DNA from: Hyphococcus sp.
Lineage (GTDB): Bacteria; Pseudomonadota; Alphaproteobacteria; Caulobacterales; Parvularculaceae
Reading direction: 5' to 3'
Assembly: GCA_021776245.1 (NCBI GenBank)
Contig: JAJFGF010000068.1
Location: forward strand, 248,001 to 312,000
Length of the DNA stretch: 64,000 nucleotides
The position numbers were made by a program, and so were the translations under genes. The notes beneath the pieces are model-generated. The model saw nothing but the letters and a program-made list of their open reading frames with translations, did not search any database and was not told the DNA's origin. How positions within the stretch are numbered: position 1 is the stretch's first letter; the number at the start of each line of letters is the position of its first letter. Shown one piece after another: positions 1 to 64,000 of this stretch.

Positions 1-1
1 T

Positions 2-691
2 GAGCCTTTGATGAATTCGAAGGAGGTGAAGACAGCGCTCGCCAATGCTGAAAAATGGCAACCGCCTTTGCCGATCGAGCACACTGGGAAAACCCGTCAG
101 CAGGAAGAGCTTGAGCGCCTGAAACGTGAGCTTGAGGAAATCAAACTCGCCGAGGCCCTGAAAGCCGTCTCCGATATTGACGTCGAACTGGTGCAGCGGG
201 CGCTCAATGCGCTTGGCTTCCGCGCTGGCGGCGTCGACAACAAGCTGGGGCCGTCAACGCGCGCCGCCATTCGCCGCTTCCAATATTCGACAGTCGCAAA
301 AAATACGTCGATGAGCGAAGACGAAAAACAGGCCGTCGTCACCGGCGTTCTGACGCCGCGGCAGATCGTCGATCTTTTTAATGACGCCGCCAAGGCCAAC
401 CATCCAATGTCTCAATATGTCTACGGCATCATGCATGTACGCGGCATCGGCGTAGAGCAGGACGGCGTTAAGGCTGTCTCGTGGCTCGATAAAGCCGCTG
501 ACCAGGATCTCGCAATCGCGCATTACGCCCTTGGCGTCGTCTATCGCGACGGCACCACAGGGCTCAATGAAGTCTCTCCCGATGAACGCAAGTCCGCGCT
601 TCATCTGGCGCAGGCCTCGGCGCTCGGATACTCGCCGGCAAATGATGCGCTGCGCCGGCTCAGCTTCGAATATACGCGCGATAATCAGTAA
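2..691 (+). CDS. Peptidoglycan-binding and Sel1-repeat protein, 5' end cut by the window
   Basis: The frame is open to the left edge, so the true start is probably outside the window. ATG at 11 is possible but too little sequence precedes it to judge a ribosome binding site. Counting from TTG at 8, residues about 30-53 are charged and probably coiled coil, 59-92 match a PG_binding_1 domain (VQRALNALGF, then GPSTRAAIRRFQ), and 132-185 look like Sel1-type helical repeats (YVYGIMHVRGIGV, HYALGVVYRDGT). Such proteins usually act in or on the envelope; no signal peptide is visible in the part present. It ends 10 bases before a secreted beta-helix gene, so the two may be co-transcribed. Substrate and role are unknown. 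Confidence 0.75.
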   Translation, partial: EPLMNSKEVKTALANAEKWQPPLPIEHTGKTRQQEELERLKRELEEIKLAEALKAVSDIDVELVQRALNALGFRAGGVDNKLGPSTRAAIRRFQYSTVAKNTSMSEDEKQAVVTGVLTPRQIVDLFNDAAKANHPMSQYVYGIMHVRGIGVEQDGVKAVSWLDKAADQDLAIAHYALGVVYRDGTTGLNEVSPDERKSALHLAQASALGYSPANDALRRLSFEYTRDNQ

Positions 692-701
692 GGGGTTGAA
701 C

Positions 702-1766
702 ATGAAACGCTTGACCAAGAAATATTTAGCCCCGATTGCCGCGCTGTTGGCTGGCGGCCTCATCGCTGCCGACGCAGCGAATGCACAATCGCTTGGCGGT
801 TTTCCAATCCGCGAGCCCGGCGCAAATGCGCCTTCATCAGGTGACGGCGCAGGCCAGCCGGGTAAAAAAGGCCCGCTGCAGATCATTGTCGATGCAAATG
901 GCCGCGGCCCATACAAAACCATTTCAAAGGCGATCAAGGACGTCGCCGAGGGCGGCGTCGTCTATGTCATGCACGGCGTCTATAATGAATCCATCAACCT
1001 TGAAAAATCGGTGTTCATTCAGGGCGACCGGGGACCCGGTTCCGGCGTTGAAATCAATGCGCCGATGAATGCAGCATGCCTTGAGTTTTCGCCGGACGAA
1101 CCTACCGCCCATGCGGTCGTCGCCAATGTGCTGTTCGCATCAAAAATTAATTCCAGCGCCAATGCGTGTATCGATGTGCGCCAAGGGGTGTTCACTCTCA
1201 AGGAAAGCGACGTTCTGGGCTCTGGGACGAGGCCGGCGGTCAAAATCTCCGGCGGCACGGTCATGCTTGAGAAGAACCGCATCAGCGCAGGCTCTGAAGG
1301 CGTCTTTGTTGAGCAGGCCCATTCCCTGTCGCAGAGCTTTATTATCGACAACAAGATCCTCCAGAACAAAGTCGGCGTAGACATTGCCGCGGGCAGCCGC
1401 GCCGACGTTGTGATCGCCGGCAATGAGATTTTCGACAATCTCGACACCGGCGTAAAATCATCCGGTTACGGCGCCGCAAAGCTGATCGGCAACAAAATCC
1501 GTAACAACAAAGGCTCGGGGATCATTCTCGACAAATACGCCAAGCTGTCGCTCGTGCGCTATAATGAAATCGTCCAGAATTCGGGCGACGGCGTCGCCAT
1601 TCCGTTTGGCGTCAATGGCGTCATCGAAGACAATGACATTGTCGGCAATGACGGCTTGTCAATTTTCGTGCGCGATGGCCTTGAGCCGAAAATCACCAAC
1701 AATTTCATCAACAATAATGCCGGTGATAATTGTTCACGACGCGATCGCCGCAAAGGCAAATGCTGA
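702..1766 (+). CDS. Secreted right-handed parallel beta-helix protein
   Basis: 354 residues. The frame opens earlier, at 531, but that part overlaps the upstream gene; ATG at 702 follows GGGG and begins a clear signal peptide (KR-rich start, hydrophobic core, cleavage near ANA-QS at 28). The mature protein starts with a DUF1565/pectinesterase-like segment (PYKTISKAIKDVAEGGVVYV) followed by many short repeats with N-rich turns such as NKILQNKVGV, GNEIFDNLDTG and GNKIRNNKGSG, the pattern of NosD/pectate-lyase beta-helices. Probably periplasmic or surface located. Catalytic residues cannot be assigned, so binding or structural roles are as likely as polysaccharide lysis. A strong terminator follows. 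Confidence 0.8.
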   Translation: MKRLTKKYLAPIAALLAGGLIAADAANAQSLGGFPIREPGANAPSSGDGAGQPGKKGPLQIIVDANGRGPYKTISKAIKDVAEGGVVYVMHGVYNESINLEKSVFIQGDRGPGSGVEINAPMNAACLEFSPDEPTAHAVVANVLFASKINSSANACIDVRQGVFTLKESDVLGSGTRPAVKISGGTVMLEKNRISAGSEGVFVEQAHSLSQSFIIDNKILQNKVGVDIAAGSRADVVIAGNEIFDNLDTGVKSSGYGAAKLIGNKIRNNKGSGIILDKYAKLSLVRYNEIVQNSGDGVAIPFGVNGVIEDNDIVGNDGLSIFVRDGLEPKITNNFINNNAGDNCSRRDRRKGKC

Positions 1767-1794
1767 TAATTTGCTTCAGGCAAGTTTCGATAAG

Positions 1795-1826
1795 AAAAAC
1801 CCCCCGGTGCGCCGGAGGGTTTTTCC
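1795..1826. terminator. Bidirectional intrinsic terminator
   Basis: A-tract and T-tract flank a GC-rich hairpin (AACCCCCCGG, loop TGCG, CCGGAGGGTT). It separates the plus-strand beta-helix gene from the minus-strand secreted protein and can serve both. Confidence 0.8.
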
Positions 1827-1838
1827 TTTGATCGTCTT

Positions 1839-2366
1839 TTATAGATATTGAACGCGCGCGCGCGGTGAACAGCCGCGATTGGCGATGCGCCTCAGGCGTC
1901 GATGCGGCACATAATGGGCTTCGCGGCCTTTGACGACAATCGAGCAGACAAGCTGCTCGCGGCCGCTGCGGGTCCAGTAAATTTCTTCAACCAGGGTAAT
2001 GCGCGCCCGATATCGCGTGCGATAGGTTTCGCGGTGCACGACGCGGCTGCGCGCATGCCGCCGGCCGTAACGCCCGCCGCGATTATAACCATCATCATAA
2101 CGGCCGCGCCTGTTATAGTCATTGTCATAACCGTCACGGCGACCGCGGCGGTCATAGCCGTCTCTGGAACCGCGATAAGACCCCGCCCGTGAATATTTAT
2201 CCCCGTCGTAATGATTGTAATAGGACGCATTGTGCGACCGGTGATCGTGGTCAATCCCGCAATAGTCCGGCCGGTCCGACGCTGAGGCGGGCGCAAAACC
2301 ATAAACGCCTATCCCCAGAACAAGCGCAAAAGCGGCTTTCAAAAGTGATTTCATCGATTTCTCCAT
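1839..2366 (-). CDS. Secreted Tyr/Gly/Arg/Asp-rich small protein
   Basis: 175 residues from ATG at 2366, or 171 from ATG at 2354, which has GGAG six bases upstream and starts a cleaner signal peptide (KSLLKAAFALVLGIGVYGF, cleavage near ASA-SD). The middle, about residues 45-108, is low-complexity with repeated RGRYDDGYNRGG-type units rich in Y, G, R, D and N. The C-terminal part is more ordered and has two cysteines. Proteins of this type are common hypothetical envelope proteins of alphaproteobacteria. The charged, aromatic repeats suggest a disordered matrix- or metal-interacting segment, but this is only inference. Confidence 0.7.
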   Translation of the reverse strand: MEKSMKSLLKAAFALVLGIGVYGFAPASASDRPDYCGIDHDHRSHNASYYNHYDGDKYSRAGSYRGSRDGYDRRGRRDGYDNDYNRRGRYDDGYNRGGRYGRRHARSRVVHRETYRTRYRARITLVEEIYWTRSGREQLVCSIVVKGREAHYVPHRRLRRIANRGCSPRARVQYL

Positions 2367-2557
2367 GGCCCCTCAGCCATCATTCGGCGCGCCCCAGCCG
2401 GATATCGATGGTTTACGGCGTGCCAGCCAAATGCGGCAGGATTGGCGCCTGCCTTGCCCTTTTGCAGACACAATTGGGCGGACTCCAGCAGCTAAAGCGC
2501 CGGGCGAAAAAGTAGGGCCCGGTTTTTCGCAGTATCCGGCGCGCGGCAAAGAAAATA

Positions 2558-2593
2558 GATCATCGGGCGATTTCTTTTATTCGCCCGATGATC
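2558..2593 (-). terminator. Hairpin downstream of tRNA-Leu
   Basis: A perfect 13-base inverted repeat (GATCATCGGGCGA) with a 10-base loop. Read on the minus strand it is followed by a T-rich run (TATTTTCTTT), so it is probably the tRNA-Leu transcript terminator. The rest of the 329-base gap 2367-2695 shows no gene. Confidence 0.65.
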
Positions 2594-2695
2594 CAGGCGT
2601 TAGTTGTCTGTATGCTGACTTACAATCCGGGAACAGACGCGGCTGCGGCCGATCGGCTTTTCGACCGGCTCGCCTGAAAAGCTTCTATGGAAAAT

Positions 2696-2780
2696 TGGTG
2701 CCCCCCGCCGGAATCGAACCGGCACTCCCGAAGGAACGGGATTTTGAATCCCGCGCGTCTACCAGTTCCGCCAGAGGGGC
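2696..2780 (-). tRNA. tRNA-Leu (anticodon CAA)
   Basis: 85 bases with a 7-base acceptor stem (GCCCCTC with GGGGGGC), D arm, anticodon stem CGGGA/TCCCG around loop TTCAAAA giving anticodon CAA, a long variable arm typical of class II tRNAs (TTCCTTCGGGAG), T arm GCCGG-TTCGAAT-CCGGC, and an encoded CCA end. The anticodon reads the UUG codon. Confidence 0.97.
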
Positions 2781-2958
2781 TAGATAAAGGATCTGGATTG
2801 GCCGCGCATGATAGGCGGCGGCCTTGCCGGGTCAAGCACCCTCGAAAAATGAATTGCTGAAAGGAATTATCAAGGCGGCGATTGGATAATGTCCGCAATA
2901 CAGCGTAACTGAACACGCAATTCTCATCGTTTCCGGCAAGGAACGCCCCAGGAACCCA

Positions 2959-3630
2959 ATGGCAACCAACGCATCCTCATCGACACAAAAATCCATGCGC
3001 GGGGCAACGCGCATCCTCGCCGACATCCTTGCCGATCTCAGCGAAGGCGATTCTTTCGGTAGCGATTCTGGCGACAGCGATCACACGGCGAAGCTGGGCG
3101 ATGTTGTGGACCGGCTCGATGAGCGCGCATTCGGGTTTTTGCTCCTCCTGCTCGCCCTGCCCTGCTGTCTGCCTTTCGTCTACCTCCTGCCGCAAATCGT
3201 GGCCCTGCCGATGCTGGCGCTGGCGGCGCAAATGGCGGCTGGCCGCCGGCACCCATGGCTTCCGCGCAAATTTCATGAGCGCCCGTTTTCCGTGCCGGCA
3301 TTTCAAAAGGTCGTGACGCGCAGCGCGCGCTATGTCGGCTGGATTGAGCGTTTCGCCACACCGCGGCTGCGCCCGGTAACCAGCCATATGGCGACGCGAT
3401 TTGTTGGCGCGTTGTTGCTCATTCCCACCGCCTCGATTCTCGTGCCGCTGCCGTCAACCAACACCATCCCCGGCATCGGCGTCGCCATCGTCTCGCTGGG
3501 TCTGATCGAACGCGACGGCGTTCTTGTTATTCTCGGGCTCCTGGTGGGTTTTATCTGGGTCGGTCTTCTTCTATTTTTGGGGGTCGAAGCAACGCAATTC
3601 ATCAAGGACTGGCTTCAGGCGCGCATTTAA
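2959..3630 (+). CDS. ExoD-family membrane protein
   Basis: 223 residues. After a polar N-terminus of about 45 residues, the motif GDVVDRLDERAFGFLLLLLA and the following hydrophobic stretch with LPFVYLLPQIVALPM match the ExoD family (PF06055), named for a Rhizobium exopolysaccharide-synthesis gene. Several membrane segments lie at about 58-95 and 140-215, including the conserved LPSTNTIPG-type turn. The biochemical activity of ExoD is not established, so a role in exopolysaccharide production here is an inference from the name-giving member. It precedes dsbB by 64 bases on the same strand. Confidence 0.85.
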   Translation: MATNASSSTQKSMRGATRILADILADLSEGDSFGSDSGDSDHTAKLGDVVDRLDERAFGFLLLLLALPCCLPFVYLLPQIVALPMLALAAQMAAGRRHPWLPRKFHERPFSVPAFQKVVTRSARYVGWIERFATPRLRPVTSHMATRFVGALLLIPTASILVPLPSTNTIPGIGVAIVSLGLIERDGVLVILGLLVGFIWVGLLLFLGVEATQFIKDWLQARI

Positions 3631-3694
3631 CGCCCCGCCGCTGTGACGATCCGTCCAAGGCCATCTTTTTGCCCGACAGCTTATATTCACGGCC

Positions 3695-4264
3695 ATGATC
3701 GCATTTTTGTCCCGTCTCTCTTTCACTGAAAAAGCGCTGGCCGCCGCATTCATTGCCAGCGCCGCATTGCTTGCGGGCGCCCATCTTTTTGAAAACTTCG
3801 GCGGCCTTGTTCCGTGTATTCTTTGCCTCGACCAGCGCGAAGCCCATTGGACGGCGCTTGGCGTCGCAGCCGCAGGGTTGATCGTGGCGCGGGTGTTTAA
3901 CGCAAAGCGCGGGGCCGCTGCAGCGGTTGGCGCCACAGCGCTCGTTTATGCGGTGAGCAGCGGCCTCGCTTTCTATCACACCGGCGTCGAATACGGCTTT
4001 TGGCCGGGACCTGCCATTTGTTCCGGCGGCGGCAATATTATCGATATCAATGACCTTGCTGCTGCGCTCGGCCAGGCCGCAGACGCCCCCTCATGCGAGG
4101 ATGTTCAGTGGCGGTTCTTTGGCATTTCCATGGCCGGTTACAATCTCCTCGCTTCCGCCGGCCTTTTTGCCGTGACGCTGCTCGCAGCGATTTCGGAGAC
4201 ACGACAGGTGCGTGAAAAACGCAACGGCGCAACAGCAAGCGCGAAAAAGAGCGCAATCCGATGA
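3695..4264 (+). CDS. dsbB: Disulfide bond formation protein B (DsbB)
   Basis: 189 residues, inner-membrane protein that re-oxidises DsbA-type thiol oxidase and passes electrons to quinone. The first redox pair is C41-I-L-C44 in VPCILCLDQR; the second pair is C109 and C134, followed by the conserved EDVQWRFFGISMAGYN segment. Four membrane helices can be placed at about 14-32, 49-67, 72-93 and 147-167. The stop overlaps the start of the Coq7 gene by four bases, which fits translational coupling. Length agrees with alphaproteobacterial members of the family. Confidence 0.9.
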   Translation: MIAFLSRLSFTEKALAAAFIASAALLAGAHLFENFGGLVPCILCLDQREAHWTALGVAAAGLIVARVFNAKRGAAAAVGATALVYAVSSGLAFYHTGVEYGFWPGPAICSGGGNIIDINDLAAALGQAADAPSCEDVQWRFFGISMAGYNLLASAGLFAVTLLAAISETRQVREKRNGATASAKKSAIR

Positions 4265-4821
4265 GCCCTGCGAATAGATCGCCCGAAAAACCGGGACCGC
4301 GCGACAAGCGCCTGGCGGAAATGCTGCGCGTCGACCACGCAGGCGAATATGGCGCCGTCGCAATCTATCGCGGCCAGCGCGCAGTCTTTTCATCCCTGCC
4401 CCATAAAGAGGCGGTGGCGAAGAAAATCGAAGAAATGGAAGCAGGCGAAGCCGAGCACTTAAAAACATTTGATCGTCTGTTGATCGCGCGGCGCGTCAGG
4501 CCAACGCTGCTGGGCCCGCTTTGGAGCGCCGCTGGATTTGGCCTGGGCGCAGTGACCGCACTCATGGGCGAGAAAGCCGCCATGGCCTGCACCGAGGCGG
4601 TCGAAGACGTCATTGAAAAACACTACGGAGAACAGGCACAGGCTCTCGACGCCGACGAGCCAGGCCTTGCTGCAACCATCCGGCAATTTCGCGAGGACGA
4701 GATCGGCCACAAACAGACAGCCGAAGCGGCCGGCGCGGCGGAGGCCCCCGGTTATGGGCTTTTGTCCCGGGCGATCCGCCTTGGCTGCCGCGCCGCCATT
4801 CGTGTTGCAGAAAAAATCTGA
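4261..4821 (+). CDS. coq7: Demethoxyubiquinone hydroxylase (Coq7 family)
   Basis: 186 residues. A membrane-associated di-iron monooxygenase of ubiquinone biosynthesis that hydroxylates demethoxyubiquinol. The carboxylate/histidine iron ligands are visible as E29 (RVDHAGEYGA), the E-A-E-H group at 63-66, the helix carrying TEAVEDVIEKHY near 111-122, and E147-I-G-H150. Both halves of the ferritin-like four-helix bundle are present and the length is normal for bacterial Coq7. It overlaps dsbB by four bases; the pairing of a quinone-reducing oxidoreductase with a quinone-synthesis enzyme is functionally sensible. Confidence 0.93.
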   Translation: MSPANRSPEKPGPRDKRLAEMLRVDHAGEYGAVAIYRGQRAVFSSLPHKEAVAKKIEEMEAGEAEHLKTFDRLLIARRVRPTLLGPLWSAAGFGLGAVTALMGEKAAMACTEAVEDVIEKHYGEQAQALDADEPGLAATIRQFREDEIGHKQTAEAAGAAEAPGYGLLSRAIRLGCRAAIRVAEKI

Positions 4822-4898
4822 TCGCGCTTTCTCCCCCGGCGCCGGTCCGCTATGGTGCCGTCAACCTTCTGGGGTTCAGTAATTTTCAGGGAGATCTC

Positions 4899-6797
4899 AT
4901 GAACAATCCGATATTGAAGCGCCCGCTGGGCGCTGCCGCGGCTGTTTCGGCTTTGGCGTTGGTCGCCGCCTGCGACGCTGGCGCGCCAGGCGCCGCCAAT
5001 GTCCAAACCGCCGCAATTGAAGCCGCCGAAACTGGGGATGCCGCCGCCGCAGCGCCCAGCGTTGAGGAAGCGGGCGCGTTCATCGAAGAGGTCGAAAAAT
5101 TCTATCGCGAGTTTGGGGAATATTCAGCCCGCGTCGCCTGGACCCAGGCGACAAATATTACTTATGACACCGACTGGCTGGTGACCAAGGTTGACGCTGA
5201 GGGCACAGAGATGGGCGTCAAATTCGCCAATCGAGCGAAACGCTTCAACGATCTTGAATTGCCGGCGGAAATGCGCCGCAAGATCGAGGCGATCAAGCTG
5301 GGCCTGAACCTGCCGGCCCCGGAACGCCCCGGCGCGGCGAAGGCGTTGGCCGAACTCAACACCCGTATGGGCTCAACTTACGCCACCGGCAAGATCGAGC
5401 TCGATGGCGAAATGGTCGCCCGCAACGACCTTGAATCGATGATGGGAACAGTGCGCGACCCTGAGCGGCTCCAGGAAATCTGGGTCAAGTGGCGCGAAGT
5501 GCCCATCGCCAAAAATGACAGCGGCACAACAATGAAGGAAGATTACGCCGCCATGGTCGCGCTCGCCAATGAAGGCGCCCGCGAACTAGGCTTTGACGAC
5601 GTTGGAACTATGTGGCGTGCGCGCTACGATCTTCCGCCTGCGGAATTTGCTGCGGAGACTGACCGATTGTGGGGCCAGGTCAAACCGCTCTATGACGAGC
5701 TGCAATGCCACGTGCGCGCAAAACTAAATGAGCAATATGGCGACGAAGTCGTCCCGCTCGACCAGCCGATCCGCGCCGATCTGCTCGGCAATATGTGGGC
5801 GCAAAGCTGGAGCAATGTTTACGATCTTGTTGCCCCGGGCGACGCTGACCCGGGTTATGACCTCACCGAACTATTGGTCGCGAACGGCTATGACGCAAAA
5901 AAAATGGTTGAAACTGGCGAAGCGTTTTTCTCTTCGCTCGGATTTGATCCCCTGCCCGACACTTTCTGGGAACGCTCGCAGATCACCAAGCCGCTCGATC
6001 GCGAAGTCGTCTGTCACGCTTCAGCCTGGGACCTCGACGGTGCAGACGATATCCGCATCAAAATGTGCACCAAAGTCAACGCCGACGATTTTCAGACGGT
6101 GCATCACGAACTTGGTCACAATTACTATCAACGCGCCTACAAAGCCCAGTCGCCGATCTTCCAGACTGGCGCGAATGGCGGCTTTCACGAGGCCATCGGC
6201 GATATGATCGCGCTGTCGATCACGCCCGATTATTTACAAACCATTGGCCTCCTCGACGAAACGCCGGACGCGTCGAAGGATATTGGACTGCTCATGGCGC
6301 AAGCGCTTGAAAAAGTTGCGTTCCAGCCTTTTGGTCTTTTGATGGACAAATGGCGCTGGCAGGTCTTTTCCGGTGAGCTGACGCCGGAAACCTATAATGA
6401 CGGATGGTGGGCTTTAAGAACGCAATATCAGGGCATTCGCCCACCGGTTGAGCGTTCGTCGAATTATTTTGACCCCGGCGGGAAATATCACATCCCCGGC
6501 AATGTCTCGTATACGCGTTATTTCATCGCCAATATCCTGCAGTTCCAATTCCACAAGGCCTCTTGCGAGATGGCCGGTTGGCAAGGACCGCTGCATCGTT
6601 GTTCTGTCTACGGTTCAAAAGAAGTCGGCGAGAAATTTAACGACATGCTCGAGCTCGGCGCGTCACGGCCCTGGCCGGAGGCGCTGGAAGCATTTACCGG
6701 TTCGCCAGAAATGGATGGCGGCGCTGTCGTTGAATATTTCGCACCGCTGATGGAATATCTTAAAGAGCAAAACGCCAATCGCACCTGCGGCTGGTAA
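4899..6797 (+). CDS. M2-family metallopeptidase, lipoprotein (peptidyl-dipeptidase A / ACE homologue)
   Basis: 632 residues, the usual size for bacterial single-domain ACE homologues. The N-terminus is a lipoprotein signal with lipobox VAAC at Cys25, so the enzyme is likely anchored on the periplasmic side. The zinc site is H403-E-L-G-H407 with the third ligand E431 in NGGFHEAIGD, 24 residues downstream as in the family. Other M2 hallmarks such as GKYHIPGNVSYTRYF are present. It should release C-terminal dipeptides from peptides. An Ala/Pro-rich linker of about 45 residues follows the lipobox. GGGAGAT-like spacing precedes ATG at 4899 (AGGGAGATCTC). Confidence 0.95.
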   Translation: MNNPILKRPLGAAAAVSALALVAACDAGAPGAANVQTAAIEAAETGDAAAAAPSVEEAGAFIEEVEKFYREFGEYSARVAWTQATNITYDTDWLVTKVDAEGTEMGVKFANRAKRFNDLELPAEMRRKIEAIKLGLNLPAPERPGAAKALAELNTRMGSTYATGKIELDGEMVARNDLESMMGTVRDPERLQEIWVKWREVPIAKNDSGTTMKEDYAAMVALANEGARELGFDDVGTMWRARYDLPPAEFAAETDRLWGQVKPLYDELQCHVRAKLNEQYGDEVVPLDQPIRADLLGNMWAQSWSNVYDLVAPGDADPGYDLTELLVANGYDAKKMVETGEAFFSSLGFDPLPDTFWERSQITKPLDREVVCHASAWDLDGADDIRIKMCTKVNADDFQTVHHELGHNYYQRAYKAQSPIFQTGANGGFHEAIGDMIALSITPDYLQTIGLLDETPDASKDIGLLMAQALEKVAFQPFGLLMDKWRWQVFSGELTPETYNDGWWALRTQYQGIRPPVERSSNYFDPGGKYHIPGNVSYTRYFIANILQFQFHKASCEMAGWQGPLHRCSVYGSKEVGEKFNDMLELGASRPWPEALEAFTGSPEMDGGAVVEYFAPLMEYLKEQNANRTCGW

Positions 6798-6823
6798 TCG
6801 AGCTCGCCTTTCCTGCATCAAAC

Positions 6824-6851
6824 AGAAAGCCCCGCAAAAGTGGGGCTTTCT
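6824..6851. terminator. Bidirectional intrinsic terminator between M2 peptidase and hisE
   Basis: Perfect 10-base stem AGAAAGCCCC / GGGGCTTTCT with an 8-base loop and T-rich flank on both strands, placed between two convergent genes. Confidence 0.9.
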
Positions 6852-6855
6852 TTCG

Positions 6856-7197
6856 TTATTTACCGCGGGCGGCCTTTTCGTCATGGCCTGAAACACCCTC
6901 ACGGGTGCGCAGCGCGGCGGCAACGTCTTCCGGAGAAACGCCAGCTGACGCCATCAACACCAGAAGGTGATAAAAAACGTCCGCGGCTTCATGAGTCAGG
7001 GCTTTTTCATCGCCGATAGCGCCGGCGATCGCCGCTTCAACGGCCTCCTCGCCGAATTTTTGGGCGCAGCGTTGGGGCCCCTCCGCAAGCAATGACGCTG
7101 TATAAGAGGCGTCTGGCGCCGCATCCCTCCTGTTGCGGATCGTCTCAAAAAGACGCTGCAGGATATCGCCAAGCTCGTTATTTACCGGCGTCATCAT
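6856..7197 (-). CDS. hisE: Phosphoribosyl-ATP pyrophosphatase
   Basis: 113 residues. Second step of histidine synthesis, hydrolysing PR-ATP to PR-AMP. The MazG-like helical fold is recognisable from KFGEEAVEAAIAGAIGD (acidic metal-binding EExxE pattern) and HEAADVFYHLLVLM. It lies 35 bases after hisF on the same strand and ends the histidine gene run at the terminator. It is the separate HisE form, not fused to HisI; hisI is not in the window. Confidence 0.95.
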   Translation of the reverse strand: MMTPVNNELGDILQRLFETIRNRRDAAPDASYTASLLAEGPQRCAQKFGEEAVEAAIAGAIGDEKALTHEAADVFYHLLVLMASAGVSPEDVAAALRTREGVSGHDEKAARGK

Positions 7198-7232
7198 CTG
7201 TTTCCTTCGGTCTGACAGCCTTCGCTAGCGGC

Positions 7233-8003
7233 TTATTGGTCGCCGCTCAACCGGCGGACCGGTAGGCCGGCGCTGGCGAATGCAGCTTTTGCGTCGTCAA
7301 TCGTCACCTCGCCAAAATGGAAAATCGAAGCGGCAAGCACGGCCGAAGCGTTCCCTTCTGCCGCCGCTGCAACCATATGGGCGACGCTCCCCGCCCCGCC
7401 AGATGCGATGACCGGCGCCGTCACCGCCTCGGCGACGGCTCTTGTGAGCGCAATGTCATAGCCGTTTTTGACACCGTCCCGATCCATTGATGTCAACAGG
7501 ATTTCACCAGCCCCGCGCATAACTGCGTCTTTCGCGAATGCGATCGCATCAAGGCCGGTCGCTTTGCGCCCGCCATGGGTGAATACCTCCCATCCGCTTT
7601 TTCGAGCCTTGGCGTCGATTGCCACGACCACGCATTGAGCGCCAAATCGCGCCGCTGCCGCATTGATAAGGCCGGGGGTTTTGACGGCAGCGGTGTTGAT
7701 CGCGACTTTATCGGCGCCGGCCAGGAGAAGCGCGCGAAAATCATCAAGGGAAGAGACGCCGCCGCCAACAGTGAACGGCATGAAACAGCGTTCGGCGACG
7801 TCCGAGACTGCGCCGAGCAAGACGCCCCTGCCCTCATGGCTTGCGGAAATATCAAGAAAGCAGAGTTCATCAGCGCCTGCCGTATTGTAAGCCTCAGCGG
7901 CGGCGACCGGGTCGCCGGCGTCGCGCAGGTCAACAAAATTGACGCCTTTGACGACGCGGCCGTCTTTGACGTCAAGGCACGGTATGATGCGTATGCTGAG
8001 CAT
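7233..8003 (-). CDS. hisF: Imidazole glycerol phosphate synthase cyclase subunit
   Basis: 256 residues, full-length (beta/alpha)8 barrel. HisF receives ammonia from HisH and converts PRFAR to IGP and AICAR. The catalytic Asp11 lies in [15 protein letters not shown] and the second catalytic aspartate in VVVAIDAKA. Phosphate-binding loops GGGVSS, ASGGAGS are present. The start lies 10 bases after the stop of the CYTH-CHAD gene, so it depends on a transcript that passes through that gene. Confidence 0.97.
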
Positions 8004-8013
8004 TAGGTCCGGG

Positions 8014-9540
8014 TCAGTTGCGCCAGAACGGCTTTATTTTTTCAAACATGGCCCAGGCCCCGTCAATCTCTTTTGCCGCCGCCTCGGCGCGAGCCGCATA
8101 ATAGCCGCAGATAAACCCTGCAGCACGCATGGCCTCTGGGCCTTTGCCCATCGCGGCTTTATTTGCAAGTTTCTGCGCTACGATCGCATCGTTGAGAACG
8201 CCAGACGCATCCTGCATCTCCGCCATGGCCGCCATATAGGGTTTGCGCGTGGCTTTGGGGTAGATTCTGCGGAATAGCTGAACACCATAGCGCAATTTCT
8301 TGAGCGCCAATCGCAATGCGTGAAAACTTGTCGGATCGGCCGGGTCGGTTCCACGCGCAACCTTGCAGGTTTTGCGCCTGGCGCGGTCGAGAACGCGCGC
8401 GCCAAATATCTGCGCCGGAACGCTCAGCTGCTTGGCGCGCCAGGGCTGCAAATGTGCTGTCGCCAGAAGGTCGAGGACAAATTCTGAAAAGACAGGGTCG
8501 GCAATTTGCGCCGAAGCATCAGCCCAGGCCAAAGCGCGGTGCGTATGGGCGGCGGCCTTTAAGCGGGCAAGGCCGTCAATTGCGTAGCGGTTCTCGGCGA
8601 TAGCGGGCAGGGTGTGATCAAGAAAGACATCCCAGTCGCGCGCCGGCCCCAGGGCGCGCGCAATAATTCCAGCCTTTTGCGCCAAATGTTGCAATTGCGG
8701 GCATTTGGCGGCGCGCCGATAAACCCGCTCGACGGCCCGAAACCGGCGAAGCTCAACGCGCATCCGGCGCACGCCTTGCGGGGCGCGGGCGTCCAGGATC
8801 GACGTCTGGAGCCTGATGAGGCGCTCCGCAGCAGTGATCAACGCGCGCTGCAGGATGGCGTCGGCGTTGTCGCTCGCGGATGCCGAAAACGGCGTGACGT
8901 CGGGAACCGCAAAGCAGCGCCCCGAAGCGATCAGCGCCGCCGCATCACGCTTTGAAAGCATGTGAAGCCGTAACGGCGCATTTTCGAGCGTGAGCTGCGC
9001 TGCGACAAAAAGATCCGCCGGATCGCCCGAGATGAGCTTAAGCGCGACTTCACCGATCGGTCCGTCGACTGGACGCTCGGCATTGAGCGCCGCCGACGCC
9101 GTGCCGATATCGATCGAAATTTCGAGCGCCGAAGTCTTGAAGTTAAACTCAGCGCGCCAGCGGTCGATGGAAATTTCTGAGACGGCGCGCAGCCTCAGCG
9201 TCGCTTCCTCAAGCAATCGATCAATTTTGGCTTCTCCGACCGGCGTGGGAAAGCCGGCGGTATCGCCAAGGTCGCAAACCCATTCCCGGCGGGCGGTAAT
9301 ACCAGGAGAAGCCGTGGACTTGATGGTTTGAACGGTTCCATCTGAGGCTTCCCGCTGTCTGAGGCTAAGCCCGGCGGCGGCCAACACGCCGTCAGCCGTA
9401 TCAAAATAAACAGATCCAATTCGCTCCCAGCGACCCCCGGCGGGTATCAGGGCGCGCAAGAATGCGCTTTCCGGCAATGCCGATAACATTGGCATTGGCC
9501 CGGAAAACTTAACTTCCAGTTCCTTGTTTTCTTTGGCCAT
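8014..9540 (-). CDS. CYTH-CHAD domain protein
   Basis: 508 residues from ATG at 9540; a longer open frame to 9708 overlaps hisA and lacks support. The N-terminal CYTH (triphosphate tunnel) domain shows the ELEVKF signature at residues 7-12 and further charged strands ([14 protein letters not shown]). From about residue 240 the His- and Arg-rich CHAD domain follows ([47 protein letters not shown]). Such proteins bind or hydrolyse inorganic polyphosphate or triphosphates. The insertion between hisA and hisF in the same orientation is unusual; no link between the two functions is known, so polar co-expression is the only inference. Confidence 0.9.
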
Positions 9541-9643
9541 ATTTGGCGCTGACCCACTTTTTCCCCAGCACCGGCCACCATAGCGTGCAGTTCTGCTAAA
9601 GGACACGGAACGAACCGCAATAAACCGGCCGCATTCTGGGTGA

Positions 9644-10384
9644 TCAGGCGGCGCTGTCGGCCGCCGCGAGAGCCTCGACGGGATCGATTCGCCCGTCATA
9701 AAGCGCACGCCCGATGATCACGCCTTCGATATTGTCATGAGCTCGTTTCAGGCCGGTAATATCGCTTAACGAAGCCACCCCGCCGGAGGCAATAACCGGT
9801 ATGGCCGCGGCTTCGGCGAGGTCGGCGGTCGTTTCGATATTGACGCCCTGCAGGGCGCCATCGCGATTGATGTCTGTAAAGATAATCGCTGCAACGCCCT
9901 GATCCTCATAGCGTTTTACTATTTCTGCTGGGGTATGACCGGAATCGCCATCCCAGCCGTCGGTCATGACCCGGCCATCCCGGGCGTCGATACCGACAAC
10001 AATTCGGCCGGGAAATTTTTTGCACGCCTCGGCAACGAACCTGGCGTCTCGAACAGCGGCCGTCCCCAAGATAACCCGGGTCAGACCAGCCGATAGCCAT
10101 CGTTCTATCGCGGCAATATTGCGTATGCCTCCGCCAAGCTGAGCCTTCAGCTTAGTGGCGCCCAGTATGGCCGACGCCGCGCGGCCGTTTTCCGACTGCC
10201 CGGCAAAGGCCCCGTCCAGATCAACAATATGAACCCAGGAAAAGCCGGATTTTTCAAAATCGGCAGCCTGCGCTGCTGGATCCTTATTATAGACTGTTGC
10301 CGCGTCCATCCGCCCGCGAAGAAGCCTGACGCAGGTGCCGTCTTTCAAATCAATTGCCGGATAGACCGTCAGACACCGGGTCAT
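9644..10384 (-). CDS. hisA: ProFAR isomerase
   Basis: 246 residues. Amadori isomerase of histidine synthesis with a (beta/alpha)8 barrel related to HisF. Catalytic Asp12 lies in [10 protein letters not shown] and the second Asp in [10 protein letters not shown]. The GGGIRN and ASGGVAS phosphate loops are present. The start overlaps the hisH stop by four bases. No PriA-type fusion is seen. Confidence 0.97.
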
Positions 10385-11025
10385 TGGGGCGACCAGTTCA
10401 GGAAGTTGGCGAGCAAGGTCAGGCCAGCGGCCTGACTCTTTTCAGGGTGGAATTGGACACCGAGAATATTGTCCCTTGCAATCGCCGCCAGCACGGGCCC
10501 ACCATGATCCGTAACCGAAATCGCATGCTGGTCGCTTTCGAGATCGAAATGATAGGAATGCGCGAAATAAAAGGCCTGGCTGTCAAGCTTCGCGAAGAGC
10601 GGATGAGATGCGCATAATTCAACCTGGTTCCAACCCATATGCGGCGTGCAAAATCCCGGCCTGGGCGCAAGCGGCTTGACGATACCCGGTATCCAGCCGA
10701 GCCCCTGGTGGGATCCAAATTCCAGACCTTGCGTAGCCAGTAGCTGCATGCCGACACAAATCCCCAGAAACGGACGGTGATCGATCAGGACCCGGTGTTC
10801 CAGCGCCTCGAGGACGCCGCGGCGCGCCGCAAGCCCGGCCATACAAGCCGCAAAGGCGCCAACGCCCGGCAAAACCAGGCGGTCAGCGGCGCGAATCGCC
10901 GCCGGGTCGTTGGTGATTTCGATTGCCGCGCCGATGCCGGAATCGCGCGACGCCCGCTCAAACGCCTTCGCGACGGACCGGAGATTTCCGGATCCACAGT
11001 CAATAATCGTAATGTTTTGCGCCAT
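10381..11025 (-). CDS. hisH: Imidazole glycerol phosphate synthase glutaminase subunit
   Basis: 214 residues, class I glutamine amidotransferase. The triad is visible: nucleophile Cys90 in [11 protein letters not shown], His193 and Glu195 in [10 protein letters not shown]. It supplies ammonia to HisF. A terminator-like hairpin lies upstream at 11088-11120, so hisH-hisA-CHAD-hisF-hisE probably start from their own promoter within 11026-11087. Confidence 0.96.
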
Positions 11026-11087
11026 GGGCCGCTTTTAGCGCCGCTATGATGCCGTGCAAGAGGCCCAATATTGGTGATTGCGCAATA

Positions 11088-11120
11088 AAAAACCAGCGCG
11101 GCCGAGGCCGCGCTGGTTTG
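11088..11120 (-). terminator. Intrinsic terminator between the small Cys-rich gene and hisH
   Basis: Stem AACCAGCGCGGCC / GGCCGCGCTGGTT with a very short loop. On the minus strand it is followed by TTTTTTATTG. It should end transcripts from hisB and the small gene before hisH. Confidence 0.85.
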
Positions 11121-11293
11121 ATTTGGTTTCTGCGTTGATCGCGGCGGACCGTCAGGCTGGAGCACCCCAACAGGCGTCGATTGCTTCTTTCGATGCAGCG
11201 CCTAGATTTTCCATATCCGTTTCGGCGGCAGCGGTCATCAGCTTATTTATTCTCAATGACTCCGTTCGCGCTGGAATTAGCCTGGTCGAAGGA

Positions 11294-11563
11294 TCAGCGC
11301 GTGCACTGATCCATTGCCGCCTGCGCCTCATCGGAAGCCGCTGCATAGCGCTCTGCGGGATCGGCAATTGCGCCGAGCGTTTGAAATTCCTCTTGTAGCG
11401 CTGCGCTTTCAGAAACCGCGTCCTCAAGGCAGGTGCAACCGGATGTGTCACGGCCTTCTGCTTCAAGAGCAGCGATGCAGGCATCAGCCATTTCGCCCGC
11501 TGATACGGTTGAAAACGATGTTGCGCAGACAGCTGCCGCAGCAATGATTTGTGCTAGTCTCAT
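11294..11563 (-). CDS. Small exported cysteine-containing protein
   Basis: 89 residues from ATG at 11563, preceded by AGGGG. A signal peptide (RLAQIIAAAAVCATSFSTVSA) is followed by a helical, acidic domain with cysteines in ADACIAALE, SGCTCLED and MDQC, a pattern suggesting disulfide bonds in the periplasm. I do not recognise the family. The 140 bases between its stop and the terminator still carry a stop-free tail in another frame (about 11152-11238) ending in a similar Ala/Cys helix. The 240-base gap upstream to hisB contains no gene I can support. Confidence 0.6.
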   Translation of the reverse strand: MRLAQIIAAAAVCATSFSTVSAGEMADACIAALEAEGRDTSGCTCLEDAVSESAALQEEFQTLGAIADPAERYAAASDEAQAAMDQCTR

Positions 11564-11803
11564 TGGAATAGACCCCTGTTGGTTTCGCGCCCAAAAGCCC
11601 GGCAATGCCGGACAAAACACAACTATCGAGCAGCTCGAATTTTCACCCCAGCTGCGATCTGACCCCAAAGCGGCGTGCGGGGTCAAGAATTTCGAGAGGC
11701 AAAAACTGCAATTAACGCAACGGTAAGCCGCTGCGGCGCCGGCGCAGGATGTGGCGGGGCCGGCAAATGACGATTCAGCGATTTTCGGCAGGGGCGCCCG
11801 GCG

Positions 11804-12397
11804 TCAGCCGCCAAGGACGCCTTTTGTTGAAGGGGCCGCGCCTTCGGCCCGCGGATCGAGGGCGACCGCCATGCGGAAAGCCCGCGCCGTCGCCTTAAAG
11901 CAACTTTCGATAATGTGGTGCGTATTGGCGCCGTAAATGTTTTCCACATGGAGGCATAGACCCCCATTCATCGCAAAGGCGTGAAACCACTCTTTGAACA
12001 ACTCAGTGTCCATTTCGCCAATTTTCGGCCGTTCAAAATTGACCTTCCAGACAAGGTAAGGGCGTTTCGATATATCAAGCGCGGCGCGCGATAATGTTTC
12101 ATCCATAGGAATACAGGCGTGACCAAACCGTACGATACCGGCGCAATCGCCCAGCGCCTGCGCCGCCGCCTGGCCGATAACGATTCCGACATCTTCGACA
12201 GTGTGGTGCATGTCGATATGAAGATCGCCTTCCGCCCGCACTTTCAGATCGAGCATCGCATGCTTGGCGAACGCCTCGAGCATATGATCGAAAAAGCCAA
12301 TGCCGGTGTCGATATCGTAATCGCCCGTTCCATCGAGTTCGAGCGCAACGAAAATATCCGTTTCGCGGGTCTTTCGCTCAACTGTGGCTGCACGCAT
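11804..12397 (-). CDS. hisB: Imidazoleglycerol-phosphate dehydratase
   Basis: 197 residues from ATG at 12397, which has AAGGAAA seven bases upstream; an in-frame GTG at 12415 has none. The metal-binding repeats are clear: [24 protein letters not shown] and [14 protein letters not shown]. It is the monofunctional IGPD form without the HisN-type phosphatase. It is divergent from hslV with a 148-base gap that must hold both promoters. Confidence 0.97.
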
Positions 12398-12545
12398 GTG
12401 GCTTTCCTTTGTCACGTCCAGCCATGAAGCTGGCCGCCTTGAAGCCCGGGCCTGGCGGTTTAAAGTAAGGCCGGATTAATCTGGTTTCTATTGAAGAAAA
12501 GACTATAGGTCCACAATCAGGGACCAAGAACCAAGGCAAAACCTT

Positions 12546-13094
12546 ATGAGCATGTTGGAAATGCACGGCACAACGATTTTAGCTGTGCGCCGCGGCGGCG
12601 CGGTCTGTGTTGGCGGCGACGGTCAAGTGAGCCTCGGGCAGACGGTGGTTAAGGGCGACGCAAAAAAGGTGCGCCGGCTCGCAGGCGGTTCGGTCATTGC
12701 TGGTTTCGCCGGTGCGACAGCGGACGCATTTACGCTGCTGGAGCGCCTGGAATCGAAACTTGAGCAATACCCGACCCAGTTAACCCGGGCCTGTGTCGAG
12801 CTTGCAAAAGACTGGCGCACCGACCGTTACCTCCGGCGGCTTGAGGCGATGATGATCGTTGCTGATAAAGACGTAACACTCACGCTGTCGGGCGTCGGCG
12901 ATGTTTTGGAGCCCCAGCACGGCGTCACAGGCATTGGTTCCGGCGGCGATTTCGCCAGGGCCGCCGCAAGGGCGCTGATCGATGAAACCGACCTCTCAGC
13001 CGAAGAAATTGTTCGCAAAGCGATGACGGTCGCCGCTTCGATTTGCGTTTACACCAATGGCGAATTGACCATAGAGGCGATTGCAGGGGACTGA
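12546..13094 (+). CDS. hslV: ATP-dependent protease subunit HslV
   Basis: 182 residues. Proteasome-like Ntn peptidase that forms the two-ring core of the HslVU (ClpYQ) protease. The catalytic Thr is Thr9 in [11 protein letters not shown], so processing should remove the first eight residues. [23 protein letters not shown] and [14 protein letters not shown] are family hallmarks. It is followed by hslU after 83 bases, the standard pair. The divergent gene is hisB. Confidence 0.97.
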
Positions 13095-13177
13095 CGGTTA
13101 TCTGCCGGCCGGGATTGCGCTTTGCCGCCGCCGCTCTATTTCTCTCCTCCGTTACCAATGTATTTTAGGCCAATTCC

Positions 13178-14485
13178 ATGACTGACTTTTCTCCCCGTGA
13201 GATCGTATCCGAACTTGACAGGTTTATTGTCGGACAAAATGCCGCCAAGCGCGCCGTCGCTATCGCGCTGCGCAATCGTTGGCGCCGTCGGCGCATCGAA
13301 GGCCCCCTGCAAGACGAAGTGACGCCAAAAAATATTTTAATGATTGGTCCGACCGGGGTTGGCAAAACGGAAATCTCACGCCGCTTGGCCAGGTTGGCAG
13401 GGGCGCCGTTTTTGAAAGTCGAAGCGACTAAATTTACCGAAGTGGGTTATGTCGGTCGCGACGTTGATTCCATTGTTCGCGACCTCGTCGAGATTGCTGT
13501 TGGTCTTGTTCGCGAGTCAAAGCGTGAAGAAGTAAAAACCGCCGCACACGCCGCGGCCGAGACGCGCGTTCTCGATGCGCTGGTCGGCGAGCAAGGCGGG
13601 CAGGCGACGCGCGACAAGTTTCAGGAAAAGCTGCGAGCGGGCGAGCTTGACGATCGGGAAATCGAACTCGACTTGCGCGAGACTCAGAGCGGAACGCCGA
13701 TGCTTGACATTCCGGGCATGCAGGGCGGTCAGGTGGGGATGATCAATTTGTCGGACATGCTGGGCAAGGCCTTTCAGGGTCCGCGCACAAAACGACGCAT
13801 GAAAGTAAAAGACGCCTACGCTCCGGTCATCGCCGAAGAGTCGGACAATATGCTGGACGAAGAGACGATTGCCCGCGAGGCTGTCGATCTCGCGCAAAAT
13901 GACGGCATCGTTTTTCTTGACGAAATCGACAAAATCGCGCGCGGCGCTGAGCGCGCGAGCGCCGATGTTTCGCGCGAAGGCGTGCAGCGCGATCTTTTGC
14001 CGTTAATTGAAGGCGCCACGGTGCCAACGAAATATGGCCCGGTCAAAACCGACCACATTTTATTTATCGCGTCCGGCGCTTTTCACCTTTCAAAACCATC
14101 AGACCTTCTGCCGGAACTTCAGGGGCGGCTGCCGATACGCGTCGAGCTGGATGCGCTTTCACGGGATGATTTGCGGCGCATTCTGGTCGAGCCGGAAGCG
14201 AGCCTTTTAAAGCAATATGCAGCGCTGATCGCGACCGAAGGCGTGAAACTGGTGTTCTCCGAGGACGCCGCCGATGCGCTCGCCGACGCCGCCGTGGCGG
14301 TTAATTCGAGTGTTGAAAATATCGGTGCGCGGCGCCTGGCGACGATTATGGAGACGGTGCTTGATGAAATCTCGTTCAGCGCCGCAGACCGCCCCAGTGA
14401 GACGATTGAGATCGATGCCGCCTATGTCGAAGGGCGCCTGGGCGATATCGCTAAAAATGCCGATTTGTCGAAGTATATCCTTTAG
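13178..14485 (+). CDS. hslU: HslU ATPase subunit
   Basis: 435 residues, AAA+ unfoldase that feeds HslV. Walker A is GPTGVGKTE at 57-65, Walker B is [13 protein letters not shown] near residues 243-255, followed by the arginine-bearing sensor regions ([19 protein letters not shown]). The C-terminus ends DLSKYIL, the conserved tail that docks into HslV. The I domain insertion (about 110-235) carries the GVGMINL-like conserved [13 protein letters not shown] segment. Length is normal. Confidence 0.98.
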
Positions 14486-14678
14486 CAGATATAGGCGCTT
14501 TCGTTGTCGAAATGAGTATTTTTGCGGGCTGTTTCGGTAACATTGCCGGGATTTCGCCGGTGCGCGCCCTGAACCCGCCATTTTCCGCCATTCAGCAGGG
14601 CCCGAGAGCGACTGTGGCAGATTTCGCGCAGGATCGCCCCGGGGCGGACCAATGGCCGCCGACGGGCTTTCGCAAAGC

Positions 14679-14693
14679 TTAATAGCAGGTTAA
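14679..14693 (+). promoter_or_regulatory. Perfect CtrA-type box TTAA-N7-TTAA
   Basis: TTAATAGCAGGTTAA lies 30 bases before the ATG of the PDT-like membrane protein. This is the full consensus for CtrA binding in Caulobacter-type bacteria. In activated promoters the box overlaps the -35 region, which would place the transcript start very close to the ATG, so the mRNA may be nearly leaderless. The remaining part of the 238-base gap after hslU shows no gene. Confidence 0.6.
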
Positions 14694-14723
14694 TCTAGCG
14701 GCCTTCAGGGGAATAGTGGGCTT

Positions 14724-16601
14724 ATGGTTATGGCAGACGGCGCACCAAGGCTTTTTGGCAAAAAACGCTCTTTGATGGACGAGGCTGAGGATTCCGATCC
14801 GCGCTTCTCAAAAAGGAGCGAGCCGGAAAAAGCGCATTTTGGCGGCAAATCGAAGAAACGCCCGCGCATCGCTTTTACCGGCGAGGAATTTGGCTTCGGC
14901 TATCAGGCGACCGAACATTTCTTAAGGCGCGCACGCGAACATGGCACCGTTGCTGACGCCGGCATCTCCGGCGTCTCGGCGCGGACTGAGCGCGAGTTTG
15001 ACGCCGCCAGCAAGAACAGTCGGTTTGATTATCATGCGGACATTCCGCAACCGTTGCGCACTAAAGAACAGGCGTTGATGGCGGTCAAAAGTCAGACAGC
15101 GGATTTTGCGCTGGCGCCATTTTATAGTCCCTATGCTGGTTATGATTTTGAAACCCTGCGCGCACTGAGCACGCTCGTAACCCTCATGGGCGTCGAGCAG
15201 GTTGAAGCGACAGACAATCTTTGCCTCGCCGTTCATGAGTCTCAGCTATATGACCTCATTCAATCTTCGCATCCGGGAACCGGATTTTCTGCGCTTCAAC
15301 GGCGAATGCGGAAATCATGGGGCAGGGTCGATGCCGACAGCGGCAATGCGCCCGGCGGCGACTATGAAGCGGAAATGCCGCGCGCCGGTCTGCCCATTGA
15401 CATGGCCGACCAAAAACTAATCCGTGACCGGATCGATACCGTATTTGCCGGCCCTGAGGCGGCAAGGCGCTGCAAATCAAAACTCGACGGGCTTCGCGCG
15501 ATAGGCCTTGAGGTTCAGGAAACCGCTCAAATGGTCGAGCCGCATCGCGAACTCGCCAAACTGGCGAGATCGTCAACCAATCCGACGCGGCAGACAAATA
15601 CCTTTTTCGATCCCGTAACTGGCGAAACGCGGTTTTTCTCGTCACTCGGCGCAGAATCCCAAAGCGGCAACCTGTTTGGCATGGTGCTTCCTTATGAAGT
15701 TGCGATGCGATCATCTGACTATCTGATTATTGACCATAATTTCGATGACGCACCGCCGGCAAAAACGCGGTTTATGGCTGTCGAAAACAACCCCGATCAC
15801 AGTCTGTTTGAAGACAAATACCGCACCACAGATGCACGCACCGCCTATTGGGATCGTCGCCTCCAGGCTGTCGCCAATCGGGGCGTTTCCGTAGGCGCGG
15901 GCATCATGCAGTTTTTGGGGTCAGTATTAGGCGTCGCGTCCGTCGCCTTGATCGCTTTTGGCGCCTTTGGCTTAAGCGCGGCGTCAATGCCGTTTCTTGA
16001 GGTTCCAGCCGCTCTGGCCTGGTTGTCATCAATGACCTCTGGGGGCGCATTGTTAATGGGCGGCGGTCTGGCGCTTCTTTCCTGGAGCATGGTTTCGGTT
16101 CGAAGTGCAGGCGAGCACGGCGTTCGCGTGATGCTCCGCTTCCGGCGCGACGGCGCCGCAGCTTCAATCGGCGATGTTGAAAACTACCTGCGCAATTACG
16201 GCATCCGACATGCTGTTGTTCGCCTCGGCGAAGACAGCGAGGCTGATGCACCCACCTCAATCGTCCTTGATATCGAATTCGATCGCGAAGATTTCTCATA
16301 TGGGCCGTTCGCCATGCTGACGCGACGCCTTCGCGGTTCCGTTGTTAACGGCGCACTTAAAAAAGCTTTTCAGCGATGGAAGAACCGGGGCGTTATCGTG
16401 CTTGCGGCGATGCCGTTTGAGCCGGAACAGGCGCAATTGCCGAAACACAAGGCAAGGCGCTGGTGGAGTGACGCGGTCTCAGCCTGGGCAGGGGACTTTG
16501 TCGAAACGATGTTTATTCGCTTTTCGCGCCTGTTGATTTTTTATGCGATTCCAGCGGCGATCATCCTTTACGTGGTCTGGAAATATCTGCTGAAGGGATA
16601 A
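14724..16601 (+). CDS. Membrane protein with degenerate prephenate-dehydratase-like region
   Basis: 625 residues; ATG at 14730 is an alternative start. Residues 47-66 (RPRIAFTGEEFGFGYQATEH) resemble the opening of a prephenate dehydratase (PDT) domain. Residues 117-139 (ALMAVKSQTADFAL then APFYSPYAG) align without gaps to the family pattern that ends in PIENS-x-x-G, but the ENS is lost. Residues 348-351 (TRFM) sit where PDT has its catalytic TRF motif. Membrane helices follow at about 393-415 and 437-458, then a soluble region (465-575) that could be ACT-like (SIVLDIEF), and a last helix at 602-621. The N-terminal 45 residues are charged. Enzyme activity is doubtful because of the changed motif; a ligand-sensing role is inference. 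A CtrA box precedes it. Confidence 0.7.
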   Translation: MVMADGAPRLFGKKRSLMDEAEDSDPRFSKRSEPEKAHFGGKSKKRPRIAFTGEEFGFGYQATEHFLRRAREHGTVADAGISGVSARTEREFDAASKNSRFDYHADIPQPLRTKEQALMAVKSQTADFALAPFYSPYAGYDFETLRALSTLVTLMGVEQVEATDNLCLAVHESQLYDLIQSSHPGTGFSALQRRMRKSWGRVDADSGNAPGGDYEAEMPRAGLPIDMADQKLIRDRIDTVFAGPEAARRCKSKLDGLRAIGLEVQETAQMVEPHRELAKLARSSTNPTRQTNTFFDPVTGETRFFSSLGAESQSGNLFGMVLPYEVAMRSSDYLIIDHNFDDAPPAKTRFMAVENNPDHSLFEDKYRTTDARTAYWDRRLQAVANRGVSVGAGIMQFLGSVLGVASVALIAFGAFGLSAASMPFLEVPAALAWLSSMTSGGALLMGGGLALLSWSMVSVRSAGEHGVRVMLRFRRDGAAASIGDVENYLRNYGIRHAVVRLGEDSEADAPTSIVLDIEFDREDFSYGPFAMLTRRLRGSVVNGALKKAFQRWKNRGVIVLAAMPFEPEQAQLPKHKARRWWSDAVSAWAGDFVETMFIRFSRLLIFYAIPAAIILYVVWKYLLKG

Positions 16602-17153
16602 TCAGCGCGCGTTTTCTTTTCGACCGGCTGTTTTCAAAAACACATAGAACGCGCCGCCGCCGCCATGGCGCGGATGTGCGGCGGCAGCCCTGATAACATG
16701 CTGGCGAAAGGCGTCTTCGGAAAGCCAATCCTTAAAGCGCGCGCGCAAAATGCCGCGGCCAGCATGGCCAGACGACGCCCCCTTTCCGGTAATGATGAGG
16801 ACGCATCCATGGCCTCTCGCACGTGCTTCCAGCAAAAAGCCGTAAAGCGCCGCACGCGCTGTCACTTGCGTGTGGCCATGAAGATCAAAAGTCGCATCGA
16901 TGGTTTTTCTACCGCGCCGCACCAGACGGTCAGCCTTCGGATCCCCCGCCGAAAACGGATCCTGACGCTGCGGCTTTGCGGGCTCGTGGCCGCGCGGCGC
17001 CACAGGCGCGGTTTTTTGGGCGGGAAGGCCGGTTGACGGTCCGGTACGGCGCAATTGCTCCGGCCCCGCAGCATTGCGCTCAAGCGGCGTGACATTGCGA
17101 ACCGCGCGGCGCCACAGCGCCGCTTCGCCAGAGGTGATACGCCGGCGTGTCAC
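16602..17153 (-). CDS. Smr domain protein
   Basis: 183 residues. The C-terminal half is a Smr (MutS2-related nuclease) domain with the TFDLHGHTQVTARAAL motif and the ITGKGASSGHAGRGILR loop. Stand-alone Smr proteins are nicking endonucleases or RNA-acting enzymes; the exact substrate is unknown. The N-terminal 80 residues are basic and Pro-rich. It overlaps mltA by four bases and ends directly against the convergent PDT-like gene. Confidence 0.9.
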   Translation of the reverse strand: MTRRRITSGEAALWRRAVRNVTPLERNAAGPEQLRRTGPSTGLPAQKTAPVAPRGHEPAKPQRQDPFSAGDPKADRLVRRGRKTIDATFDLHGHTQVTARAALYGFLLEARARGHGCVLIITGKGASSGHAGRGILRARFKDWLSEDAFRQHVIRAAAAHPRHGGGGAFYVFLKTAGRKENAR

Positions 17154-18550
17154 CGGGCCTCTTCATGGCCAAGGCGGGCGGCAATTGATTTTGGGGTTAG
17201 AACATAAACATTGCCGCGCGCGTTCATTTTGCCGGCAATGTCTGCAGCATAGCTGCCGGCGCCCCAGAAGACATCGCCCCGTAACGGGCCTTTGATAGCG
17301 CCCCCCGTATCCTGCGCAATCATCAGCTTTTGGATACGCTTTTCGTCAACACCGGCAACCGGTTCGATATCGACCCACACCGGCGCCCCCAGCGCATGAA
17401 ACCGCCGATCTACCGCGAGGCTTCGTTCCGGCGTCAGTGCGACGCTCTGGGCGCCCGGCGGGCCCAAGCCGTCAACCGGTTTGCCCAGCTCGCGAAAAAA
17501 AACATATGATGCATTTTGTTCGCGTAATTCCCTTGCCCTATCAGCGCCGGCATTATCCAGCCAGTGGCGGATTGACTGCATGGTGACATCTTCGAGCTGC
17601 ATCAACCCGCGCTCCACCATCACCCGGCCGATCGCCGTATACGGTTGGCCGTTCTGTGCAGCATACCCCATACGTACAGCGTCGTCAGGCCCGAACAGCA
17701 ACTGACCCGATCCTTGAATCTGCAGAAAAAACAAATCATCGGCGGACATCCAGGCCAGCGGCTCGACACTGTCGGCGAGGGCGCCTTCATTAATCGCGCG
17801 CCGATCCCAATATGGAACGAGGCGGTCTTGTTCAAGGCGACCTGCAATACGCTCCCCCTTAAACTCATCGCGGAACAGCCCGAGATCGACCTCAACCAGA
17901 TTGTCAGGGCGCGGATAAAGCGGGCTATGAAATTGAGCCGCCCAATTGCGCGACGCGCGATAGGCCGGCTCAAAATATCCAGTAAACACCGCCTCTGTTT
18001 CATAGGCTGGGGGCGACCGGCGCGCGCGCCCCTCCGGCAACGGGTCGCGACGGGTAAGGATTTGCATCGGTCGGAAATAGAATTCGAAGAAAGAACGAAT
18101 CGCACCGCGCGCCGCGACCGGCGTTGTATGAAAAGGTCCATTGATCGCCCGCGCCTGCGCGCAAGGCTCTCGCCAATCCGCGATTCGGCCGCCCAGGCCG
18201 CTGACAGCTTGAACAGCTGCCTCGACGCCAAGGTTTTCCTGTGCATTGGCCGGGGCCTCGTCATCCAATTCGTCGAGTTTATCGCAGGATCGAAGAAAGG
18301 CTGAAAATGCCGGCGCCAGGTCATCCTGCCGCCACCCGGGCAAGTCGGCAAAACCGACCGGGCGGTAGTCGAACAATGGCGGGCCATAATCGGACGCCGA
18401 AAACACACGTTGATAATGCGGGCGCAAGACACCGCCGAAGACCAGCGCCGCTGCCAACACAGCGAGAAAAACGGCGCCGGCAAATAACAATATCAGTAGT
18501 TTCGGTTTGGTCGGGGTCAAATTTTCGGCGTCCTCTTTCAGCGCCGTCAA
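17150..18550 (-). CDS. mltA: Membrane-bound lytic murein transglycosylase A
   Basis: 466 residues, longer than E. coli MltA because of an N-terminal anchor: a hydrophobic helix at about 19-42 rather than a lipobox. The MltA barrel region contains FTGYFEPAYRAS and QIQGSGQL. The 3D domain holds IQKLMIAQDTGGAIKGPLRG, whose Asp is the catalytic residue in the family, followed by GDVFWGAG. It cleaves peptidoglycan glycan strands to 1,6-anhydro-muropeptides. The AmpG-like permease at 56.5 kb could recycle such products. It forms an operon with the Tim44-like gene and smr. Confidence 0.95.
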   Translation of the reverse strand: MTALKEDAENLTPTKPKLLILLFAGAVFLAVLAAALVFGGVLRPHYQRVFSASDYGPPLFDYRPVGFADLPGWRQDDLAPAFSAFLRSCDKLDELDDEAPANAQENLGVEAAVQAVSGLGGRIADWREPCAQARAINGPFHTTPVAARGAIRSFFEFYFRPMQILTRRDPLPEGRARRSPPAYETEAVFTGYFEPAYRASRNWAAQFHSPLYPRPDNLVEVDLGLFRDEFKGERIAGRLEQDRLVPYWDRRAINEGALADSVEPLAWMSADDLFFLQIQGSGQLLFGPDDAVRMGYAAQNGQPYTAIGRVMVERGLMQLEDVTMQSIRHWLDNAGADRARELREQNASYVFFRELGKPVDGLGPPGAQSVALTPERSLAVDRRFHALGAPVWVDIEPVAGVDEKRIQKLMIAQDTGGAIKGPLRGDVFWGAGSYAADIAGKMNARGNVYVLTPKSIAARLGHEEAR

Positions 18551-18553
18551 TTT

Positions 18554-19189
18554 TTAGTCAGCGCTGCCGGTCGCCACAAGCATCCAGTTTGGATCCCTGC
18601 TGGTATGCTTTCGGCTGAAGGTCCAGCGATCTTTGACCAGTTCAATTCGGTTTGGGTCGCCGTCAACCACATTGCCATCGCTGTCGCGCGTTACGCGGAC
18701 CTGATTTGACGTAAATTCGATGGTCGCACTCATCCATTCGTTTTCGACCTTGCTGTCCACAATGGCGGCGCGGTCGATGCCGACGAATTTCAAATCCGTA
18801 ACCAGTCCAGCGCTGTCACGTTCGGCCGCGGCAGTTTTGAACGCTTCATAAACAGAGTCGTTCAAATAGGTGCGTATCGACCGGATATCCGCTGAGGCAA
18901 AAGCCTCAACAATCATCTCATAAGCATTCCCGGCGCCTTCAAGAAAAGCCGCTTCGTCAAAAGAAGGATCGGCCTCGCGCAACACTCTGGCGTTTGTTGA
19001 GACCGGTTTTGGCGGCGTTGGTTCCGCATCGTCCTGTTCCGCCAGCCGTTTGTCTTCATTGGCTGCATCGCCATGGCGTCCGTCCATATCGTAGCGCTGT
19101 TCATGGCCGGTCCGGGTCCCCATCACAGAAATCAGACGGAAGATGATAAAGGCGGTCACGCCAGCGAGAATGAGAAGAACGGGATCCAT
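18554..19189 (-). CDS. Tim44/TimA domain membrane protein
   Basis: 211 residues. One membrane helix at 3-20 is followed by a charged linker and a Tim44-like domain from about 68 (DPSFDEAAFLEGAGNAYEMIVEAFASAD, given here in two parts: DPSFDEAAFLEGAGNAY and EMIVEAFASAD) to the end (DRWTFSRKHTSRDPNWMLVAT). Alphaproteobacterial members are ancestors of mitochondrial Tim44, and their position next to mltA is conserved. Function in bacteria is uncertain; membrane association of a protein complex is likely. It is divergent from fxsA. Confidence 0.88.
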   Translation of the reverse strand: MDPVLLILAGVTAFIIFRLISVMGTRTGHEQRYDMDGRHGDAANEDKRLAEQDDAEPTPPKPVSTNARVLREADPSFDEAAFLEGAGNAYEMIVEAFASADIRSIRTYLNDSVYEAFKTAAAERDSAGLVTDLKFVGIDRAAIVDSKVENEWMSATIEFTSNQVRVTRDSDGNVVDGDPNRIELVKDRWTFSRKHTSRDPNWMLVATGSAD

Positions 19190-19275
19190 AAGACAACAAT
19201 TATATCCGAAAAAACCTTAATTTTGCCGTTGCGCTCTCTATATAGGAGCGAAACCACAGAAAACACCATCTTCCT

Positions 19276-19674
19276 ATGCTTCTTATCGTCATCACGCTAT
19301 TCGTTCTCGCTCCAATCGCGGAAATTTATGTGCTTTTGGCGGCTGGCAGCGCCTTTGGCGTGATGCCAGTGATCGGCGCATGCTTGGCGACCGCCTTTGC
19401 GGGCGGTTGGATTATCAGGATTCAAGGCCTCGCGGCTCTCAATGCAGCGCGTCAGGATCTTACCAATGACCGCTTGCCGGTGGCTTCAGCGGTCAATGGC
19501 GCGGTGTTGTTGATTGCTGCGCCGTTCCTGATGACGCCGGGATTTCTGACCGACGCCATCGGATTTTCCTTACTGATCCCGCCGATCCGCAACGCCGTCG
19601 CCCGGTTTGCGCTTCGCGAAATAAAAAAACGGATCGAGCGCGGCAATGCGACGATTACGATCCACAGGCCATAA
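19276..19674 (+). CDS. fxsA: FxsA family membrane protein
   Basis: 132 residues with three membrane helices (about 3-22, 27-47 and 75-105). The family signature is visible as APIAEIYVLLAAG and LLIAAPFLMTPGFLTDAIGF. E. coli FxsA affects F-exclusion of phage T7, but the general function is unknown. It lies between the Tim44-like gene and secB, as in related alphaproteobacteria. Confidence 0.9.
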   Translation: MLLIVITLFVLAPIAEIYVLLAAGSAFGVMPVIGACLATAFAGGWIIRIQGLAALNAARQDLTNDRLPVASAVNGAVLLIAAPFLMTPGFLTDAIGFSLLIPPIRNAVARFALREIKKRIERGNATITIHRP

Positions 19675-19750
19675 AGCCTTCCCGGGTTGCGGCTGCAGGA
19701 TGGTCCGTGTAAACAGCGCGGTCCTTAATATTCGAAACCGGCGGTGAGAG

Positions 19751-20260
19751 ATGTCCGAGACCCCAGAAAACCCAGCAAATGCCGATGGCGCAGCCGCACC
19801 TGATCCCAATAATGCCCCCTCGATGGCAATTATGGCTCAGTATCTGAAGGATTTATCATTTGAAAATCCGCGCGCGCCAGGGAGTTTTCAGGGCGATGCT
19901 GCGCCGAATATCGATGTGAATGTCGACGTTCAGGCCCGCGGATTAAATCCTGATCAATATGAAGTCGAACTTTCCGTCGCGGCGCGCGCAACGCGTGAAG
20001 GCAATCCGGTGTTTGTTGTCGAAGCAACCTATGCGGGCGCGTTCCAGATCAAAAACCTGCCGCGCGATCAACTCGAAATGGCGATGCTCGTGGAGTGTCC
20101 GCGGCTATTGTTCCCGTTCATGCGCCAAATCATCGCCGACGCTACCCGCAATGGCAACTTTCCGCCGCTGATGCTTGAGCCGATTGATTTCATGGGCATC
20201 TTTGTCGCCAACGCCGACCGCGCGCGGCAAGAGCAACAAGTCGAGCCGGCGCAGGTTTAA
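19751..20260 (+). CDS. secB: Protein-export chaperone SecB
   Basis: 169 residues, standard length. The conserved QYLKDLSFENPRAP start, the IDVNVDVQAR strand and CPRLLFPFMRQIIADATRNG helix are all present. SecB keeps precursor proteins unfolded and hands them to SecA. A short Ala-rich extension precedes the core. The stop overlaps the convergent dnaQ stop by four bases. Confidence 0.97.
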   Translation: MSETPENPANADGAAAPDPNNAPSMAIMAQYLKDLSFENPRAPGSFQGDAAPNIDVNVDVQARGLNPDQYEVELSVAARATREGNPVFVVEATYAGAFQIKNLPRDQLEMAMLVECPRLLFPFMRQIIADATRNGNFPPLMLEPIDFMGIFVANADRARQEQQVEPAQV

Positions 20261-20973
20261 CCGCTCATCCGCCGCCACAGCGCCTCTTCGCCCAACTCGG
20301 CGACAAAGGATTCATGTGCGCTTGCCTCTTCAGCGCTGAGCTTTGAAGGAAGTGCGTGGGGACGTTGTTTAACCGGCGCCTTGACGCTGCGGGACTGGTT
20401 TGGGGCGTCGGCGTTTTTTTCGGCGCGGACAAAATTTAGGCCGGCCTGAGCCCCGCCGGTCAGCTCAATATAAACTTCGGCCAGGAGCCGCGAATCGAGC
20501 AGGGCGCCATGGCCGTCACGTTCACGCTCCCTGGTGTTAATGCCAAACCGTGAGCATAGCGCGTCAAGGCTTGCCGGCGCCCCGGGAAATTTGCGCCGCG
20601 CCAAAAGAAGCGTATCAACAATTTTGTTCCCGAGCGGCGCCAGGTCCGCCGCCTTAAGCTCGGCCTGCAGAAAAGGAAGATCAAAAAAGACGCCATTGTG
20701 GGCAATGAGTTCTGCATCGCCCACAAATGCTGTGAAAGCTGGCGCTGCCGACGGATCGGAAAAGCGCGGCTTGTCTTTAAGAAAGGCGCCTGAAAGACCA
20801 TGCACCCGAAAAGCCCCGTCAGGCATGTCCCTTTCCGGATTTACATAAGAGTGAAAAACCTGTCCGCTGATTGCCCCATTGATCAATTCAACGGCGCCGA
20901 TTTCCACGATGCGATGCCCTTCAGCAAACTTAAATCCGGTTGTCTCTAAATCAAAAACAATTTGCCGCGTCAT
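20257..20973 (-). CDS. dnaQ: DNA polymerase III epsilon subunit (3'-5' exonuclease)
   Basis: 238 residues. DEDDh exonuclease with D8-L-E10 in IVFDLETTGF, a second Asp in AHNGVFFDLPFLQAEL, and the final HGALLDSRLLAEVYIELTGG segment with His and Asp. It proofreads for the replicative polymerase. In related genomes dnaQ usually follows coaE directly; here coaE is 32 kb away at 53.5 kb, so the old cluster has been split between the two genes. Confidence 0.96.
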   Translation of the reverse strand: MTRQIVFDLETTGFKFAEGHRIVEIGAVELINGAISGQVFHSYVNPERDMPDGAFRVHGLSGAFLKDKPRFSDPSAAPAFTAFVGDAELIAHNGVFFDLPFLQAELKAADLAPLGNKIVDTLLLARRKFPGAPASLDALCSRFGINTRERERDGHGALLDSRLLAEVYIELTGGAQAGLNFVRAEKNADAPNQSRSVKAPVKQRPHALPSKLSAEEASAHESFVAELGEEALWRRMSG

Positions 20974-20988
20974 TACGCAATCCCCGCA

Positions 20989-23709
20989 TTAATCCTCTGA
21001 CGGATAAAGCATCTGCTTTACCAGTGTGGCAATCGCCTTCAGCGTAAATGGCTTTTGGATATAACCGGCGCCGTCAATGATATCGAGCTGCTCACGTACC
21101 GCCGCTTCCGCATAGGCCGACATAAACATCACTTTCGCCTTTAACGCCAACTCGTTGCGCGCTTTGTCAATCATCGATGGCCCGTCAAGATCGGGCATCA
21201 TAACGTCGGAAATAACCAGATCAAATCCCGCCTTGTCCTCTTCGAGGATTTCAAGCGCCTCTTCACCGTCAGCAGCCTCAGTCACTTCATAGCCGCAGTC
21301 CGACAGCGTTACGACGACGAAGTTTCGCACTGGATCTTCATCTTCGACGACGAGAATTCGGCCGGCACCCGTCAGGTCCCGCGGCTCGCTTTTCACCGTG
21401 GCCTTAGGCTCGTCAACGGGATCGTCCGCTAAATTATGCGCTGGCAGATAAATTCTAAATGTTGCGCCTTCGCCGATATCGCTTTTTAGAACGACAACAC
21501 CTTCCATTTGGCGAATGACGCCATAGACGGTTGAGAGCCCCAGCCCCGTACCTTTGCCGGTTTCCTTCGTCGTAAAGAACGGATCAAAAATCTTGTCCGC
21601 AATCTCTGACGCAATGCCCGGCCCCGTGTCAGATACTTCGATCAATAAATAGTCCTGCGCGGCAAGGCCGGGCGCATCATGTTCTACAATCTCATTTTCC
21701 GGAACGTATTGCGTTCTAATCGTCAGTACGCCGCCTTCTGGCGCCATCGCGTCACGCGCGTTAACCGCCAGATTCATCAGCGCCGTTTCAAGCTGGTAGC
21801 GATCGACCTTGACCGGCGGCAGAGCTCGTCCATTGACCAATTCGAGTTGCACTTTTTCGCCAATCGCGCGGGTCAAAAACCGCGAGAAATCGCGCAATAT
21901 TTCTGTAATCGAAAGAACTTCGCGCTTAAGCGTCTGCTTGCGCGAAAATGCAAGTAATTGCTTTGTCGTATTTGCGGCGCGCTGTGCGTTTTCGCGAATT
22001 TGAACAAGCTCCTGATACGCAGGATCGCCGGCCGGATGGCGCAGCATCAAACGCTCGCTATGCCCCAGAACAACTTGCAGATAGTTATTGAAATCATGAG
22101 CGACTTTACTCGCCAGCTCGCCAATGCCGCGCAGCTTTTGGTCTTGCGCATAGTCTTCTTCCATGCGCTTTCGATCGGTGACGTCAACAGAATAAAGAAG
22201 CGTGCGGCGAACGCCGTATGATCCGCGCTTGCGCCGAACCGGTCGCGCATAGAGCGCAAAAGTTTGCGCGGCGGCACCTTTGCCAATTGTCACTTCAACA
22301 GGAACGGGCGCTGCGCCTGATTTTGCTTTGCGCTTTACTTCCCCCGCCAATTCTTCAAGCGGTTCCGGCGGCACAGACTTTAGCAGCGGCGCGTTCTTTT
22401 TCGACCCGCCAAATACATCCGTAAACGCCTTATTTGCCTGAACAATGCGGCCGTCGCGATTAATCTCCCCATCAACAATCGCAACGCCAAACGGCGATTC
22501 CGAAATATCTCCCGACAATGTGACCTCTTCGACCTCATCGTCCGCCTCATCAAGCGCCAGCTCGACACAGGCAAAGCCCTCGCCAACACCGCCGCGCCGG
22601 AAGCTCGTGAAAACGCCCTCAATGGGGCTGTCGCCGAGACGGCGTATTTTCGCCGGCTGAGGGCTGCGGTCAATCTGCCAGAGCGCGCGTATAAGCGATC
22701 CGGTTTCCCCAAGGACGACGTCATCGATATGGCAAATGCCGCCGCGCGCCGCGCCCAGCTTTTCGCGCATGGCCGCATTCGCCCAGGGAACTTGCCCCGA
22801 CTTTTCAATCGCAAACACTGCGCGTGGAAAATCTGCATACGCAGCGGCCAACGCGTCATGTTCTTCTTCTTCGATCGGCAGTTCGCGCAAGCGCCAGGCG
22901 ACGTGCTCATCGGCGCCCCTGATCGGGCGTACACTGACTTCAAAACACCGGCGCTCCCCGCCGCCTACGACGCCCATCAGCTGATAAATAACTTCTTCTG
23001 CAACTTCAGCACTTTTAGCAGCGCGGCACAGGCGAAAAACCTTCGTCGCTTCCGCGCCCTGTTGCGCAAACAAGCGGTCAATCCGCGGCGGCAAGCCTGC
23101 GGGACCAATAACGCCCGCCTTCCTCGCAAGATCGAAATAAGCGCGGTTTGCATAAGTCACGACGCCATCGCGCCGCGTTACCAGACGCGCATCGGCATCG
23201 ACGTCGAGGACGCGTTCGGCGAGCCCGAGGGCGCCAAGAATTTCTGCACCCGCCAACTCAGCGGCCTCTGATGCAGGCTTGCCTGCGGCCCGGCGAAGCA
23301 TCGCGCCGGCAAGAAGCACCGGGGAGAACATTTTAAGGGCGGCGCCGCCGAGGAAAATCGCGATCACGAGCGCCAATCCTCCCGCCAGGACGAGGCCTGG
23401 AGCGCCCGAGTCCCGCGCGCTCAAAATCACATAAATAATGGCGCCGATCGCAACGAAAACGCCGGCCCACAAAAGCCAGAAAGACGCAATGTTCCAGACG
23501 CCATCCCTGTCGCCAGCATCGTCGCGAATCTCTGGAATTTCTGCTTCTTCGTCAGCCTCAGCCTGTTTAGCCGCAGCGGCATTCATCAATTCTATTATTT
23601 CTTTGCTGGTTTTTGGGCGCGGCGCCGCGTCGGAACCGTCGGCAATAGCAGCGTCGGCATCTGCAATGGCCGATGTATTCGTCGTGTCAGCTGATTTCGT
23701 GCTCGCCAC
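20989..23709 (-). CDS. cckA: Hybrid histidine kinase, CckA type
   Basis: 906 residues from GTG at 23709, which has GGAG nine bases upstream; a TTG at 23826 only extends the frame. Two membrane helices lie near residues 75-97 and 105-127. PAS-like sensor regions follow (about 190-490), then the dimerisation helix with His538 in KVAHDFNNYLQVVLGH, an ATPase domain (NLAVNARDAM, DTGPGIASEIADKIFDPFFTT, GTGLGLSTVYGV), and a C-terminal receiver (ILVVEDEDPVRNFV, MMPDLDGPSM). The HDFNN form of the H box and the domain order match CckA, which phosphorylates ChpT and thereby CtrA and CpdR. The gene sits directly behind the remains of flhB. Confidence 0.88.
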   Translation of the reverse strand: MASTKSADTTNTSAIADADAAIADGSDAAPRPKTSKEIIELMNAAAAKQAEADEEAEIPEIRDDAGDRDGVWNIASFWLLWAGVFVAIGAIIYVILSARDSGAPGLVLAGGLALVIAIFLGGAALKMFSPVLLAGAMLRRAAGKPASEAAELAGAEILGALGLAERVLDVDADARLVTRRDGVVTYANRAYFDLARKAGVIGPAGLPPRIDRLFAQQGAEATKVFRLCRAAKSAEVAEEVIYQLMGVVGGGERRCFEVSVRPIRGADEHVAWRLRELPIEEEEHDALAAAYADFPRAVFAIEKSGQVPWANAAMREKLGAARGGICHIDDVVLGETGSLIRALWQIDRSPQPAKIRRLGDSPIEGVFTSFRRGGVGEGFACVELALDEADDEVEEVTLSGDISESPFGVAIVDGEINRDGRIVQANKAFTDVFGGSKKNAPLLKSVPPEPLEELAGEVKRKAKSGAAPVPVEVTIGKGAAAQTFALYARPVRRKRGSYGVRRTLLYSVDVTDRKRMEEDYAQDQKLRGIGELASKVAHDFNNYLQVVLGHSERLMLRHPAGDPAYQELVQIRENAQRAANTTKQLLAFSRKQTLKREVLSITEILRDFSRFLTRAIGEKVQLELVNGRALPPVKVDRYQLETALMNLAVNARDAMAPEGGVLTIRTQYVPENEIVEHDAPGLAAQDYLLIEVSDTGPGIASEIADKIFDPFFTTKETGKGTGLGLSTVYGVIRQMEGVVVLKSDIGEGATFRIYLPAHNLADDPVDEPKATVKSEPRDLTGAGRILVVEDEDPVRNFVVVTLSDCGYEVTEAADGEEALEILEEDKAGFDLVISDVMMPDLDGPSMIDKARNELALKAKVMFMSAYAEAAVREQLDIIDGAGYIQKPFTLKAIATLVKQMLYPSED

Positions 23710-23826
23710 GGCGCAGGTCTCCACTCCGGTGATTCGAACTGCGTAATATGGCCCGCTTTGCACCTCCACGCCACCAGCCAAGCAGGGCCGAGCTGGTTGG
23801 TTTTCCCCGAAAAAAGACGTCGGCAA

Positions 23827-23913
23827 TCAATTCAGCGGCCGGGCTGCTTTTGCTTTTCGCATGATGAAGCCAATGATTTTCGCGACCGCCTCATAATGAT
23901 CGATCGGGATAGG
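23827..23913 (-). pseudogene. flhB: Remnant of flhB (last 28 codons)
   Basis: In the frame ending at TGA 23827 the sequence reads PIPIDHYEAVAKIIGF then IMRKAKAARPLN, the typical FlhB C-terminal end (IPxxxYxAVAxIIxxVM). It has no start and directly follows the broken fliR sequence in a different frame. Everything else of flhB is missing, so this is a deletion scar. Confidence 0.85.
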
Positions 23914-24097
23914 TCGGCGCCATAACCGGCGCTAACGCGGCCGTAACAGCTAATGCCGCGACTAATCGTGTGTGCAGTGAAAGCGTAAAGTCGCCAAGCG
24001 CCGGCGCTGTCATAAACATCGCGCCAACGCGGCAAAAAACTGCAAAAATAATGAAAACGTCCAAAGGCAGCGCGGAAAGCGACAGTGACGCGGTCAT
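23891..24097 (-). pseudogene. fliR: Truncated fliR (first 60 or so codons)
   Basis: Starting at ATG 24097, the frame reads a FliR N-terminus (LPLDVFIIFAVFCRVGAMFM, then TAPALGDFTLSLHTRLVAAL, then AVTAALAPVMAP). After MAP the sequence runs into flhB sequence out of frame and stops after 68 codons, where FliR is normally about 250. The start still overlaps the preceding fliQ stop by four bases (ATGA), as in intact operons. Confidence 0.88.
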
Positions 24098-24459
24098 CAG
24101 CCGCCTCCGATCCCGCCGACTGCAATGCGCCCATAGAGCTTTGTCGCGAATTTGCCCAACGCGCCGCCCATAAACGGCAGGCAAATCGCAATCGTGATGA
24201 ACATCACGATGATGCGCGGCACAAAGACAAGAGTTAGCTCCTGCACCTGATTGCCGCCTGAGCGTATGCCCGGAGCCGCCGCGATATGGCGCGGGTCAGC
24301 GATCTGCATTTCCGACGCAGCACTGGCCATGGCCTTGAAATTGGGCGCCTTTACGTCTTGCGCAACATAGTTCGGCGTATCGGCCTTGGCGATATTTCGT
24401 GCGATCACGCTTGTCCTCGCGGCAAGCCCCGTCAGTAACGGGATTTTGCTCAAATCCAT
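24097..24459 (-). pseudogene. In-frame flgB'-'fliQ fusion remnant
   Basis: 120 codons. Residues 1-70 are the N-terminus of the rod protein FlgB (SVIARNIAKADTPNYVAQDV is the conserved NxANxxTPxY region). From about residue 71 the protein is the C-terminal half of FliQ (QVQELTLVFVPRIIVMFITI and the last membrane helix). The rest of flgB, probably flgC and fliE, and the start of fliQ are missing. The chimera remains open, but no flagellar function is plausible. No other flagellar gene is in the window. Confidence 0.9.
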
Positions 24460-24498
24460 GTTAACGCCCTTCCATTGGCCTGTCTTCGCGCCTTATGG

Positions 24499-24513
24499 TT
24501 AAGCGGGCGTTGA
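24499..24513 (-). promoter_or_regulatory. CtrA-like box (7 of 8) upstream of the flgB remnant
   Basis: TTAAGCGGGCGTTGA, TTAA-N7-TTGA, lies 40 bases before the ATG of the flgB'-'fliQ remnant. CtrA controls early flagellar operons in Caulobacter, so this may be a relic promoter. It also lies upstream of the divergent patatin gene. Confidence 0.4.
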
Positions 24514-24563
24514 CATCAACACCCGTTATCTTGGTTAACAAATCCCTACACGGAGCGCCGCAG

Positions 24564-25505
24564 GTGAAAAAAAAGCTAGGTTTGGTTCTGGGATCAGGCG
24601 CCGCGCGCGGCTGGGCGCATATTGGCGTTTTGCGGGGCTTGGCGGAAATTGGCGTTAAGCCGGATATAATTGCCGGATGTTCTGTTGGCGCACTTGTCGG
24701 CGGCGCCCATCTAATTGGGGCGCTCGATGAATTTGAAACCTGGGCGCGCGAGCTGAAGCCATTATCAGCACTTGAAAGCTTCACTTTGAAATTGAGACAT
24801 GGCGGATTTATTGACGCCCGCGGCATTTTCGAAGCATTCGCACAATACGATAAAAATATCGAAGACCTGCCGGTCAAATTCGGTGTCGTCGCCGCGGATC
24901 TCGCCACTGGCGAAGAAGTGGAAATAACAAGCGGCTCTGTAATCAGCGCTGTACGCGCATCAAGCGCGATTCCGGTTATATTCCAGGCAGTCAAAAGAAA
25001 CGGAAGCTGGCTCGTTGACGGCGCGCTCGCCAATCCTGCGCCCGTCTCGCTGGCGCGCAAGCTGGGCGCCGAGATCGTCATCGCTGTCGATCTGAACGCC
25101 GTGCCGCGGGTCCTTGCCAGGTTTGACGCGCCGCCGCCAACGGTTCCGGCGGTCATCTCCGCGGACCAGCGCCCGGCGCCAGGCATTACCGGGGCGGTCG
25201 CCAAATTGATCGAAGACACGCAAGCCGCTGTGTTACGGCAAATAGATTTCGCCAAAGCGCGCACGCACGCCTCGCCGCACCTATTTGAAACCGCTTATGC
25301 CGCCGCAGACATCTTTCAGATGCACCTCGCGCGGTCGCGCGCTGAAAACTGCCCGCCAGATATTCTCTTGCGGCCGGACATGCGCGACGCAATGCCGACG
25401 GCCTTTGACCGGGCCGACGAGTTTATTGAAGAGGGTCGCCAGACCCTACTGGCGCAACGCGGACAAATTGAGAACCTTCTTGGGTCATCAGAAAGGGTTG
25501 GTTAA
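24564..25505 (+). CDS. Patatin-like phospholipase family protein (RssA-like)
   Basis: 313 residues from GTG at 24564 (GGAG eight bases upstream); an ATG at 24495 would add 23 residues that homologues usually lack. The Ser-Asp dyad is visible: oxyanion loop LGSGAARGWAHIGVL, nucleophile Ser40 in GCSVGAL, and Asp152 in VDGALANP. Probably cytoplasmic or peripheral acyl hydrolase. The substrate is unknown. It is transcribed away from the flagellar scar and is followed after one base by a DUF302 lipoprotein gene. Confidence 0.9.
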   Translation: MKKKLGLVLGSGAARGWAHIGVLRGLAEIGVKPDIIAGCSVGALVGGAHLIGALDEFETWARELKPLSALESFTLKLRHGGFIDARGIFEAFAQYDKNIEDLPVKFGVVAADLATGEEVEITSGSVISAVRASSAIPVIFQAVKRNGSWLVDGALANPAPVSLARKLGAEIVIAVDLNAVPRVLARFDAPPPTVPAVISADQRPAPGITGAVAKLIEDTQAAVLRQIDFAKARTHASPHLFETAYAAADIFQMHLARSRAENCPPDILLRPDMRDAMPTAFDRADEFIEEGRQTLLAQRGQIENLLGSSERVG

Positions 25506-25506
25506 A

Positions 25507-26016
25507 ATGCCTAACATGTTCTTGGCGGCGGTGCTCGCGCTCATCCTCGCCGCCTGCGCCACTGCGGACGGAGCAGCGCCGAAACCCAATCAAGATCCCG
25601 CGATGATGATGGGCGCCCATCATGGTCCGCATATCATCTCTGTAAAGAGCAATGGCGACTTTGGACAAACTCTCCGCCAGTTGCAAAGCGCTGTTGATCG
25701 CCGCGGCTTCAAAACATTTGCTGTAATCGATCACGCAAAAGGCGCATCTTCCATCGGCGCCGACCTCCGCCCGACCACGCTGATCATCTTTGGCGACCCA
25801 AAGGGCGGCACGCCGCTGATGCAGGCCGAACAACGTCTGGGGCTGAGGCTGCCGTTAAAAATGCTGGTGTTTGAGGGTGCTGACGGCGATGTTCATGTCG
25901 CCTATCCGGATATGGCCCATCTCTTTCATGAATATGGCGTCAGCCGGCTCGACGGGCCGCTCGGCAAAATCGAGAGCGCGCTCGCCGCGATCTCGGCGGA
26001 AGCTGTGGCGAATTAA
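25507..26016 (+). CDS. DUF302 domain lipoprotein
   Basis: 169 residues from ATG at 25507. A lipoprotein signal ends at Cys17 (LILAAC). The rest is a DUF302 domain: ISVKSNGDFGQTLRQLQSAV, RRGFKTFAVIDHAKGA and TTLIIFGDPKGGTPLMQAEQ, which is split here by spacing as in the family. DUF302 proteins are small alpha/beta domains of unknown function. It probably forms an operon with the patatin gene and is convergent with arsC. Confidence 0.88.
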   Translation: MPNMFLAAVLALILAACATADGAAPKPNQDPAMMMGAHHGPHIISVKSNGDFGQTLRQLQSAVDRRGFKTFAVIDHAKGASSIGADLRPTTLIIFGDPKGGTPLMQAEQRLGLRLPLKMLVFEGADGDVHVAYPDMAHLFHEYGVSRLDGPLGKIESALAAISAEAVAN

Positions 26017-26022
26017 GCGGCG

Positions 26023-26370
26023 CTATAATATATCCAGAACCGCTTCCGGCGGGCGGCCAATAGCCGCCTTTGCGCCGCTCACAACGATCGGCCGTTCCAT
26101 CAGGATCGGATTTTCGACCATGGCCTGGATTAACGCCGCATCTGTTTTTGCGGCTTCGCTGAGGTTAAGATCCTTATACGGCGCTTCTCCCTTGCGCATG
26201 ATTTCGCGTGGGGATTTTTCGAGTTTTTCCAGCACTGCCTTTATCTCATCTGCTGAAAGCGGTGTTTCCAAATAGTGAACAATTTCCAGCTCGACGCTGC
26301 GCTCTTCCAGAAGCGCGAGCGTCTGTCGCGATTTCGAGCATCGTGGATTGTGATAGATAGTGACCGTCAT
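26023..26370 (-). CDS. arsC: Arsenate reductase (ArsC/Spx-like thioredoxin fold)
   Basis: 115 residues. Catalytic Cys11 in YHNPRCSKSRQTL, followed by the conserved LILMERPIVV-type segment (NPILMERPIVV) that contains the arsenate-binding Arg. This is the glutaredoxin-dependent ArsC family. No arsR or arsenite pump is adjacent, so a role in arsenic resistance is unproven; some ArsC-like proteins have other functions. Confidence 0.85.
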   Translation of the reverse strand: MTVTIYHNPRCSKSRQTLALLEERSVELEIVHYLETPLSADEIKAVLEKLEKSPREIMRKGEAPYKDLNLSEAAKTDAALIQAMVENPILMERPIVVSGAKAAIGRPPEAVLDIL

Positions 26371-26386
26371 AAAGCGTTCCTGAAAA

Positions 26387-27076
26387 TCAAAGCGAAAGCC
26401 TATACCCGCCGCTCTCGGTCAACAATATCGATGCGCTCGAAGGGTCAGGTTCAATTTTCTGCCGCAGGCGGTAGACATGGGTTTCGAGCGTATGCGTTGT
26501 AACACCGGAATTATATCCCCAAACCTCGTCTAGCAATATATCGCGCGTAACCGGCTTACCGCCTGCGCGATAAAGAAATTTAAGGATCGATGTTTCTTTT
26601 TCTGTAAGGCGGATCTTTTTGTCTTCCTGAGTCACGAGCATTTTCACGGCCGGCCTGAATTCATAGGGTCCAACCTTGAACACTGCGTCTTCGCTTTGTT
26701 CGTGACTTCTTAAATGTGCACGCACGCGGGCAAGCAAAACACCGAACTTAAATGGCTTTGAGACATAATCATTTGCGCCAGCATCGAGCCCCAGGATTGT
26801 GTCCGCCTCGCTATCGGCGCCGGTCAACATGATGATTGGCGACTTAAAACCGTTCTTGCGCATAATGCGGCAGGCTTCGCGGCCATCCATATCCGGAAGC
26901 CCCACATCCAGCAGCATCAGGTCGATATGCGCTTCTTCCTTGACGCGTTCAATTGCGGCATTTGCTGTCTCAATAGGCTCAACGGAGAGCTCGTCATGAA
27001 CGTTAAACTGTTCAACCAGCGTCTCTCGCAGCAATTCATCGTCATCAACCAGAATAATCTTTTTCGCCCGCGTCAT
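26387..27076 (-). CDS. OmpR/PhoB-family response regulator
   Basis: 229 residues. Receiver domain with acidic pocket DDD at 11-13, phospho-acceptor Asp57 in LMLLDVGLPDMDG and Lys in VSKPFKFG; winged-helix DNA-binding domain from about 130 (RLTEKETSILKFLYRAGGK, THTLETHVYRLRQKI). It is not CtrA, whose N-terminus differs. It resembles the CenR-type regulators of alphaproteobacteria, but I cannot be sure of the orthology. No partner kinase is adjacent. The 203-base gap upstream, 27077-27279, holds no gene I can support. Confidence 0.92.
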   Translation of the reverse strand: MTRAKKIILVDDDELLRETLVEQFNVHDELSVEPIETANAAIERVKEEAHIDLMLLDVGLPDMDGREACRIMRKNGFKSPIIMLTGADSEADTILGLDAGANDYVSKPFKFGVLLARVRAHLRSHEQSEDAVFKVGPYEFRPAVKMLVTQEDKKIRLTEKETSILKFLYRAGGKPVTRDILLDEVWGYNSGVTTHTLETHVYRLRQKIEPDPSSASILLTESGGYRLSL

Positions 27077-27279
27077 CGCTCATCCCACTTTCTTGGTCTT
27101 ATTGGCGGCGTCTTACAGCTAAACTACGCAATATTGGAATTCACTTGCGCACAATTTTTCGTCAGAATACGTTATCGCATCATGGCCTGCCGCACTCGGT
27201 ATGGATCTTTTTCGGCTCAATAGACGATTTTGCTCTCTTTGATGTTCGAATTCAGAAAATGTTACTGAATATTAGACCA

Positions 27280-27978
27280 TTAACGCTTGATTCTGGCGCC
27301 GAAAATTGCGGCGCCCACCCGTATATGGGTCGCCCCCAGCCGCACCGCCACCGCGTAATCGGCGCTCATGCCCATACTCAACTGCTCCAGGCCTTGCCGT
27401 TTGGCGATTTTCGCGAGAAACGCGAAATGCGGCGCGGGGGCTTCATTGGCTGGCGGTATGCACATAAGGCCAGCGATTTCCAGGCCAAATTCGCTGCGGC
27501 ATTGTTTAATAAAGGCATCGGCGGCGCCCGGCAGGACACCCGCTTTCTGGGGCTCCTCTCCAGTGTTGATTTGAACCAGCAGATGCGGCCGGCGGCCCTG
27601 GGCGGCGAATTCGCGCGCTAGGGCTGCTGCTATTTTGGGCCGGTCCACTGTTTCAATCACATCAAACAGCGCCACGGCTTCAGCGGCCTTGTTCGATTGC
27701 AGCGGTCCCACAAAGCGAAGCTCGATGTCGGTATATTGCCGACGAAGCCGGGGCCACTTTCCAGCCGCTTCCTGCACGCGGTTTTCGCCAAAAACCCGGT
27801 GTCCTGCTTCCAGCAAAGGAACAATGCGCGTCGCATCATGCTGTTTTGAAACCGCCGTCACCGTAACCGCCCCGGCAGCGCGACCGGCCTCGGATAACGC
27901 CTTCTCTATTTCTTCCTTTATGCTGCTAAGATTGCCCGCAGGGTCGATAGTATCAGTTGAAGGATCAGATCGTTGCAT
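27280..27978 (-). CDS. PLP homeostasis protein (YggS/PLPBP family)
   Basis: 232 residues. Alanine-racemase-like barrel that binds PLP; Lys45 in TAVSKQHDA is the Schiff-base residue. HRVFGENRVQEAAGKWP, FVGPLQSNKA, LLVQINTGEEPQKAG and LSMGMSADYAVAVRLGATHIRVG (shown as LSMGMSADY and GATHIRVG) are signatures. It buffers free PLP and affects amino-acid balance. Its start overlaps the divergent ThiE-like start by six bases, leaving no space for separate promoters outside the coding regions. Confidence 0.94.
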   Translation of the reverse strand: MQRSDPSTDTIDPAGNLSSIKEEIEKALSEAGRAAGAVTVTAVSKQHDATRIVPLLEAGHRVFGENRVQEAAGKWPRLRRQYTDIELRFVGPLQSNKAAEAVALFDVIETVDRPKIAAALAREFAAQGRRPHLLVQINTGEEPQKAGVLPGAADAFIKQCRSEFGLEIAGLMCIPPANEAPAPHFAFLAKIAKRQGLEQLSMGMSADYAVAVRLGATHIRVGAAIFGARIKR

Positions 27979-28596
27979 GAGGTCAAACCTGAAGGTGTCG
28001 CGGCGCGTGCCGCCAAACTAGCAGCCGCCGCGCGGTCGCTCAAACGCCAATCGGGCGTCACAGCGCCTTTTTGTCTGGTCTTCCTGACCGACCAGAACCG
28101 GGCGCCGCAACCGCACGATATCGCGGGCGTCCTGCCCCGCAGCGCTGCCGTGATATTGCGCGATTATCGGCACAAGGACCGGAAAATGCTGGCGATGCAA
28201 TTGAAGTTAATCTGCGCGGCGCGTGGCGTTTTTCTGCTCGTCGGCGCTGACCCGGCCCTCGCCGAAGACATTGGCGCGGACGGCGTGCATTTTCCCTCCT
28301 GGTATGAGGGCGCACGAAATATCCCCCACGGCAAGCTGAAAACCGCGTCATGTCATACAGCCGCCGATCTCAGCGGCGCCAATGCGGCGGGTGTCGACGC
28401 TGTGTTGCTGTCGCCGGCTTTTCCGACAGCAAGCCACCCCGGCGCAACATCGCTTGGCGCTGACAGATTCCGCAAGCTCGCGGCAATATCGCCGAAACCG
28501 GTACTTGCCCTTGGGGGCGTCAATGAAAACAACGCCGAACAGCTTGGCGGCGCCAATGTCGCCGGGCTTGCGGCAATTGGCGCATTTTTGACCTGA
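27973..28596 (+). CDS. Thiamine phosphate synthase-like protein (ThiE/TenI family)
   Basis: 207 residues. TTG at 27973 is the only standard start in the open frame before the conserved region. Barrel signatures: LVGADPALAEDIGADGVHFP, LLSPAFPTASHPGATSLG, and the phosphate loop ALGGVNENNAEQL. ThiE joins the pyrimidine and thiazole parts of thiamine; TenI-type homologues are aminohydrolase-like or isomerases. No other thi gene is near. The overlap with the divergent PLPBP gene is unusual. Confidence 0.75.
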   Translation: MHEVKPEGVAARAAKLAAAARSLKRQSGVTAPFCLVFLTDQNRAPQPHDIAGVLPRSAAVILRDYRHKDRKMLAMQLKLICAARGVFLLVGADPALAEDIGADGVHFPSWYEGARNIPHGKLKTASCHTAADLSGANAAGVDAVLLSPAFPTASHPGATSLGADRFRKLAAISPKPVLALGGVNENNAEQLGGANVAGLAAIGAFLT

Positions 28597-28599
28597 CGG

Positions 28600-29079
28600 T
28601 TATTCGTTCGCCTCAAAGATCATCCACACGCCCAAAACATTGCCCGCCGGATCGCGAAAATGAAACCGCTTACCGCCTGGAAAGTCATGACGTTCTGTAA
28701 TTTCGCCGCCCGCGGCCACAACATTCTTTTCGCTGGCGTCAAGATCCTCTGCATAAAGAATAATGAGCGGGCCGCCGGCAATCGGTTTTTCGCCGCCGCG
28801 AAAACCGCCATCGAGCCCACTCGCTGAGAAGCTGACATAGTCCGGGCCCCAATCCTGAAATTCCCAGCCAAAGGCTTCCCCATAGAATTTTTTGACGGCG
28901 CCAAGGTCTTCAGCGGCAAATTCCACATAGTCGATATGATTGTTTGTACGCGTCATATTTTGATCCTGGATTGGCGGTTGATCGCCGTCATTTTGCCGTG
29001 AACAGCCGGCAAAAAGGGCAAAACACGTGATTAGCGTCACAGTTGAGATTTTTTGCACGGCAAAAGCTAACACGCTCAA
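28600..29079 (-). CDS. VOC (glyoxalase-like) family protein
   Basis: 159 residues if started at TTG 29079, which has GGGAG upstream and would give a lipoprotein-like signal ending at Cys26 (ALFAGC). An alternative ATG at 28956 has AGGATC eight bases upstream and gives only the 118-residue VOC domain (DYVEFAAEDLGAVKKFYGE, RFHFRDPAGNVLGVW). The domain resembles those of dioxygenase- or antibiotic-resistance-like VOC proteins. Substrate unknown. Convergent with the ThiE-like gene. Confidence 0.75.
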   Translation of the reverse strand: MSVLAFAVQKISTVTLITCFALFAGCSRQNDGDQPPIQDQNMTRTNNHIDYVEFAAEDLGAVKKFYGEAFGWEFQDWGPDYVSFSASGLDGGFRGGEKPIAGGPLIILYAEDLDASEKNVVAAGGEITERHDFPGGKRFHFRDPAGNVLGVWMIFEANE

Positions 29080-29109
29080 GGAATTTCTCCCTTATTGAAG
29101 CAAAAGAAA

Positions 29110-29140
29110 ATGGGGCGGCGAAAAACGCCGCCCCGTTTCA
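29110..29140 (-). terminator. Intrinsic terminator of the porin gene
   Basis: Perfect GGGGCGGCG / CGCCGCCCC stem around AAAAA. On the minus strand it is followed by ATTTTCTTTTG, and it lies just behind the porin stop. Confidence 0.85.
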
Positions 29141-29169
29141 TTTCCCCTCTAAGCCTAGGCGCATAGAAC

Positions 29170-30387
29170 TTAGAATTTGATCGAGCTCTCGATCACTACC
29201 GTGGCGGCTTCTTCGGGGCCGCCGACGGCAATTGGTTTTTTGGATTCAACATATTGCGCCGCAGCCCCAACTGTGATGCCGCGGGTAATCGTATATGTCA
29301 CACCCCCCTGCACCGTTCGCGTGTCGGTGTAGAGTGTCGGGTCCAGCGGGTTCGGGCCGATGGCCTTCGCTTCCGCTTGGCCGTAACCAACCATAAAGGC
29401 GACATCGCCCTCATCTTCGCCGGTGCGGAACGTGATGCCGGCGTCAAACGCCAAATAACCGTCATCTTCAAAAGAGGCGAGGCCGGCGTTTGTCGTTTTG
29501 ACCGAGCCCCCTAGCGTAATGCCGCGGAACGCGAGATTGAGGCCAACAGAATAGGCCTCATAATCATCAAACGCCAAAGACCCCGCAAGCGCATCCTCGT
29601 CAGCGGTTATATAGCTGGCGCCGACGCCTACAAATAGTCGGTCGCTGCCGACGCCAATCCCTTTTTGATAATAAAGCGCCGCTTCGATCGCATCTTCCCA
29701 GCGCGCCGTTTCGGTCAGCATCGTGCCGTCCGGCGCGATGATGAAACCTGCTTCCGGCGCACACAGACGATCGCCGCAATTGCGCAAGACCGGCGAATAG
29801 GAAACGCCAAGCTGCAGACCGCCAAAGGCGCCGCCGAGAAAATTCGCAGGCGGCATATAGGTCAGCTTGGTTGAATAGCCGGTAAAATCATTGACCGTGT
29901 GGACGTCGTTCAAACCGGATAAATCCGTCTGCCAATCATTGACATTGAGCGCGCGGAAAATAGTCGGCGACGTTACGGCAAGCGTCCTCGCAACGCCCTG
30001 ATCACGCCCAACAATAATCTGTCCAAACGATCCTTTGACAAAGCCATAGGCGCTTTGCATATACGCGTCGCTGTCGAGCGGGCCGATGCCGCGAGGGCCG
30101 CCGATTAAAAGGCTTGAATAGCGCCCGCCGCCGTAACGTTGCGCTGGTTGATCCGCGTCGAGGCGGGCTCCCACAACCGCACCCAATTCCAGGCCGTTGT
30201 CCAGCAGGGTCGTTACCGTTGCGGTGACCTCGGCGTTGGCGTCAGCTTTGGCGTCGCCGTCAACAACACCAACGACAGCGCTGACTTCACCTTCAATATC
30301 AAGCTCAACCGGGTCCGCAGCATAGGCGGCGCCGGCGGTCAATGCCGCCGTACAAACGCCCAGTAATGCCTTCCGCAAGAGGGTCAT
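29170..30387 (-). CDS. Outer-membrane porin
   Basis: 405 residues. A signal peptide ends near AYA-AD at 24. The mature part is beta-strand-rich with alternating polarity and ends in an aromatic residue (ESSIKF), the signal for BAM-dependent insertion. VKGSFGQIIVGRDQG resembles the conserved region of general bacterial porins, where Gly-Arg follows a strand. It has two Cys in NCGDRLCAPEAG, probably a disulfide-closed loop. It has its own promoter region and terminator. Solute preference cannot be read. Confidence 0.88.
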   Translation of the reverse strand: MTLLRKALLGVCTAALTAGAAYAADPVELDIEGEVSAVVGVVDGDAKADANAEVTATVTTLLDNGLELGAVVGARLDADQPAQRYGGGRYSSLLIGGPRGIGPLDSDAYMQSAYGFVKGSFGQIIVGRDQGVARTLAVTSPTIFRALNVNDWQTDLSGLNDVHTVNDFTGYSTKLTYMPPANFLGGAFGGLQLGVSYSPVLRNCGDRLCAPEAGFIIAPDGTMLTETARWEDAIEAALYYQKGIGVGSDRLFVGVGASYITADEDALAGSLAFDDYEAYSVGLNLAFRGITLGGSVKTTNAGLASFEDDGYLAFDAGITFRTGEDEGDVAFMVGYGQAEAKAIGPNPLDPTLYTDTRTVQGGVTYTITRGITVGAAAQYVESKKPIAVGGPEEAATVVIESSIKF

Positions 30388-30768
30388 CGGTCCGTTTCAG
30401 TTTTAGCCCTGATCGTCGTCATCAGGCGCTGCGTCGTTAGTTTGCGCTCAAAACAATTGCCCCCGCAATTGTTACAAGCGGCTATATTCTCGCCGGAACC
30501 CCGGCAATTATCTCCCCCCGCAAGCCCCATACCAAAACCATATACTGCACGCCATTTACCGCAAAACCCTCCAACAAAAGGTTTTTGTTGGAAAACTCTA
30601 GCGGCGCATGGTTGGCAGCCATCCGATATTTCAGATAATGGCGCCCGGTGCGGCGCGAAACAAGCGTTCTTCGGTTAAGGCCGTTGTCTAATCGCGATGT
30701 TGTGGTAGGAAAGCCACGGCCCTGCCGATGTCTCGGTGCGGGGCCGTTTTTGGATCAAGGTTAAAAAC
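30388..30768. promoter_or_regulatory. Divergent control region with two perfect palindromes and a terminator
   Basis: A 381-base region between the porin and DUF3576 genes, without a supportable gene. It holds AACAATTGC-CCCC-GCAATTGTT (30452-30473) and CCAACAAAA-GGT-TTTTGTTGG (30571-30591), each a 9-base perfect inverted repeat. A terminator-like hairpin follows at 30716-30751. The first palindrome lies 65 bases upstream of the porin start and could be an operator. Confidence 0.5.
30716..30751 (+). terminator. Terminator-like hairpin 18 bases before the DUF3576 start
   Basis: ACGGCCC pairs with GGGCCGT, followed by TTTTTGG. It could end a short upstream plus-strand RNA or act as an attenuator for the DUF3576-leuS transcript. 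Confidence 0.6.
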
Positions 30769-31236
30769 ATGAAGTCAGAAAAATTTAGTATGTTCAAGGT
30801 GTTAACGATTGCATGCTGCGCTGCGGCGCTGGCTGCCTGCGGCGGCGGCAACAGATCGAACGATCGTAATGCAACGCTTGCGGCATATTCGGATGGAAAG
30901 GGCGCACAAGCGACCACGGTCAATCGGTATCTGTGGGCCGCTTCGCTGGAAACCCTTGATTTTCTGCCGGTTTTTTCTGCAGACCCGATCGCGGGGCTGA
31001 TCATTACGGAATGGTATGTCAATCCGGAGCTGCCCTCGGAGCGCTTCAAGACCAATGTCTATATTTTGGATAATGTGCTGCGCGCCGACGCGTTACGGGT
31101 CTCAGTTTTCCGCCAGGAACGCCAGGAGGATGGCGGGTGGATTGACGCGACAGTTAACCCAGCGACAGGCCGGGAAATTGAAAATGCGATCCTAACCCGC
31201 GCACGCCAGCTTCGGCTTAACGTCATTGACGGTTAA
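30769..31236 (+). CDS. DUF3576 lipoprotein
   Basis: 155 residues from ATG at 30769. Lipobox LAAC with a GGG linker behind it; then NRYLWAASLETLDFLP and ADPIAGLIITEWYVNP, the recognisable DUF3576 core, and RARQLRLN at the end. Found upstream of leuS in many alphaproteobacteria. It is likely an outer-membrane-facing lipoprotein of unknown function; the proximity to lptE suggests envelope biogenesis, but this is only context. Confidence 0.88.
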   Translation: MKSEKFSMFKVLTIACCAAALAACGGGNRSNDRNATLAAYSDGKGAQATTVNRYLWAASLETLDFLPVFSADPIAGLIITEWYVNPELPSERFKTNVYILDNVLRADALRVSVFRQERQEDGGWIDATVNPATGREIENAILTRARQLRLNVIDG

Positions 31237-31410
31237 GGAGCCAAGTCGCGCGCCGTAACCGCCCGACCGGCCTTGTTCAGTGAACCAGGCTCAGAACTCG
31301 ATTACGGCGCATTTGTCGGCGCAACCCCACAAAAATCAGGCCATACTTTTGGCTGGACAGGTTTGGGTGCGCGGTGTTTTGTGCGCTGCGCCATTTGAAA
31401 GACCCATGAA

Positions 31411-33990
31411 ATGCCTCGCTACAACCCTAAAGAAGTAGAGCCAAAATGGCGTAATCGCTGGAGCGAGGCAGGCTGTTTTAACGCCGAGCCGCCCGGGGAC
31501 AAACCAAATTATTACGTCCTCGAAATGTTCCCCTATCCATCAGGGCATATCCACATCGGCCATGTGCGCAACTACGCCATGGGCGATATCATTGCGCGCT
31601 ATAAAAAGGCGTCAGGCTACAATGTTCTTCACCCGATGGGCTGGGACGCTTTCGGAATGCCCGCTGAAAATGCGGCGATGCAGACCGGCTCCCATCCCTC
31701 GACATGGACCTATGCCAATATTGAGGCGATGCGCGATCAATTAAAGCGCATGGGGCTGTCAATCGACTGGACACGGGAATTCGCAACCTGCGATCCGGAG
31801 TATTACCAACAGCAACAGCGGCTGTTTCTCGATTTTTGGCGGCGCGGATTTGCCTATCGCAAAGAAAGCTACGTCAACTGGGATCCCGTGGATCAAACTG
31901 TACTCGCCAATGAGCAGGTCATTGACGGCAAGGGGTGGCGCTCTGATGCGCCCGTGGAACGGCGCAAGCTGTCACAGTGGTTTTTGAAGATTACCGATGA
32001 GGCGGACGACTTATTGGCCGCCCTTGACGACGGTCGGCTTTCGGGCTGGCCCGATAATGTAAAGCTGATGCAGAAAAACTGGATCGGCAAGTCAAAGGGC
32101 TTGTCGATGAAGTTTCGTTTCGCGGATGAAACATCTGAATTCACTCGGCCTGACGGCTTCGAAGACGGGCTTGAGGTCTATACAACGCGCCCGGACACGT
32201 TGTTCGGTGCGAGCTTCTGCGCGATTGCGCCGGACCATCCTCTGGCGGCGCATTTCGCGGACGGCAATCCTGAATTGCAGGCATTTATCGCGGATTGCCT
32301 GAAATCCGGCGTTTCCGAGGAGGCGATCGAAAAGGCGGAAAAACGGGGCTTCCCACTGCCAATTGAATTGGCGCATCCATTCGATGACCGCCGCTTGCCA
32401 GTCTACGTCGCGAATTTCGTTTTGATGCAATATGGCGCCGGCGCGATTTTTGGGTGTCCGGCGCACGATCAGCGTGATCTCGATTTCGCTCGAAAATATG
32501 GCCTTAGCGTGCTGCCGGTCGTCCTTCCGCCGGACGCCAACTCCGCAGCGTTTGAAATCGCCGATGAAGCTTATGTGGGACCCGGAACACTTTTTAATTC
32601 GGCGTTTCTTGACGGGCTTTCGATTGAAGACGGTATTAGCGCCGCCATCGCCAAAATCGAAGAGATGGGGCATGGCGCCTGCGCAACGCAATACCGTTTG
32701 CGCGACTGGGGCGTGTCGCGACAACGGTATTGGGGATGCCCGATACCGGCGATCCATTGCGGCAAATGCGGGATCGTCCCGGTTCCCGAAAAGGACCTGC
32801 CGGTAAAATTACCGGAAGAGGCAGATTTCTCCGTACCCGGAAATCCTCTTGACCGGCATCCGACATGGAAGCATGTGGACTGCCCGCAATGCGGCGGCAA
32901 AGGCACACGCGAAACCGATACGTTTGACACATTTGTCGATAGTTCCTGGTATTTTTCAAGGTTTGCCGCGCCCGCCCCGGACAAACCTGTCGACAAAACT
33001 GCCGCTGATTACTGGTTGCCGGTCGATCAATATATTGGCGGTGTTGAACACGCGATCCTGCATCTCCTCTATGCGCGCTATTTCATGCGGCTAATGCGGC
33101 AATGCGGTTATTTATCCGTAGACGAACCATTTGCAAATCTGTTTACGCAGGGCATGGTCGTCCATCGCACGTTTCGCGACGAGAGCGGCGAATGGATTTT
33201 GCCTGAAGATGTGACCGTCGAAAATGGCGTCGCGCGCAGACGCGACGGCAAGGGCGGCCCGGTCTCCATCGGCCCCATTGAGAAGATGTCGAAGTCGAAA
33301 AGGAATGTTGTCTCACCGGAAGCCATCGCCGAAACCTATGGCGCCGATGCAGCGCGGTGGTTCATGCTTTCGGATTCGCCGCCGGAGCGGGATGTTGAAT
33401 GGACCGCTGCGGGCGTCGACGGCGCCTGGCGCCTGGTCGGCCGTATTTGGGACACCGTGTCGCCAGCGAAAGACCTGTTGAAAAAAAACGGTCTTTCAAA
33501 ACCCGCTGCGGACAATGCCCTGCGCCAGGCAACCCACAACGCCATCGCCGGCGTCACCGATGACATCGATAATTTCCGTTTTAACAAGGCGATCGCCCGT
33601 ATTTATGAATTCCTGAATATCCTCAAAAAGACGAAAACCTCAAGCGATTGGGCGCAGGCCGAAGCGTTGGGGGCTCTGACGCAATTGATCGCACCATTTA
33701 CGCCGCATCTGGCCGAAGAGTGCTGGGAGACGCTGGGCGGCGAGGGCTTCGTGTGCGAAGCGCCGTGGCCGAAACCCGACCCGGCGCTGTTAGCCAGAGA
33801 AACGCTCGTGCTGGGGGTCCAGGTCAACGGCAAACGCCGGGCCGAGCTGGAGGTCGCCGCCGATGCTGACAATGAAACAGTTAAAAAGCTGGCCTTGTCG
33901 GCAGACGCCGTCAAGCGGCATATTGACGGCAAGACTATACGCAAAATCGTCGTGGTGCCGGGACGGATCGTCAATATTGTGGCAAACTAA
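31411..33990 (+). CDS. leuS: Leucyl-tRNA synthetase
   Basis: 859 residues, full class I synthetase. HIGH is H48-I-G-H51 in [22 protein letters not shown] is at 625-629. The CP1 editing domain is present ([26 protein letters not shown]), as is a zinc-type insertion with CGKCGIVP and CPQCGGKG. It charges tRNA-Leu, including the CAA isoacceptor at 2.7 kb. It starts the leuS-lptE-holA run. The 174-base gap before it shows no gene or T-box; such switches are not expected here. Confidence 0.98.
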
Positions 33991-34030
33991 ATCACCGCAG
34001 CCTCGCGCCGCATTATTGCAGGGAGCATCA

Positions 34031-34639
34031 ATGAAACCTTCAAGGGCCATTCTATCCGCGGCGCTTCTTGCCAACTTGCTCATTATGACGGGTTGCGGAT
34101 TTCGGCCGATATACGCAACCAATGCTGACGGATCGCCGCCGCTCAACCAACTCGTCGCCATACGCCATGTCGCAGCGCCGGATACCGTCCGTTCACTGAT
34201 TGGTGACGCTTTGCACGACCGTATCCTTCTTAAGGAAGGCCAGAACCCGAAATACGATCTTTACGTCAAGGCGAAAGAAAGCGCCGAACGACTTGCAGTT
34301 CAGATCGACGCCACTGTGACGCGTTATAATTATCGGCTCCGCGCAGAATACACGCTGGTCAACCTTGAAGACGGCACACGCAGAAACGGCACAGCGACAG
34401 CGGTTACGTCCTATAATATTGTCAGCTCTCAATATTCAACGCTATATGCGGAAAGGACTGCACAGGAAAAAGCGTCGCGGCTTTTGGCTGAAGAAATCGA
34501 GCGCGACCTTCTCATTCAATTTTCCGATGAGGGGGCCGGGGACGACGATGTGGACGCCCCTGAACTTGAAGTCGACGGAGAAACAAACCTCCTCGTTAAG
34601 CCCGGTGAGGGCAGCGCGGTGTTTGACAAGGTCGAATAA
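34031..34639 (+). CDS. lptE: LPS-assembly lipoprotein LptE
   Basis: 202 residues from ATG at 34031 with GGGAG seven bases upstream; the longer frame overlaps leuS. Signal peptide with lipobox ending at Cys22 (IMTGC) followed by GFRPIY, the classic LptE/RlpB start in alphaproteobacteria. LptE plugs the LptD barrel and helps place LPS in the outer leaflet. The C-terminal 35 residues are acidic (DDDVDAPELEVDGE). It overlaps holA by one base. Confidence 0.9.
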   Translation: MKPSRAILSAALLANLLIMTGCGFRPIYATNADGSPPLNQLVAIRHVAAPDTVRSLIGDALHDRILLKEGQNPKYDLYVKAKESAERLAVQIDATVTRYNYRLRAEYTLVNLEDGTRRNGTATAVTSYNIVSSQYSTLYAERTAQEKASRLLAEEIERDLLIQFSDEGAGDDDVDAPELEVDGETNLLVKPGEGSAVFDKVE

Positions 34640-35694
34640 TGGTTGCGCTAAAAGGACGAGCGATCAAAAGCTTCCTTGCAGATCGCGACAAGACTATTGG
34701 CGCAGTATTGATTTACGGACCGGACGCAGGCCTTGTGCGCGAACGTGCTGATTTAATCGCCCGCGCAATCGTTCCGGATTTCAAAGATCCATTTAACTAC
34801 ATCGAATTGACCGACGCCGACCTGAAAGAGGAACCGGGCCGGCTCAGCGATGAGGCTGCAGCTTTGTCTTTCATGGGCGGTGAGCGCGTCATCCGCTTAC
34901 GAACGGGCGGGGAAGGGGCCGCCAAAGCAGCCGCCAATTTGCTCGACGGGCTTGACGGCGGCCATGTCAAATCAAATGGCCTGGTTGTAATCGAGGCTGG
35001 CGGCCTGACGCCGCGTTCAGGCTTGCGCAAGGCGTTTGAAAAAGCAAAAAGCGGCGCAGCGCTTCCCTGTTATTCTGATGGCCCGGCGGAACTTCGCAAT
35101 ATGGCAATCGAGGCGGCGCGCGCCGAGGATTTACGCTTTGATGAAGATGCGCTCGACCTTCTCACCGGCATTCTCGGCGAGGATCACGGTGTTTCGCGCG
35201 CCGAGATCGATAAACTCATCCTTTTTAAAGGCCCAAAAACGCTCCGGGGCGGACCAGGAACGCTGACGCTCGAAGATGTCCGGGCATCTCTTGTGGACGG
35301 GCTCGGCGACGCGATGGACGATACCGCAAGCGCCTGTGCTGACGGCGCGCCAGGCGGGCTCGCCCAGGCGCTTTACAAGGCAGCCGCTGCGGGCGCGAGC
35401 CCGATTGGCTTGTTGCGCGCCTTGCAGCGCAATTTTGCGCGGCTGCAAACGGCCGGAAAAATGGTTGAGGCGGGCGACAGCCCCGCGGGCGCGATGAAGA
35501 AACTGCGGCCGCCAGTGTTCTTCGCTGAACAGCGTGCTTTTGAAGCGCGGCTTTATAAATGGCGCGGCGCGCGTCTCGATGCTGCGCTGCGGATGCTGAT
35601 CGATGCCGAGCTTGAGGCAAAGACGACAGGCGCGCCGCAAAAAGAAATCGTTGAGCGCGTGGCGCTGCGGCTCGCGGTGATGGCGGGACGTTAG
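34639..35694 (+). CDS. holA: DNA polymerase III delta subunit
   Basis: 351 residues. HolA opens the beta clamp in the clamp loader. The segment IYGPDAGLVRERADLIARAI and the region around EDHGVSRAEIDKLILF plus the C-terminal helical collar (ALQRNFARLQTAGKMVEAG) are typical. It starts within the lptE stop. Its end faces the alpha/beta hydrolase gene four bases away, so this is a convergent border without space for a terminator. Confidence 0.93.
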   Translation: MVALKGRAIKSFLADRDKTIGAVLIYGPDAGLVRERADLIARAIVPDFKDPFNYIELTDADLKEEPGRLSDEAAALSFMGGERVIRLRTGGEGAAKAAANLLDGLDGGHVKSNGLVVIEAGGLTPRSGLRKAFEKAKSGAALPCYSDGPAELRNMAIEAARAEDLRFDEDALDLLTGILGEDHGVSRAEIDKLILFKGPKTLRGGPGTLTLEDVRASLVDGLGDAMDDTASACADGAPGGLAQALYKAAAAGASPIGLLRALQRNFARLQTAGKMVEAGDSPAGAMKKLRPPVFFAEQRAFEARLYKWRGARLDAALRMLIDAELEAKTTGAPQKEIVERVALRLAVMAGR

Positions 35695-35698
35695 GCTG

Positions 35699-36691
35699 CT
35701 ATTGCGTTTCCTCGACGACCCGCGCCATCATTTCCGCAAATTTTTCCGGCTCTTCAAAAAACGGAAAATGCGCAGAATTTTCAAACTCAACCCATGACTT
35801 TGCGGGCGCGTCGACAAGTTCGAAATACTCTTGAGCAAGCGAAACCGGCGTGACCAGATCGTGAGCGCCCATAAAAAAATAAACCGGCATCTCGAAGCGC
35901 GTGACATTCGCCAAAAGGGGGCCGTCGATCAAATCGCGCTTCATATGTTTTGAAGAGAAGGCAGACCCGTCTTTTACCTTCATGACATCAGACAAAGAAT
36001 ATTCAGGCGCCAGCAGGCCCGTTAGAATGAGCGGCGCAAATGATGTTGCATTGTGAATTTCCGATCCCGTCTTGAACAAAAAATCTTCCCGGTTGGCGTC
36101 CGTAAGCGGTGTGTCGGACGGCAAACCAAGACCGGTCATTTGGCGGCGCAAATAGGCGTCTTGTATCTCAATTTCCCGTGTCATATCAGCAACTTGCCCG
36201 ACACCAATAAAGGCTTGAACGAGCGCCGGACGGCGCGCCGCCAGGAGCGCGCCGATATAGCTGCCATGGGAGTGACCGACGAGGTAGACTTTGTCCGCGC
36301 CGAGGGTCGACTGAAGGTAGGCGATTACGGCTTCAGCGTCAGCGACAAGCTGGCTGGTCGAAATTTGTGCGGGATCCATTCCCTTGCGGAAAGACTTTCC
36401 GGCGCCGCGCTGGTCCCAATGGACAACAACGAAATCTTCTTCGAGCGGACGTTGAAACGCATGTGCAAGATACATGGCTGGCATACCGGGTCCGCCATGC
36501 AGAAACAACAGAACCGGTTTTGATTTGTCCTTGCTTCTGATCAGGAGATATTGACGGTCGCCGTTTATGTCGACCGCGCCAAGTTTGGCGATGGCGTGTG
36601 GGGCGAAAATCGGCGGCGTAAAAGACACGAACCACCGCGCAAAAATCGCAATGGTCAACAGCAAAATTACAAAAGATATTGATCGCAACAT
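35699..36691 (-). CDS. Alpha/beta hydrolase, proline-iminopeptidase-like, membrane anchored
   Basis: 330 residues from ATG at 36691. One N-terminal hydrophobic helix (4-20) anchors or exports the enzyme. Oxyanion motif HGGPGMP at 65-71, DQRGAGKSFRKG near 93-104, nucleophile Ser141 in GHSHGS, and a C-terminal His in NSAHFPFFEEPEKF. This pattern is shared by the S33 peptidase family, so a prolyl aminopeptidase or related hydrolase is likely but the substrate is unknown. It follows parB on the same strand by 50 bases. Confidence 0.88.
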   Translation of the reverse strand: MLRSISFVILLLTIAIFARWFVSFTPPIFAPHAIAKLGAVDINGDRQYLLIRSKDKSKPVLLFLHGGPGMPAMYLAHAFQRPLEEDFVVVHWDQRGAGKSFRKGMDPAQISTSQLVADAEAVIAYLQSTLGADKVYLVGHSHGSYIGALLAARRPALVQAFIGVGQVADMTREIEIQDAYLRRQMTGLGLPSDTPLTDANREDFLFKTGSEIHNATSFAPLILTGLLAPEYSLSDVMKVKDGSAFSSKHMKRDLIDGPLLANVTRFEMPVYFFMGAHDLVTPVSLAQEYFELVDAPAKSWVEFENSAHFPFFEEPEKFAEMMARVVEETQ

Positions 36692-36741
36692 GGCACTCTG
36701 CCAGCGGAGAGGCGCAGAATAATAGAAATTTGTTGCTGCGG

Positions 36742-37659
36742 CTAGACTCGGGCGCCCATCAGGCGGCGGCAAATATCATCGAGCTGATCAAGGGTCATAT
36801 ATTTCAGCGTGACCGCGCCTGCGCCTTTGGATTTGTGATCGATATTGACCTCAAGGCCCAAAATCGCTGCCAGGTCGCGTTCCAGGGCCCGCGTATCGGA
36901 ATCCTTGCGCGCTGAGGAAGTCGTTGTTTTTGTTTTGTTTTTCTTGTCTGGCGTCGCGTCATTGCCGTCCCTGTCAACGCTTTTTGCAAGGCGTTCGGTC
37001 TCACGCACCGAGAGACCGTTTTTGATCACCAGCGCGCAAACCCGGTCCGGATCAGCGCTCCCTAAAAGAGCGCGCGCATGGCCCATAGAGATGGCGCCAG
37101 CGCCAAGCGCCTCAAGCGCCTTTTCCGGCAGGTTGATAAGCCGCATCATATTGGCGACGTGGCTGCGGGATTTGCCAACTGCTTTTGAAATCTCTTCCTG
37201 GGTGCGGCCATAAGAATCCGCGAGCCGGTTGTAGGCTGTCGCTTCCTCGACCGGATTCAAATCAACGCGCTGAACGTTTTCAATTAAAGCGATTTCGGCC
37301 GCCTGTTCATCCGTCAGCTCACGGATTATTACTGCAACATTATGAAGATGAGCTTTTTGCGCCGCCCGCCATCGCCGCTCCCCCGCGACAATTTCATACC
37401 GGCCGCCGCCTATGGGCCGAACCAGGATCGGCTGCAAAAGTCCACGCGCCCTGATCGACGCCGCAAGCTCTTCGATGCCCGCCTTGTCGAAAATCCGCCG
37501 CGGCTGGTTGGCGTTGGGTTTTAAAAACTCAATCGGCAGTTCGCGCTTGCCGTCGCCGTCGCCAGGGGCCGCTCTCATCGACGGCGCGTCGCCAAGAAGG
37601 GCGTCGAGCCCACGACCTAAGCCTTTGTGATGGCTTTTCTTTTTCTCTGCCGCGGCCAT
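36742..37659 (-). CDS. parB: Chromosome-partitioning protein ParB
   Basis: 305 residues. Start GLGRGLDALLGD is typical; the ParB/Srx CTPase domain has RARGLLQPILVRP and the GERRWRAAQ motif, then ALIENVQRVDLNPVEEA, and the helix-turn-helix EISKAVGKSRSHVANMMRL. The C-terminus carries a Lys-rich linker and a dimerisation segment. ParB binds the parS sites located 1.4-3.7 kb upstream and spreads as a CTP clamp. Directly downstream of parA. Confidence 0.97.
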   Translation of the reverse strand: MAAAEKKKSHHKGLGRGLDALLGDAPSMRAAPGDGDGKRELPIEFLKPNANQPRRIFDKAGIEELAASIRARGLLQPILVRPIGGGRYEIVAGERRWRAAQKAHLHNVAVIIRELTDEQAAEIALIENVQRVDLNPVEEATAYNRLADSYGRTQEEISKAVGKSRSHVANMMRLINLPEKALEALGAGAISMGHARALLGSADPDRVCALVIKNGLSVRETERLAKSVDRDGNDATPDKKNKTKTTTSSARKDSDTRALERDLAAILGLEVNIDHKSKGAGAVTLKYMTLDQLDDICRRLMGARV

Positions 37660-37686
37660 TTTAGCGTCCCTTCTAGTCTGTTTATA

Positions 37687-38499
37687 TTACGCCGCTCGGG
37701 GGCGCGCGCGCTCGCGCTGAATTACTTCGCTTGCAAGCTGAATATAGGCCTGGCTGCCTGGGCATTTGAGGTCGTAAAGCAGCGCCGGCTTGCCGTAGCT
37801 CGGCGCTTCGGAAATTCGCACATTGCGGGGAATAACCGTCCGATAGACTTTGTCTTTCAGATGCGCGCGCACATCATCCTCGACCTGATTTGTCAGGTTG
37901 TTGCGGCGGTCGTGCATGGTCAAGACAACACCCTGTAATTCGATATTCGGGTTAATCCGTTCACGGACCGTATCGATCGTGCGGAGAATTTGGCTGAGGC
38001 CTTCAAGCGCAAAGAATTCGCACTGCAATGGAATGATCACCGCGTCTGCGGCCGCCAGGGCGTTCACGGTCAGAAGGCTCAATGAGGGCGGACAATCAAT
38101 CAGAATATAAGTCGCGCTGTTTGACGCCCCATATTCCTCAATCGCGTCCGCAAGGCGAAAATGCCGGCGGTCAGCGTTGATCAGCTCGACCTCAGCGCCG
38201 GCGAGATCAACCCCGGCAGGGGCAAGCATCAAACCAGGTATATCGGTTTCAGAGACTGCCGCTTCCAGTCTGTATTCACCGCCGATGACGTCATAGGTGG
38301 TGATTTCACGCTCGGAGGCGCGTTTGCCAAGCCCTGTAGAGGCGTTGCCCTGGGGGTCGAGATCAATCAGCAGGACGCGCTCGCCGACGGCAGCGAGGGC
38401 GGTTGAAAGATTGATTGCGGTCGTGGTTTTGCCAACGCCGCCTTTCTGGTTGGCGATAGCGATGATTCTGGGGCGCGAACCGCTCGACTTATTGGGCAC
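37687..38499 (-). CDS. parA: Chromosome-partitioning ATPase ParA
   Basis: 270 residues. Deviant Walker A NQKGGVGKTTTAINL, switch DLDPQGNAST and Walker B ILIDCPPSLSLLT. ParA binds DNA non-specifically and pulls the ParB-parS complex towards the pole. The start overlaps the rsmG stop by 11 bases. Confidence 0.98.
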   Translation of the reverse strand: MPNKSSGSRPRIIAIANQKGGVGKTTTAINLSTALAAVGERVLLIDLDPQGNASTGLGKRASEREITTYDVIGGEYRLEAAVSETDIPGLMLAPAGVDLAGAEVELINADRRHFRLADAIEEYGASNSATYILIDCPPSLSLLTVNALAAADAVIIPLQCEFFALEGLSQILRTIDTVRERINPNIELQGVVLTMHDRRNNLTNQVEDDVRAHLKDKVYRTVIPRNVRISEAPSYGKPALLYDLKCPGSQAYIQLASEVIQRERARPRAA

Positions 38500-39145
38500 G
38501 GCGTAAGTTTCCGATCTCTAAAATGGTCGCATCGGGGCTGGTTATGCTTGCGTGGCGTATGACCTCCATATGCCAATATTTAGCGGCTTCGGTCAATTCA
38601 CCCTCTACATCTTGTCCCTTGGGCAGGAAATACCGGGTCTTTTGTCGCGCAATTCCAGCGCCATAGCCTAGCAACTTCGCAAGCCGGGCGAGGGCGCGGG
38701 CGGTAATGATGTCGGGCGGCTTGGGCGTGGACAGGTTTTCGATTCGCTCCGGTATGACCGTTACATTGGAAAGCCCCATCGCCGAGGCGGCGGCGCTGAG
38801 GAATTTAGATTTTTTGCCCGTTGATTCGACTAATGTGACGTGCACGTCCTTTTCCACGAGCATCGCCGCCAGCACCAATCCGGGAAACCCGGCGCCCGAC
38901 CCAAGATCAAATACGCTTCTTGCGTTCGCGGGAAGCAGCGGGACAATTTGCGCCGCATCAAGGTAGTGCCGGCGCCACCGGTCTCCGATCGTGGAGCGCG
39001 CAATTAAGTTGTGTCGCGTTAAGGATTCGATCAGTACGCGATCCATCGCCTCAAGGCGCGTCATTGTTTCACGTGAAACATGCGCAGTGGCGGCAAATTC
39101 GTCTGGCGTCACGAAACAGCCCGTTGCGGGTTCTTTTTCGCCCAT
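38489..39145 (-). CDS. rsmG: 16S rRNA m7G527 methyltransferase RsmG
   Basis: 218 residues. SAM-binding motif [16 protein letters not shown], the family segment [21 protein letters not shown] and [19 protein letters not shown] at 39145 lies 37 bases inside the end of mnmG; later starts would cut into conserved sequence. The first parS site lies in its 5' end and encodes VSRET. Confidence 0.96.
39065..39080. other. parS site 1
   Basis: TGTTTCACGTGAAACA, a perfect 16-base ParB palindrome, located inside the start region of rsmG, where it encodes VSRET. Confidence 0.97.
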
Positions 39146-41034
39146 GCGAGCAGCAAGGCAAGCGCCGCCGGCGTTACGCCTTCGATCCGCCCGGCCTGTC
39201 CAAGCGTAGCCGGGCGCGCATCCACAAGTTTCTGGCGCACTTCGTTTGAGAGACCGTTGATCAGTGCATAGTCAAGATCATCCGGGAGCCGTAATGATTC
39301 GTCGCGCTTGAAAGCAATAATATCGGCCTGTTGCCGGTGCAGATATCCGGAATAGAGCGCATCGAAAGCCAGCTGCTCGGAAATTGCATGCGGCATCGCT
39401 GCCAGGGCCGGCCAAATTGCGGCGAGCCCGTCAATGGCAACCTCGGGGAGGGCCAGGAGATCCGAAACCGATCGACGCCGGCCATCCTGATTTAATTTAA
39501 TGCCGTGCCGCGCCGCCTCATTTGGGGTCAATGATGTCCGCGCCGCCCACGCGCGCGCCTCTTCGAGCAAGGCCTGTTTCACGTGAAACTTTTCGCGGCG
39601 CTCACGCGCAACGATGCCAAACTCTATTCCGCGCTGCGTCAGCCGCTGGTCCGCATTATCTGACCGCAATGAGAGGCGGTACTCCGCCCGGCTGGTAAAC
39701 ATGCGATAAGGTTCTGTAACTCCGTGAGTTACAAGGTCATCGATCATGACGCCGATATAGGCGTCAGACCGATCGAGAATAAAAGGCGCCGCCGCGCCAA
39801 CCTTGCGTGCAGCGTTAATCCCGGCCATCAGCCCTTGCGCCGCCGCTTCCTCGTAACCGGTGGTGCCATTGATCTGGCCAGCAAGGAAGAGGCCGGGCAT
39901 TGTCCTGGCTTCAAGCGCAGGCGTTAGCGCTCTTGGGTCCACATAGTCATACTCAATCGCGTAGCCATAACGGATCACTTTAGCCTGCCCGAGGCCCGGT
40001 ATCGTCTTCAGGAAAGCCGCCTGCACATCTTCCGGCAGGGAGGTCGAAATGCCATTTGGATAGACCGTGTGATCTTCCAATCCCTCGGGCTCGAGGAAAA
40101 TCTGATGCGCGTCGCGCTCGGCAAAACGCACCACCTTGTCCTCTATGGAAGGGCAGTAGCGCGGCCCACGGCCGGAAATGCCGCCGCCATAAACAGCAGA
40201 TTTGTTGAGATTTGCTTCAATGATCTTGTGGGTTTGCCGCGTCGTCCCGGTGACGCCGCATGATATTTGCGGAACTTCAATACGGTCCGTCAGGAAGGAA
40301 AAAGGGACAGGGACATCGTCGGCAGGCTGCATATCGAGGCTCGCCCAATCAATGGTGCGCCCATCAAGGCGCGCTGGGGTGCCGGTTTTAAGCCGCCCAA
40401 GCCGCAGGCCGCTGCCATATAGTCGGTCTGAAAGGCCCAGGGCAGGGGCCTCAACACCGCCCGTCGCCCTTGCATTTGCCCGGCCGGCTGGAATTCGTTG
40501 GTCGCCAATATGAATGACGCCCTTTAAAAACGTGCCTGTGGTCAAGACGACGGCGCTGGCGCCGATGCGCGTTCCGTCAGCGCCGACGATACCGGTGATC
40601 GCTACCGCCGGTTTTGTTTCACGTGAAACATCCGATTGAGATGCCGGGCTGGTGAGCAGGTCTTCGACCGCAATCTCTGCGATATCGAGATTGTCCACCT
40701 CTGCCAAAAGGCGCTGCATATGCATTCGGTACAGAGCCCGGTCGGCCTGGGCCCGGGGGCCGCGCACGGCGGGACCTTTGGAGCGATTGAGCATCCGAAA
40801 CTGAATGCCCGCAAGATCAATAACCCTGCCCATAAGGCCATCAAGGGCGTCAATTTCCCGCACCAGATGACCTTTGCCCAGCCCACCGATTGCGGGGTTG
40901 CAGGACATTTCGCCTATCGTATCCAGGCGGTGCGTCGCGAGCAGCGTTGACGCGCCAGCGCGTGCGGCCGCCGCCGCAGCCTCGCAGCCAGCATGTCCGC
41001 CCCCAATCACGATAACGTCGTAGGAATGTTTCAT
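39109..41034 (-). CDS. mnmG: tRNA uridine-5-carboxymethylaminomethyl enzyme MnmG (GidA)
   Basis: 641 residues from ATG at 41034; the longer frame to 41115 adds an unlikely leader. FAD-binding [14 protein letters not shown], the conserved [21 protein letters not shown] and the C-terminal helical region ending near [17 protein letters not shown]. With MnmE it modifies U34 of tRNAs for Leu(UAA) and others. Two parS sites lie within the gene. Confidence 0.97.
39575..39590. other. parS site 2 (one mismatch)
   Basis: TGTTTCACGTGAAACT, 15 of 16 positions, within mnmG where the other frame gives FHVK. Confidence 0.93.
40615..40630. other. parS site 3
   Basis: Perfect TGTTTCACGTGAAACA within mnmG, again encoding VSRET. 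Confidence 0.97.
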
Positions 41035-41560
41035 TTTAAATCTCTCGCCGTTCCTATAGGGGAGGCGGGCCTTTATTGGAATTGCCCTGAGATTAAAGTT
41101 TAGGCCTGAACTCACTCCAGCTCTTTTGCGCCAAATAGAGCGCAGATCGCTCAGTTGTAAGAACCCGGCACAACAACGGGGTACCAGCGCTATGGCGCTA
41201 ATTCAGCTCAGTCTGGTTTTGGCCGGCAAACCGGCCCTCGCTTCGACGTCGCTTCTGATCGAGAAGCGTTGGTAACGCCAAGGCATGGGCGCCCGTCCCG
41301 CAAAACCATCATAAACGATTGTAACGCCGCCTTGCTGCAGGTTTGTTTCACGTGAAACATCAAATCCAGCGGCGGATACAAACGATAGGCGGCGCCAAAC
41401 TATTCCTCCGCCTACCAACAAATGAATCGTTTTCATCTGCGAGCGTTAACCATATTATCCCTGTACGGATCGCCTTAAATTGGCGCCTTTTCCCCCTGGC
41501 ATGTGATCTGCAAAGACCGCTTTATTGGGGGCCGGCAGGCAGCTTCAGAAGGACGCAGCC
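41035..41560. other. Intergenic region holding parS site 4
   Basis: 526 bases between mnmG and the small plus-strand gene. Apart from the parS site I see no convincing gene. A minus-strand open frame at 41203-41436 passes through the site but has no ribosome binding site or recognisable domain. Confidence 0.6.
41344..41359. other. parS site 4
   Basis: Perfect TGTTTCACGTGAAACA in the intergenic region upstream of mnmG. Confidence 0.97.
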
Positions 41561-41818
41561 ATGATCATTTCTGGGGCGAAATCATTGAGACAGAGTATAC
41601 GTTATACCAGCACCGGTTCCGTGGACTTTACACTTGACCGTCGCCGCGTTCATCTGTTGCTGGCGCGCAGGTTGAGCGAAAAAATATCCAGTTATGAGCG
41701 CGCCGCGGCAGGCCTTGAATCGAGCGGCGAAACCGACGCCGCGAACGCTCTTTACCAGGCCGCGCGGAAACTAAAAACAATCACACGACGCACCCTTTCG
41801 AAGAAAAAGGCCGGCTAG
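41561..41818 (+). CDS. Small basic helical protein of unknown function
   Basis: 85 residues from ATG at 41561 with AAGGA seven bases upstream. Predominantly helical and basic: DRRRVHLLLARRLSEKISSY, then AANALYQAARKLKTITRRTL, ending KKKAG. No signal peptide or known motif. It lies between mnmG and the convergent mnmE in the parS region. A nucleoid- or RNA-binding role would fit the charge, but nothing proves it. Confidence 0.6.
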   Translation: MIISGAKSLRQSIRYTSTGSVDFTLDRRRVHLLLARRLSEKISSYERAAAGLESSGETDAANALYQAARKLKTITRRTLSKKKAG

Positions 41819-41839
41819 TTGTAGGCGCCGGCGCGGGCC

Positions 41840-43183
41840 CTACTTCCCGATACAAAAGCTCGAAAAAATTTCTCCCAACACGTCTTCAACGCCGACCGCG
41901 CCGGTAATCGATCCGAGCGCGCGGGCGGCAAGGCGCGCGTCTTCTGCAGCCAGTTCTGGCGCCGTTTCAATATTGTGTTGTGCTCGATCAAGCGCCTCAA
42001 TTGCCGCTTCAACCGCTTTCACATGACGCAGCCGGGTCAGGCCCGGGCCGTCATTTTCATTATGCGCAGTTGCAGTTACAGATAAGGCGTTCACCAAAGG
42101 CGCCAGGCCAAGTCCGGTTTTTGTAGATAAAACAAAGGCTTTGACGCCGTCAATCGGCGCCTGGTCAGGTATGGCCGGCTCAAGATCCGCCCGTGACCAG
42201 ACCAGAACATCACCGGACCGGAGTAGGGCCAGCGTTTCCCGGGAAATGTAAGCGCTTAGCGGGTCAAGCACCGCAACACGGATATCGGCTGTCTCGGCCC
42301 TGCGCCGCGCCCGGCGCATGCCTTCTTCCTCTATCCCATCGCCGGCTGCATCGCGCAGGCCGGCTGTATCTGCGATGGTTGCAATAACGCCGTCGAAGTC
42401 GAGACGCGCCTCAATGACATCGCGTGTCGTACCCGCAACATCAGAGACGATCGCAATCTCTGATCCGGCCAGAGCGTTAACGAGAGACGACTTACCCGCG
42501 TTAGGCGGACCGATCACGGCGATCGAAACGCCTTCACGGATCATCCGTGTACGTTTCGAATCGAGAAGAAACAGGGTTAATTCTTTCTTGAGCTCGGTAA
42601 TCGCCGGGCCCGCGCGGGCGGCAATCGCCGCCGGAATATCGGCCTCGTCAGGGAAATCAATGTCGGCCTCAAGGGGCGCCATCACCGCCAAAAGGCGATT
42701 TTTCCAGCCCTCCGCCATCGCCGACAGCCGCCCGTCGAGCTGACCCAAAGCCTGCTTTCTTTGCCGGGTCGTTTCGGCATCGATAAGATCTGCAAGCGCC
42801 TCCGCCTGCGCTAGATCAAGCTTATTGTTCTTGAGCGCGCGGAGCGTGAATTCACCGGCCTCCGCCGGTCTGGCGCCGGCCGCCGCCAGCGCCTCAAAAA
42901 GAGACATCTCGACCGCCCGGCTGCCGTGCAAATGAAGCTCGCCGACATCCTCGCCGGTATAACTTTGGGGGCCCTTAAAAAGTATGGCCAATCCGCGATC
43001 GATCAGCGATCCATCGGCCGGGTCGCGAAACGCCGCCAGTTTTGCCTCTCGATAATTAATCTGTTTACCAATTAAGTCGCTGACAATGCGATGCGATTGC
43101 GGTCCTGACAGGCGATAAACCGCGACGCCAGCCTTGCCCGCGCCCGACGCCCGCGCAAAAATCGTATCGTTAATGGCGATCAT
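41840..43183 (-). CDS. mnmE: tRNA modification GTPase MnmE
   Basis: 447 residues from ATG at 43183; an in-frame GTG at 43201 is less likely. N-terminal folate-binding domain (DTIFARASGAGKAGVAVYRL), G domain with GPPNAGKSSLVNAL and the DTAGLRD switch, and the C-terminal CIGK motif that holds the reactive Cys. It acts with MnmG on U34. Confidence 0.97.
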   Translation of the reverse strand: MIAINDTIFARASGAGKAGVAVYRLSGPQSHRIVSDLIGKQINYREAKLAAFRDPADGSLIDRGLAILFKGPQSYTGEDVGELHLHGSRAVEMSLFEALAAAGARPAEAGEFTLRALKNNKLDLAQAEALADLIDAETTRQRKQALGQLDGRLSAMAEGWKNRLLAVMAPLEADIDFPDEADIPAAIAARAGPAITELKKELTLFLLDSKRTRMIREGVSIAVIGPPNAGKSSLVNALAGSEIAIVSDVAGTTRDVIEARLDFDGVIATIADTAGLRDAAGDGIEEEGMRRARRRAETADIRVAVLDPLSAYISRETLALLRSGDVLVWSRADLEPAIPDQAPIDGVKAFVLSTKTGLGLAPLVNALSVTATAHNENDGPGLTRLRHVKAVEAAIEALDRAQHNIETAPELAAEDARLAARALGSITGAVGVEDVLGEIFSSFCIGK

Positions 43184-43238
43184 GATGGCCTGCGTTTCCA
43201 CGCCCGACGACGCTTCGGCGCGGCCCGGGCGGCAACAT

Positions 43239-43484
43239 TTATTTCTTTTTTCCCGCGCTGGACATCGCCGCGCCCATCAAATTTTGAAACTGCTCAATTC
43301 CCTTGCCGCCCATATTTACCCAGGCGGCGATCAGACGCTCGGGATCCGCCAACGTATCCATATTTTCCTTGGCGCGTCTCGACATCTCGTCGACAATCAT
43401 TTTATTAAGCGGCTCAACATCCGGCATTCCGAAAAAGCTCCTCGCTTCCTGCGGCGTGCAGTCGATATTGACGGTGAATTTCAT
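43239..43484 (-). CDS. DUF6489-type small protein
   Basis: 81 residues: KFTVNIDCTPQEARSFFGMP at the start, then DPERLIAAWVNMGGKGIEQF and a C-terminus ending AGKKK. Members are found in alphaproteobacteria, often between mnmE and rho. Function unknown; the helical, amphipathic C-terminus resembles phasin-like polypeptides. AGGAGATGAG upstream provides a strong ribosome binding site. Confidence 0.85.
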   Translation of the reverse strand: MKFTVNIDCTPQEARSFFGMPDVEPLNKMIVDEMSRRAKENMDTLADPERLIAAWVNMGGKGIEQFQNLMGAAMSSAGKKK

Positions 43485-43659
43485 TTCTCATCTCCTTTGG
43501 CCGCTAGACCTACGCGCCATGGGCGGCGCCCTGCAATATGAAACTGTCCGGAACGGCGCTTTCCGGCACATATGGCGCAATCCGTGACGGCCTTTTGACC
43601 TCGCGGGGAGCAACCGTTAAGGCAAAACCCCCAAACCGCGCCTAAACAAGCGAGCGCCC

Positions 43660-44670
43660 ATGCCAAGACAAACACCCCGCGCGCCAGGACCAACATGGTT
43701 GCAAATTCCTGTCCTGCTTGGCTTGATTGGGCTCGGGCTGACCGCCTGCAGCAACCCGGCCCCGCAAATCCATGCCGCGGACAACGGACCGCAAGCGGGA
43801 TGGTCGATCGCGCCAACAGGCGATCTCAATATTTTCTTTGACTGCCTGCGAGACAACGGCGCCGCGCTCATCGCTGCGCATCGCGGCGGTCCCTATCCCG
43901 GTTATCCGGAGAACGCTGTCGAAACCATGGCCGCGATCCTTGAAAAAATCCCGGCGATCATGGAGATCGACATAGCAACATCCGCAGACGGTGTTCTCTA
44001 TCTGATGCATGATGACCGTCTTGAACGAACGACGACCGGTTCCGGCGAAGCTGACGCTCTACAGTGGGACGACATCCGGAAGCTGCACCTTGAAGACAAT
44101 GACGGGCGCAAAACCAACTTTGCACCACCGCGTTTTGACGAAGCGCTCGCCTGGGCTGAAGGCCGAACCATCCTGCAAGTCGATTTCAAACGCACAACCC
44201 GTTATGAGGATGTCGCCGATGAAATCCGTCGCCAGGGGGCCGAGGCGCGGGTCATTCTTATCGCTTATTCGATGGCTTCGGCGAGAAAGCTTCACGCGCT
44301 TTTGCCGCAGGCAATGATTTCGCTTTCTCTTAATTCTCAATCCGAACTCAACCGCGCAGTTGCATCTGGCATCCCGGATAACCGCCTGCTCGGCTTTACC
44401 GGTACGGAAGACCCGCGTCCGCGACTTTTTTCCGTACTCAGCAAACGCGACGTAGAGGTTATTTTCGGAACGCTTGGCGGCAAGGACTCGATTGACAATG
44501 ATATCGCCCAATCCGGCTATGACGCGCTTTACGCTGAAATTGCGGAAAACGGCGTGGATATCATCGCCACCGACCGCCCGGTTGAAGCTTATGCGGCCCT
44601 CGCCGCCGCCGGAAAAGCCGCGCTCGCCGGTAATTGCCGGATCGAATACAACAACGCACCTGATGACTAG
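43660..44670 (+). CDS. Glycerophosphodiester phosphodiesterase lipoprotein
   Basis: 336 residues. Lipoprotein signal with Cys30 in GLGLTAC. The GDPD barrel shows AAHRGGPYPGYPENAVET and MEIDIATSADGVLYLMHDD, which contain the catalytic His pair and metal-binding acids. The middle (ILQVDFKRT) and the C-terminal strand VDIIATDRP complete the fold. It likely hydrolyses glycerophosphodiesters in the periplasm. It stands alone, divergent from DUF6489 and convergent with the MATE gene. Confidence 0.92.
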   Translation: MPRQTPRAPGPTWLQIPVLLGLIGLGLTACSNPAPQIHAADNGPQAGWSIAPTGDLNIFFDCLRDNGAALIAAHRGGPYPGYPENAVETMAAILEKIPAIMEIDIATSADGVLYLMHDDRLERTTTGSGEADALQWDDIRKLHLEDNDGRKTNFAPPRFDEALAWAEGRTILQVDFKRTTRYEDVADEIRRQGAEARVILIAYSMASARKLHALLPQAMISLSLNSQSELNRAVASGIPDNRLLGFTGTEDPRPRLFSVLSKRDVEVIFGTLGGKDSIDNDIAQSGYDALYAEIAENGVDIIATDRPVEAYAALAAAGKAALAGNCRIEYNNAPDD

Positions 44671-44778
44671 TTTGCGTTTGCCAGCTGGTTCATGCTTACA
44701 AAGCGCGCCCTCGCTGACCTGACTTTTCTTATCGTGGCTGCAGCCCCCGGAAAACGCAGCCTTACTTCGTATACCGAA

Positions 44779-46188
44779 TTAAACCCTGGGCGAGGAAAGC
44801 GGCGATGTCGGTTGGCCTCGCAACAACTTGACGGATGAGCCTTTGTCCGGATCAGCTGCGCCTTTTTCGTAAGCCGTAATCAGCCAGAACCCGAGCCAAA
44901 CCCCCAATAATCCAAAGAAAATGCCGCCCACCGCCTGGCCGATCAGTGCGCCTGGAGCCCCTCCCCAAATCGCGCCCAACCAGACGAACGGAGCCACACC
45001 GACGGTATTTTTGCCCCAGTTGAGCCAAGTCGACCAGACCGGCCGGTTTAGATTGTTAAACGAAGCGTTGGCAATAAAAAGTGCGCCATTGAAAAAAAAC
45101 AACGGTGCAACAACCACTGCAAACCAAAAGATCAGTGTGCGTCCCGCCTCCTGCAAACTAAACCAGTCTGCAACAAGCCCGTTCAACAAAAGCAGCGCCA
45201 ACCAAATGATCACGGTGTAGGCGCCGGTAAAAAGCATCGATTTGCGCAAGGTCTCGCGCACCCGCGGATAATCCCGCGCGCCGAAATTCTGGCCAATAAT
45301 AGGGCCAACAGCGCCGGAAAGCGCAAATATCACACAAAACGCTAACGGCGTCAGCCGGCCAACCACGGCATAACCGGCAACCGCGGCGTCGCCAAAGGGC
45401 GCAATAGCGCGGGTGACGATAAAGGCGCCCACCGGCGTTGCGACATTGGTGAGGATCGCCGGCGCTGCAATCCCGAAAATCGGCCTCAAATCACCGCGAA
45501 AGTGATCGGCGTCAAACCGTGCAAAACCGCCATAATGCTTGATGATTGGATAAAGCGCTGTCGCCGCCATCGCCAAACGCGCGGCGACCGACGCCAAAGC
45601 GGCGCCATCAAGGCCGAGCCCCAACCCAAAGATCAAAATCGGGTCAAGCACTGCATTAACCGCGCCCGCTGCAAGCGTCGCATTCATTGCCCTGCGGGCG
45701 TCACCATGCGCCCGCAACAACCCGGAACACACCATGGCCAACGCCATGATTGGCAAGGTTGGCACAACGATGCGCAAATAACGAACGGCCAGCGCTTTCG
45801 TCTCTCCGACCGCGCCAATCAGATCAAGAAGCACGGGCGCGCTGAGCCAGAACGCGCCGCCAACGACAACGCCAATGACGATGCCGACCGTGACCACGCT
45901 TGTTGCAATCCGGCGCGCCTCATCGGTCTCGCCGCGGCCGATGCGTTGAGCGGCAAGGGCGCTCATTGCAATCATCAGCCCGATGGTAATCGACATGTTG
46001 AAGAACAGCAGCGTTCCCGCAAAGCCAACCGCGGCCGCAAGTTCCGCGTGACCCAGCAACGAGATAAAAAACAAATCTACAAAGTCGACCAAAAATATCG
46101 AGACAAGCCCAGCGCTTGCCGACAACGACATGACGACAATGTGGCGCATCAAATCGCCGTCCAGGAATTTCGCTTTTTTCTCTGTCAA
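44779..46188 (-). CDS. MATE family efflux transporter
   Basis: 469 residues with twelve predicted membrane helices in two repeats. VDFVDLFFISLLGHAELAA near the N-terminus and GLLRAHGDARRAMNATLAAG followed by NAVLDPILIFGLGLG are MATE family signatures. Exports drugs or metabolites in exchange for Na+ or H+. The C-terminal tail is polar. No regulator gene is adjacent. Confidence 0.93.
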   Translation of the reverse strand: MTEKKAKFLDGDLMRHIVVMSLSASAGLVSIFLVDFVDLFFISLLGHAELAAAVGFAGTLLFFNMSITIGLMIAMSALAAQRIGRGETDEARRIATSVVTVGIVIGVVVGGAFWLSAPVLLDLIGAVGETKALAVRYLRIVVPTLPIMALAMVCSGLLRAHGDARRAMNATLAAGAVNAVLDPILIFGLGLGLDGAALASVAARLAMAATALYPIIKHYGGFARFDADHFRGDLRPIFGIAAPAILTNVATPVGAFIVTRAIAPFGDAAVAGYAVVGRLTPLAFCVIFALSGAVGPIIGQNFGARDYPRVRETLRKSMLFTGAYTVIIWLALLLLNGLVADWFSLQEAGRTLIFWFAVVVAPLFFFNGALFIANASFNNLNRPVWSTWLNWGKNTVGVAPFVWLGAIWGGAPGALIGQAVGGIFFGLLGVWLGFWLITAYEKGAADPDKGSSVKLLRGQPTSPLSSPRV

Positions 46189-46330
46189 GGGTCGCGCGCG
46201 CCTTTAATCAACACCGCACCATGCCGCACCGCACAGCGCGACGCCAGATCGGTTCATCGCAAGCTGGAGTGTCATTGGTCACGATTTTGTGTGGACCATT
46301 GGCGTTTCGAACTTCGTTACCCGCGATAAT

Positions 46331-46948
46331 TTATGGCGCCAGCGCGCAGGACTTTCGCCAAGCGTCTCTTGCGGTTGCGCGTCTAAAATAAGCCGCGGTT
46401 TTCTCGCTCAAAATATCACCGTTACCTGTAATCTTGATGAGAAAAAGCAAATAGACCACCGATATATCAGCGAGTGAAAAGTCAGCTAACAGGTAATCAT
46501 TGTCGCCCAGGCTTTGCTCAATGAAACTAAGGCAGTTTTCAGTTTCTCTAGCGGCCCAGATTTTCATGGCGGGAATACGTTGGTCTTCAGCCAGCAGCGC
46601 CGTTTGTGCGATCAGCATATTAACATAACCGCCCATTCCGGCCTCACCGAAATTCAACCACTGCAGATAGGCGCCAAAATCATCGTCCTCTGGTGTTCGC
46701 GATAATCGTCCGCCTGCGTATTTTTTAGCGATGTATTCAATAATGGCAATCGATTCTACGATCCGCTGATCACCGTCAAAAAACACCGGGGTCTTCCCGA
46801 GCGGATTCAGATTTTTATATTCTGAGCCTTTCAAATATTGCCGATCAAGCAAGCGAGTCTCGATTTCAGCCTCAACGCCAAGCTCTTCAAGCGCCCAAAC
46901 AACGCGCAGCGACCTGGTTTGCGGAAAGTGGATCAGCTTTAGCGTCAT
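46331..46948 (-). CDS. Glutathione S-transferase family protein
   Basis: 205 residues. N-terminal thioredoxin-like domain with FPQTRSLRVVWALEELGVEAE, cis-Pro motif GKTPVF, and ESIAIIEYIAKKY; C-terminal helical domain with YLLADFSLADISVVYLLF, the N-capping motif. The substrate is unknown. Confidence 0.92.
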   Translation of the reverse strand: MTLKLIHFPQTRSLRVVWALEELGVEAEIETRLLDRQYLKGSEYKNLNPLGKTPVFFDGDQRIVESIAIIEYIAKKYAGGRLSRTPEDDDFGAYLQWLNFGEAGMGGYVNMLIAQTALLAEDQRIPAMKIWAARETENCLSFIEQSLGDNDYLLADFSLADISVVYLLFLIKITGNGDILSEKTAAYFRRATARDAWRKSCALAP

Positions 46949-46972
46949 TGGGATATCGCCTGTTGGTAAGAA

Positions 46973-47785
46973 TTATAGACTATAGATGCGCCGCGCATTG
47001 CCGTTGAGGAAAAGCGCCTTTGTTTCCTCCTCCAGCGCCAGCGCATCCAGTTTTGCAAGACACCGCGCCGGACCTAACATCGGCCAATTGGTGCCGAACA
47101 TGACCCGGGTCTTACCCTCGGCTTTGACGAACCGGAGAAAATCTTCAGGAAGCCGATGCAGCGCATAAGCGCTTGTGTCCACATAAAAGTTTGGAAATTT
47201 GTGCGCCAGGGACACAACTTCGTCGATCCATGGAAAACCAACATGGCCGCCGACGACAACCAGCTCTGGAAAATCCAGCAGCACGTCTTCAAGGTAGGGA
47301 ATCGGACGCCCCGGCTCCGAGCGTTTCAACGGTCCGGTGTGCCCAATCTGCGTGCAGAAAGGCAGCCCGGCGTCAACACAAGCCGTATAGACAGGATAAA
47401 AGCGCCGGTCATTGGGCGGCAAATCCCACAGCCATGGCAAAATTCGCACGCCAACAAATTTACCGGTTTTTGCACAGTTGCGAATTTCCCGCACCGCGCC
47501 CATGGGGTCATTCAGGTCGACAGAAACAAAGCCGCGCAGGCGCTCCGGCGCCGCATCGATTGTCGCCTCAACTTCATCGTTGGAAATCAAATCGCCTGAG
47601 GGGCCGCACCAGGCAGAAATAAGCGACATCGAAACGCCGGCAGCGTTCATTTCACGAAGAAAGCCGTCAAGCGTCGGCAGTGGCGCATTCCCGTCCTGCC
47701 CGGTCCATCGCAGCAGACTGGCAAGCCACGGCGCCCGCATAAAACGGTCAGTGGGCACTTGCGCCCAAACGTCTACGATTTCCAT
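46973..47785 (-). CDS. Amidohydrolase family protein (ACMSD-like)
   Basis: 270 residues from ATG at 47785, preceded by AGGCAGG; ATG at 47809 is possible. Metal-dependent hydrolase barrel with QIGHTGPL, GGHVGFPWIDEVV, FYVDTSAY and MFGTNWPML, the strand-end motifs of the amidohydrolase 2 family. The N-terminal HxH is replaced: VDVWAQVP is seen where many have DxHxH, so metal binding may differ. The reaction is unknown. Confidence 0.85.
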   Translation of the reverse strand: MEIVDVWAQVPTDRFMRAPWLASLLRWTGQDGNAPLPTLDGFLREMNAAGVSMSLISAWCGPSGDLISNDEVEATIDAAPERLRGFVSVDLNDPMGAVREIRNCAKTGKFVGVRILPWLWDLPPNDRRFYPVYTACVDAGLPFCTQIGHTGPLKRSEPGRPIPYLEDVLLDFPELVVVGGHVGFPWIDEVVSLAHKFPNFYVDTSAYALHRLPEDFLRFVKAEGKTRVMFGTNWPMLGPARCLAKLDALALEEETKALFLNGNARRIYSL

Positions 47786-47861
47786 CACCGACCTGCCTTT
47801 CCGGGACATAAGATCGTGTGCAAATCAGCCTCGCGCAATCTTTTTACGCAGCGTTCCGGCG

Positions 47862-49133
47862 TTAGGTGTTCATGGAATCGAAAAAGTCTTTGTTGGTCTT
47901 GGTCTGCTTCAGCTTGTCGATGAGGAACTCGATAGCGTCGGAAACCCCCATGGGCGAAAGAATTCGGCGCAGAACAAAGACTTTGGTCATATCGCCTTTG
48001 GGCGTGATCAAGTCCTCTTTGCGCGTGCCGGATTTGGCGATATCGATCGCCGGATAGGTGCGTTTATCGGCAACTTTACGATCGAGGATGATCTCGGAGT
48101 TACCGGTGCCTTTAAATTCTTCGAAAATAACTTCATCCATTTTCGAGCCGGTTTCGATCAACGCCGTAGCGATAATCGTCAGCGAACCGCCCTCTTCTAT
48201 GTTTCTCGCGGCTCCGAAAAACCGTTTCGGACGCTGCAGCGCATTGGCGTCGACACCGCCGGTCAAAACCTTCCCCGAAGATGGCACGACCGTGTTGTAA
48301 GCCCGCCCAAGACGGGTAATGGAATCAAGAAGGATCACAACATCCCGGCCATGCTCCACAAGACGCTTGGCTTTTTCGATTACCATTTCTGCAACCTGGA
48401 CGTGACGCGTGGCCGGTTCGTCAAAGGTCGAGGATACAACTTCACCCTTAACCGAGCGCTGCATATCAGTCACCTCTTCCGGGCGCTCGTCGATCAGCAA
48501 AACAATGAGATACGCCTCCGGATGATTTATTGCGACTGAATGGGCGATGTTTTGCAGGATAACGGTTTTACCCGTGCGCGGCGGCGCGGTAATAAGTGCG
48601 CGCTGTCCTTTTCCAAGCGGCGCCACAAGATCGATCACCCGAGCCGTCAAATCTTTTGCGGGCTCGTTTTCTATCTCCATTTTCATTCGCTCGTCGGGGT
48701 AGAGCGGCGTCAGATTGTCAAAGTGAACTTTATGACGCGCCTTTTCCGGCTCTTCAAAATTGATCGTTCCAACCTGCAGAAGCGCAAAATATCGCTCACC
48801 ATCTTTCGGACTTCGAATCTCACCGATAACAGTATCTCCGGTGCGCAAAGCAAACCGCCGAATCTGCGATGGCGAGACGTAAATATCATCAGGGCCTGCG
48901 AGATAATTTGCCTCAGGAGAGCGCAAGAATCCAAAGCCGTCCGACAAGACCTCAAGAACCCCGCCGGCCGAAATTTCAACATCATGGTCAGCCAGCTCTT
49001 TGAGGATCACAAACAGCATTTCCTGCTTGCGCAGGGTTGAAGCATTCTCCACCTCAAGCTGTTCGGCAAAGGCCAAAAGCTCAGCTGGCGGTTTTGCTTT
49101 CAGCTCATCAAGCGTCATTTTTGTCGGCAGCAT
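47862..49133 (-). CDS. rho: Transcription termination factor Rho
   Basis: 423 residues. N-terminal helical domain with [22 protein letters not shown]-like helices (given as [18 protein letters not shown]), RNA-binding fold ([20 protein letters not shown]), and RecA-like motor with [15 protein letters not shown] and [16 protein letters not shown]. Hexameric RNA helicase that ends transcription. The Q-loop and R-loop regions are complete. Normal size. Confidence 0.98.
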
Positions 49134-49293
49134 GGGGCCCTCAATGGTGGGTGAAGCTCGCCGGCTGGCGAGATTTCGGTGTCAGCAATGGAAAATAGCG
49201 CCTTCGCGCAGACGGAGGCCGCGCGGCGAAAAGGAAAGTTGCCCTAGATATAGGCTCGAGGGCCTGCGCGTCAATGGTCGGCGGATATCCGGC

Positions 49294-49740
49294 CTAAAAG
49301 GGTTTCACGATCACCAGGATCACAATCGCAATCAGCGCGATGAATGGCGCTTCGTTCATGATCCGCCAGAATCTTTCAGTTCTTGGGCGCTCGCCGGCTT
49401 CAAACTGACGCCGCGCCGACGCGTAAAATCCATGAATTCCTGAAATTCCCAGCACCAGTGCAAATTTTACCTGAAACCACCCGGTTAAAATAGTTTCGCG
49501 GTTTGCCAGCAGCATCAAAATCCCGAGCACCCAGACGACGATCATCGCCGGGTTGATGATCCCCTTCAAAAGCCGCCGCTCCATCATGGTGAAAAATCGC
49601 TCGGCCTCCCCGCCCTTTTCAGCTTGGTGGTGATAAACAAACAGCCGCGGCAGATACATCATCCCCGCCATCCAGGCGATTACCGCGATCAGATGCGCTG
49701 CTTTGACCCAGAGATAAATTGATTGAATAAAGGTCAGCAT
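49294..49740 (-). CDS. hemJ: Protoporphyrinogen oxidase HemJ
   Basis: 148 residues with four membrane helices. KAAHLIAVIAWMAGMMYLPR with conserved His, FFTMMERRLLKGIINPAM, and WFQVKFALVLGISGIHGFY are HemJ signatures. Catalyses the penultimate step of haem synthesis. It lies 12 bases after hemE, a functional pair. Confidence 0.94.
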   Translation of the reverse strand: MLTFIQSIYLWVKAAHLIAVIAWMAGMMYLPRLFVYHHQAEKGGEAERFFTMMERRLLKGIINPAMIVVWVLGILMLLANRETILTGWFQVKFALVLGISGIHGFYASARRQFEAGERPRTERFWRIMNEAPFIALIAIVILVIVKPF

Positions 49741-49752
49741 CTATTCGCCCTA

Positions 49753-50781
49753 TCACCGCCCGCGGACAAAATCGACCAGTTCCGCAACATGTTCCGGTGG
49801 GGTTTGCGGCGTAAATCCATGCCCAAGATTGAAGATATAGGGCCCGCCCCGAAAAGCTTTGAGAAAGGCTGTCGCTGAATTTTTCATCGTTTCCCCGCCG
49901 TGAACCGCCAACAGCGGATCGAGGCCGCCCTGGACGACCGCATGAGGGCTCAGGTTCCTTTTCGCCCAGTCTGGATCCATCGAATAATCAATGCCGATAG
50001 CGTCGCAAACAGACAGCGCGGCATAATCAATCGCTTTTTCACCAACCCCTTTTGGAAACAAAATCACCGGCGTTTCCGGTCGCCTCCCTTTGACCCCGGC
50101 GGCAATCCGCTCAAGCGGCTCGACTGACACTTCCCTCAGAACCGCACCGGGCAAACCTCCCGCCCATGTATCAAAAAGCTGAACAGCGTCAGCGCCAGCA
50201 TCAATCTGCGCAACAAGATAGTCGACCGTTTTTTCAACAAGCGTTTCAATCAAATCCAGAATAAAGCCCCGCTCAGAGTAGTACCGCTGCCGCAGCGCGG
50301 CCGGATCAGGCGACGACCGGCCATTCAACATATAGGTTGCGACCGTCCACGGGGCTCCTGCAAACCCGATCAGCGCTTTTTCCGGCGCGAGGCGGCTTCG
50401 CGTTTTTCTCACGGTTTCAAAAATCGGCGCGAGGGTTTCAAGAATGTTTCGATCGCGAAACCCGGTTAAGTTTTCAGGCGTTAGCCTGGGACTCAAGACT
50501 GGGCCTTCGCCTTCGGAAAAAGTCAGCTTTTGGCCCATCGCATGGGGAATCAATAAAATATCAGCAAACAAAATTGCGGCATCAAGATCAAAGCGCTCAA
50601 TGGGTTGCAGTGTAACCTCGGTCGCAAGATCGGGATCAAAACAGAGTTCCATAAAGGAACCGGCCTCTGCCCGTAATCGGCGATATTCAGGCAAATATCG
50701 TCCGGCCTGCCGCATGAACCAAATTGGCGGTATGGCTGAAGCCTCACCACCTAGCGTTCGAAGGAAAACTGAATCACGCAT
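49753..50781 (-). CDS. hemE: Uroporphyrinogen decarboxylase
   Basis: 342 residues. PPIWFMRQAGRYLPEYR near the N-terminus holds the substrate-binding Arg residues; GFAGAPWTVATYML and the C-terminal FNLGHGFTPQTPPEHV are family signatures. Decarboxylates uroporphyrinogen III. Its start faces the proposed replication origin. Confidence 0.97.
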   Translation of the reverse strand: MRDSVFLRTLGGEASAIPPIWFMRQAGRYLPEYRRLRAEAGSFMELCFDPDLATEVTLQPIERFDLDAAILFADILLIPHAMGQKLTFSEGEGPVLSPRLTPENLTGFRDRNILETLAPIFETVRKTRSRLAPEKALIGFAGAPWTVATYMLNGRSSPDPAALRQRYYSERGFILDLIETLVEKTVDYLVAQIDAGADAVQLFDTWAGGLPGAVLREVSVEPLERIAAGVKGRRPETPVILFPKGVGEKAIDYAALSVCDAIGIDYSMDPDWAKRNLSPHAVVQGGLDPLLAVHGGETMKNSATAFLKAFRGGPYIFNLGHGFTPQTPPEHVAELVDFVRGR

Positions 50782-50823
50782 CTTAATGCCAAACTTTCCC
50801 TGTTAATCTTCTATAAAGGATTC

Positions 50824-50838
50824 TTAAGAAAGGATTAA
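50824..50838. promoter_or_regulatory. Perfect CtrA-type box in the proposed origin
   Basis: TTAAGAAAGGATTAA, TTAA-N7-TTAA, in the AT-rich part next to hemE. In Caulobacter CtrA binding here represses initiation in swarmer cells. Confidence 0.65.
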
Positions 50839-51112
50839 TTTAAAGAGTCACGCGGAATCCCGGGGAAAATGAAAATGAAAGCCTTATCCCGAGGAAATTT
50901 CAGCACGACCCACATTTATCTGCACAAGGTAATAAATCTTCACAGCACTGTTGAAAAGCGCCTTAAAGCCCGGAACAATATCAAGAGATGCCGTGGAACT
51001 GATCTTGGAAGGTTTTAATCGTCCACGGGACAGCGGCGCACTGTTATAAAAAATATAACCAAAAAAGTTATCAGCTGCCCATGGGCGCCAAAAAGGTATG
51101 ACCATGCTTGAT

Positions 51113-51127
51113 TTAACCAGGCAATTA
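51113..51127. promoter_or_regulatory. CtrA-like box (7 of 8) in the proposed origin
   Basis: TTAACCAGGCAATTA, TTAA-N7-ATTA, near the ppsR side of the region. Confidence 0.4.
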
Positions 51128-51214
51128 TTGCCCCTCGTGATTACCGGCGTTTTTCCCTAATAATTCCCCATGACGTCAGGACAAACGAAAAAACAAGCAG
51201 CAGAGGCCCGGTTG

Positions 51215-52051
51215 ATGCGAAAATCTCAGCCCTTGGCGAGCTATTTTCATGTCCACCTTGTTTCAGACTCCACAGGTGAAACGCTGAACGCCATGTTAAA
51301 GGCGACAGCATCGCAATTTGCCGCCGCAAAACCGCTGGAACATATTTACGCTCTGGTCCGGTCGCGGACGCAAATGGAAAAGACCCTTGCTGAAATAGAA
51401 GCCTCACCAGGTCTTGTCCTTTATACGATCATCAACCCCGAACTGCGCCGGCTACTCGAAATCCGCTGTAGCGAATTGCAAACGCCGGCGATTTCCATTC
51501 TTGACCCGCTACTCAACGCGTTCACTGAATATCTTGGGCTCCAACAGTCATTGCGGCCTGGCGCCCAACACCAACTTGACGACGCCTATTTCAAGCGTAT
51601 CAGCGCGCTCGACTACACGCTTTCGCATGATGACGGGCAGATGATGTGGGATCTTGAGCCGGCAGATGTTGTACTAATCGGCATTAGCCGAACGTCTAAA
51701 ACGCCGACCTGTATGTACCTCGCAAACCGCGGCGTGAAGGCCGCAAATGTACCCCTCGTACCAACCTCGGAACCGCCGCCTGAATTGTTCACTCTGCGCA
51801 AGCCGTTGATCGTCGGCCTCATTGCAAGCCCGGAACGCCTTGCGCAAATCCGCAAAAGCCGCCTTGGGGCAATGCAGGCAGCCAATGCGGCCGAGGAATA
51901 TTCAGATCTTGACCTCATTCGCCTGGAGGTGCTGGCGGCAAAACGTCTTTACGCAAAAAATCGCTGGCCAGTTATCGACGTCACGCGAAAATCTGTTGAG
52001 GAAACCGCGGCCTCGATTCTGACCAAGCTGTCGGCAAGGCAAAACCGATGA
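51215..52051 (+). CDS. ppsR: DUF299 kinase/pyrophosphorylase (PEP synthase or PPDK regulator)
   Basis: 278 residues from ATG at 51215, which has GAGG eight bases upstream; an ATG at 51170 would add 15 residues. YFHVHLVSDSTGETLNAML and the P-loop-like GISRTSKTPTCMYLANRG define the family. It switches pyruvate dikinases by ADP-dependent phosphorylation and Pi-dependent reversal. It overlaps maf by four bases and begins the ppsR-maf-aroE-coaE operon. Confidence 0.93.
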   Translation: MRKSQPLASYFHVHLVSDSTGETLNAMLKATASQFAAAKPLEHIYALVRSRTQMEKTLAEIEASPGLVLYTIINPELRRLLEIRCSELQTPAISILDPLLNAFTEYLGLQQSLRPGAQHQLDDAYFKRISALDYTLSHDDGQMMWDLEPADVVLIGISRTSKTPTCMYLANRGVKAANVPLVPTSEPPPELFTLRKPLIVGLIASPERLAQIRKSRLGAMQAANAAEEYSDLDLIRLEVLAAKRLYAKNRWPVIDVTRKSVEETAASILTKLSARQNR

Positions 52052-52650
52052 ATACGCTGCCGCGTATTATTCTCGCTTCCGGCAGCGTCATTCGCGCTGA
52101 AATCTTGCGTGCGGCGGGCCTTGATTTTGACGTCAAAAAGCCTGGCGTTGATGAAAGTTCAATTAAGCAAGCTGCCAAAAAAGAAGGGCTTGATCCGGAA
52201 AAAACAGCAATGTTGCTTGCCGAGGCCAAATGCAAGGCGGTTGCCAGCAAGCACGCCGGAATTGTGATCGCATCAGATCAAATTCTCGAATTTGAGGGCC
52301 GCATTTATGACAAGCCCAAGACCATGAGTGAAGCACGCAATCGTTTTGTTGAAATGCAAAACGCCCCGCATACGCTGATTAATGCAATTGCGGTTGCTCG
52401 CGATGGCGACATTGTATGGCGGCGCCTGGACCAGCCGAAGCTCTTTTTGCGGGCGTTAACCGGTAAGGAAATCGACGACTATCTTGCGGCTGCCGGGCCG
52501 GAAATCCTACACAGCGTCGGCGGCTATCAAATCGAAAAGCTCGGGAGCCGGCTTTTTCACCATATCGAGGGTGATCATAACGCCGTTCTTGGATTATCAC
52601 TCTTTCCGCTCCTCGCCTTCCTTCGGAGCGAGAAGGCGATCGCGTTTTGA
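52048..52650 (+). CDS. Maf family nucleotide pyrophosphatase
   Basis: 200 residues. IILASGSVIRAEILRAAGL, VDESSIKQAAKKEG, IVIASDQILEFEG and SVGGYQIEKLGSRLFHHIEG correspond to the Maf house-cleaning NTP pyrophosphatases. The usual SxSPRR at the start is S-G-S-V-I-R here, a divergent form found in alphaproteobacteria. It probably removes non-canonical nucleotides. Confidence 0.9.
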   Translation: MNTLPRIILASGSVIRAEILRAAGLDFDVKKPGVDESSIKQAAKKEGLDPEKTAMLLAEAKCKAVASKHAGIVIASDQILEFEGRIYDKPKTMSEARNRFVEMQNAPHTLINAIAVARDGDIVWRRLDQPKLFLRALTGKEIDDYLAAAGPEILHSVGGYQIEKLGSRLFHHIEGDHNAVLGLSLFPLLAFLRSEKAIAF

Positions 52651-53498
52651 CGCCCGCAAGACCAAAACTTGCCGGCGTCGTCGGCTGGCCGGTTGCACAC
52701 TCGTTGTCACCGCTCATCCACACAATCTGGGCCGCCAGAGCCGGCATTGGCGGTTATTATGTTCCGATTGCGATCCCGCCAGGCTTTGATGAATTTGCGC
52801 GTGCGATGGATTCCTTAATCAAGCTAGGTTTCCAGGGTGTGAACATAACCTTGCCGCATAAAGAGCACGCATTGCGCTATGCGGCCGGGGCGAGCGACGC
52901 AGCAAGAAAAGCGCAGGCGGCAAATATGCTGACCTTCCGCAGTGAGGGACCGTTTGCGGAAAACTCGGATATTGAAGGTTTTTCCAATGTCCTGAAAGAG
53001 TGCTTTGGACCAACACGTCAAAATGGATCGGCGCTGATCCTGGGCGCAGGCGGCGCCGCGCGCGGCGTCGCCATGGCGATCAAGGAATATGGATTTTCAG
53101 AAATCTACATTGCCAATCGCACACGTGAAAAAGCGCAGGCGATGGCCTCGGAATTTGAACTTACCTTAGTAAAGTGGGAAGAGCGTAATGACGCTCTTGC
53201 GCATATTGATTTATTGGTCAACACGACAAACCTCGGCATGCTTGGTAAGCCGCCGCTCGATATCAAAACAGAACATGTGCCGCGCCAGGCGGTTGTCGCT
53301 GATATTGTATACGCACCGCTTGAAACGAAACTTTTGGAAGCCGCCCGCAAGCGCGGGCGCCAAACCGCCAACGGCCTTTTGATGCTGATGCATCAGGCGG
53401 CGCCGGGATTTCGCACCTGGTTTGGCGGCGCAGCGTTGGTGGATGCTGAATTGCACAAAGCACTGGTGAAAGAGCTGGCGCGGCGAGGCGCGGAATGA
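52647..53498 (+). CDS. aroE: Shikimate dehydrogenase
   Basis: 283 residues from TTG at 52647, which overlaps the maf stop. VVGWPVAHSLSPLIHTIWAA, GVNITLPHKEHALRYA with the catalytic Lys, ILGAGGAARGVAMAIKEYG for NADP, and TANGLLMLMHQAA are classic. Reduces 3-dehydroshikimate in aromatic synthesis. Confidence 0.96.
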   Translation: MTPARPKLAGVVGWPVAHSLSPLIHTIWAARAGIGGYYVPIAIPPGFDEFARAMDSLIKLGFQGVNITLPHKEHALRYAAGASDAARKAQAANMLTFRSEGPFAENSDIEGFSNVLKECFGPTRQNGSALILGAGGAARGVAMAIKEYGFSEIYIANRTREKAQAMASEFELTLVKWEERNDALAHIDLLVNTTNLGMLGKPPLDIKTEHVPRQAVVADIVYAPLETKLLEAARKRGRQTANGLLMLMHQAAPGFRTWFGGAALVDAELHKALVKELARRGAE

Positions 53499-54100
53499 TC
53501 AAAATCGGCCTTACTGGCTCCATTGGCATGGGCAAATCTACCGTCGCTTCAATGTTCGCTGAACGCGGCGCCCTGGTCTGGTGCGCCGATGACGCTGTGC
53601 ACCGAATGTATGAAAAAGGCGGCGCCGCAATTGCTCCGTTAGCTGAGGTGTTTCCGGAAGCGGTTGTCAACGGCGCTGTTGATCGAGCGCGCCTGGCGGC
53701 TTGCGCGCTTGGTGCGCCGGAAAAACTGAAAAAACTCGAGAATATCGTTCACCCCCTTGTCGCCGCCGACCGCGAGGCGTTTATGGCAGCGGCCGCTCAT
53801 GCCGGCGCTAAAATGGTTGTCCTCGACATACCGCTTCTCTTTGAAAACGGTTCGGAAAAATTATTCGATGCTGTTATTGTTGTTAGCGCGCCAGCCGAGA
53901 TTCAGCGCGCACGAGTGCTGGCCCGGCCCGGGATGAGTGAAGACAAGTTTAAGGCGATTCTGGCCCAACAAATGCCCGACGCGGAAAAGCGGCTTCGCGC
54001 TGATTATGTGATTTTAACCGACCAACGGATTGAAGAAACGCAATTGGCGGCAACAAAAGTCTTCGCCGATATTATGGCGCGAGCGTTTCGGGAAGATTGA
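53495..54100 (+). CDS. coaE: Dephospho-CoA kinase
   Basis: 201 residues. P-loop GLTGSIGMGKSTVASMF, WCADDAVHRMYE, VLDIPLLFENGSE. Last step of CoA synthesis. It overlaps aroE by four bases and is convergent, with a 29-base overlap, with the next gene. In relatives dnaQ follows; here it is absent from this position. Confidence 0.96.
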   Translation: MIKIGLTGSIGMGKSTVASMFAERGALVWCADDAVHRMYEKGGAAIAPLAEVFPEAVVNGAVDRARLAACALGAPEKLKKLENIVHPLVAADREAFMAAAAHAGAKMVVLDIPLLFENGSEKLFDAVIVVSAPAEIQRARVLARPGMSEDKFKAILAQQMPDAEKRLRADYVILTDQRIEETQLAATKVFADIMARAFRED

Positions 54101-54947
54101 TCAGAAATTTTTCATAGCGCATTTTGGCGTCGACAAGATATTCTTCACTATGCCAATGAATCCATTCAGGTTCCAGAAACGGGTCATCGAATGCGTGTTG
54201 CGCTTCAGCGTAAACCACAAGGTCAATCCGCCCATCCTTGCGTCGGCGTTGTTCAAAATAATTTATACATAGATTTGCATCGACAACCGAATCCGCGCCG
54301 GCAATGAGGGCCAGAACCGGCGGTGATTGCGTCCATTCGCGAAACCGCGTCAGCGTTCCGGCGCCGCAATAGGGGTAAAACAAGATAGCGCCGTCAACAG
54401 GCGACGTTTCGGCAGCTTCATGGCGGATGCCGGCTGGCCATTGGCGCTTCATGTCCATTGTTAAATAATCCATGACCGACCAGGCGCCGTGCGACCATGC
54501 AGCGATGACAAGACGATCGGCGTCAAGTCGCGGGTCCGCTTCGGCCAACTTTACAGCTGCGAGGACATCGCCAGCGCGCTCCTGACCAGGCAGCTTTTTC
54601 CCGGCGCAAACAGTTTCAAGCGCATCTTGGCGCGTGAGGCCGCGCGGCCCCATGCTGTCGACGACCATTGCGGCGTAGCCCGCCTCATTGGCAATATCCG
54701 CCCACTGATTTTGGAATGGGCGCCGAATGCCAGCGCAACCGTGAAATTGAAGCACAACCGGAAACGGCGCCTCGCCAACACTCGGCAAATGAATTTCGAT
54801 TTCTTCGGCGATAAATTTCTGATGTGCAGTCAGGCTTGTTTTTGGCGTCCGCGCATCAAGCAAACGCATCATTACGGGCTCACGGTTGAAAAAAAGCAAT
54901 CCGGCGACTGCAAGGACGCCAAAAGTGATGATGCGCCAGCGCTTCAT
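54072..54947 (-). CDS. Dienelactone-hydrolase-like alpha/beta hydrolase, membrane anchored
   Basis: 291 residues. N-terminal hydrophobic helix (5-21). VVLQFHGCAGIRRPFQNQWA, the nucleophile region AAWSHGAWSVMDYL (Ser in WSHGAW), LALIAGADSVVD with Asp, and AEAQHAFDDPF with His complete the triad. Typical of secreted dienelactone hydrolase family members; substrate unknown. Its 3' end invades coaE. Confidence 0.85.
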   Translation of the reverse strand: MKRWRIITFGVLAVAGLLFFNREPVMMRLLDARTPKTSLTAHQKFIAEEIEIHLPSVGEAPFPVVLQFHGCAGIRRPFQNQWADIANEAGYAAMVVDSMGPRGLTRQDALETVCAGKKLPGQERAGDVLAAVKLAEADPRLDADRLVIAAWSHGAWSVMDYLTMDMKRQWPAGIRHEAAETSPVDGAILFYPYCGAGTLTRFREWTQSPPVLALIAGADSVVDANLCINYFEQRRRKDGRIDLVVYAEAQHAFDDPFLEPEWIHWHSEEYLVDAKMRYEKFLINLPETLAP

Positions 54948-54957
54948 TGGAAAGAGG

Positions 54958-55956
54958 TTAGAGAAGGTTTTCTTTTTCCGCGAGCGTTTTTAAGGATTTT
55001 GCCGGGCGTGCGCCGAAATGACTGATTACTTCGCTTGCGGCCAATGAACCGAGATTGCCCGAGCGTTCTAAATCAAAATCGCGCGCCAGACCGAAAAGGA
55101 GGCCGGCGGCATAGGCGTCGCCGGCGCCGGTGGTGTCTTCGAGCGCGGTTGCGGGAAGTGCTGAAATTTCAACGATATCGCCGTCGCGCGGAATAAGAAT
55201 TGAGCCTTTTTCAGATCGCGTAACCGCTGTTAGTGGACAAAGTGCGCGTGCTTTTTCGGCAATATCGGCGATGTCGTGGCTGCCGAACAGCGCCGCCGCC
55301 TCAACATCGTTTGCAAGCAGGATATCCACATGGCCGCCGATAAAAGAACGAAAAGCGTCAAACTGGCGCTCAACGCAACTTGCATCCGATAATGTCAACG
55401 CGGCGCGCCTGCCGCTTTCTTTGGCGATGCGACATGCTTTAATGAAGGCATCGCGTGCTACGGGTTGCTCAAAGAGATAGCCTTCAAAAAACGTGATCGC
55501 CGCGCGCTTAATCTGGTCTGCGTCGATATCGTCCGGTGAAACGAGACCCGCAGCGCCGAGAAAAGTTGTCATTGAACGCTGGGCGTCCGCGGTCACATTG
55601 ATCAGGCAGCGGCCAGTGGCCGGACCGCCGTCGAGCGGCGACGTGCTGTAATCAACACCCATAGCGCGCAGATCGTGGCGGAAGATTTCACCTAAGGTGT
55701 CTCTGGCGACCTTGCCGACAAAGCCCCCCTTGCCGCCCAGTGATGCAACGCAGGCGATGGAGTTAGCGGCTGAACCGCCTGAAATCTCGATCCCGGCCGC
55801 CATGGCGTCATAGATTGCCGCGGCCCGTTCCTCATCGATCAGGATCATGCCGCCCTTCGGAATGTCGTTTGATTTCAGAAAATCGTCGTCGGCTTTGGCG
55901 AGCACGTCGACAATGGCGTTGCCGACGCCAATGACGTCGAGAGCAGGTTGCGGCAT
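54958..55956 (-). CDS. Adenosine kinase-like PfkB family sugar kinase
   Basis: 332 residues. ISGGSAANSIACVASLGGKGG and GFVGKVARDTLGEIF in the N-terminal half; anion-hole DTTGAGDAYAAGLLFGLARD with catalytic Asp. NDVEAAALFG fits the PfkB fold. Among PfkB enzymes this resembles alphaproteobacterial adenosine kinases. Cytoplasmic. Confidence 0.9.
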   Translation of the reverse strand: MPQPALDVIGVGNAIVDVLAKADDDFLKSNDIPKGGMILIDEERAAAIYDAMAAGIEISGGSAANSIACVASLGGKGGFVGKVARDTLGEIFRHDLRAMGVDYSTSPLDGGPATGRCLINVTADAQRSMTTFLGAAGLVSPDDIDADQIKRAAITFFEGYLFEQPVARDAFIKACRIAKESGRRAALTLSDASCVERQFDAFRSFIGGHVDILLANDVEAAALFGSHDIADIAEKARALCPLTAVTRSEKGSILIPRDGDIVEISALPATALEDTTGAGDAYAAGLLFGLARDFDLERSGNLGSLAASEVISHFGARPAKSLKTLAEKENLL

Positions 55957-56129
55957 GAAAATCCCCTGGCGGAACGGTAACTTGGTCTGCGCTTATAGAA
56001 AGCCGCAGATGTGAGCGCAAGCTCGCCGGTTTCTGTCGCAATTGTCAGCCTTCTCTGGTTGCGTCCGCCTAAAAGCGGGCTAAGGTTTCTGTATTTTCAA
56101 GCACCAAAAAAACAGGGCTCAAAACTCCG

Positions 56130-56507
56130 ATGTCATTTTCAGGATTTGCCGTTCGCCGGGCGCAAGCTACGGTCTTTTTTTGCTTTGCGTTGATGGCGTC
56201 ATGCGCGACTCTGCCGTTAACGGGCGAACGCCGGGCGGCGCCGGTTGAGCCAGCTGCCCCCGTCTATCTGGCTCAGGACATATTGGGCGCGAAACCTTCT
56301 GACATTGACGCTCTATTGGGTCCGCCCGCCCTGACGCGCCGCGAAGGCGAAGGAGAGTTTCGCCGTTATTCGCTCAAGCAATGTGGATTGATCGTTGTTC
56401 TGTATCCGGATGATGACGGCGCCCAGCGTGCGACGCATCTCGACACGGCCGCAAAAAACTCAGGGTCGGCAAAACCTGCGCTTGCAGATTGCCTTGCTGC
56501 GGGTTAG
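56130..56507 (+). CDS. Small lipoprotein with BamE/SmpA-like core
   Basis: 125 residues. Lipobox LMASC at Cys25. The segment ILGAKPSDIDALLGPPALTR followed by REGEGEFRRYSLKQCGLIVV resembles short alphaproteobacterial lipoproteins with BamE-like folds. A role in outer-membrane assembly is unproven. It is convergent, overlapping by four bases, with the AmpG-like gene. Confidence 0.7.
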   Translation: MSFSGFAVRRAQATVFFCFALMASCATLPLTGERRAAPVEPAAPVYLAQDILGAKPSDIDALLGPPALTRREGEGEFRRYSLKQCGLIVVLYPDDDGAQRATHLDTAAKNSGSAKPALADCLAAG

Positions 56508-57835
56508 GCGGAAGATGGTGGTTCCACAGGTGTTGCGGTAAACCGTTTTTCTGACTGGCCAAGGAAGAAAACCAATACTGCGGCGGGTATGCCAATCAGT
56601 GCGGTGATTACAAAAAACCAGGCAAACCCTACAGCCTCAACCATGTATCCGGAAAAACCGCCGACAAACTTGCCTGGTAAAGCGTAAAACGAACTGAAAA
56701 GCGCATATTGCGTCGCAGTGAAGGCCGTGTTGGTTAGGCTCGACATATAGGCGATCAGAATGGTGCCCGCCGCGCCGTAGGCAATGTTGTCGATTATCAC
56801 AGCCGCCGCGAGGCCAGCGGTGGTCGCCGATGAAAGAGCGAGCCAACTATATATGAGATTGGTTGCAGCCTGCGAAATCACGCCGAATAATAGCGCCGCT
56901 TTGATGTTAACGCGGGCAACTAAGACGCCACCAAGAAAAACACCAAACAGGGTCGCGAAAAGACCAGCGCCGGAGCGAACAGCACCGATCGTCGTCTTGT
57001 CGTAACCAAGGTCAATATAAAGCGGTCCGGTCATGTACCCCATTAGGAAATCGGGTACGCGGAAAAGCGCAATAAACAAAAGGATCAGCAGCGCGTGCAC
57101 GCCGTAACGCGAAAAGAAATCACGGAACGGCCCGATCACTGACTTTGAAAATGTTTCCATCATGGTAGTGCGCGGCGGCGGTGCGTATTCGCGTACTTCA
57201 ACCTTTGGCGCAAAAAGAGCGGTCAGCAATCCAACGCCCATCAAGAGCGCCATGAACTGATATGCCGCCGGCCAGTTTACGTTGTCTGCGACGATCAACG
57301 CGCCCGCGCCCGCGACCATAATCGCTACGCGGTAGCCATATTGATACATCGCCGCCATAACGCCCTGCTCTTCATCTGTGGCGGCTTCGATGCGCCAGGC
57401 GTCAATGGCGATATCTTGTGTCGCCGCCATGAACGCCATGATGACAGCGATAAATGCAACATAGAAAAGATTCTCTTGAGGGTTTGCACCCGACATCGCG
57501 ATCAATGTCAGTGCGACGCCAATTTGCGCCGCTGCCATCCAGGCCCGCCTTCGGCCCACCATCTTCTCTAGAAACGGGATCGGTACGCGATCAACGGCAG
57601 GCGCCCAAAGAAACTTGAATGTAAATGCAAACCCCGTCCATGCAAAAAGGCCGATTTCACCTTTTTCGACACCCGCTTCCGCGAGCCAAAGTGACAGGTT
57701 TTGATAGATCATGTAAAAGGGCAGGCCCGCAGAAAAGCCAAGGAGCAACATGACGAGACTGCGGGGGCGTGCATACCCAGCAAGCGACCCGATGATTGAA
57801 CTATCGCCGCTCTGCGCGGTTGACGTTTTTGTCAT
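56504..57835 (-). CDS. AmpG-like MFS permease
   Basis: 443 residues with about twelve membrane helices. LLLGFSAGLPFYMIYQNLSL, WAPAVDRVPIPFLEKMVGRR, ATQDIAIDAWRIE are AmpG signatures. AmpG imports anhydro-muropeptides produced by lytic transglycosylases such as MltA, encoded at 17-18.5 kb. Start at 57835 agrees with homologues. Confidence 0.88.
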   Translation of the reverse strand: MTKTSTAQSGDSSIIGSLAGYARPRSLVMLLLGFSAGLPFYMIYQNLSLWLAEAGVEKGEIGLFAWTGFAFTFKFLWAPAVDRVPIPFLEKMVGRRRAWMAAAQIGVALTLIAMSGANPQENLFYVAFIAVIMAFMAATQDIAIDAWRIEAATDEEQGVMAAMYQYGYRVAIMVAGAGALIVADNVNWPAAYQFMALLMGVGLLTALFAPKVEVREYAPPPRTTMMETFSKSVIGPFRDFFSRYGVHALLILLFIALFRVPDFLMGYMTGPLYIDLGYDKTTIGAVRSGAGLFATLFGVFLGGVLVARVNIKAALLFGVISQAATNLIYSWLALSSATTAGLAAAVIIDNIAYGAAGTILIAYMSSLTNTAFTATQYALFSSFYALPGKFVGGFSGYMVEAVGFAWFFVITALIGIPAAVLVFFLGQSEKRFTATPVEPPSSA

Positions 57836-57880
57836 GAACGAGACGCTAGGGTTGTTTTCTGTCCGAATAAAGGCGCGGAG

Positions 57881-59770
57881 TTAAGACGCTTCGGAAAAAT
57901 CACTTGTCGTGGCGCCCCATTTCGCAAGCAGGGCGGTCAAATCATTTGGCTCAAAAGGTTTTGCAAGAAAATCATCCATTCCGGCGGCGACACATTTCTG
58001 ACGATCCGACGCCATGGCGCCCGCGGTCAGAGCCACGATCGGCACACGCCTCGCCTCGCTGTCGAGCTTGCGGATACGCCGCGTAGCTTCAAGGCCGTCC
58101 ATCTCCGGCATATGCATGTCCATCAGGACAACGTCATAACGCGCAGCCATCACCGCCTCCACGGCTTCTGCACCGTTCTGCGCCACATCCACGGCGTGCC
58201 CCGCTCGTTTGATCACGGTTGTTGCCAGAACGGCGTTGATTTTATTGTCTTCCGCCAACAGCACACACAGGGATTTTTGTTGTTGCGTTTTTTCCGCTGG
58301 TTTCGGCTCCGGCTCCGGCGCCGTTTGTTGTTGGTCCGGCGACATCAGTTGTTGGTACAAGGAAGCCTGGCGGATCGGCTTAATAAAGAAACCTGCAAAC
58401 CCGGCTTCGCGCAATTCAGCAAGCCGCGCCCGCGCCAGCGGAGAAACCAGCACAAATGACCGGGCTGCGGTCTGAGCGAGCGGTTTTTCGCCTTCGCCGG
58501 CCAGATAAATGTCGCACAAAAGCGTTGCGCCAGGATTTTCGTTAATCGCGAGATGCGCTTCGGCGGCGGACCAAACGGTTGTGACATTGGCTGCGCCGAC
58601 GGCTTCAAGCTGGCGTTCAAGACTGCGTGAAAGCACGGGCGACCGTGTTGCGATGATGATTGGCGATTCAAATTGGTCGGGTGAGCGCTCGTCGGTCTCT
58701 TCAAATTCAAGATTGACCTCGAACGTAAAGGTGCTTCCCTCTCCGGCTGAGCTGGCGACCCGAATATCTCCGCCCATGGCGCGGATAATCTTGCGGGCGA
58801 TCGCAAGCCCGAGGCCGGTGCCTTCGCGCTTTCTCGCCGCGCCGGAATCCGCTTGCGCGAATTCTTCAAAAATCGAAGCCAACATGTCATCCGGGATGCC
58901 GATGCCGGTATCGCGAACGTCGAAGGCAATCTGCGCAACGCCGTCCCTGGCGCCAATCATCCGCGCCTCAATACTGACGCCGCCTGCGTCCGTGAATTTT
59001 ACGCCATTGCCGGCAAGATTGATGAGCACCTGCCGCAGACGCGCTTCGTCGCCGAAAAGTTTACCCGGCATCGACCCGTCTACAAAGGCGGTTATCTCAA
59101 CACCTTTCTCTGCAGCTTTTGGCGACAACAACTCCGCAACGCTTTGAACCAATGTTTGAGGATTAAACGGCGCATCCTGTAATTCGAGCTTTCCGGCTTC
59201 GATTTTGGAATAATCCAGCAAGTCGTTGATAAGCGCGAGCAAGGCGACCCCTGATTCTCGAACGGATTCAGAATAAGCGCGCTGGTTTGGTTCCAGCGCG
59301 GTATCAAGAAGCAGGCTGGTCATGCCAAGAATGCCATTCAGCGGCGTGCGCATTTCGTGGCTCATGGTCGCAAGAAACCGCAATTTTGAGTTGGCCGCAG
59401 CTTCTGATGTTGAGGCAATTGATTGCTCGTAGGCAGAGTGTGTTGTCGGCGAAGTGTCGTCGGCGCTGTCGAGGCAAGGGGCGCCGACATAAATACGTTC
59501 CCCGCAGCCTAGCACTGTCTCGGTCCAGTCGACGATATAGTCGCGGCCCCTGGACTGCGCTGTCGTACGATAACATGCAGGCAGGCCGGGCGCAGCGGCG
59601 TTCTCGCCCGGTGCGAATGAGCGGCCAAGCCAGTTGGCGACAGGCGCGCCGAAAAACGCCGCAAAGCTTCTTGAGACGAAACGGATCAGGCCGCATTCGT
59701 CGCACAAGACGATCAGTTCACTGACGTCAGCGCGTATATCTTCACCGGCGCGAGGCATATAGGCGACCAC
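57881..59770 (-). CDS. Hybrid sensor histidine kinase with two receivers
   Basis: 629 residues, no membrane helix. A short PAS-like N-terminus ([20 protein letters not shown]) leads to the H box with His138 ([15 protein letters not shown]), ATPase domain ([37 protein letters not shown]), then a degenerate receiver (about 371-475) lacking the paired acids, and a C-terminal intact receiver ([36 protein letters not shown]). Cytoplasmic kinase of unknown signal. Confidence 0.9.
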
Positions 59771-59841
59771 CCCCTAGTACTGGCGCCTAGAATGCCGCAG
59801 CGTGTTTGAAATTTGGTTGAAAGGCGTGGTTAACAGGACCG

Positions 59842-61380
59842 CTAAAAAGCTGCTGAATTGCGCTCAGTTGCTGCGTTTATCTGCGCGCCGGTTTCGCGCC
59901 GTCTAAAGCTGACAGCTTCAGCAATATGGCGGCGCCTGACGCCGTCCACGCCGTCAAGATCGGCAAGGGTTCGTGCAACGCGCAAGATGCGCATATAGGC
60001 GCGGGCCGATAATCCAAGCGCTTCGGCGGCGCGTGACAAAAGCGCAGCGCCTTCCGCATCGGGGCGCGCAACCTTGGCAAGGCCGGCGTCGGAAAGGGCG
60101 GCATTTGTCGATCCGGTTCGGTCAATCTGAGTATTGCGCGCGGCTGTGACCCGGGCCGCAACTGTCGCCGTATCTTCGCCGCGCCCCGGCGCCGCCAAAT
60201 CAGCAGGCGTCACCGCCGGCAAATCGATCGTCAGATCCATACGATCAAGCAACGGACCAGAGATGCGTGATTGATAGACAGCCTCGCAATTGGGACCTCG
60301 CCCGCAGGCGCGCCCGCTTGCCTTCCCATAACCGCATCGGCAGGGATTCATCGCAGCGACAAGCTGAAACCGCGCCGGATAGCGCACATGAAAATTTGCG
60401 CGGGCGATCAAAACATCGCCAGTTTCGAGCGGCTGACGCAGGCTGTCGAGAACCGGTGCGGAAAATTCCGGCAATTCATCGAGAAAAAGCACGCCGTGAT
60501 GTGCGAGCGAGGCTTCACCGGGCCTGGCGCGAACGCCGCCGCCGATCATCGCCGCCATTGACGCTGAATGATGCGGCGCCCTGAACGGTCTGGCGCGCGT
60601 CAGGCGGCCGCCCTCAAGGAGACCCGCCAGGGACTGGACCATCGAAATTTCGAGCATTTCCGACGGCGCTAAAGGCGGCAACAATCCCGGGAGCCGGGCG
60701 GCGAGCATCGATTTGCCGGCGCCCGGCGGACCGACCATAAGCAGGTTGTGACTGCCGGCGGCGGCGATTTCGAGCGCGCGCTTGGCAGTTTCCTGGCCTT
60801 TTACGTCAATCAAGTCGGGCAGGTCCGCAGGCGCCTCGAGATTTCCCGGTTTTGGCGGTGACAAAACCTGCGTGCCCTTGATGTGATTAATGAGCTGGAT
60901 CAATGATTTCGGCGCCAAAATGGCGGCGTCCCCTCCGGCCCATGCCGCCTCCGGGCCGCTCGCCGCCGGGCATATGAGGCCAAGCCCCATGGCGTTCGCA
61001 GCAACAGCGGCTGGAAGCGCGCCGGCAACAGGAGCAATTGACCCGTCGAGCCCGAGCTCCCCCATCACAGCATATCCGGCAGCGGCGTCATGAGGCGCGG
61101 CGCCCATCTCAATCATCAGCCCAAGGGCGATCGGAAGATCGAAATGGCTGCCCTCTTTGGGAAGGTCGGCCGGGGCAAGGTTTACGGTGATGCGCTTGAC
61201 GGGAAGGCCGAGGCCGATTGCCGCCAGCGCCGCATGCACGCGTTCTCTCGCTTCCGAAACGGCCTTGTCCGGCAAACCGACTATGGTGAACGGGTTATTG
61301 CCGTTGGTTAATTGAACCTGCACGGTAACTGGCCGTGCGTCGACGCCGTGAAACGCAAAAGTCGTAATCTGGGCGACCAT
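59842..61380 (-). CDS. YifB/ComM-like Mg-chelatase family AAA ATPase
   Basis: 512 residues. N-terminal Lon-like subdomain (FTIVGLPDKAVSEARERVHA), Walker A VGPPGAGKSMLAARLPG, FRAPHHSASMAAMIGGG, Walker B LFLDELPEF, and NPCRCGYGKASGRACGRG, the Cys-rich insertion. C-terminal helicase-like MCM lid follows. ComM members act as helicases in homologous recombination of transforming DNA. Confidence 0.94.
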   Translation of the reverse strand: MVAQITTFAFHGVDARPVTVQVQLTNGNNPFTIVGLPDKAVSEARERVHAALAAIGLGLPVKRITVNLAPADLPKEGSHFDLPIALGLMIEMGAAPHDAAAGYAVMGELGLDGSIAPVAGALPAAVAANAMGLGLICPAASGPEAAWAGGDAAILAPKSLIQLINHIKGTQVLSPPKPGNLEAPADLPDLIDVKGQETAKRALEIAAAGSHNLLMVGPPGAGKSMLAARLPGLLPPLAPSEMLEISMVQSLAGLLEGGRLTRARPFRAPHHSASMAAMIGGGVRARPGEASLAHHGVLFLDELPEFSAPVLDSLRQPLETGDVLIARANFHVRYPARFQLVAAMNPCRCGYGKASGRACGRGPNCEAVYQSRISGPLLDRMDLTIDLPAVTPADLAAPGRGEDTATVAARVTAARNTQIDRTGSTNAALSDAGLAKVARPDAEGAALLSRAAEALGLSARAYMRILRVARTLADLDGVDGVRRRHIAEAVSFRRRETGAQINAATERNSAAF

Positions 61381-61456
61381 GACTGACCCCGTATGGCTAT
61401 ATCTCGGGTGCCGGCACTTTAACTTGCGATGAGAACATTACAAGAACATTTTAACC

Positions 61457-61700
61457 TCAGAACTGAAAATAAATGAAGGGCGTAACGTCGGTTGGGATGA
61501 ATGGCAGCATCAGCGCGACCCAGACGCCAATCGCAGCGTAAAATACGAGATCCGGCAGCGCCGCCAGGCGATCGCCAGGGAAAAAACGAAAAACAATCGC
61601 GTGTGATGCAGCAAAGGCTGCGAGTATCAACCAGGCAGCCGGGGAAAAACCGGGCTTGCCGCCGGCAAATGCCGCGAAACAAAATCGCGGATCTTGCCTG
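61457..61700 (-). pseudogene. MBOAT O-acyltransferase C-terminal remnant
   Basis: The reading frame ends with ALPDLVFYAAIGVWVALMLP, then FIPTDVTPFIYFQF, the typical last helices and PFIYFQF tail of MBOAT (AlgI-like) acyltransferases. Only about 75 residues remain and no start or catalytic His region is present. It runs on, in other frames, from the broken SGNH-like gene. Its coding upstream boundary is approximate. Confidence 0.6.
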
Positions 61701-61739
61701 GGTTGTCCTGGCCCGGCCGCCGCCATACTTGCTCGGCTC

Positions 61740-62466
61740 AAAATTCCCGGTCAAAAAATCAGGGTGGCTGGTCAACAGCTCGGCATATGTGAGGCGCGAC
61801 GGACTGTCCGGGGGAATTCCTCCTCAATGGTCCGATACCCATGCTCGCCAGCGAGCAAGGGGTCAAAGAGCGTACTCTTTCTCGCCTCGATGAGGCGGTG
61901 GAATGCGCCCGTGTTCAGCATTATTTCCGCGAACGGCGTGACGTTGCCCTTGCCGTAAGTCAAAACCCACATACGCGGGCGAAAATAGGGGGTGTAGAGA
62001 TAAGATTTATTGCTGCTGATCAGATTGTGAATTACAGCGCCATTTTGTTCAACGACGATCAACTTCGGGCGCGCCTTGCGCGCAAGCATCCAATCAAGAA
62101 TGAACCGCATATTGGAAACGCTTGCCCCGCTAAGGCCAAAATTACAGGCCGACACATTGCTGCACGCCGCTTCCGGCAAAGCGTTTTCAAGCAGCCTGAT
62201 ATTGACATGGCGATAGATCCGGCTTGTTCCAAGAAAAACCACATCGGGCGGCGCTTCGAGCGCGTCATAGGAGGCCAGCTTAACGTGCATTTCAGGATCC
62301 GCCTGAGTGAACGCGGGTGTATTTCTGTAGCCGGCGCGGATCAGAACCGCAGCGGCGCAAAGCCACGGTGCAAAAACAACGGCATCGGCGACAGATTTGA
62401 ATGCGAGCCTCTTCAGGCTTTCATCGCTTGCTGAACGGCGGTCACCCGGAACGGCATCCCGGTCAT
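61740..62466 (-). pseudogene. Frameshifted SGNH-hydrolase-like protein
   Basis: The centre (61772-62290) reads DVVFLGTSRIYRHVNIRLLE and LIVVEQNGAVIHNLISSN, like SGNH/AlgX-type proteins with a GTSR nucleophile motif. Upstream the same frame is open for 69 more codons, with a membrane helix (VADAVVFAPWLCAAAVLI), but lacks a start. An ATG at 62466 with AAGGA is in another frame and stops after 17 codons. Near 61815-61835 the sense frame changes again (continuing LTYAELLTSHPDFLTGNFEP). At least two frameshifts, so it is inactive. Confidence 0.6.
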
Positions 62467-62474
62467 GGTTTTCC

Positions 62475-63100
62475 TTAACCGTCTGCCGGCGCCAGGGTTA
62501 TGCTTTTTACCGCCAGATAGAATTCCGCATTCTCGCCGCCTGGGGAAAATGCAATAGATGGACCGTCTACAATCTCATCCGCGTCTCGTGCGGGGAATGA
62601 AAATTCGAAAGAGTTGGCCGTAAATTCATTTACAAAACGCAAACTGCGCGAATGATGATTATCCGTGTACCCTGTATCAACGCTGGCAACGACGTCACAT
62701 GCTGCTTTGGAGCATTTCGCGTTGATTTCAATAGCGACGGCTCTGCCTTGAAACCGCTTACCATATTCAACGGGGATCGCTACGGCGATCTGATTTTTGT
62801 CAGTTGAACGAAGCGCGTCTTAGGCGTGGGTAAGGGAGATCGCCATTATCGTCTCGCCGCCATCCTCTGCGCAATGAATCGCGGCTGCGCCGGCGCAAAG
62901 GATGCAACGAAGCCGCCGTTTCGCACGACAGTCAGGGCGTCGGCGGGGGCCGGCGCAGCGACGCCAAATCCATTCATTAGTGATGGTCCGGCGACTATGA
63001 CGGCGCCCGGAAGCACGAAAAACGACGCCCACAATGCAATTTTGCGCGCCATCGAATTAATGCTGCCTCCCGCCGTCTTCCGCACTGTGATAATAGCCAT
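62475..63100 (-). pseudogene. Decayed exported protein with a frameshift and an in-frame stop
   Basis: From ATG 63100 or 63052 a signal-anchor is read (ALWASFFVLPGAVIVAGPSL) up to RNGGFVASFAPA. Near 62870-62895 the sense frame shifts to AAIHCAEDGGETIMAISLTH, then meets TAA at 62820. After it 114 codons without any start remain open (DALRSTDKNQIAVAIPVEYG ... AEFYLAVKSITLAPADG) to TAA at 62475. The tail resembles a carbohydrate-binding or jelly-roll beta domain. The family is not recognised. It is followed by the SGNH-like remnant, forming a dead operon. Confidence 0.65.
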
Positions 63101-63166
63101 TAAAGTTACTTTTTCGTTCCGGCAATGCGCTGCGCGGTAAGCCAAACTGGAGCAAAAGACTTGACG

Positions 63167-64000
63167 ATGGGGCGGCGCTGCGCTGTTAACGGGACAAAAA
63201 GCAAAAGAGCGGGATCATTGACGCAACTAGTTAGCCCTCCAAAACCCGCTGTCGCGTTGCGCGTAGGCGTCACCGGTCATCGTCAGGCGCGACTGGCGGC
63301 CAGTCAGATTGCACGGATTAATGTTCAGATTGACGCTGTTCTTGACGCGGTTGCCGAAGGCGTTGGGAGAGCAGCTGCCAAATATCGCGAGGATTACGCG
63401 GCCGCGCCGCCGAAGCTTTATTTTGTCAGCGCGCTTGCGGATGGCGCCGATACGCTTGCGGCAAAAAGAGCGCTCGATAAGGACTGGCGATTGCTGGCGC
63501 CCTTACCATTCAGCAAAGACGCTTACGCAGCAGACTTTTCCGCCGATGACCGCCGCGAGCTGGACGAATTGCTGGAGCGCGCTGACGCAGTAACCGAGCT
63601 TGATGGTTTGCGCGGCAGCGCGGCGCTAGAGGAAAAGGCGTATTTGCAGGCTGGCGTGATGACGATCATGCAGTCGGATTTTGTGGTTGCGATTTGGGAC
63701 GGAGAAGAGGCGCGCGGCATTGGCGGAACCGCGATGATAAAAGAAGAGGCGCTTGCGGTCGGCAGGCTCGTGGTCTGGATCAACGCCGCCGCCGATAAAG
63801 ACCCGGTATTTTTGCGCGCCGACGGAACCGAGACTCCCTTTGACCTTGAGGCGGTTTACGCAGCGGTGGATGCGGTGGTGGCGCCGCCGCCCGCGGAAGA
63901 GATTGAACACGCGTTTTCCGGCAAGAAAACCCATGCGCGCGCTGCCTACCGAGCCTATGCCGAAGAAACCAAACACGCGTTTAATTACGGGTCATTTTTC
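63167..64000 (+). CDS. SLOG-like Rossmann-fold protein, 3' end outside the window
   Basis: 278 codons to the edge, no stop. ATG 63167 is in frame; TTG 63218 is an alternative. Segments RVGVTGHRQAR, LYFVSALADGADTLAAKRAL, LLAPLPFSKDAYAADF, and SDFVVAIWDGEEARGIGGTA match the SLOG/LOG-like nucleotide-binding superfamily, in which related proteins sense nucleotides or act in defence with membrane (SLATT) partners. No membrane helix is visible in the part present. The function is unknown. Confidence 0.65.
   Translation, partial: MGRRCAVNGTKSKRAGSLTQLVSPPKPAVALRVGVTGHRQARLAASQIARINVQIDAVLDAVAEGVGRAAAKYREDYAAAPPKLYFVSALADGADTLAAKRALDKDWRLLAPLPFSKDAYAADFSADDRRELDELLERADAVTELDGLRGSAALEEKAYLQAGVMTIMQSDFVVAIWDGEEARGIGGTAMIKEEALAVGRLVVWINAAADKDPVFLRADGTETPFDLEAVYAAVDAVVAPPPAEEIEHAFSGKKTHARAAYRAYAEETKHAFNYGSFF

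Follow-up and report, generated by a model that had tools for sequence, protein, structure and literature searches.

Flagellar gene remnants next to cckA

The window, a stretch of 64,000 nucleotides from a Hyphococcus genome (G000), carries on its minus strand four fragments of flagellar genes followed by an intact cckA. P is used here for the cckA-linked flagellar system, S for a second cluster on contig C24 and G021 for a sister genome of the same genus. The names yggS-, rssA-, response-regulator-, arsC- and dnaQ-like are putative assignments.

20257..20973, minus strand: dnaQ-like exonuclease gene, right border (open reading frame, synteny)
20989..23709, minus strand: cckA, intact (mechanical open reading frame 20989-23826; probable start GTG 23709)
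23730..23775, minus strand: putative cckA promoter (GGTGGC 23775-23770; CATATT 23750-23745; GTTCGAATCA with a GANTC site at 23739-23730)
23827..23904, minus strand: flhB relic, last ~26 codons including the stop (alignment to G021 FlhB)
23891..24097, minus strand: fliR relic, first ~65 residues followed by an out-of-frame stretch up to a stop (FliR NF009416, 5.2e-9)
24097..24249, minus strand: fliQ relic, last 50 residues, joined in frame to flgB (FliQ NF004671, 1.5e-13)
24253..24459, minus strand: flgB relic, N-terminus with two small in-frame internal deletions (NCBIfam FlgB, 3.7e-8; tblastn to G021 FlgB)
24495..25505, plus strand: rssA-like patatin gene, left border of the P locus (open reading frame, synteny)
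26023..27076, minus strand: arsC-like and response regulator genes, syntenic left flank (open reading frames, identity to G021)

A search against NCBIfam profiles found the 120-residue open reading frame at 24459-24097 (minus strand) to be FlgB-like at its start (best models 3.5e-8 and 3.7e-8, about residues 12-69) and FliQ-like at its end (1.5e-13, residues 71-114), while the frame running from 24097 on the same strand matched FliR at 5.2e-9; all of these matches fall under the curated full-length cut-offs, as is expected for fragments. No NCBIfam match was obtained for the FlhB tail, its length being insufficient for such models; it is recognised by alignment to G021. Against the G021 proteins the FlgB relic gave 65% over residues 1-77, with gaps (tblastn), the FliQ relic 94% amino-acid identity to residues 44-93, the FliR relic 91% to residues 1-65 and the FlhB tail 92% to residues 333-358 of 359. 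With these E-values for FliQ, FlgB and FliR, and with the pieces of FliQ, FliR and FlhB all 91-94% identical to a single intact locus, the matches are not a matter of chance.

The best matches of the cckA product are two NCBIfam CckA models, at 529 and 497 bits and under the cut-off of 1000. As its start, the TTG at 23826 that opens the mechanical reading frame is less likely than the GTG at 23709. Directly upstream of the gene the columns GT.G, CATA.T and CGAATCA are held by at least 85% of the 26 genus rows aligned, the GANTC site falling within CGAATCA just downstream of the putative -10. This motif looks like cckA's own promoter; it lies downstream of the FlhB tail and is common to genomes with and without P, which argues that the scar would not be required for cckA transcription. 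The idea that the scar has been kept because the flgB promoter drives cckA was dropped in view of this separate conserved motif. CcrM and GcrA have roles at GANTC sites, and the site at 23739-23730 points to possible control by them. CckA itself is described as essential in Caulobacter and its relatives (PMC12421884).

The intact counterpart in a sister genome

G021 is the nearest genome by CckA (86%), and at the matching place it has the order flgB-flgC-fliE-fliQ-fliR-flhB-cckA with all genes intact, which is presumably also the order beside cckA in Caulobacter itself. The two genomes share yggS-, response-regulator- and arsC-like genes on the left flank and the dnaQ-like gene on the right, identity on the left being 99% for the response regulator and 76% for the arsC-like gene. 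The rssA-like gene to the left of flgB has met opposite fates at this one border, being fragmented in G021 (L068:7827-8094) and intact in the window.

Relative to G021 the scar contains four deletions. One of 21 bp lies in frame within flgB and removes an LDFLASR-type segment that is present in all seven FlgB sequences among those listed (nine loci being given), that of G021 among them; a further in-frame loss of ~45 bp in flgB precedes GNQV. The other two are the flgB-fliQ junction, joined at a CAGGT that occurs in both G021 genes, and the fliR-flhB junction, which is out of frame. The initial annotation had drawn the same outline, and its four pieces, with the in-frame flgB-fliQ fusion, lie where it put them on the minus strand between 24459 and 23827 and align to flagellar proteins, just as the adjoining cckA is intact and the order flgBC-fliE-fliQR-flhB-cckA that it predicted is the one seen in G021. 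Its presumption that flgC and fliE had gone from between flgB and fliQ agrees with the position of both genes in G021, but its two deletions have become four. It was right that the end of flhB is present and that the fliQ-fliR overlap survives, as it does in G021; the flhB remnant amounts to about 26 codons with the stop instead of 28, and the overlap reads TGATG(A), not ATGA.

Dispersed remnants of the same system

The scar is not the only one of its kind, and P has been gutted at four loci in G000, on contigs C65, C24, C49 and C13. The three others are:

C24:143248-146292: FlgL tail, FlgE tail, intact SciP, FliF-FliN fusion, FlbD-like piece and FlhA tail, then intact FlhF
C49:44797-45036: FlgH tail; flgA, flgG, flgF, fliL and fliM gone
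C13:18667-19125: start of a flagellin, running in frame into a FlaG-like piece (the latter named by eye)

Their counterparts in G021, where the P genes are named by eye except where a family match is cited, are:

C10:336106-350477: flhF, flhA, flbD-like, fliN, fliH, fliG, fliF, sciP, flgE, flgD, fliK, flgK, flgL
C10:178752-189030: flgH, flgA, flgG, flgF, fliL, fliM, orf641, tipF-like
C10:730291-732783: flbT, flaF, flagellin, FlaG-like

In the C24 locus the FliF N-terminus, identified by alignment to G021, is in frame with the FliN C-terminus, the FlbD-like piece is spread over three frames, and the FlhA tail is 92% identical to the P FlhA of G021; the C49 locus also retains a tail of orf641, and the FlaG-like piece on C13 has an internal stop. 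By their coordinates the eight larger deletions have together removed about 20.5 kb of what G021 has, fliM included. P is intact in G021 at the loci compared, whereas the P genes found in G000 are gene ends joined across deletions. Kept as open frames are CckA, SciP (a CtrA inhibitor, 2.5e-41 in NCBIfam and above the cut-off), FlhF and a tipF-like gene. The last two mean that sparing is not confined to genes known to be essential. The tipF-like EAL gene (C49:45447-47543, L288) has 62% identity to that of G021 with 37 gap columns, and may be decaying.

A second flagellar cluster

When the assembly was searched for the FliQ family, a second, full-length FliQ turned up on C24. The cluster in which it lies, S, occupies about 87 to 120 kb of that contig and comprises motB, flgE, flgK, flgL, flgI, fliG, fliP, fliN, fliH, fliF, motA, flgF, flgG, flgA, flgH, flgD and flagellin, together with flaF, flbT, fliI, flgB, flgC, fliE, fliQ, flhA, fliR and flhB (motA and flgA named by eye, the others by family matches). 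Its genes, from rod, ring and hook to gate, ATPase, motor and flagellin, are open frames of ordinary length; FliR, FlhB, FlgL and FliH score under the full-length NCBIfam cut-offs, FliH and FlgL matching weakly. The initial annotation had concluded that a whole export gate was lost from the genome, and had named a full flagellar cluster elsewhere in the genome as the finding that would refute it; the search of the assembly turned up a second cluster with a gate of its own, and the conclusion falls. On the gene content of the assembly, the scar is the remnant of one of two flagellar systems. FliP is represented once in G000, by the S copy, and twice in G021.

The layout of S agrees with the fla1 type as described for Rhodobacterales (PMC11974857): the motB-flgEKLI and fliFHNP blocks run in inverse orientation to each other, and after flaF-flbT comes a DUF1217 (CP1) gene, the product of which is 39% identical to the DUF1217 protein beside flbT on a C. 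sphaeroides plasmid. It differs in that S occurs in Parvularculaceae and has its gate genes arranged otherwise. In that account the proteins CP1-CP4 are reported from fla1 clusters, with none given outside Rhodobacterales (PMC11974857). Genes at the CP1-CP4 positions are present in S (C24:98711-103173 and 112118-112960; L004, L005), homology being supported for CP1 and CP2-CP4 being assigned by position only.

A FliM-family search gave one match each in G021, G020 and G012 and none in G000 or in G009 and G022, two genomes that lack P and have S only. The lack of a match in these three suggests that the S motor may work without a canonical FliM.

Distribution of the two systems

Among the 28 genomes of the genus P stands beside cckA in 11, is absent there from 14 and is a relic in one, G000; the other two could not be assessed, G005 having no cckA match and the contig of G026 ending in cckA. 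The 11 include G001, where P is cut by a contig end, and G013, where it is rearranged with flgB elsewhere on the contig. Every one of the 14 P-less genomes carries at least one other full-length FliQ, and a second FliQ is present in eight of the 11 with P, a single FliQ match being found in G012, G018 (76% complete) and G020. Elsewhere in the family eight further genomes were compared: two have P next to cckA, five lack it there, and G034 gave no CckA match; the order fliQ-fliR-flhB-cckA recurs in G032 and G035. Not every loss of P has been a clean deletion, since in the P-less G002, G011 and G024 rssA and cckA are separated by 0.8-2.7 kb of unrelated sequence.

Placed on a CckA tree the pattern of P calls for seven changes over 34 rows. 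As read from that tree, and with losses alone counted, P would have been lost six times within the genus, and five to six is the safer figure because some of the separating branches have support near 80 or below. In an FlhA tree the P proteins of G021, G020 and G008 group with other families of the order and apart from S, which forms two clades within the genus. That tree holds 48 of 53 extracted rows, five near-copies having been dropped; it is made up without Rhodobacterales FlhA, the G000 FlhA tail, the P FlhA of G012, G013, G014, G016, G018 and G023, and the FlhA of G011 and G048. A third flagellar type, distinct in the same tree from both P and S, occurs at G002:C4:118808-121128 and on G028:C2 (L105, L132).

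Age and mechanism of the loss

The age of the loss was approached by counting amino-acid-changing and silent differences in relic codons, using single-base codon differences that could be placed by outgroups. On the G000 branch the relics had a ratio of 28:114, on the G021 branch one of 19:131 (Fisher p=0.11); for the kept genes cckA, flhF and sciP the two branches gave 22:126 and 20:170 (p=0.25), and relics and kept genes compared on the G000 branch gave p=0.28. In this weakly powered test there was no significant excess of amino-acid changes of the kind that relaxed selection would leave in the 11 of 14 relic genes counted (FlgL, orf641 and FliF gave no counts, outgroup or mapped codons being missing), so the loss of P looks recent. 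If the neutral ratio of amino-acid-changing to silent differences is taken to be near 2.7, it can be roughly estimated that only a few percent of the G000 branch passed without selection; deletions would then have outrun point mutations.

The ends of the deletions were compared by scoring the likeness of the two G021 flanks at each junction against random positions. Over six of the nine junctions the scores added up to 29, where the controls averaged 12.7 (p=0.005), with single-junction values of 0.017 (J0), 0.032 (J1), 0.020 (J2), 0.12 (L2B), 0.23 (L2C) and 0.017 (L4), of which L2B and L2C are not significant alone. The registers come from anchor strings that we set after the alignments had been viewed, four of the six being chosen or shifted by hand, and for that reason the presence of short imperfect repeats at the deletion ends is suggestive only. 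Alignment gave no clear repeat at L2A, L3A and L3B, which were left out of the sum; the nine junctions exclude the ~45-bp flgB loss and those inside the FlbD-like and tipF-like genes. No insertion sequence was seen by eye in the junction stretches inspected.

Interpretation

It is very probable that a redundant, ancestral and dispersed flagellum of the Caulobacterales type, P, is being dismantled by deletion in this lineage, having left relics at four sites or more, of which the scar is one. The presence of S would have made P redundant and so relaxed selection on it, after which internal deletions, several of them perhaps at short imperfect repeats, would have removed it piecemeal. Deletions reaching into presumably essential neighbours, that is cckA with its own promoter and probably sciP, would not have been tolerated, which would explain why scars are bounded by those genes. 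The fused flgB-fliQ frame is most likely a by-product without function.

One alternative, that the lineage has lost its flagella altogether, is suggested by the absence or truncation of those P genes that were searched for, but it is highly improbable and is rejected at the level of genes by the C24 cluster, where the genes for rod, ring, hook and gate, as well as those for ATPase, motor and flagellin, are open frames. It could also be argued that the in-frame flgB-fliQ, fliF-fliN and flagellin-FlaG-like fusions have been kept as functional small proteins, given that the frame is preserved across the three sense-sense junctions and through the two small deletions within flgB, and that the FlgB-FliQ frame is open. 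This we think very unlikely: the fliR-flhB junction is out of frame, the FlbD-like piece runs through three frames and the FlaG-like piece contains a stop, whilst none of the 59 other genomes searched gave a single match spanning the FlgB-FliQ fusion. The low level of amino-acid change in the relics is explained by recent loss, since relics and kept genes behave alike. Least probable of all is an artefact of assembly or binning, for which the division into 76 contigs and the restriction of the scar to G000 among the genomes compared might be cited; the relic loci lie on four separate contigs, flanking and relic DNA on both sides of the joins is mostly 70-86% identical to the matching DNA of G021, and the assembly has a completeness of 100 and a contamination of 0.05.

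Beyond the dismantling of P in the window genome, a wider and tentative reading can be offered, which we find quite possible without quite leaning towards it: the ancestral CckA-linked flagellum may have been lost about six times in one genus, each time where another set was already resident; the CckA-SciP-CtrA circuit, which used to lie among the old genes, would now control the other flagellum, and the window genome would have been caught shortly after such a displacement. Several stages seem to coexist in the genus: ancestral system alone, to judge by the single FliQ match in three of the 11 P genomes, two systems, relic with second system, and second system alone. This makes it directly testable how one flagellum displaces another and what becomes of master regulators whose host operons are lost. 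For annotation, a scar of flagellar genes beside cckA need not mean an immotile organism. Among the papers listed none stood out as describing two flagellar systems in Parvularculaceae, which is not proof of absence; what this case adds is a dispersed ancestral flagellum that is being lost piece by piece while another is resident, with several of the stages represented in one genus.

Relation to known cases of flagellar loss

The closest precedent by analogy appears to be fhiA and mbhA of E. coli K-12, which are described as remnants of a lost second flagellum, Flag-2, in both K-12 and B (PMC3032704). There too a redundant system has been left as terminal gene fragments whilst another flagellar system remains (PMC3032704, PMC6993521). 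For Enterobacterales, lfhA/lafU fragments are recorded in 531 of 4028 strains, with direct repeats reported where the deletions end (PMC6993521). Flag-2 is portrayed as a secondary system at one locus, lost en bloc (PMC3032704, PMC6993521), whereas P groups with other families of its order, is dispersed, and has been eroded at no fewer than four loci by separate deletions that left cell-cycle regulators in place. Within Caulobacteraceae, Acaudatibacter and Phenylobacterium immobile are likewise on record as having convergently lost flagellar genes of the Caulobacter type; these are described as wholly lacking flagellar genes and many developmental regulators (PMC12700997), whereas G000 keeps another flagellar set.
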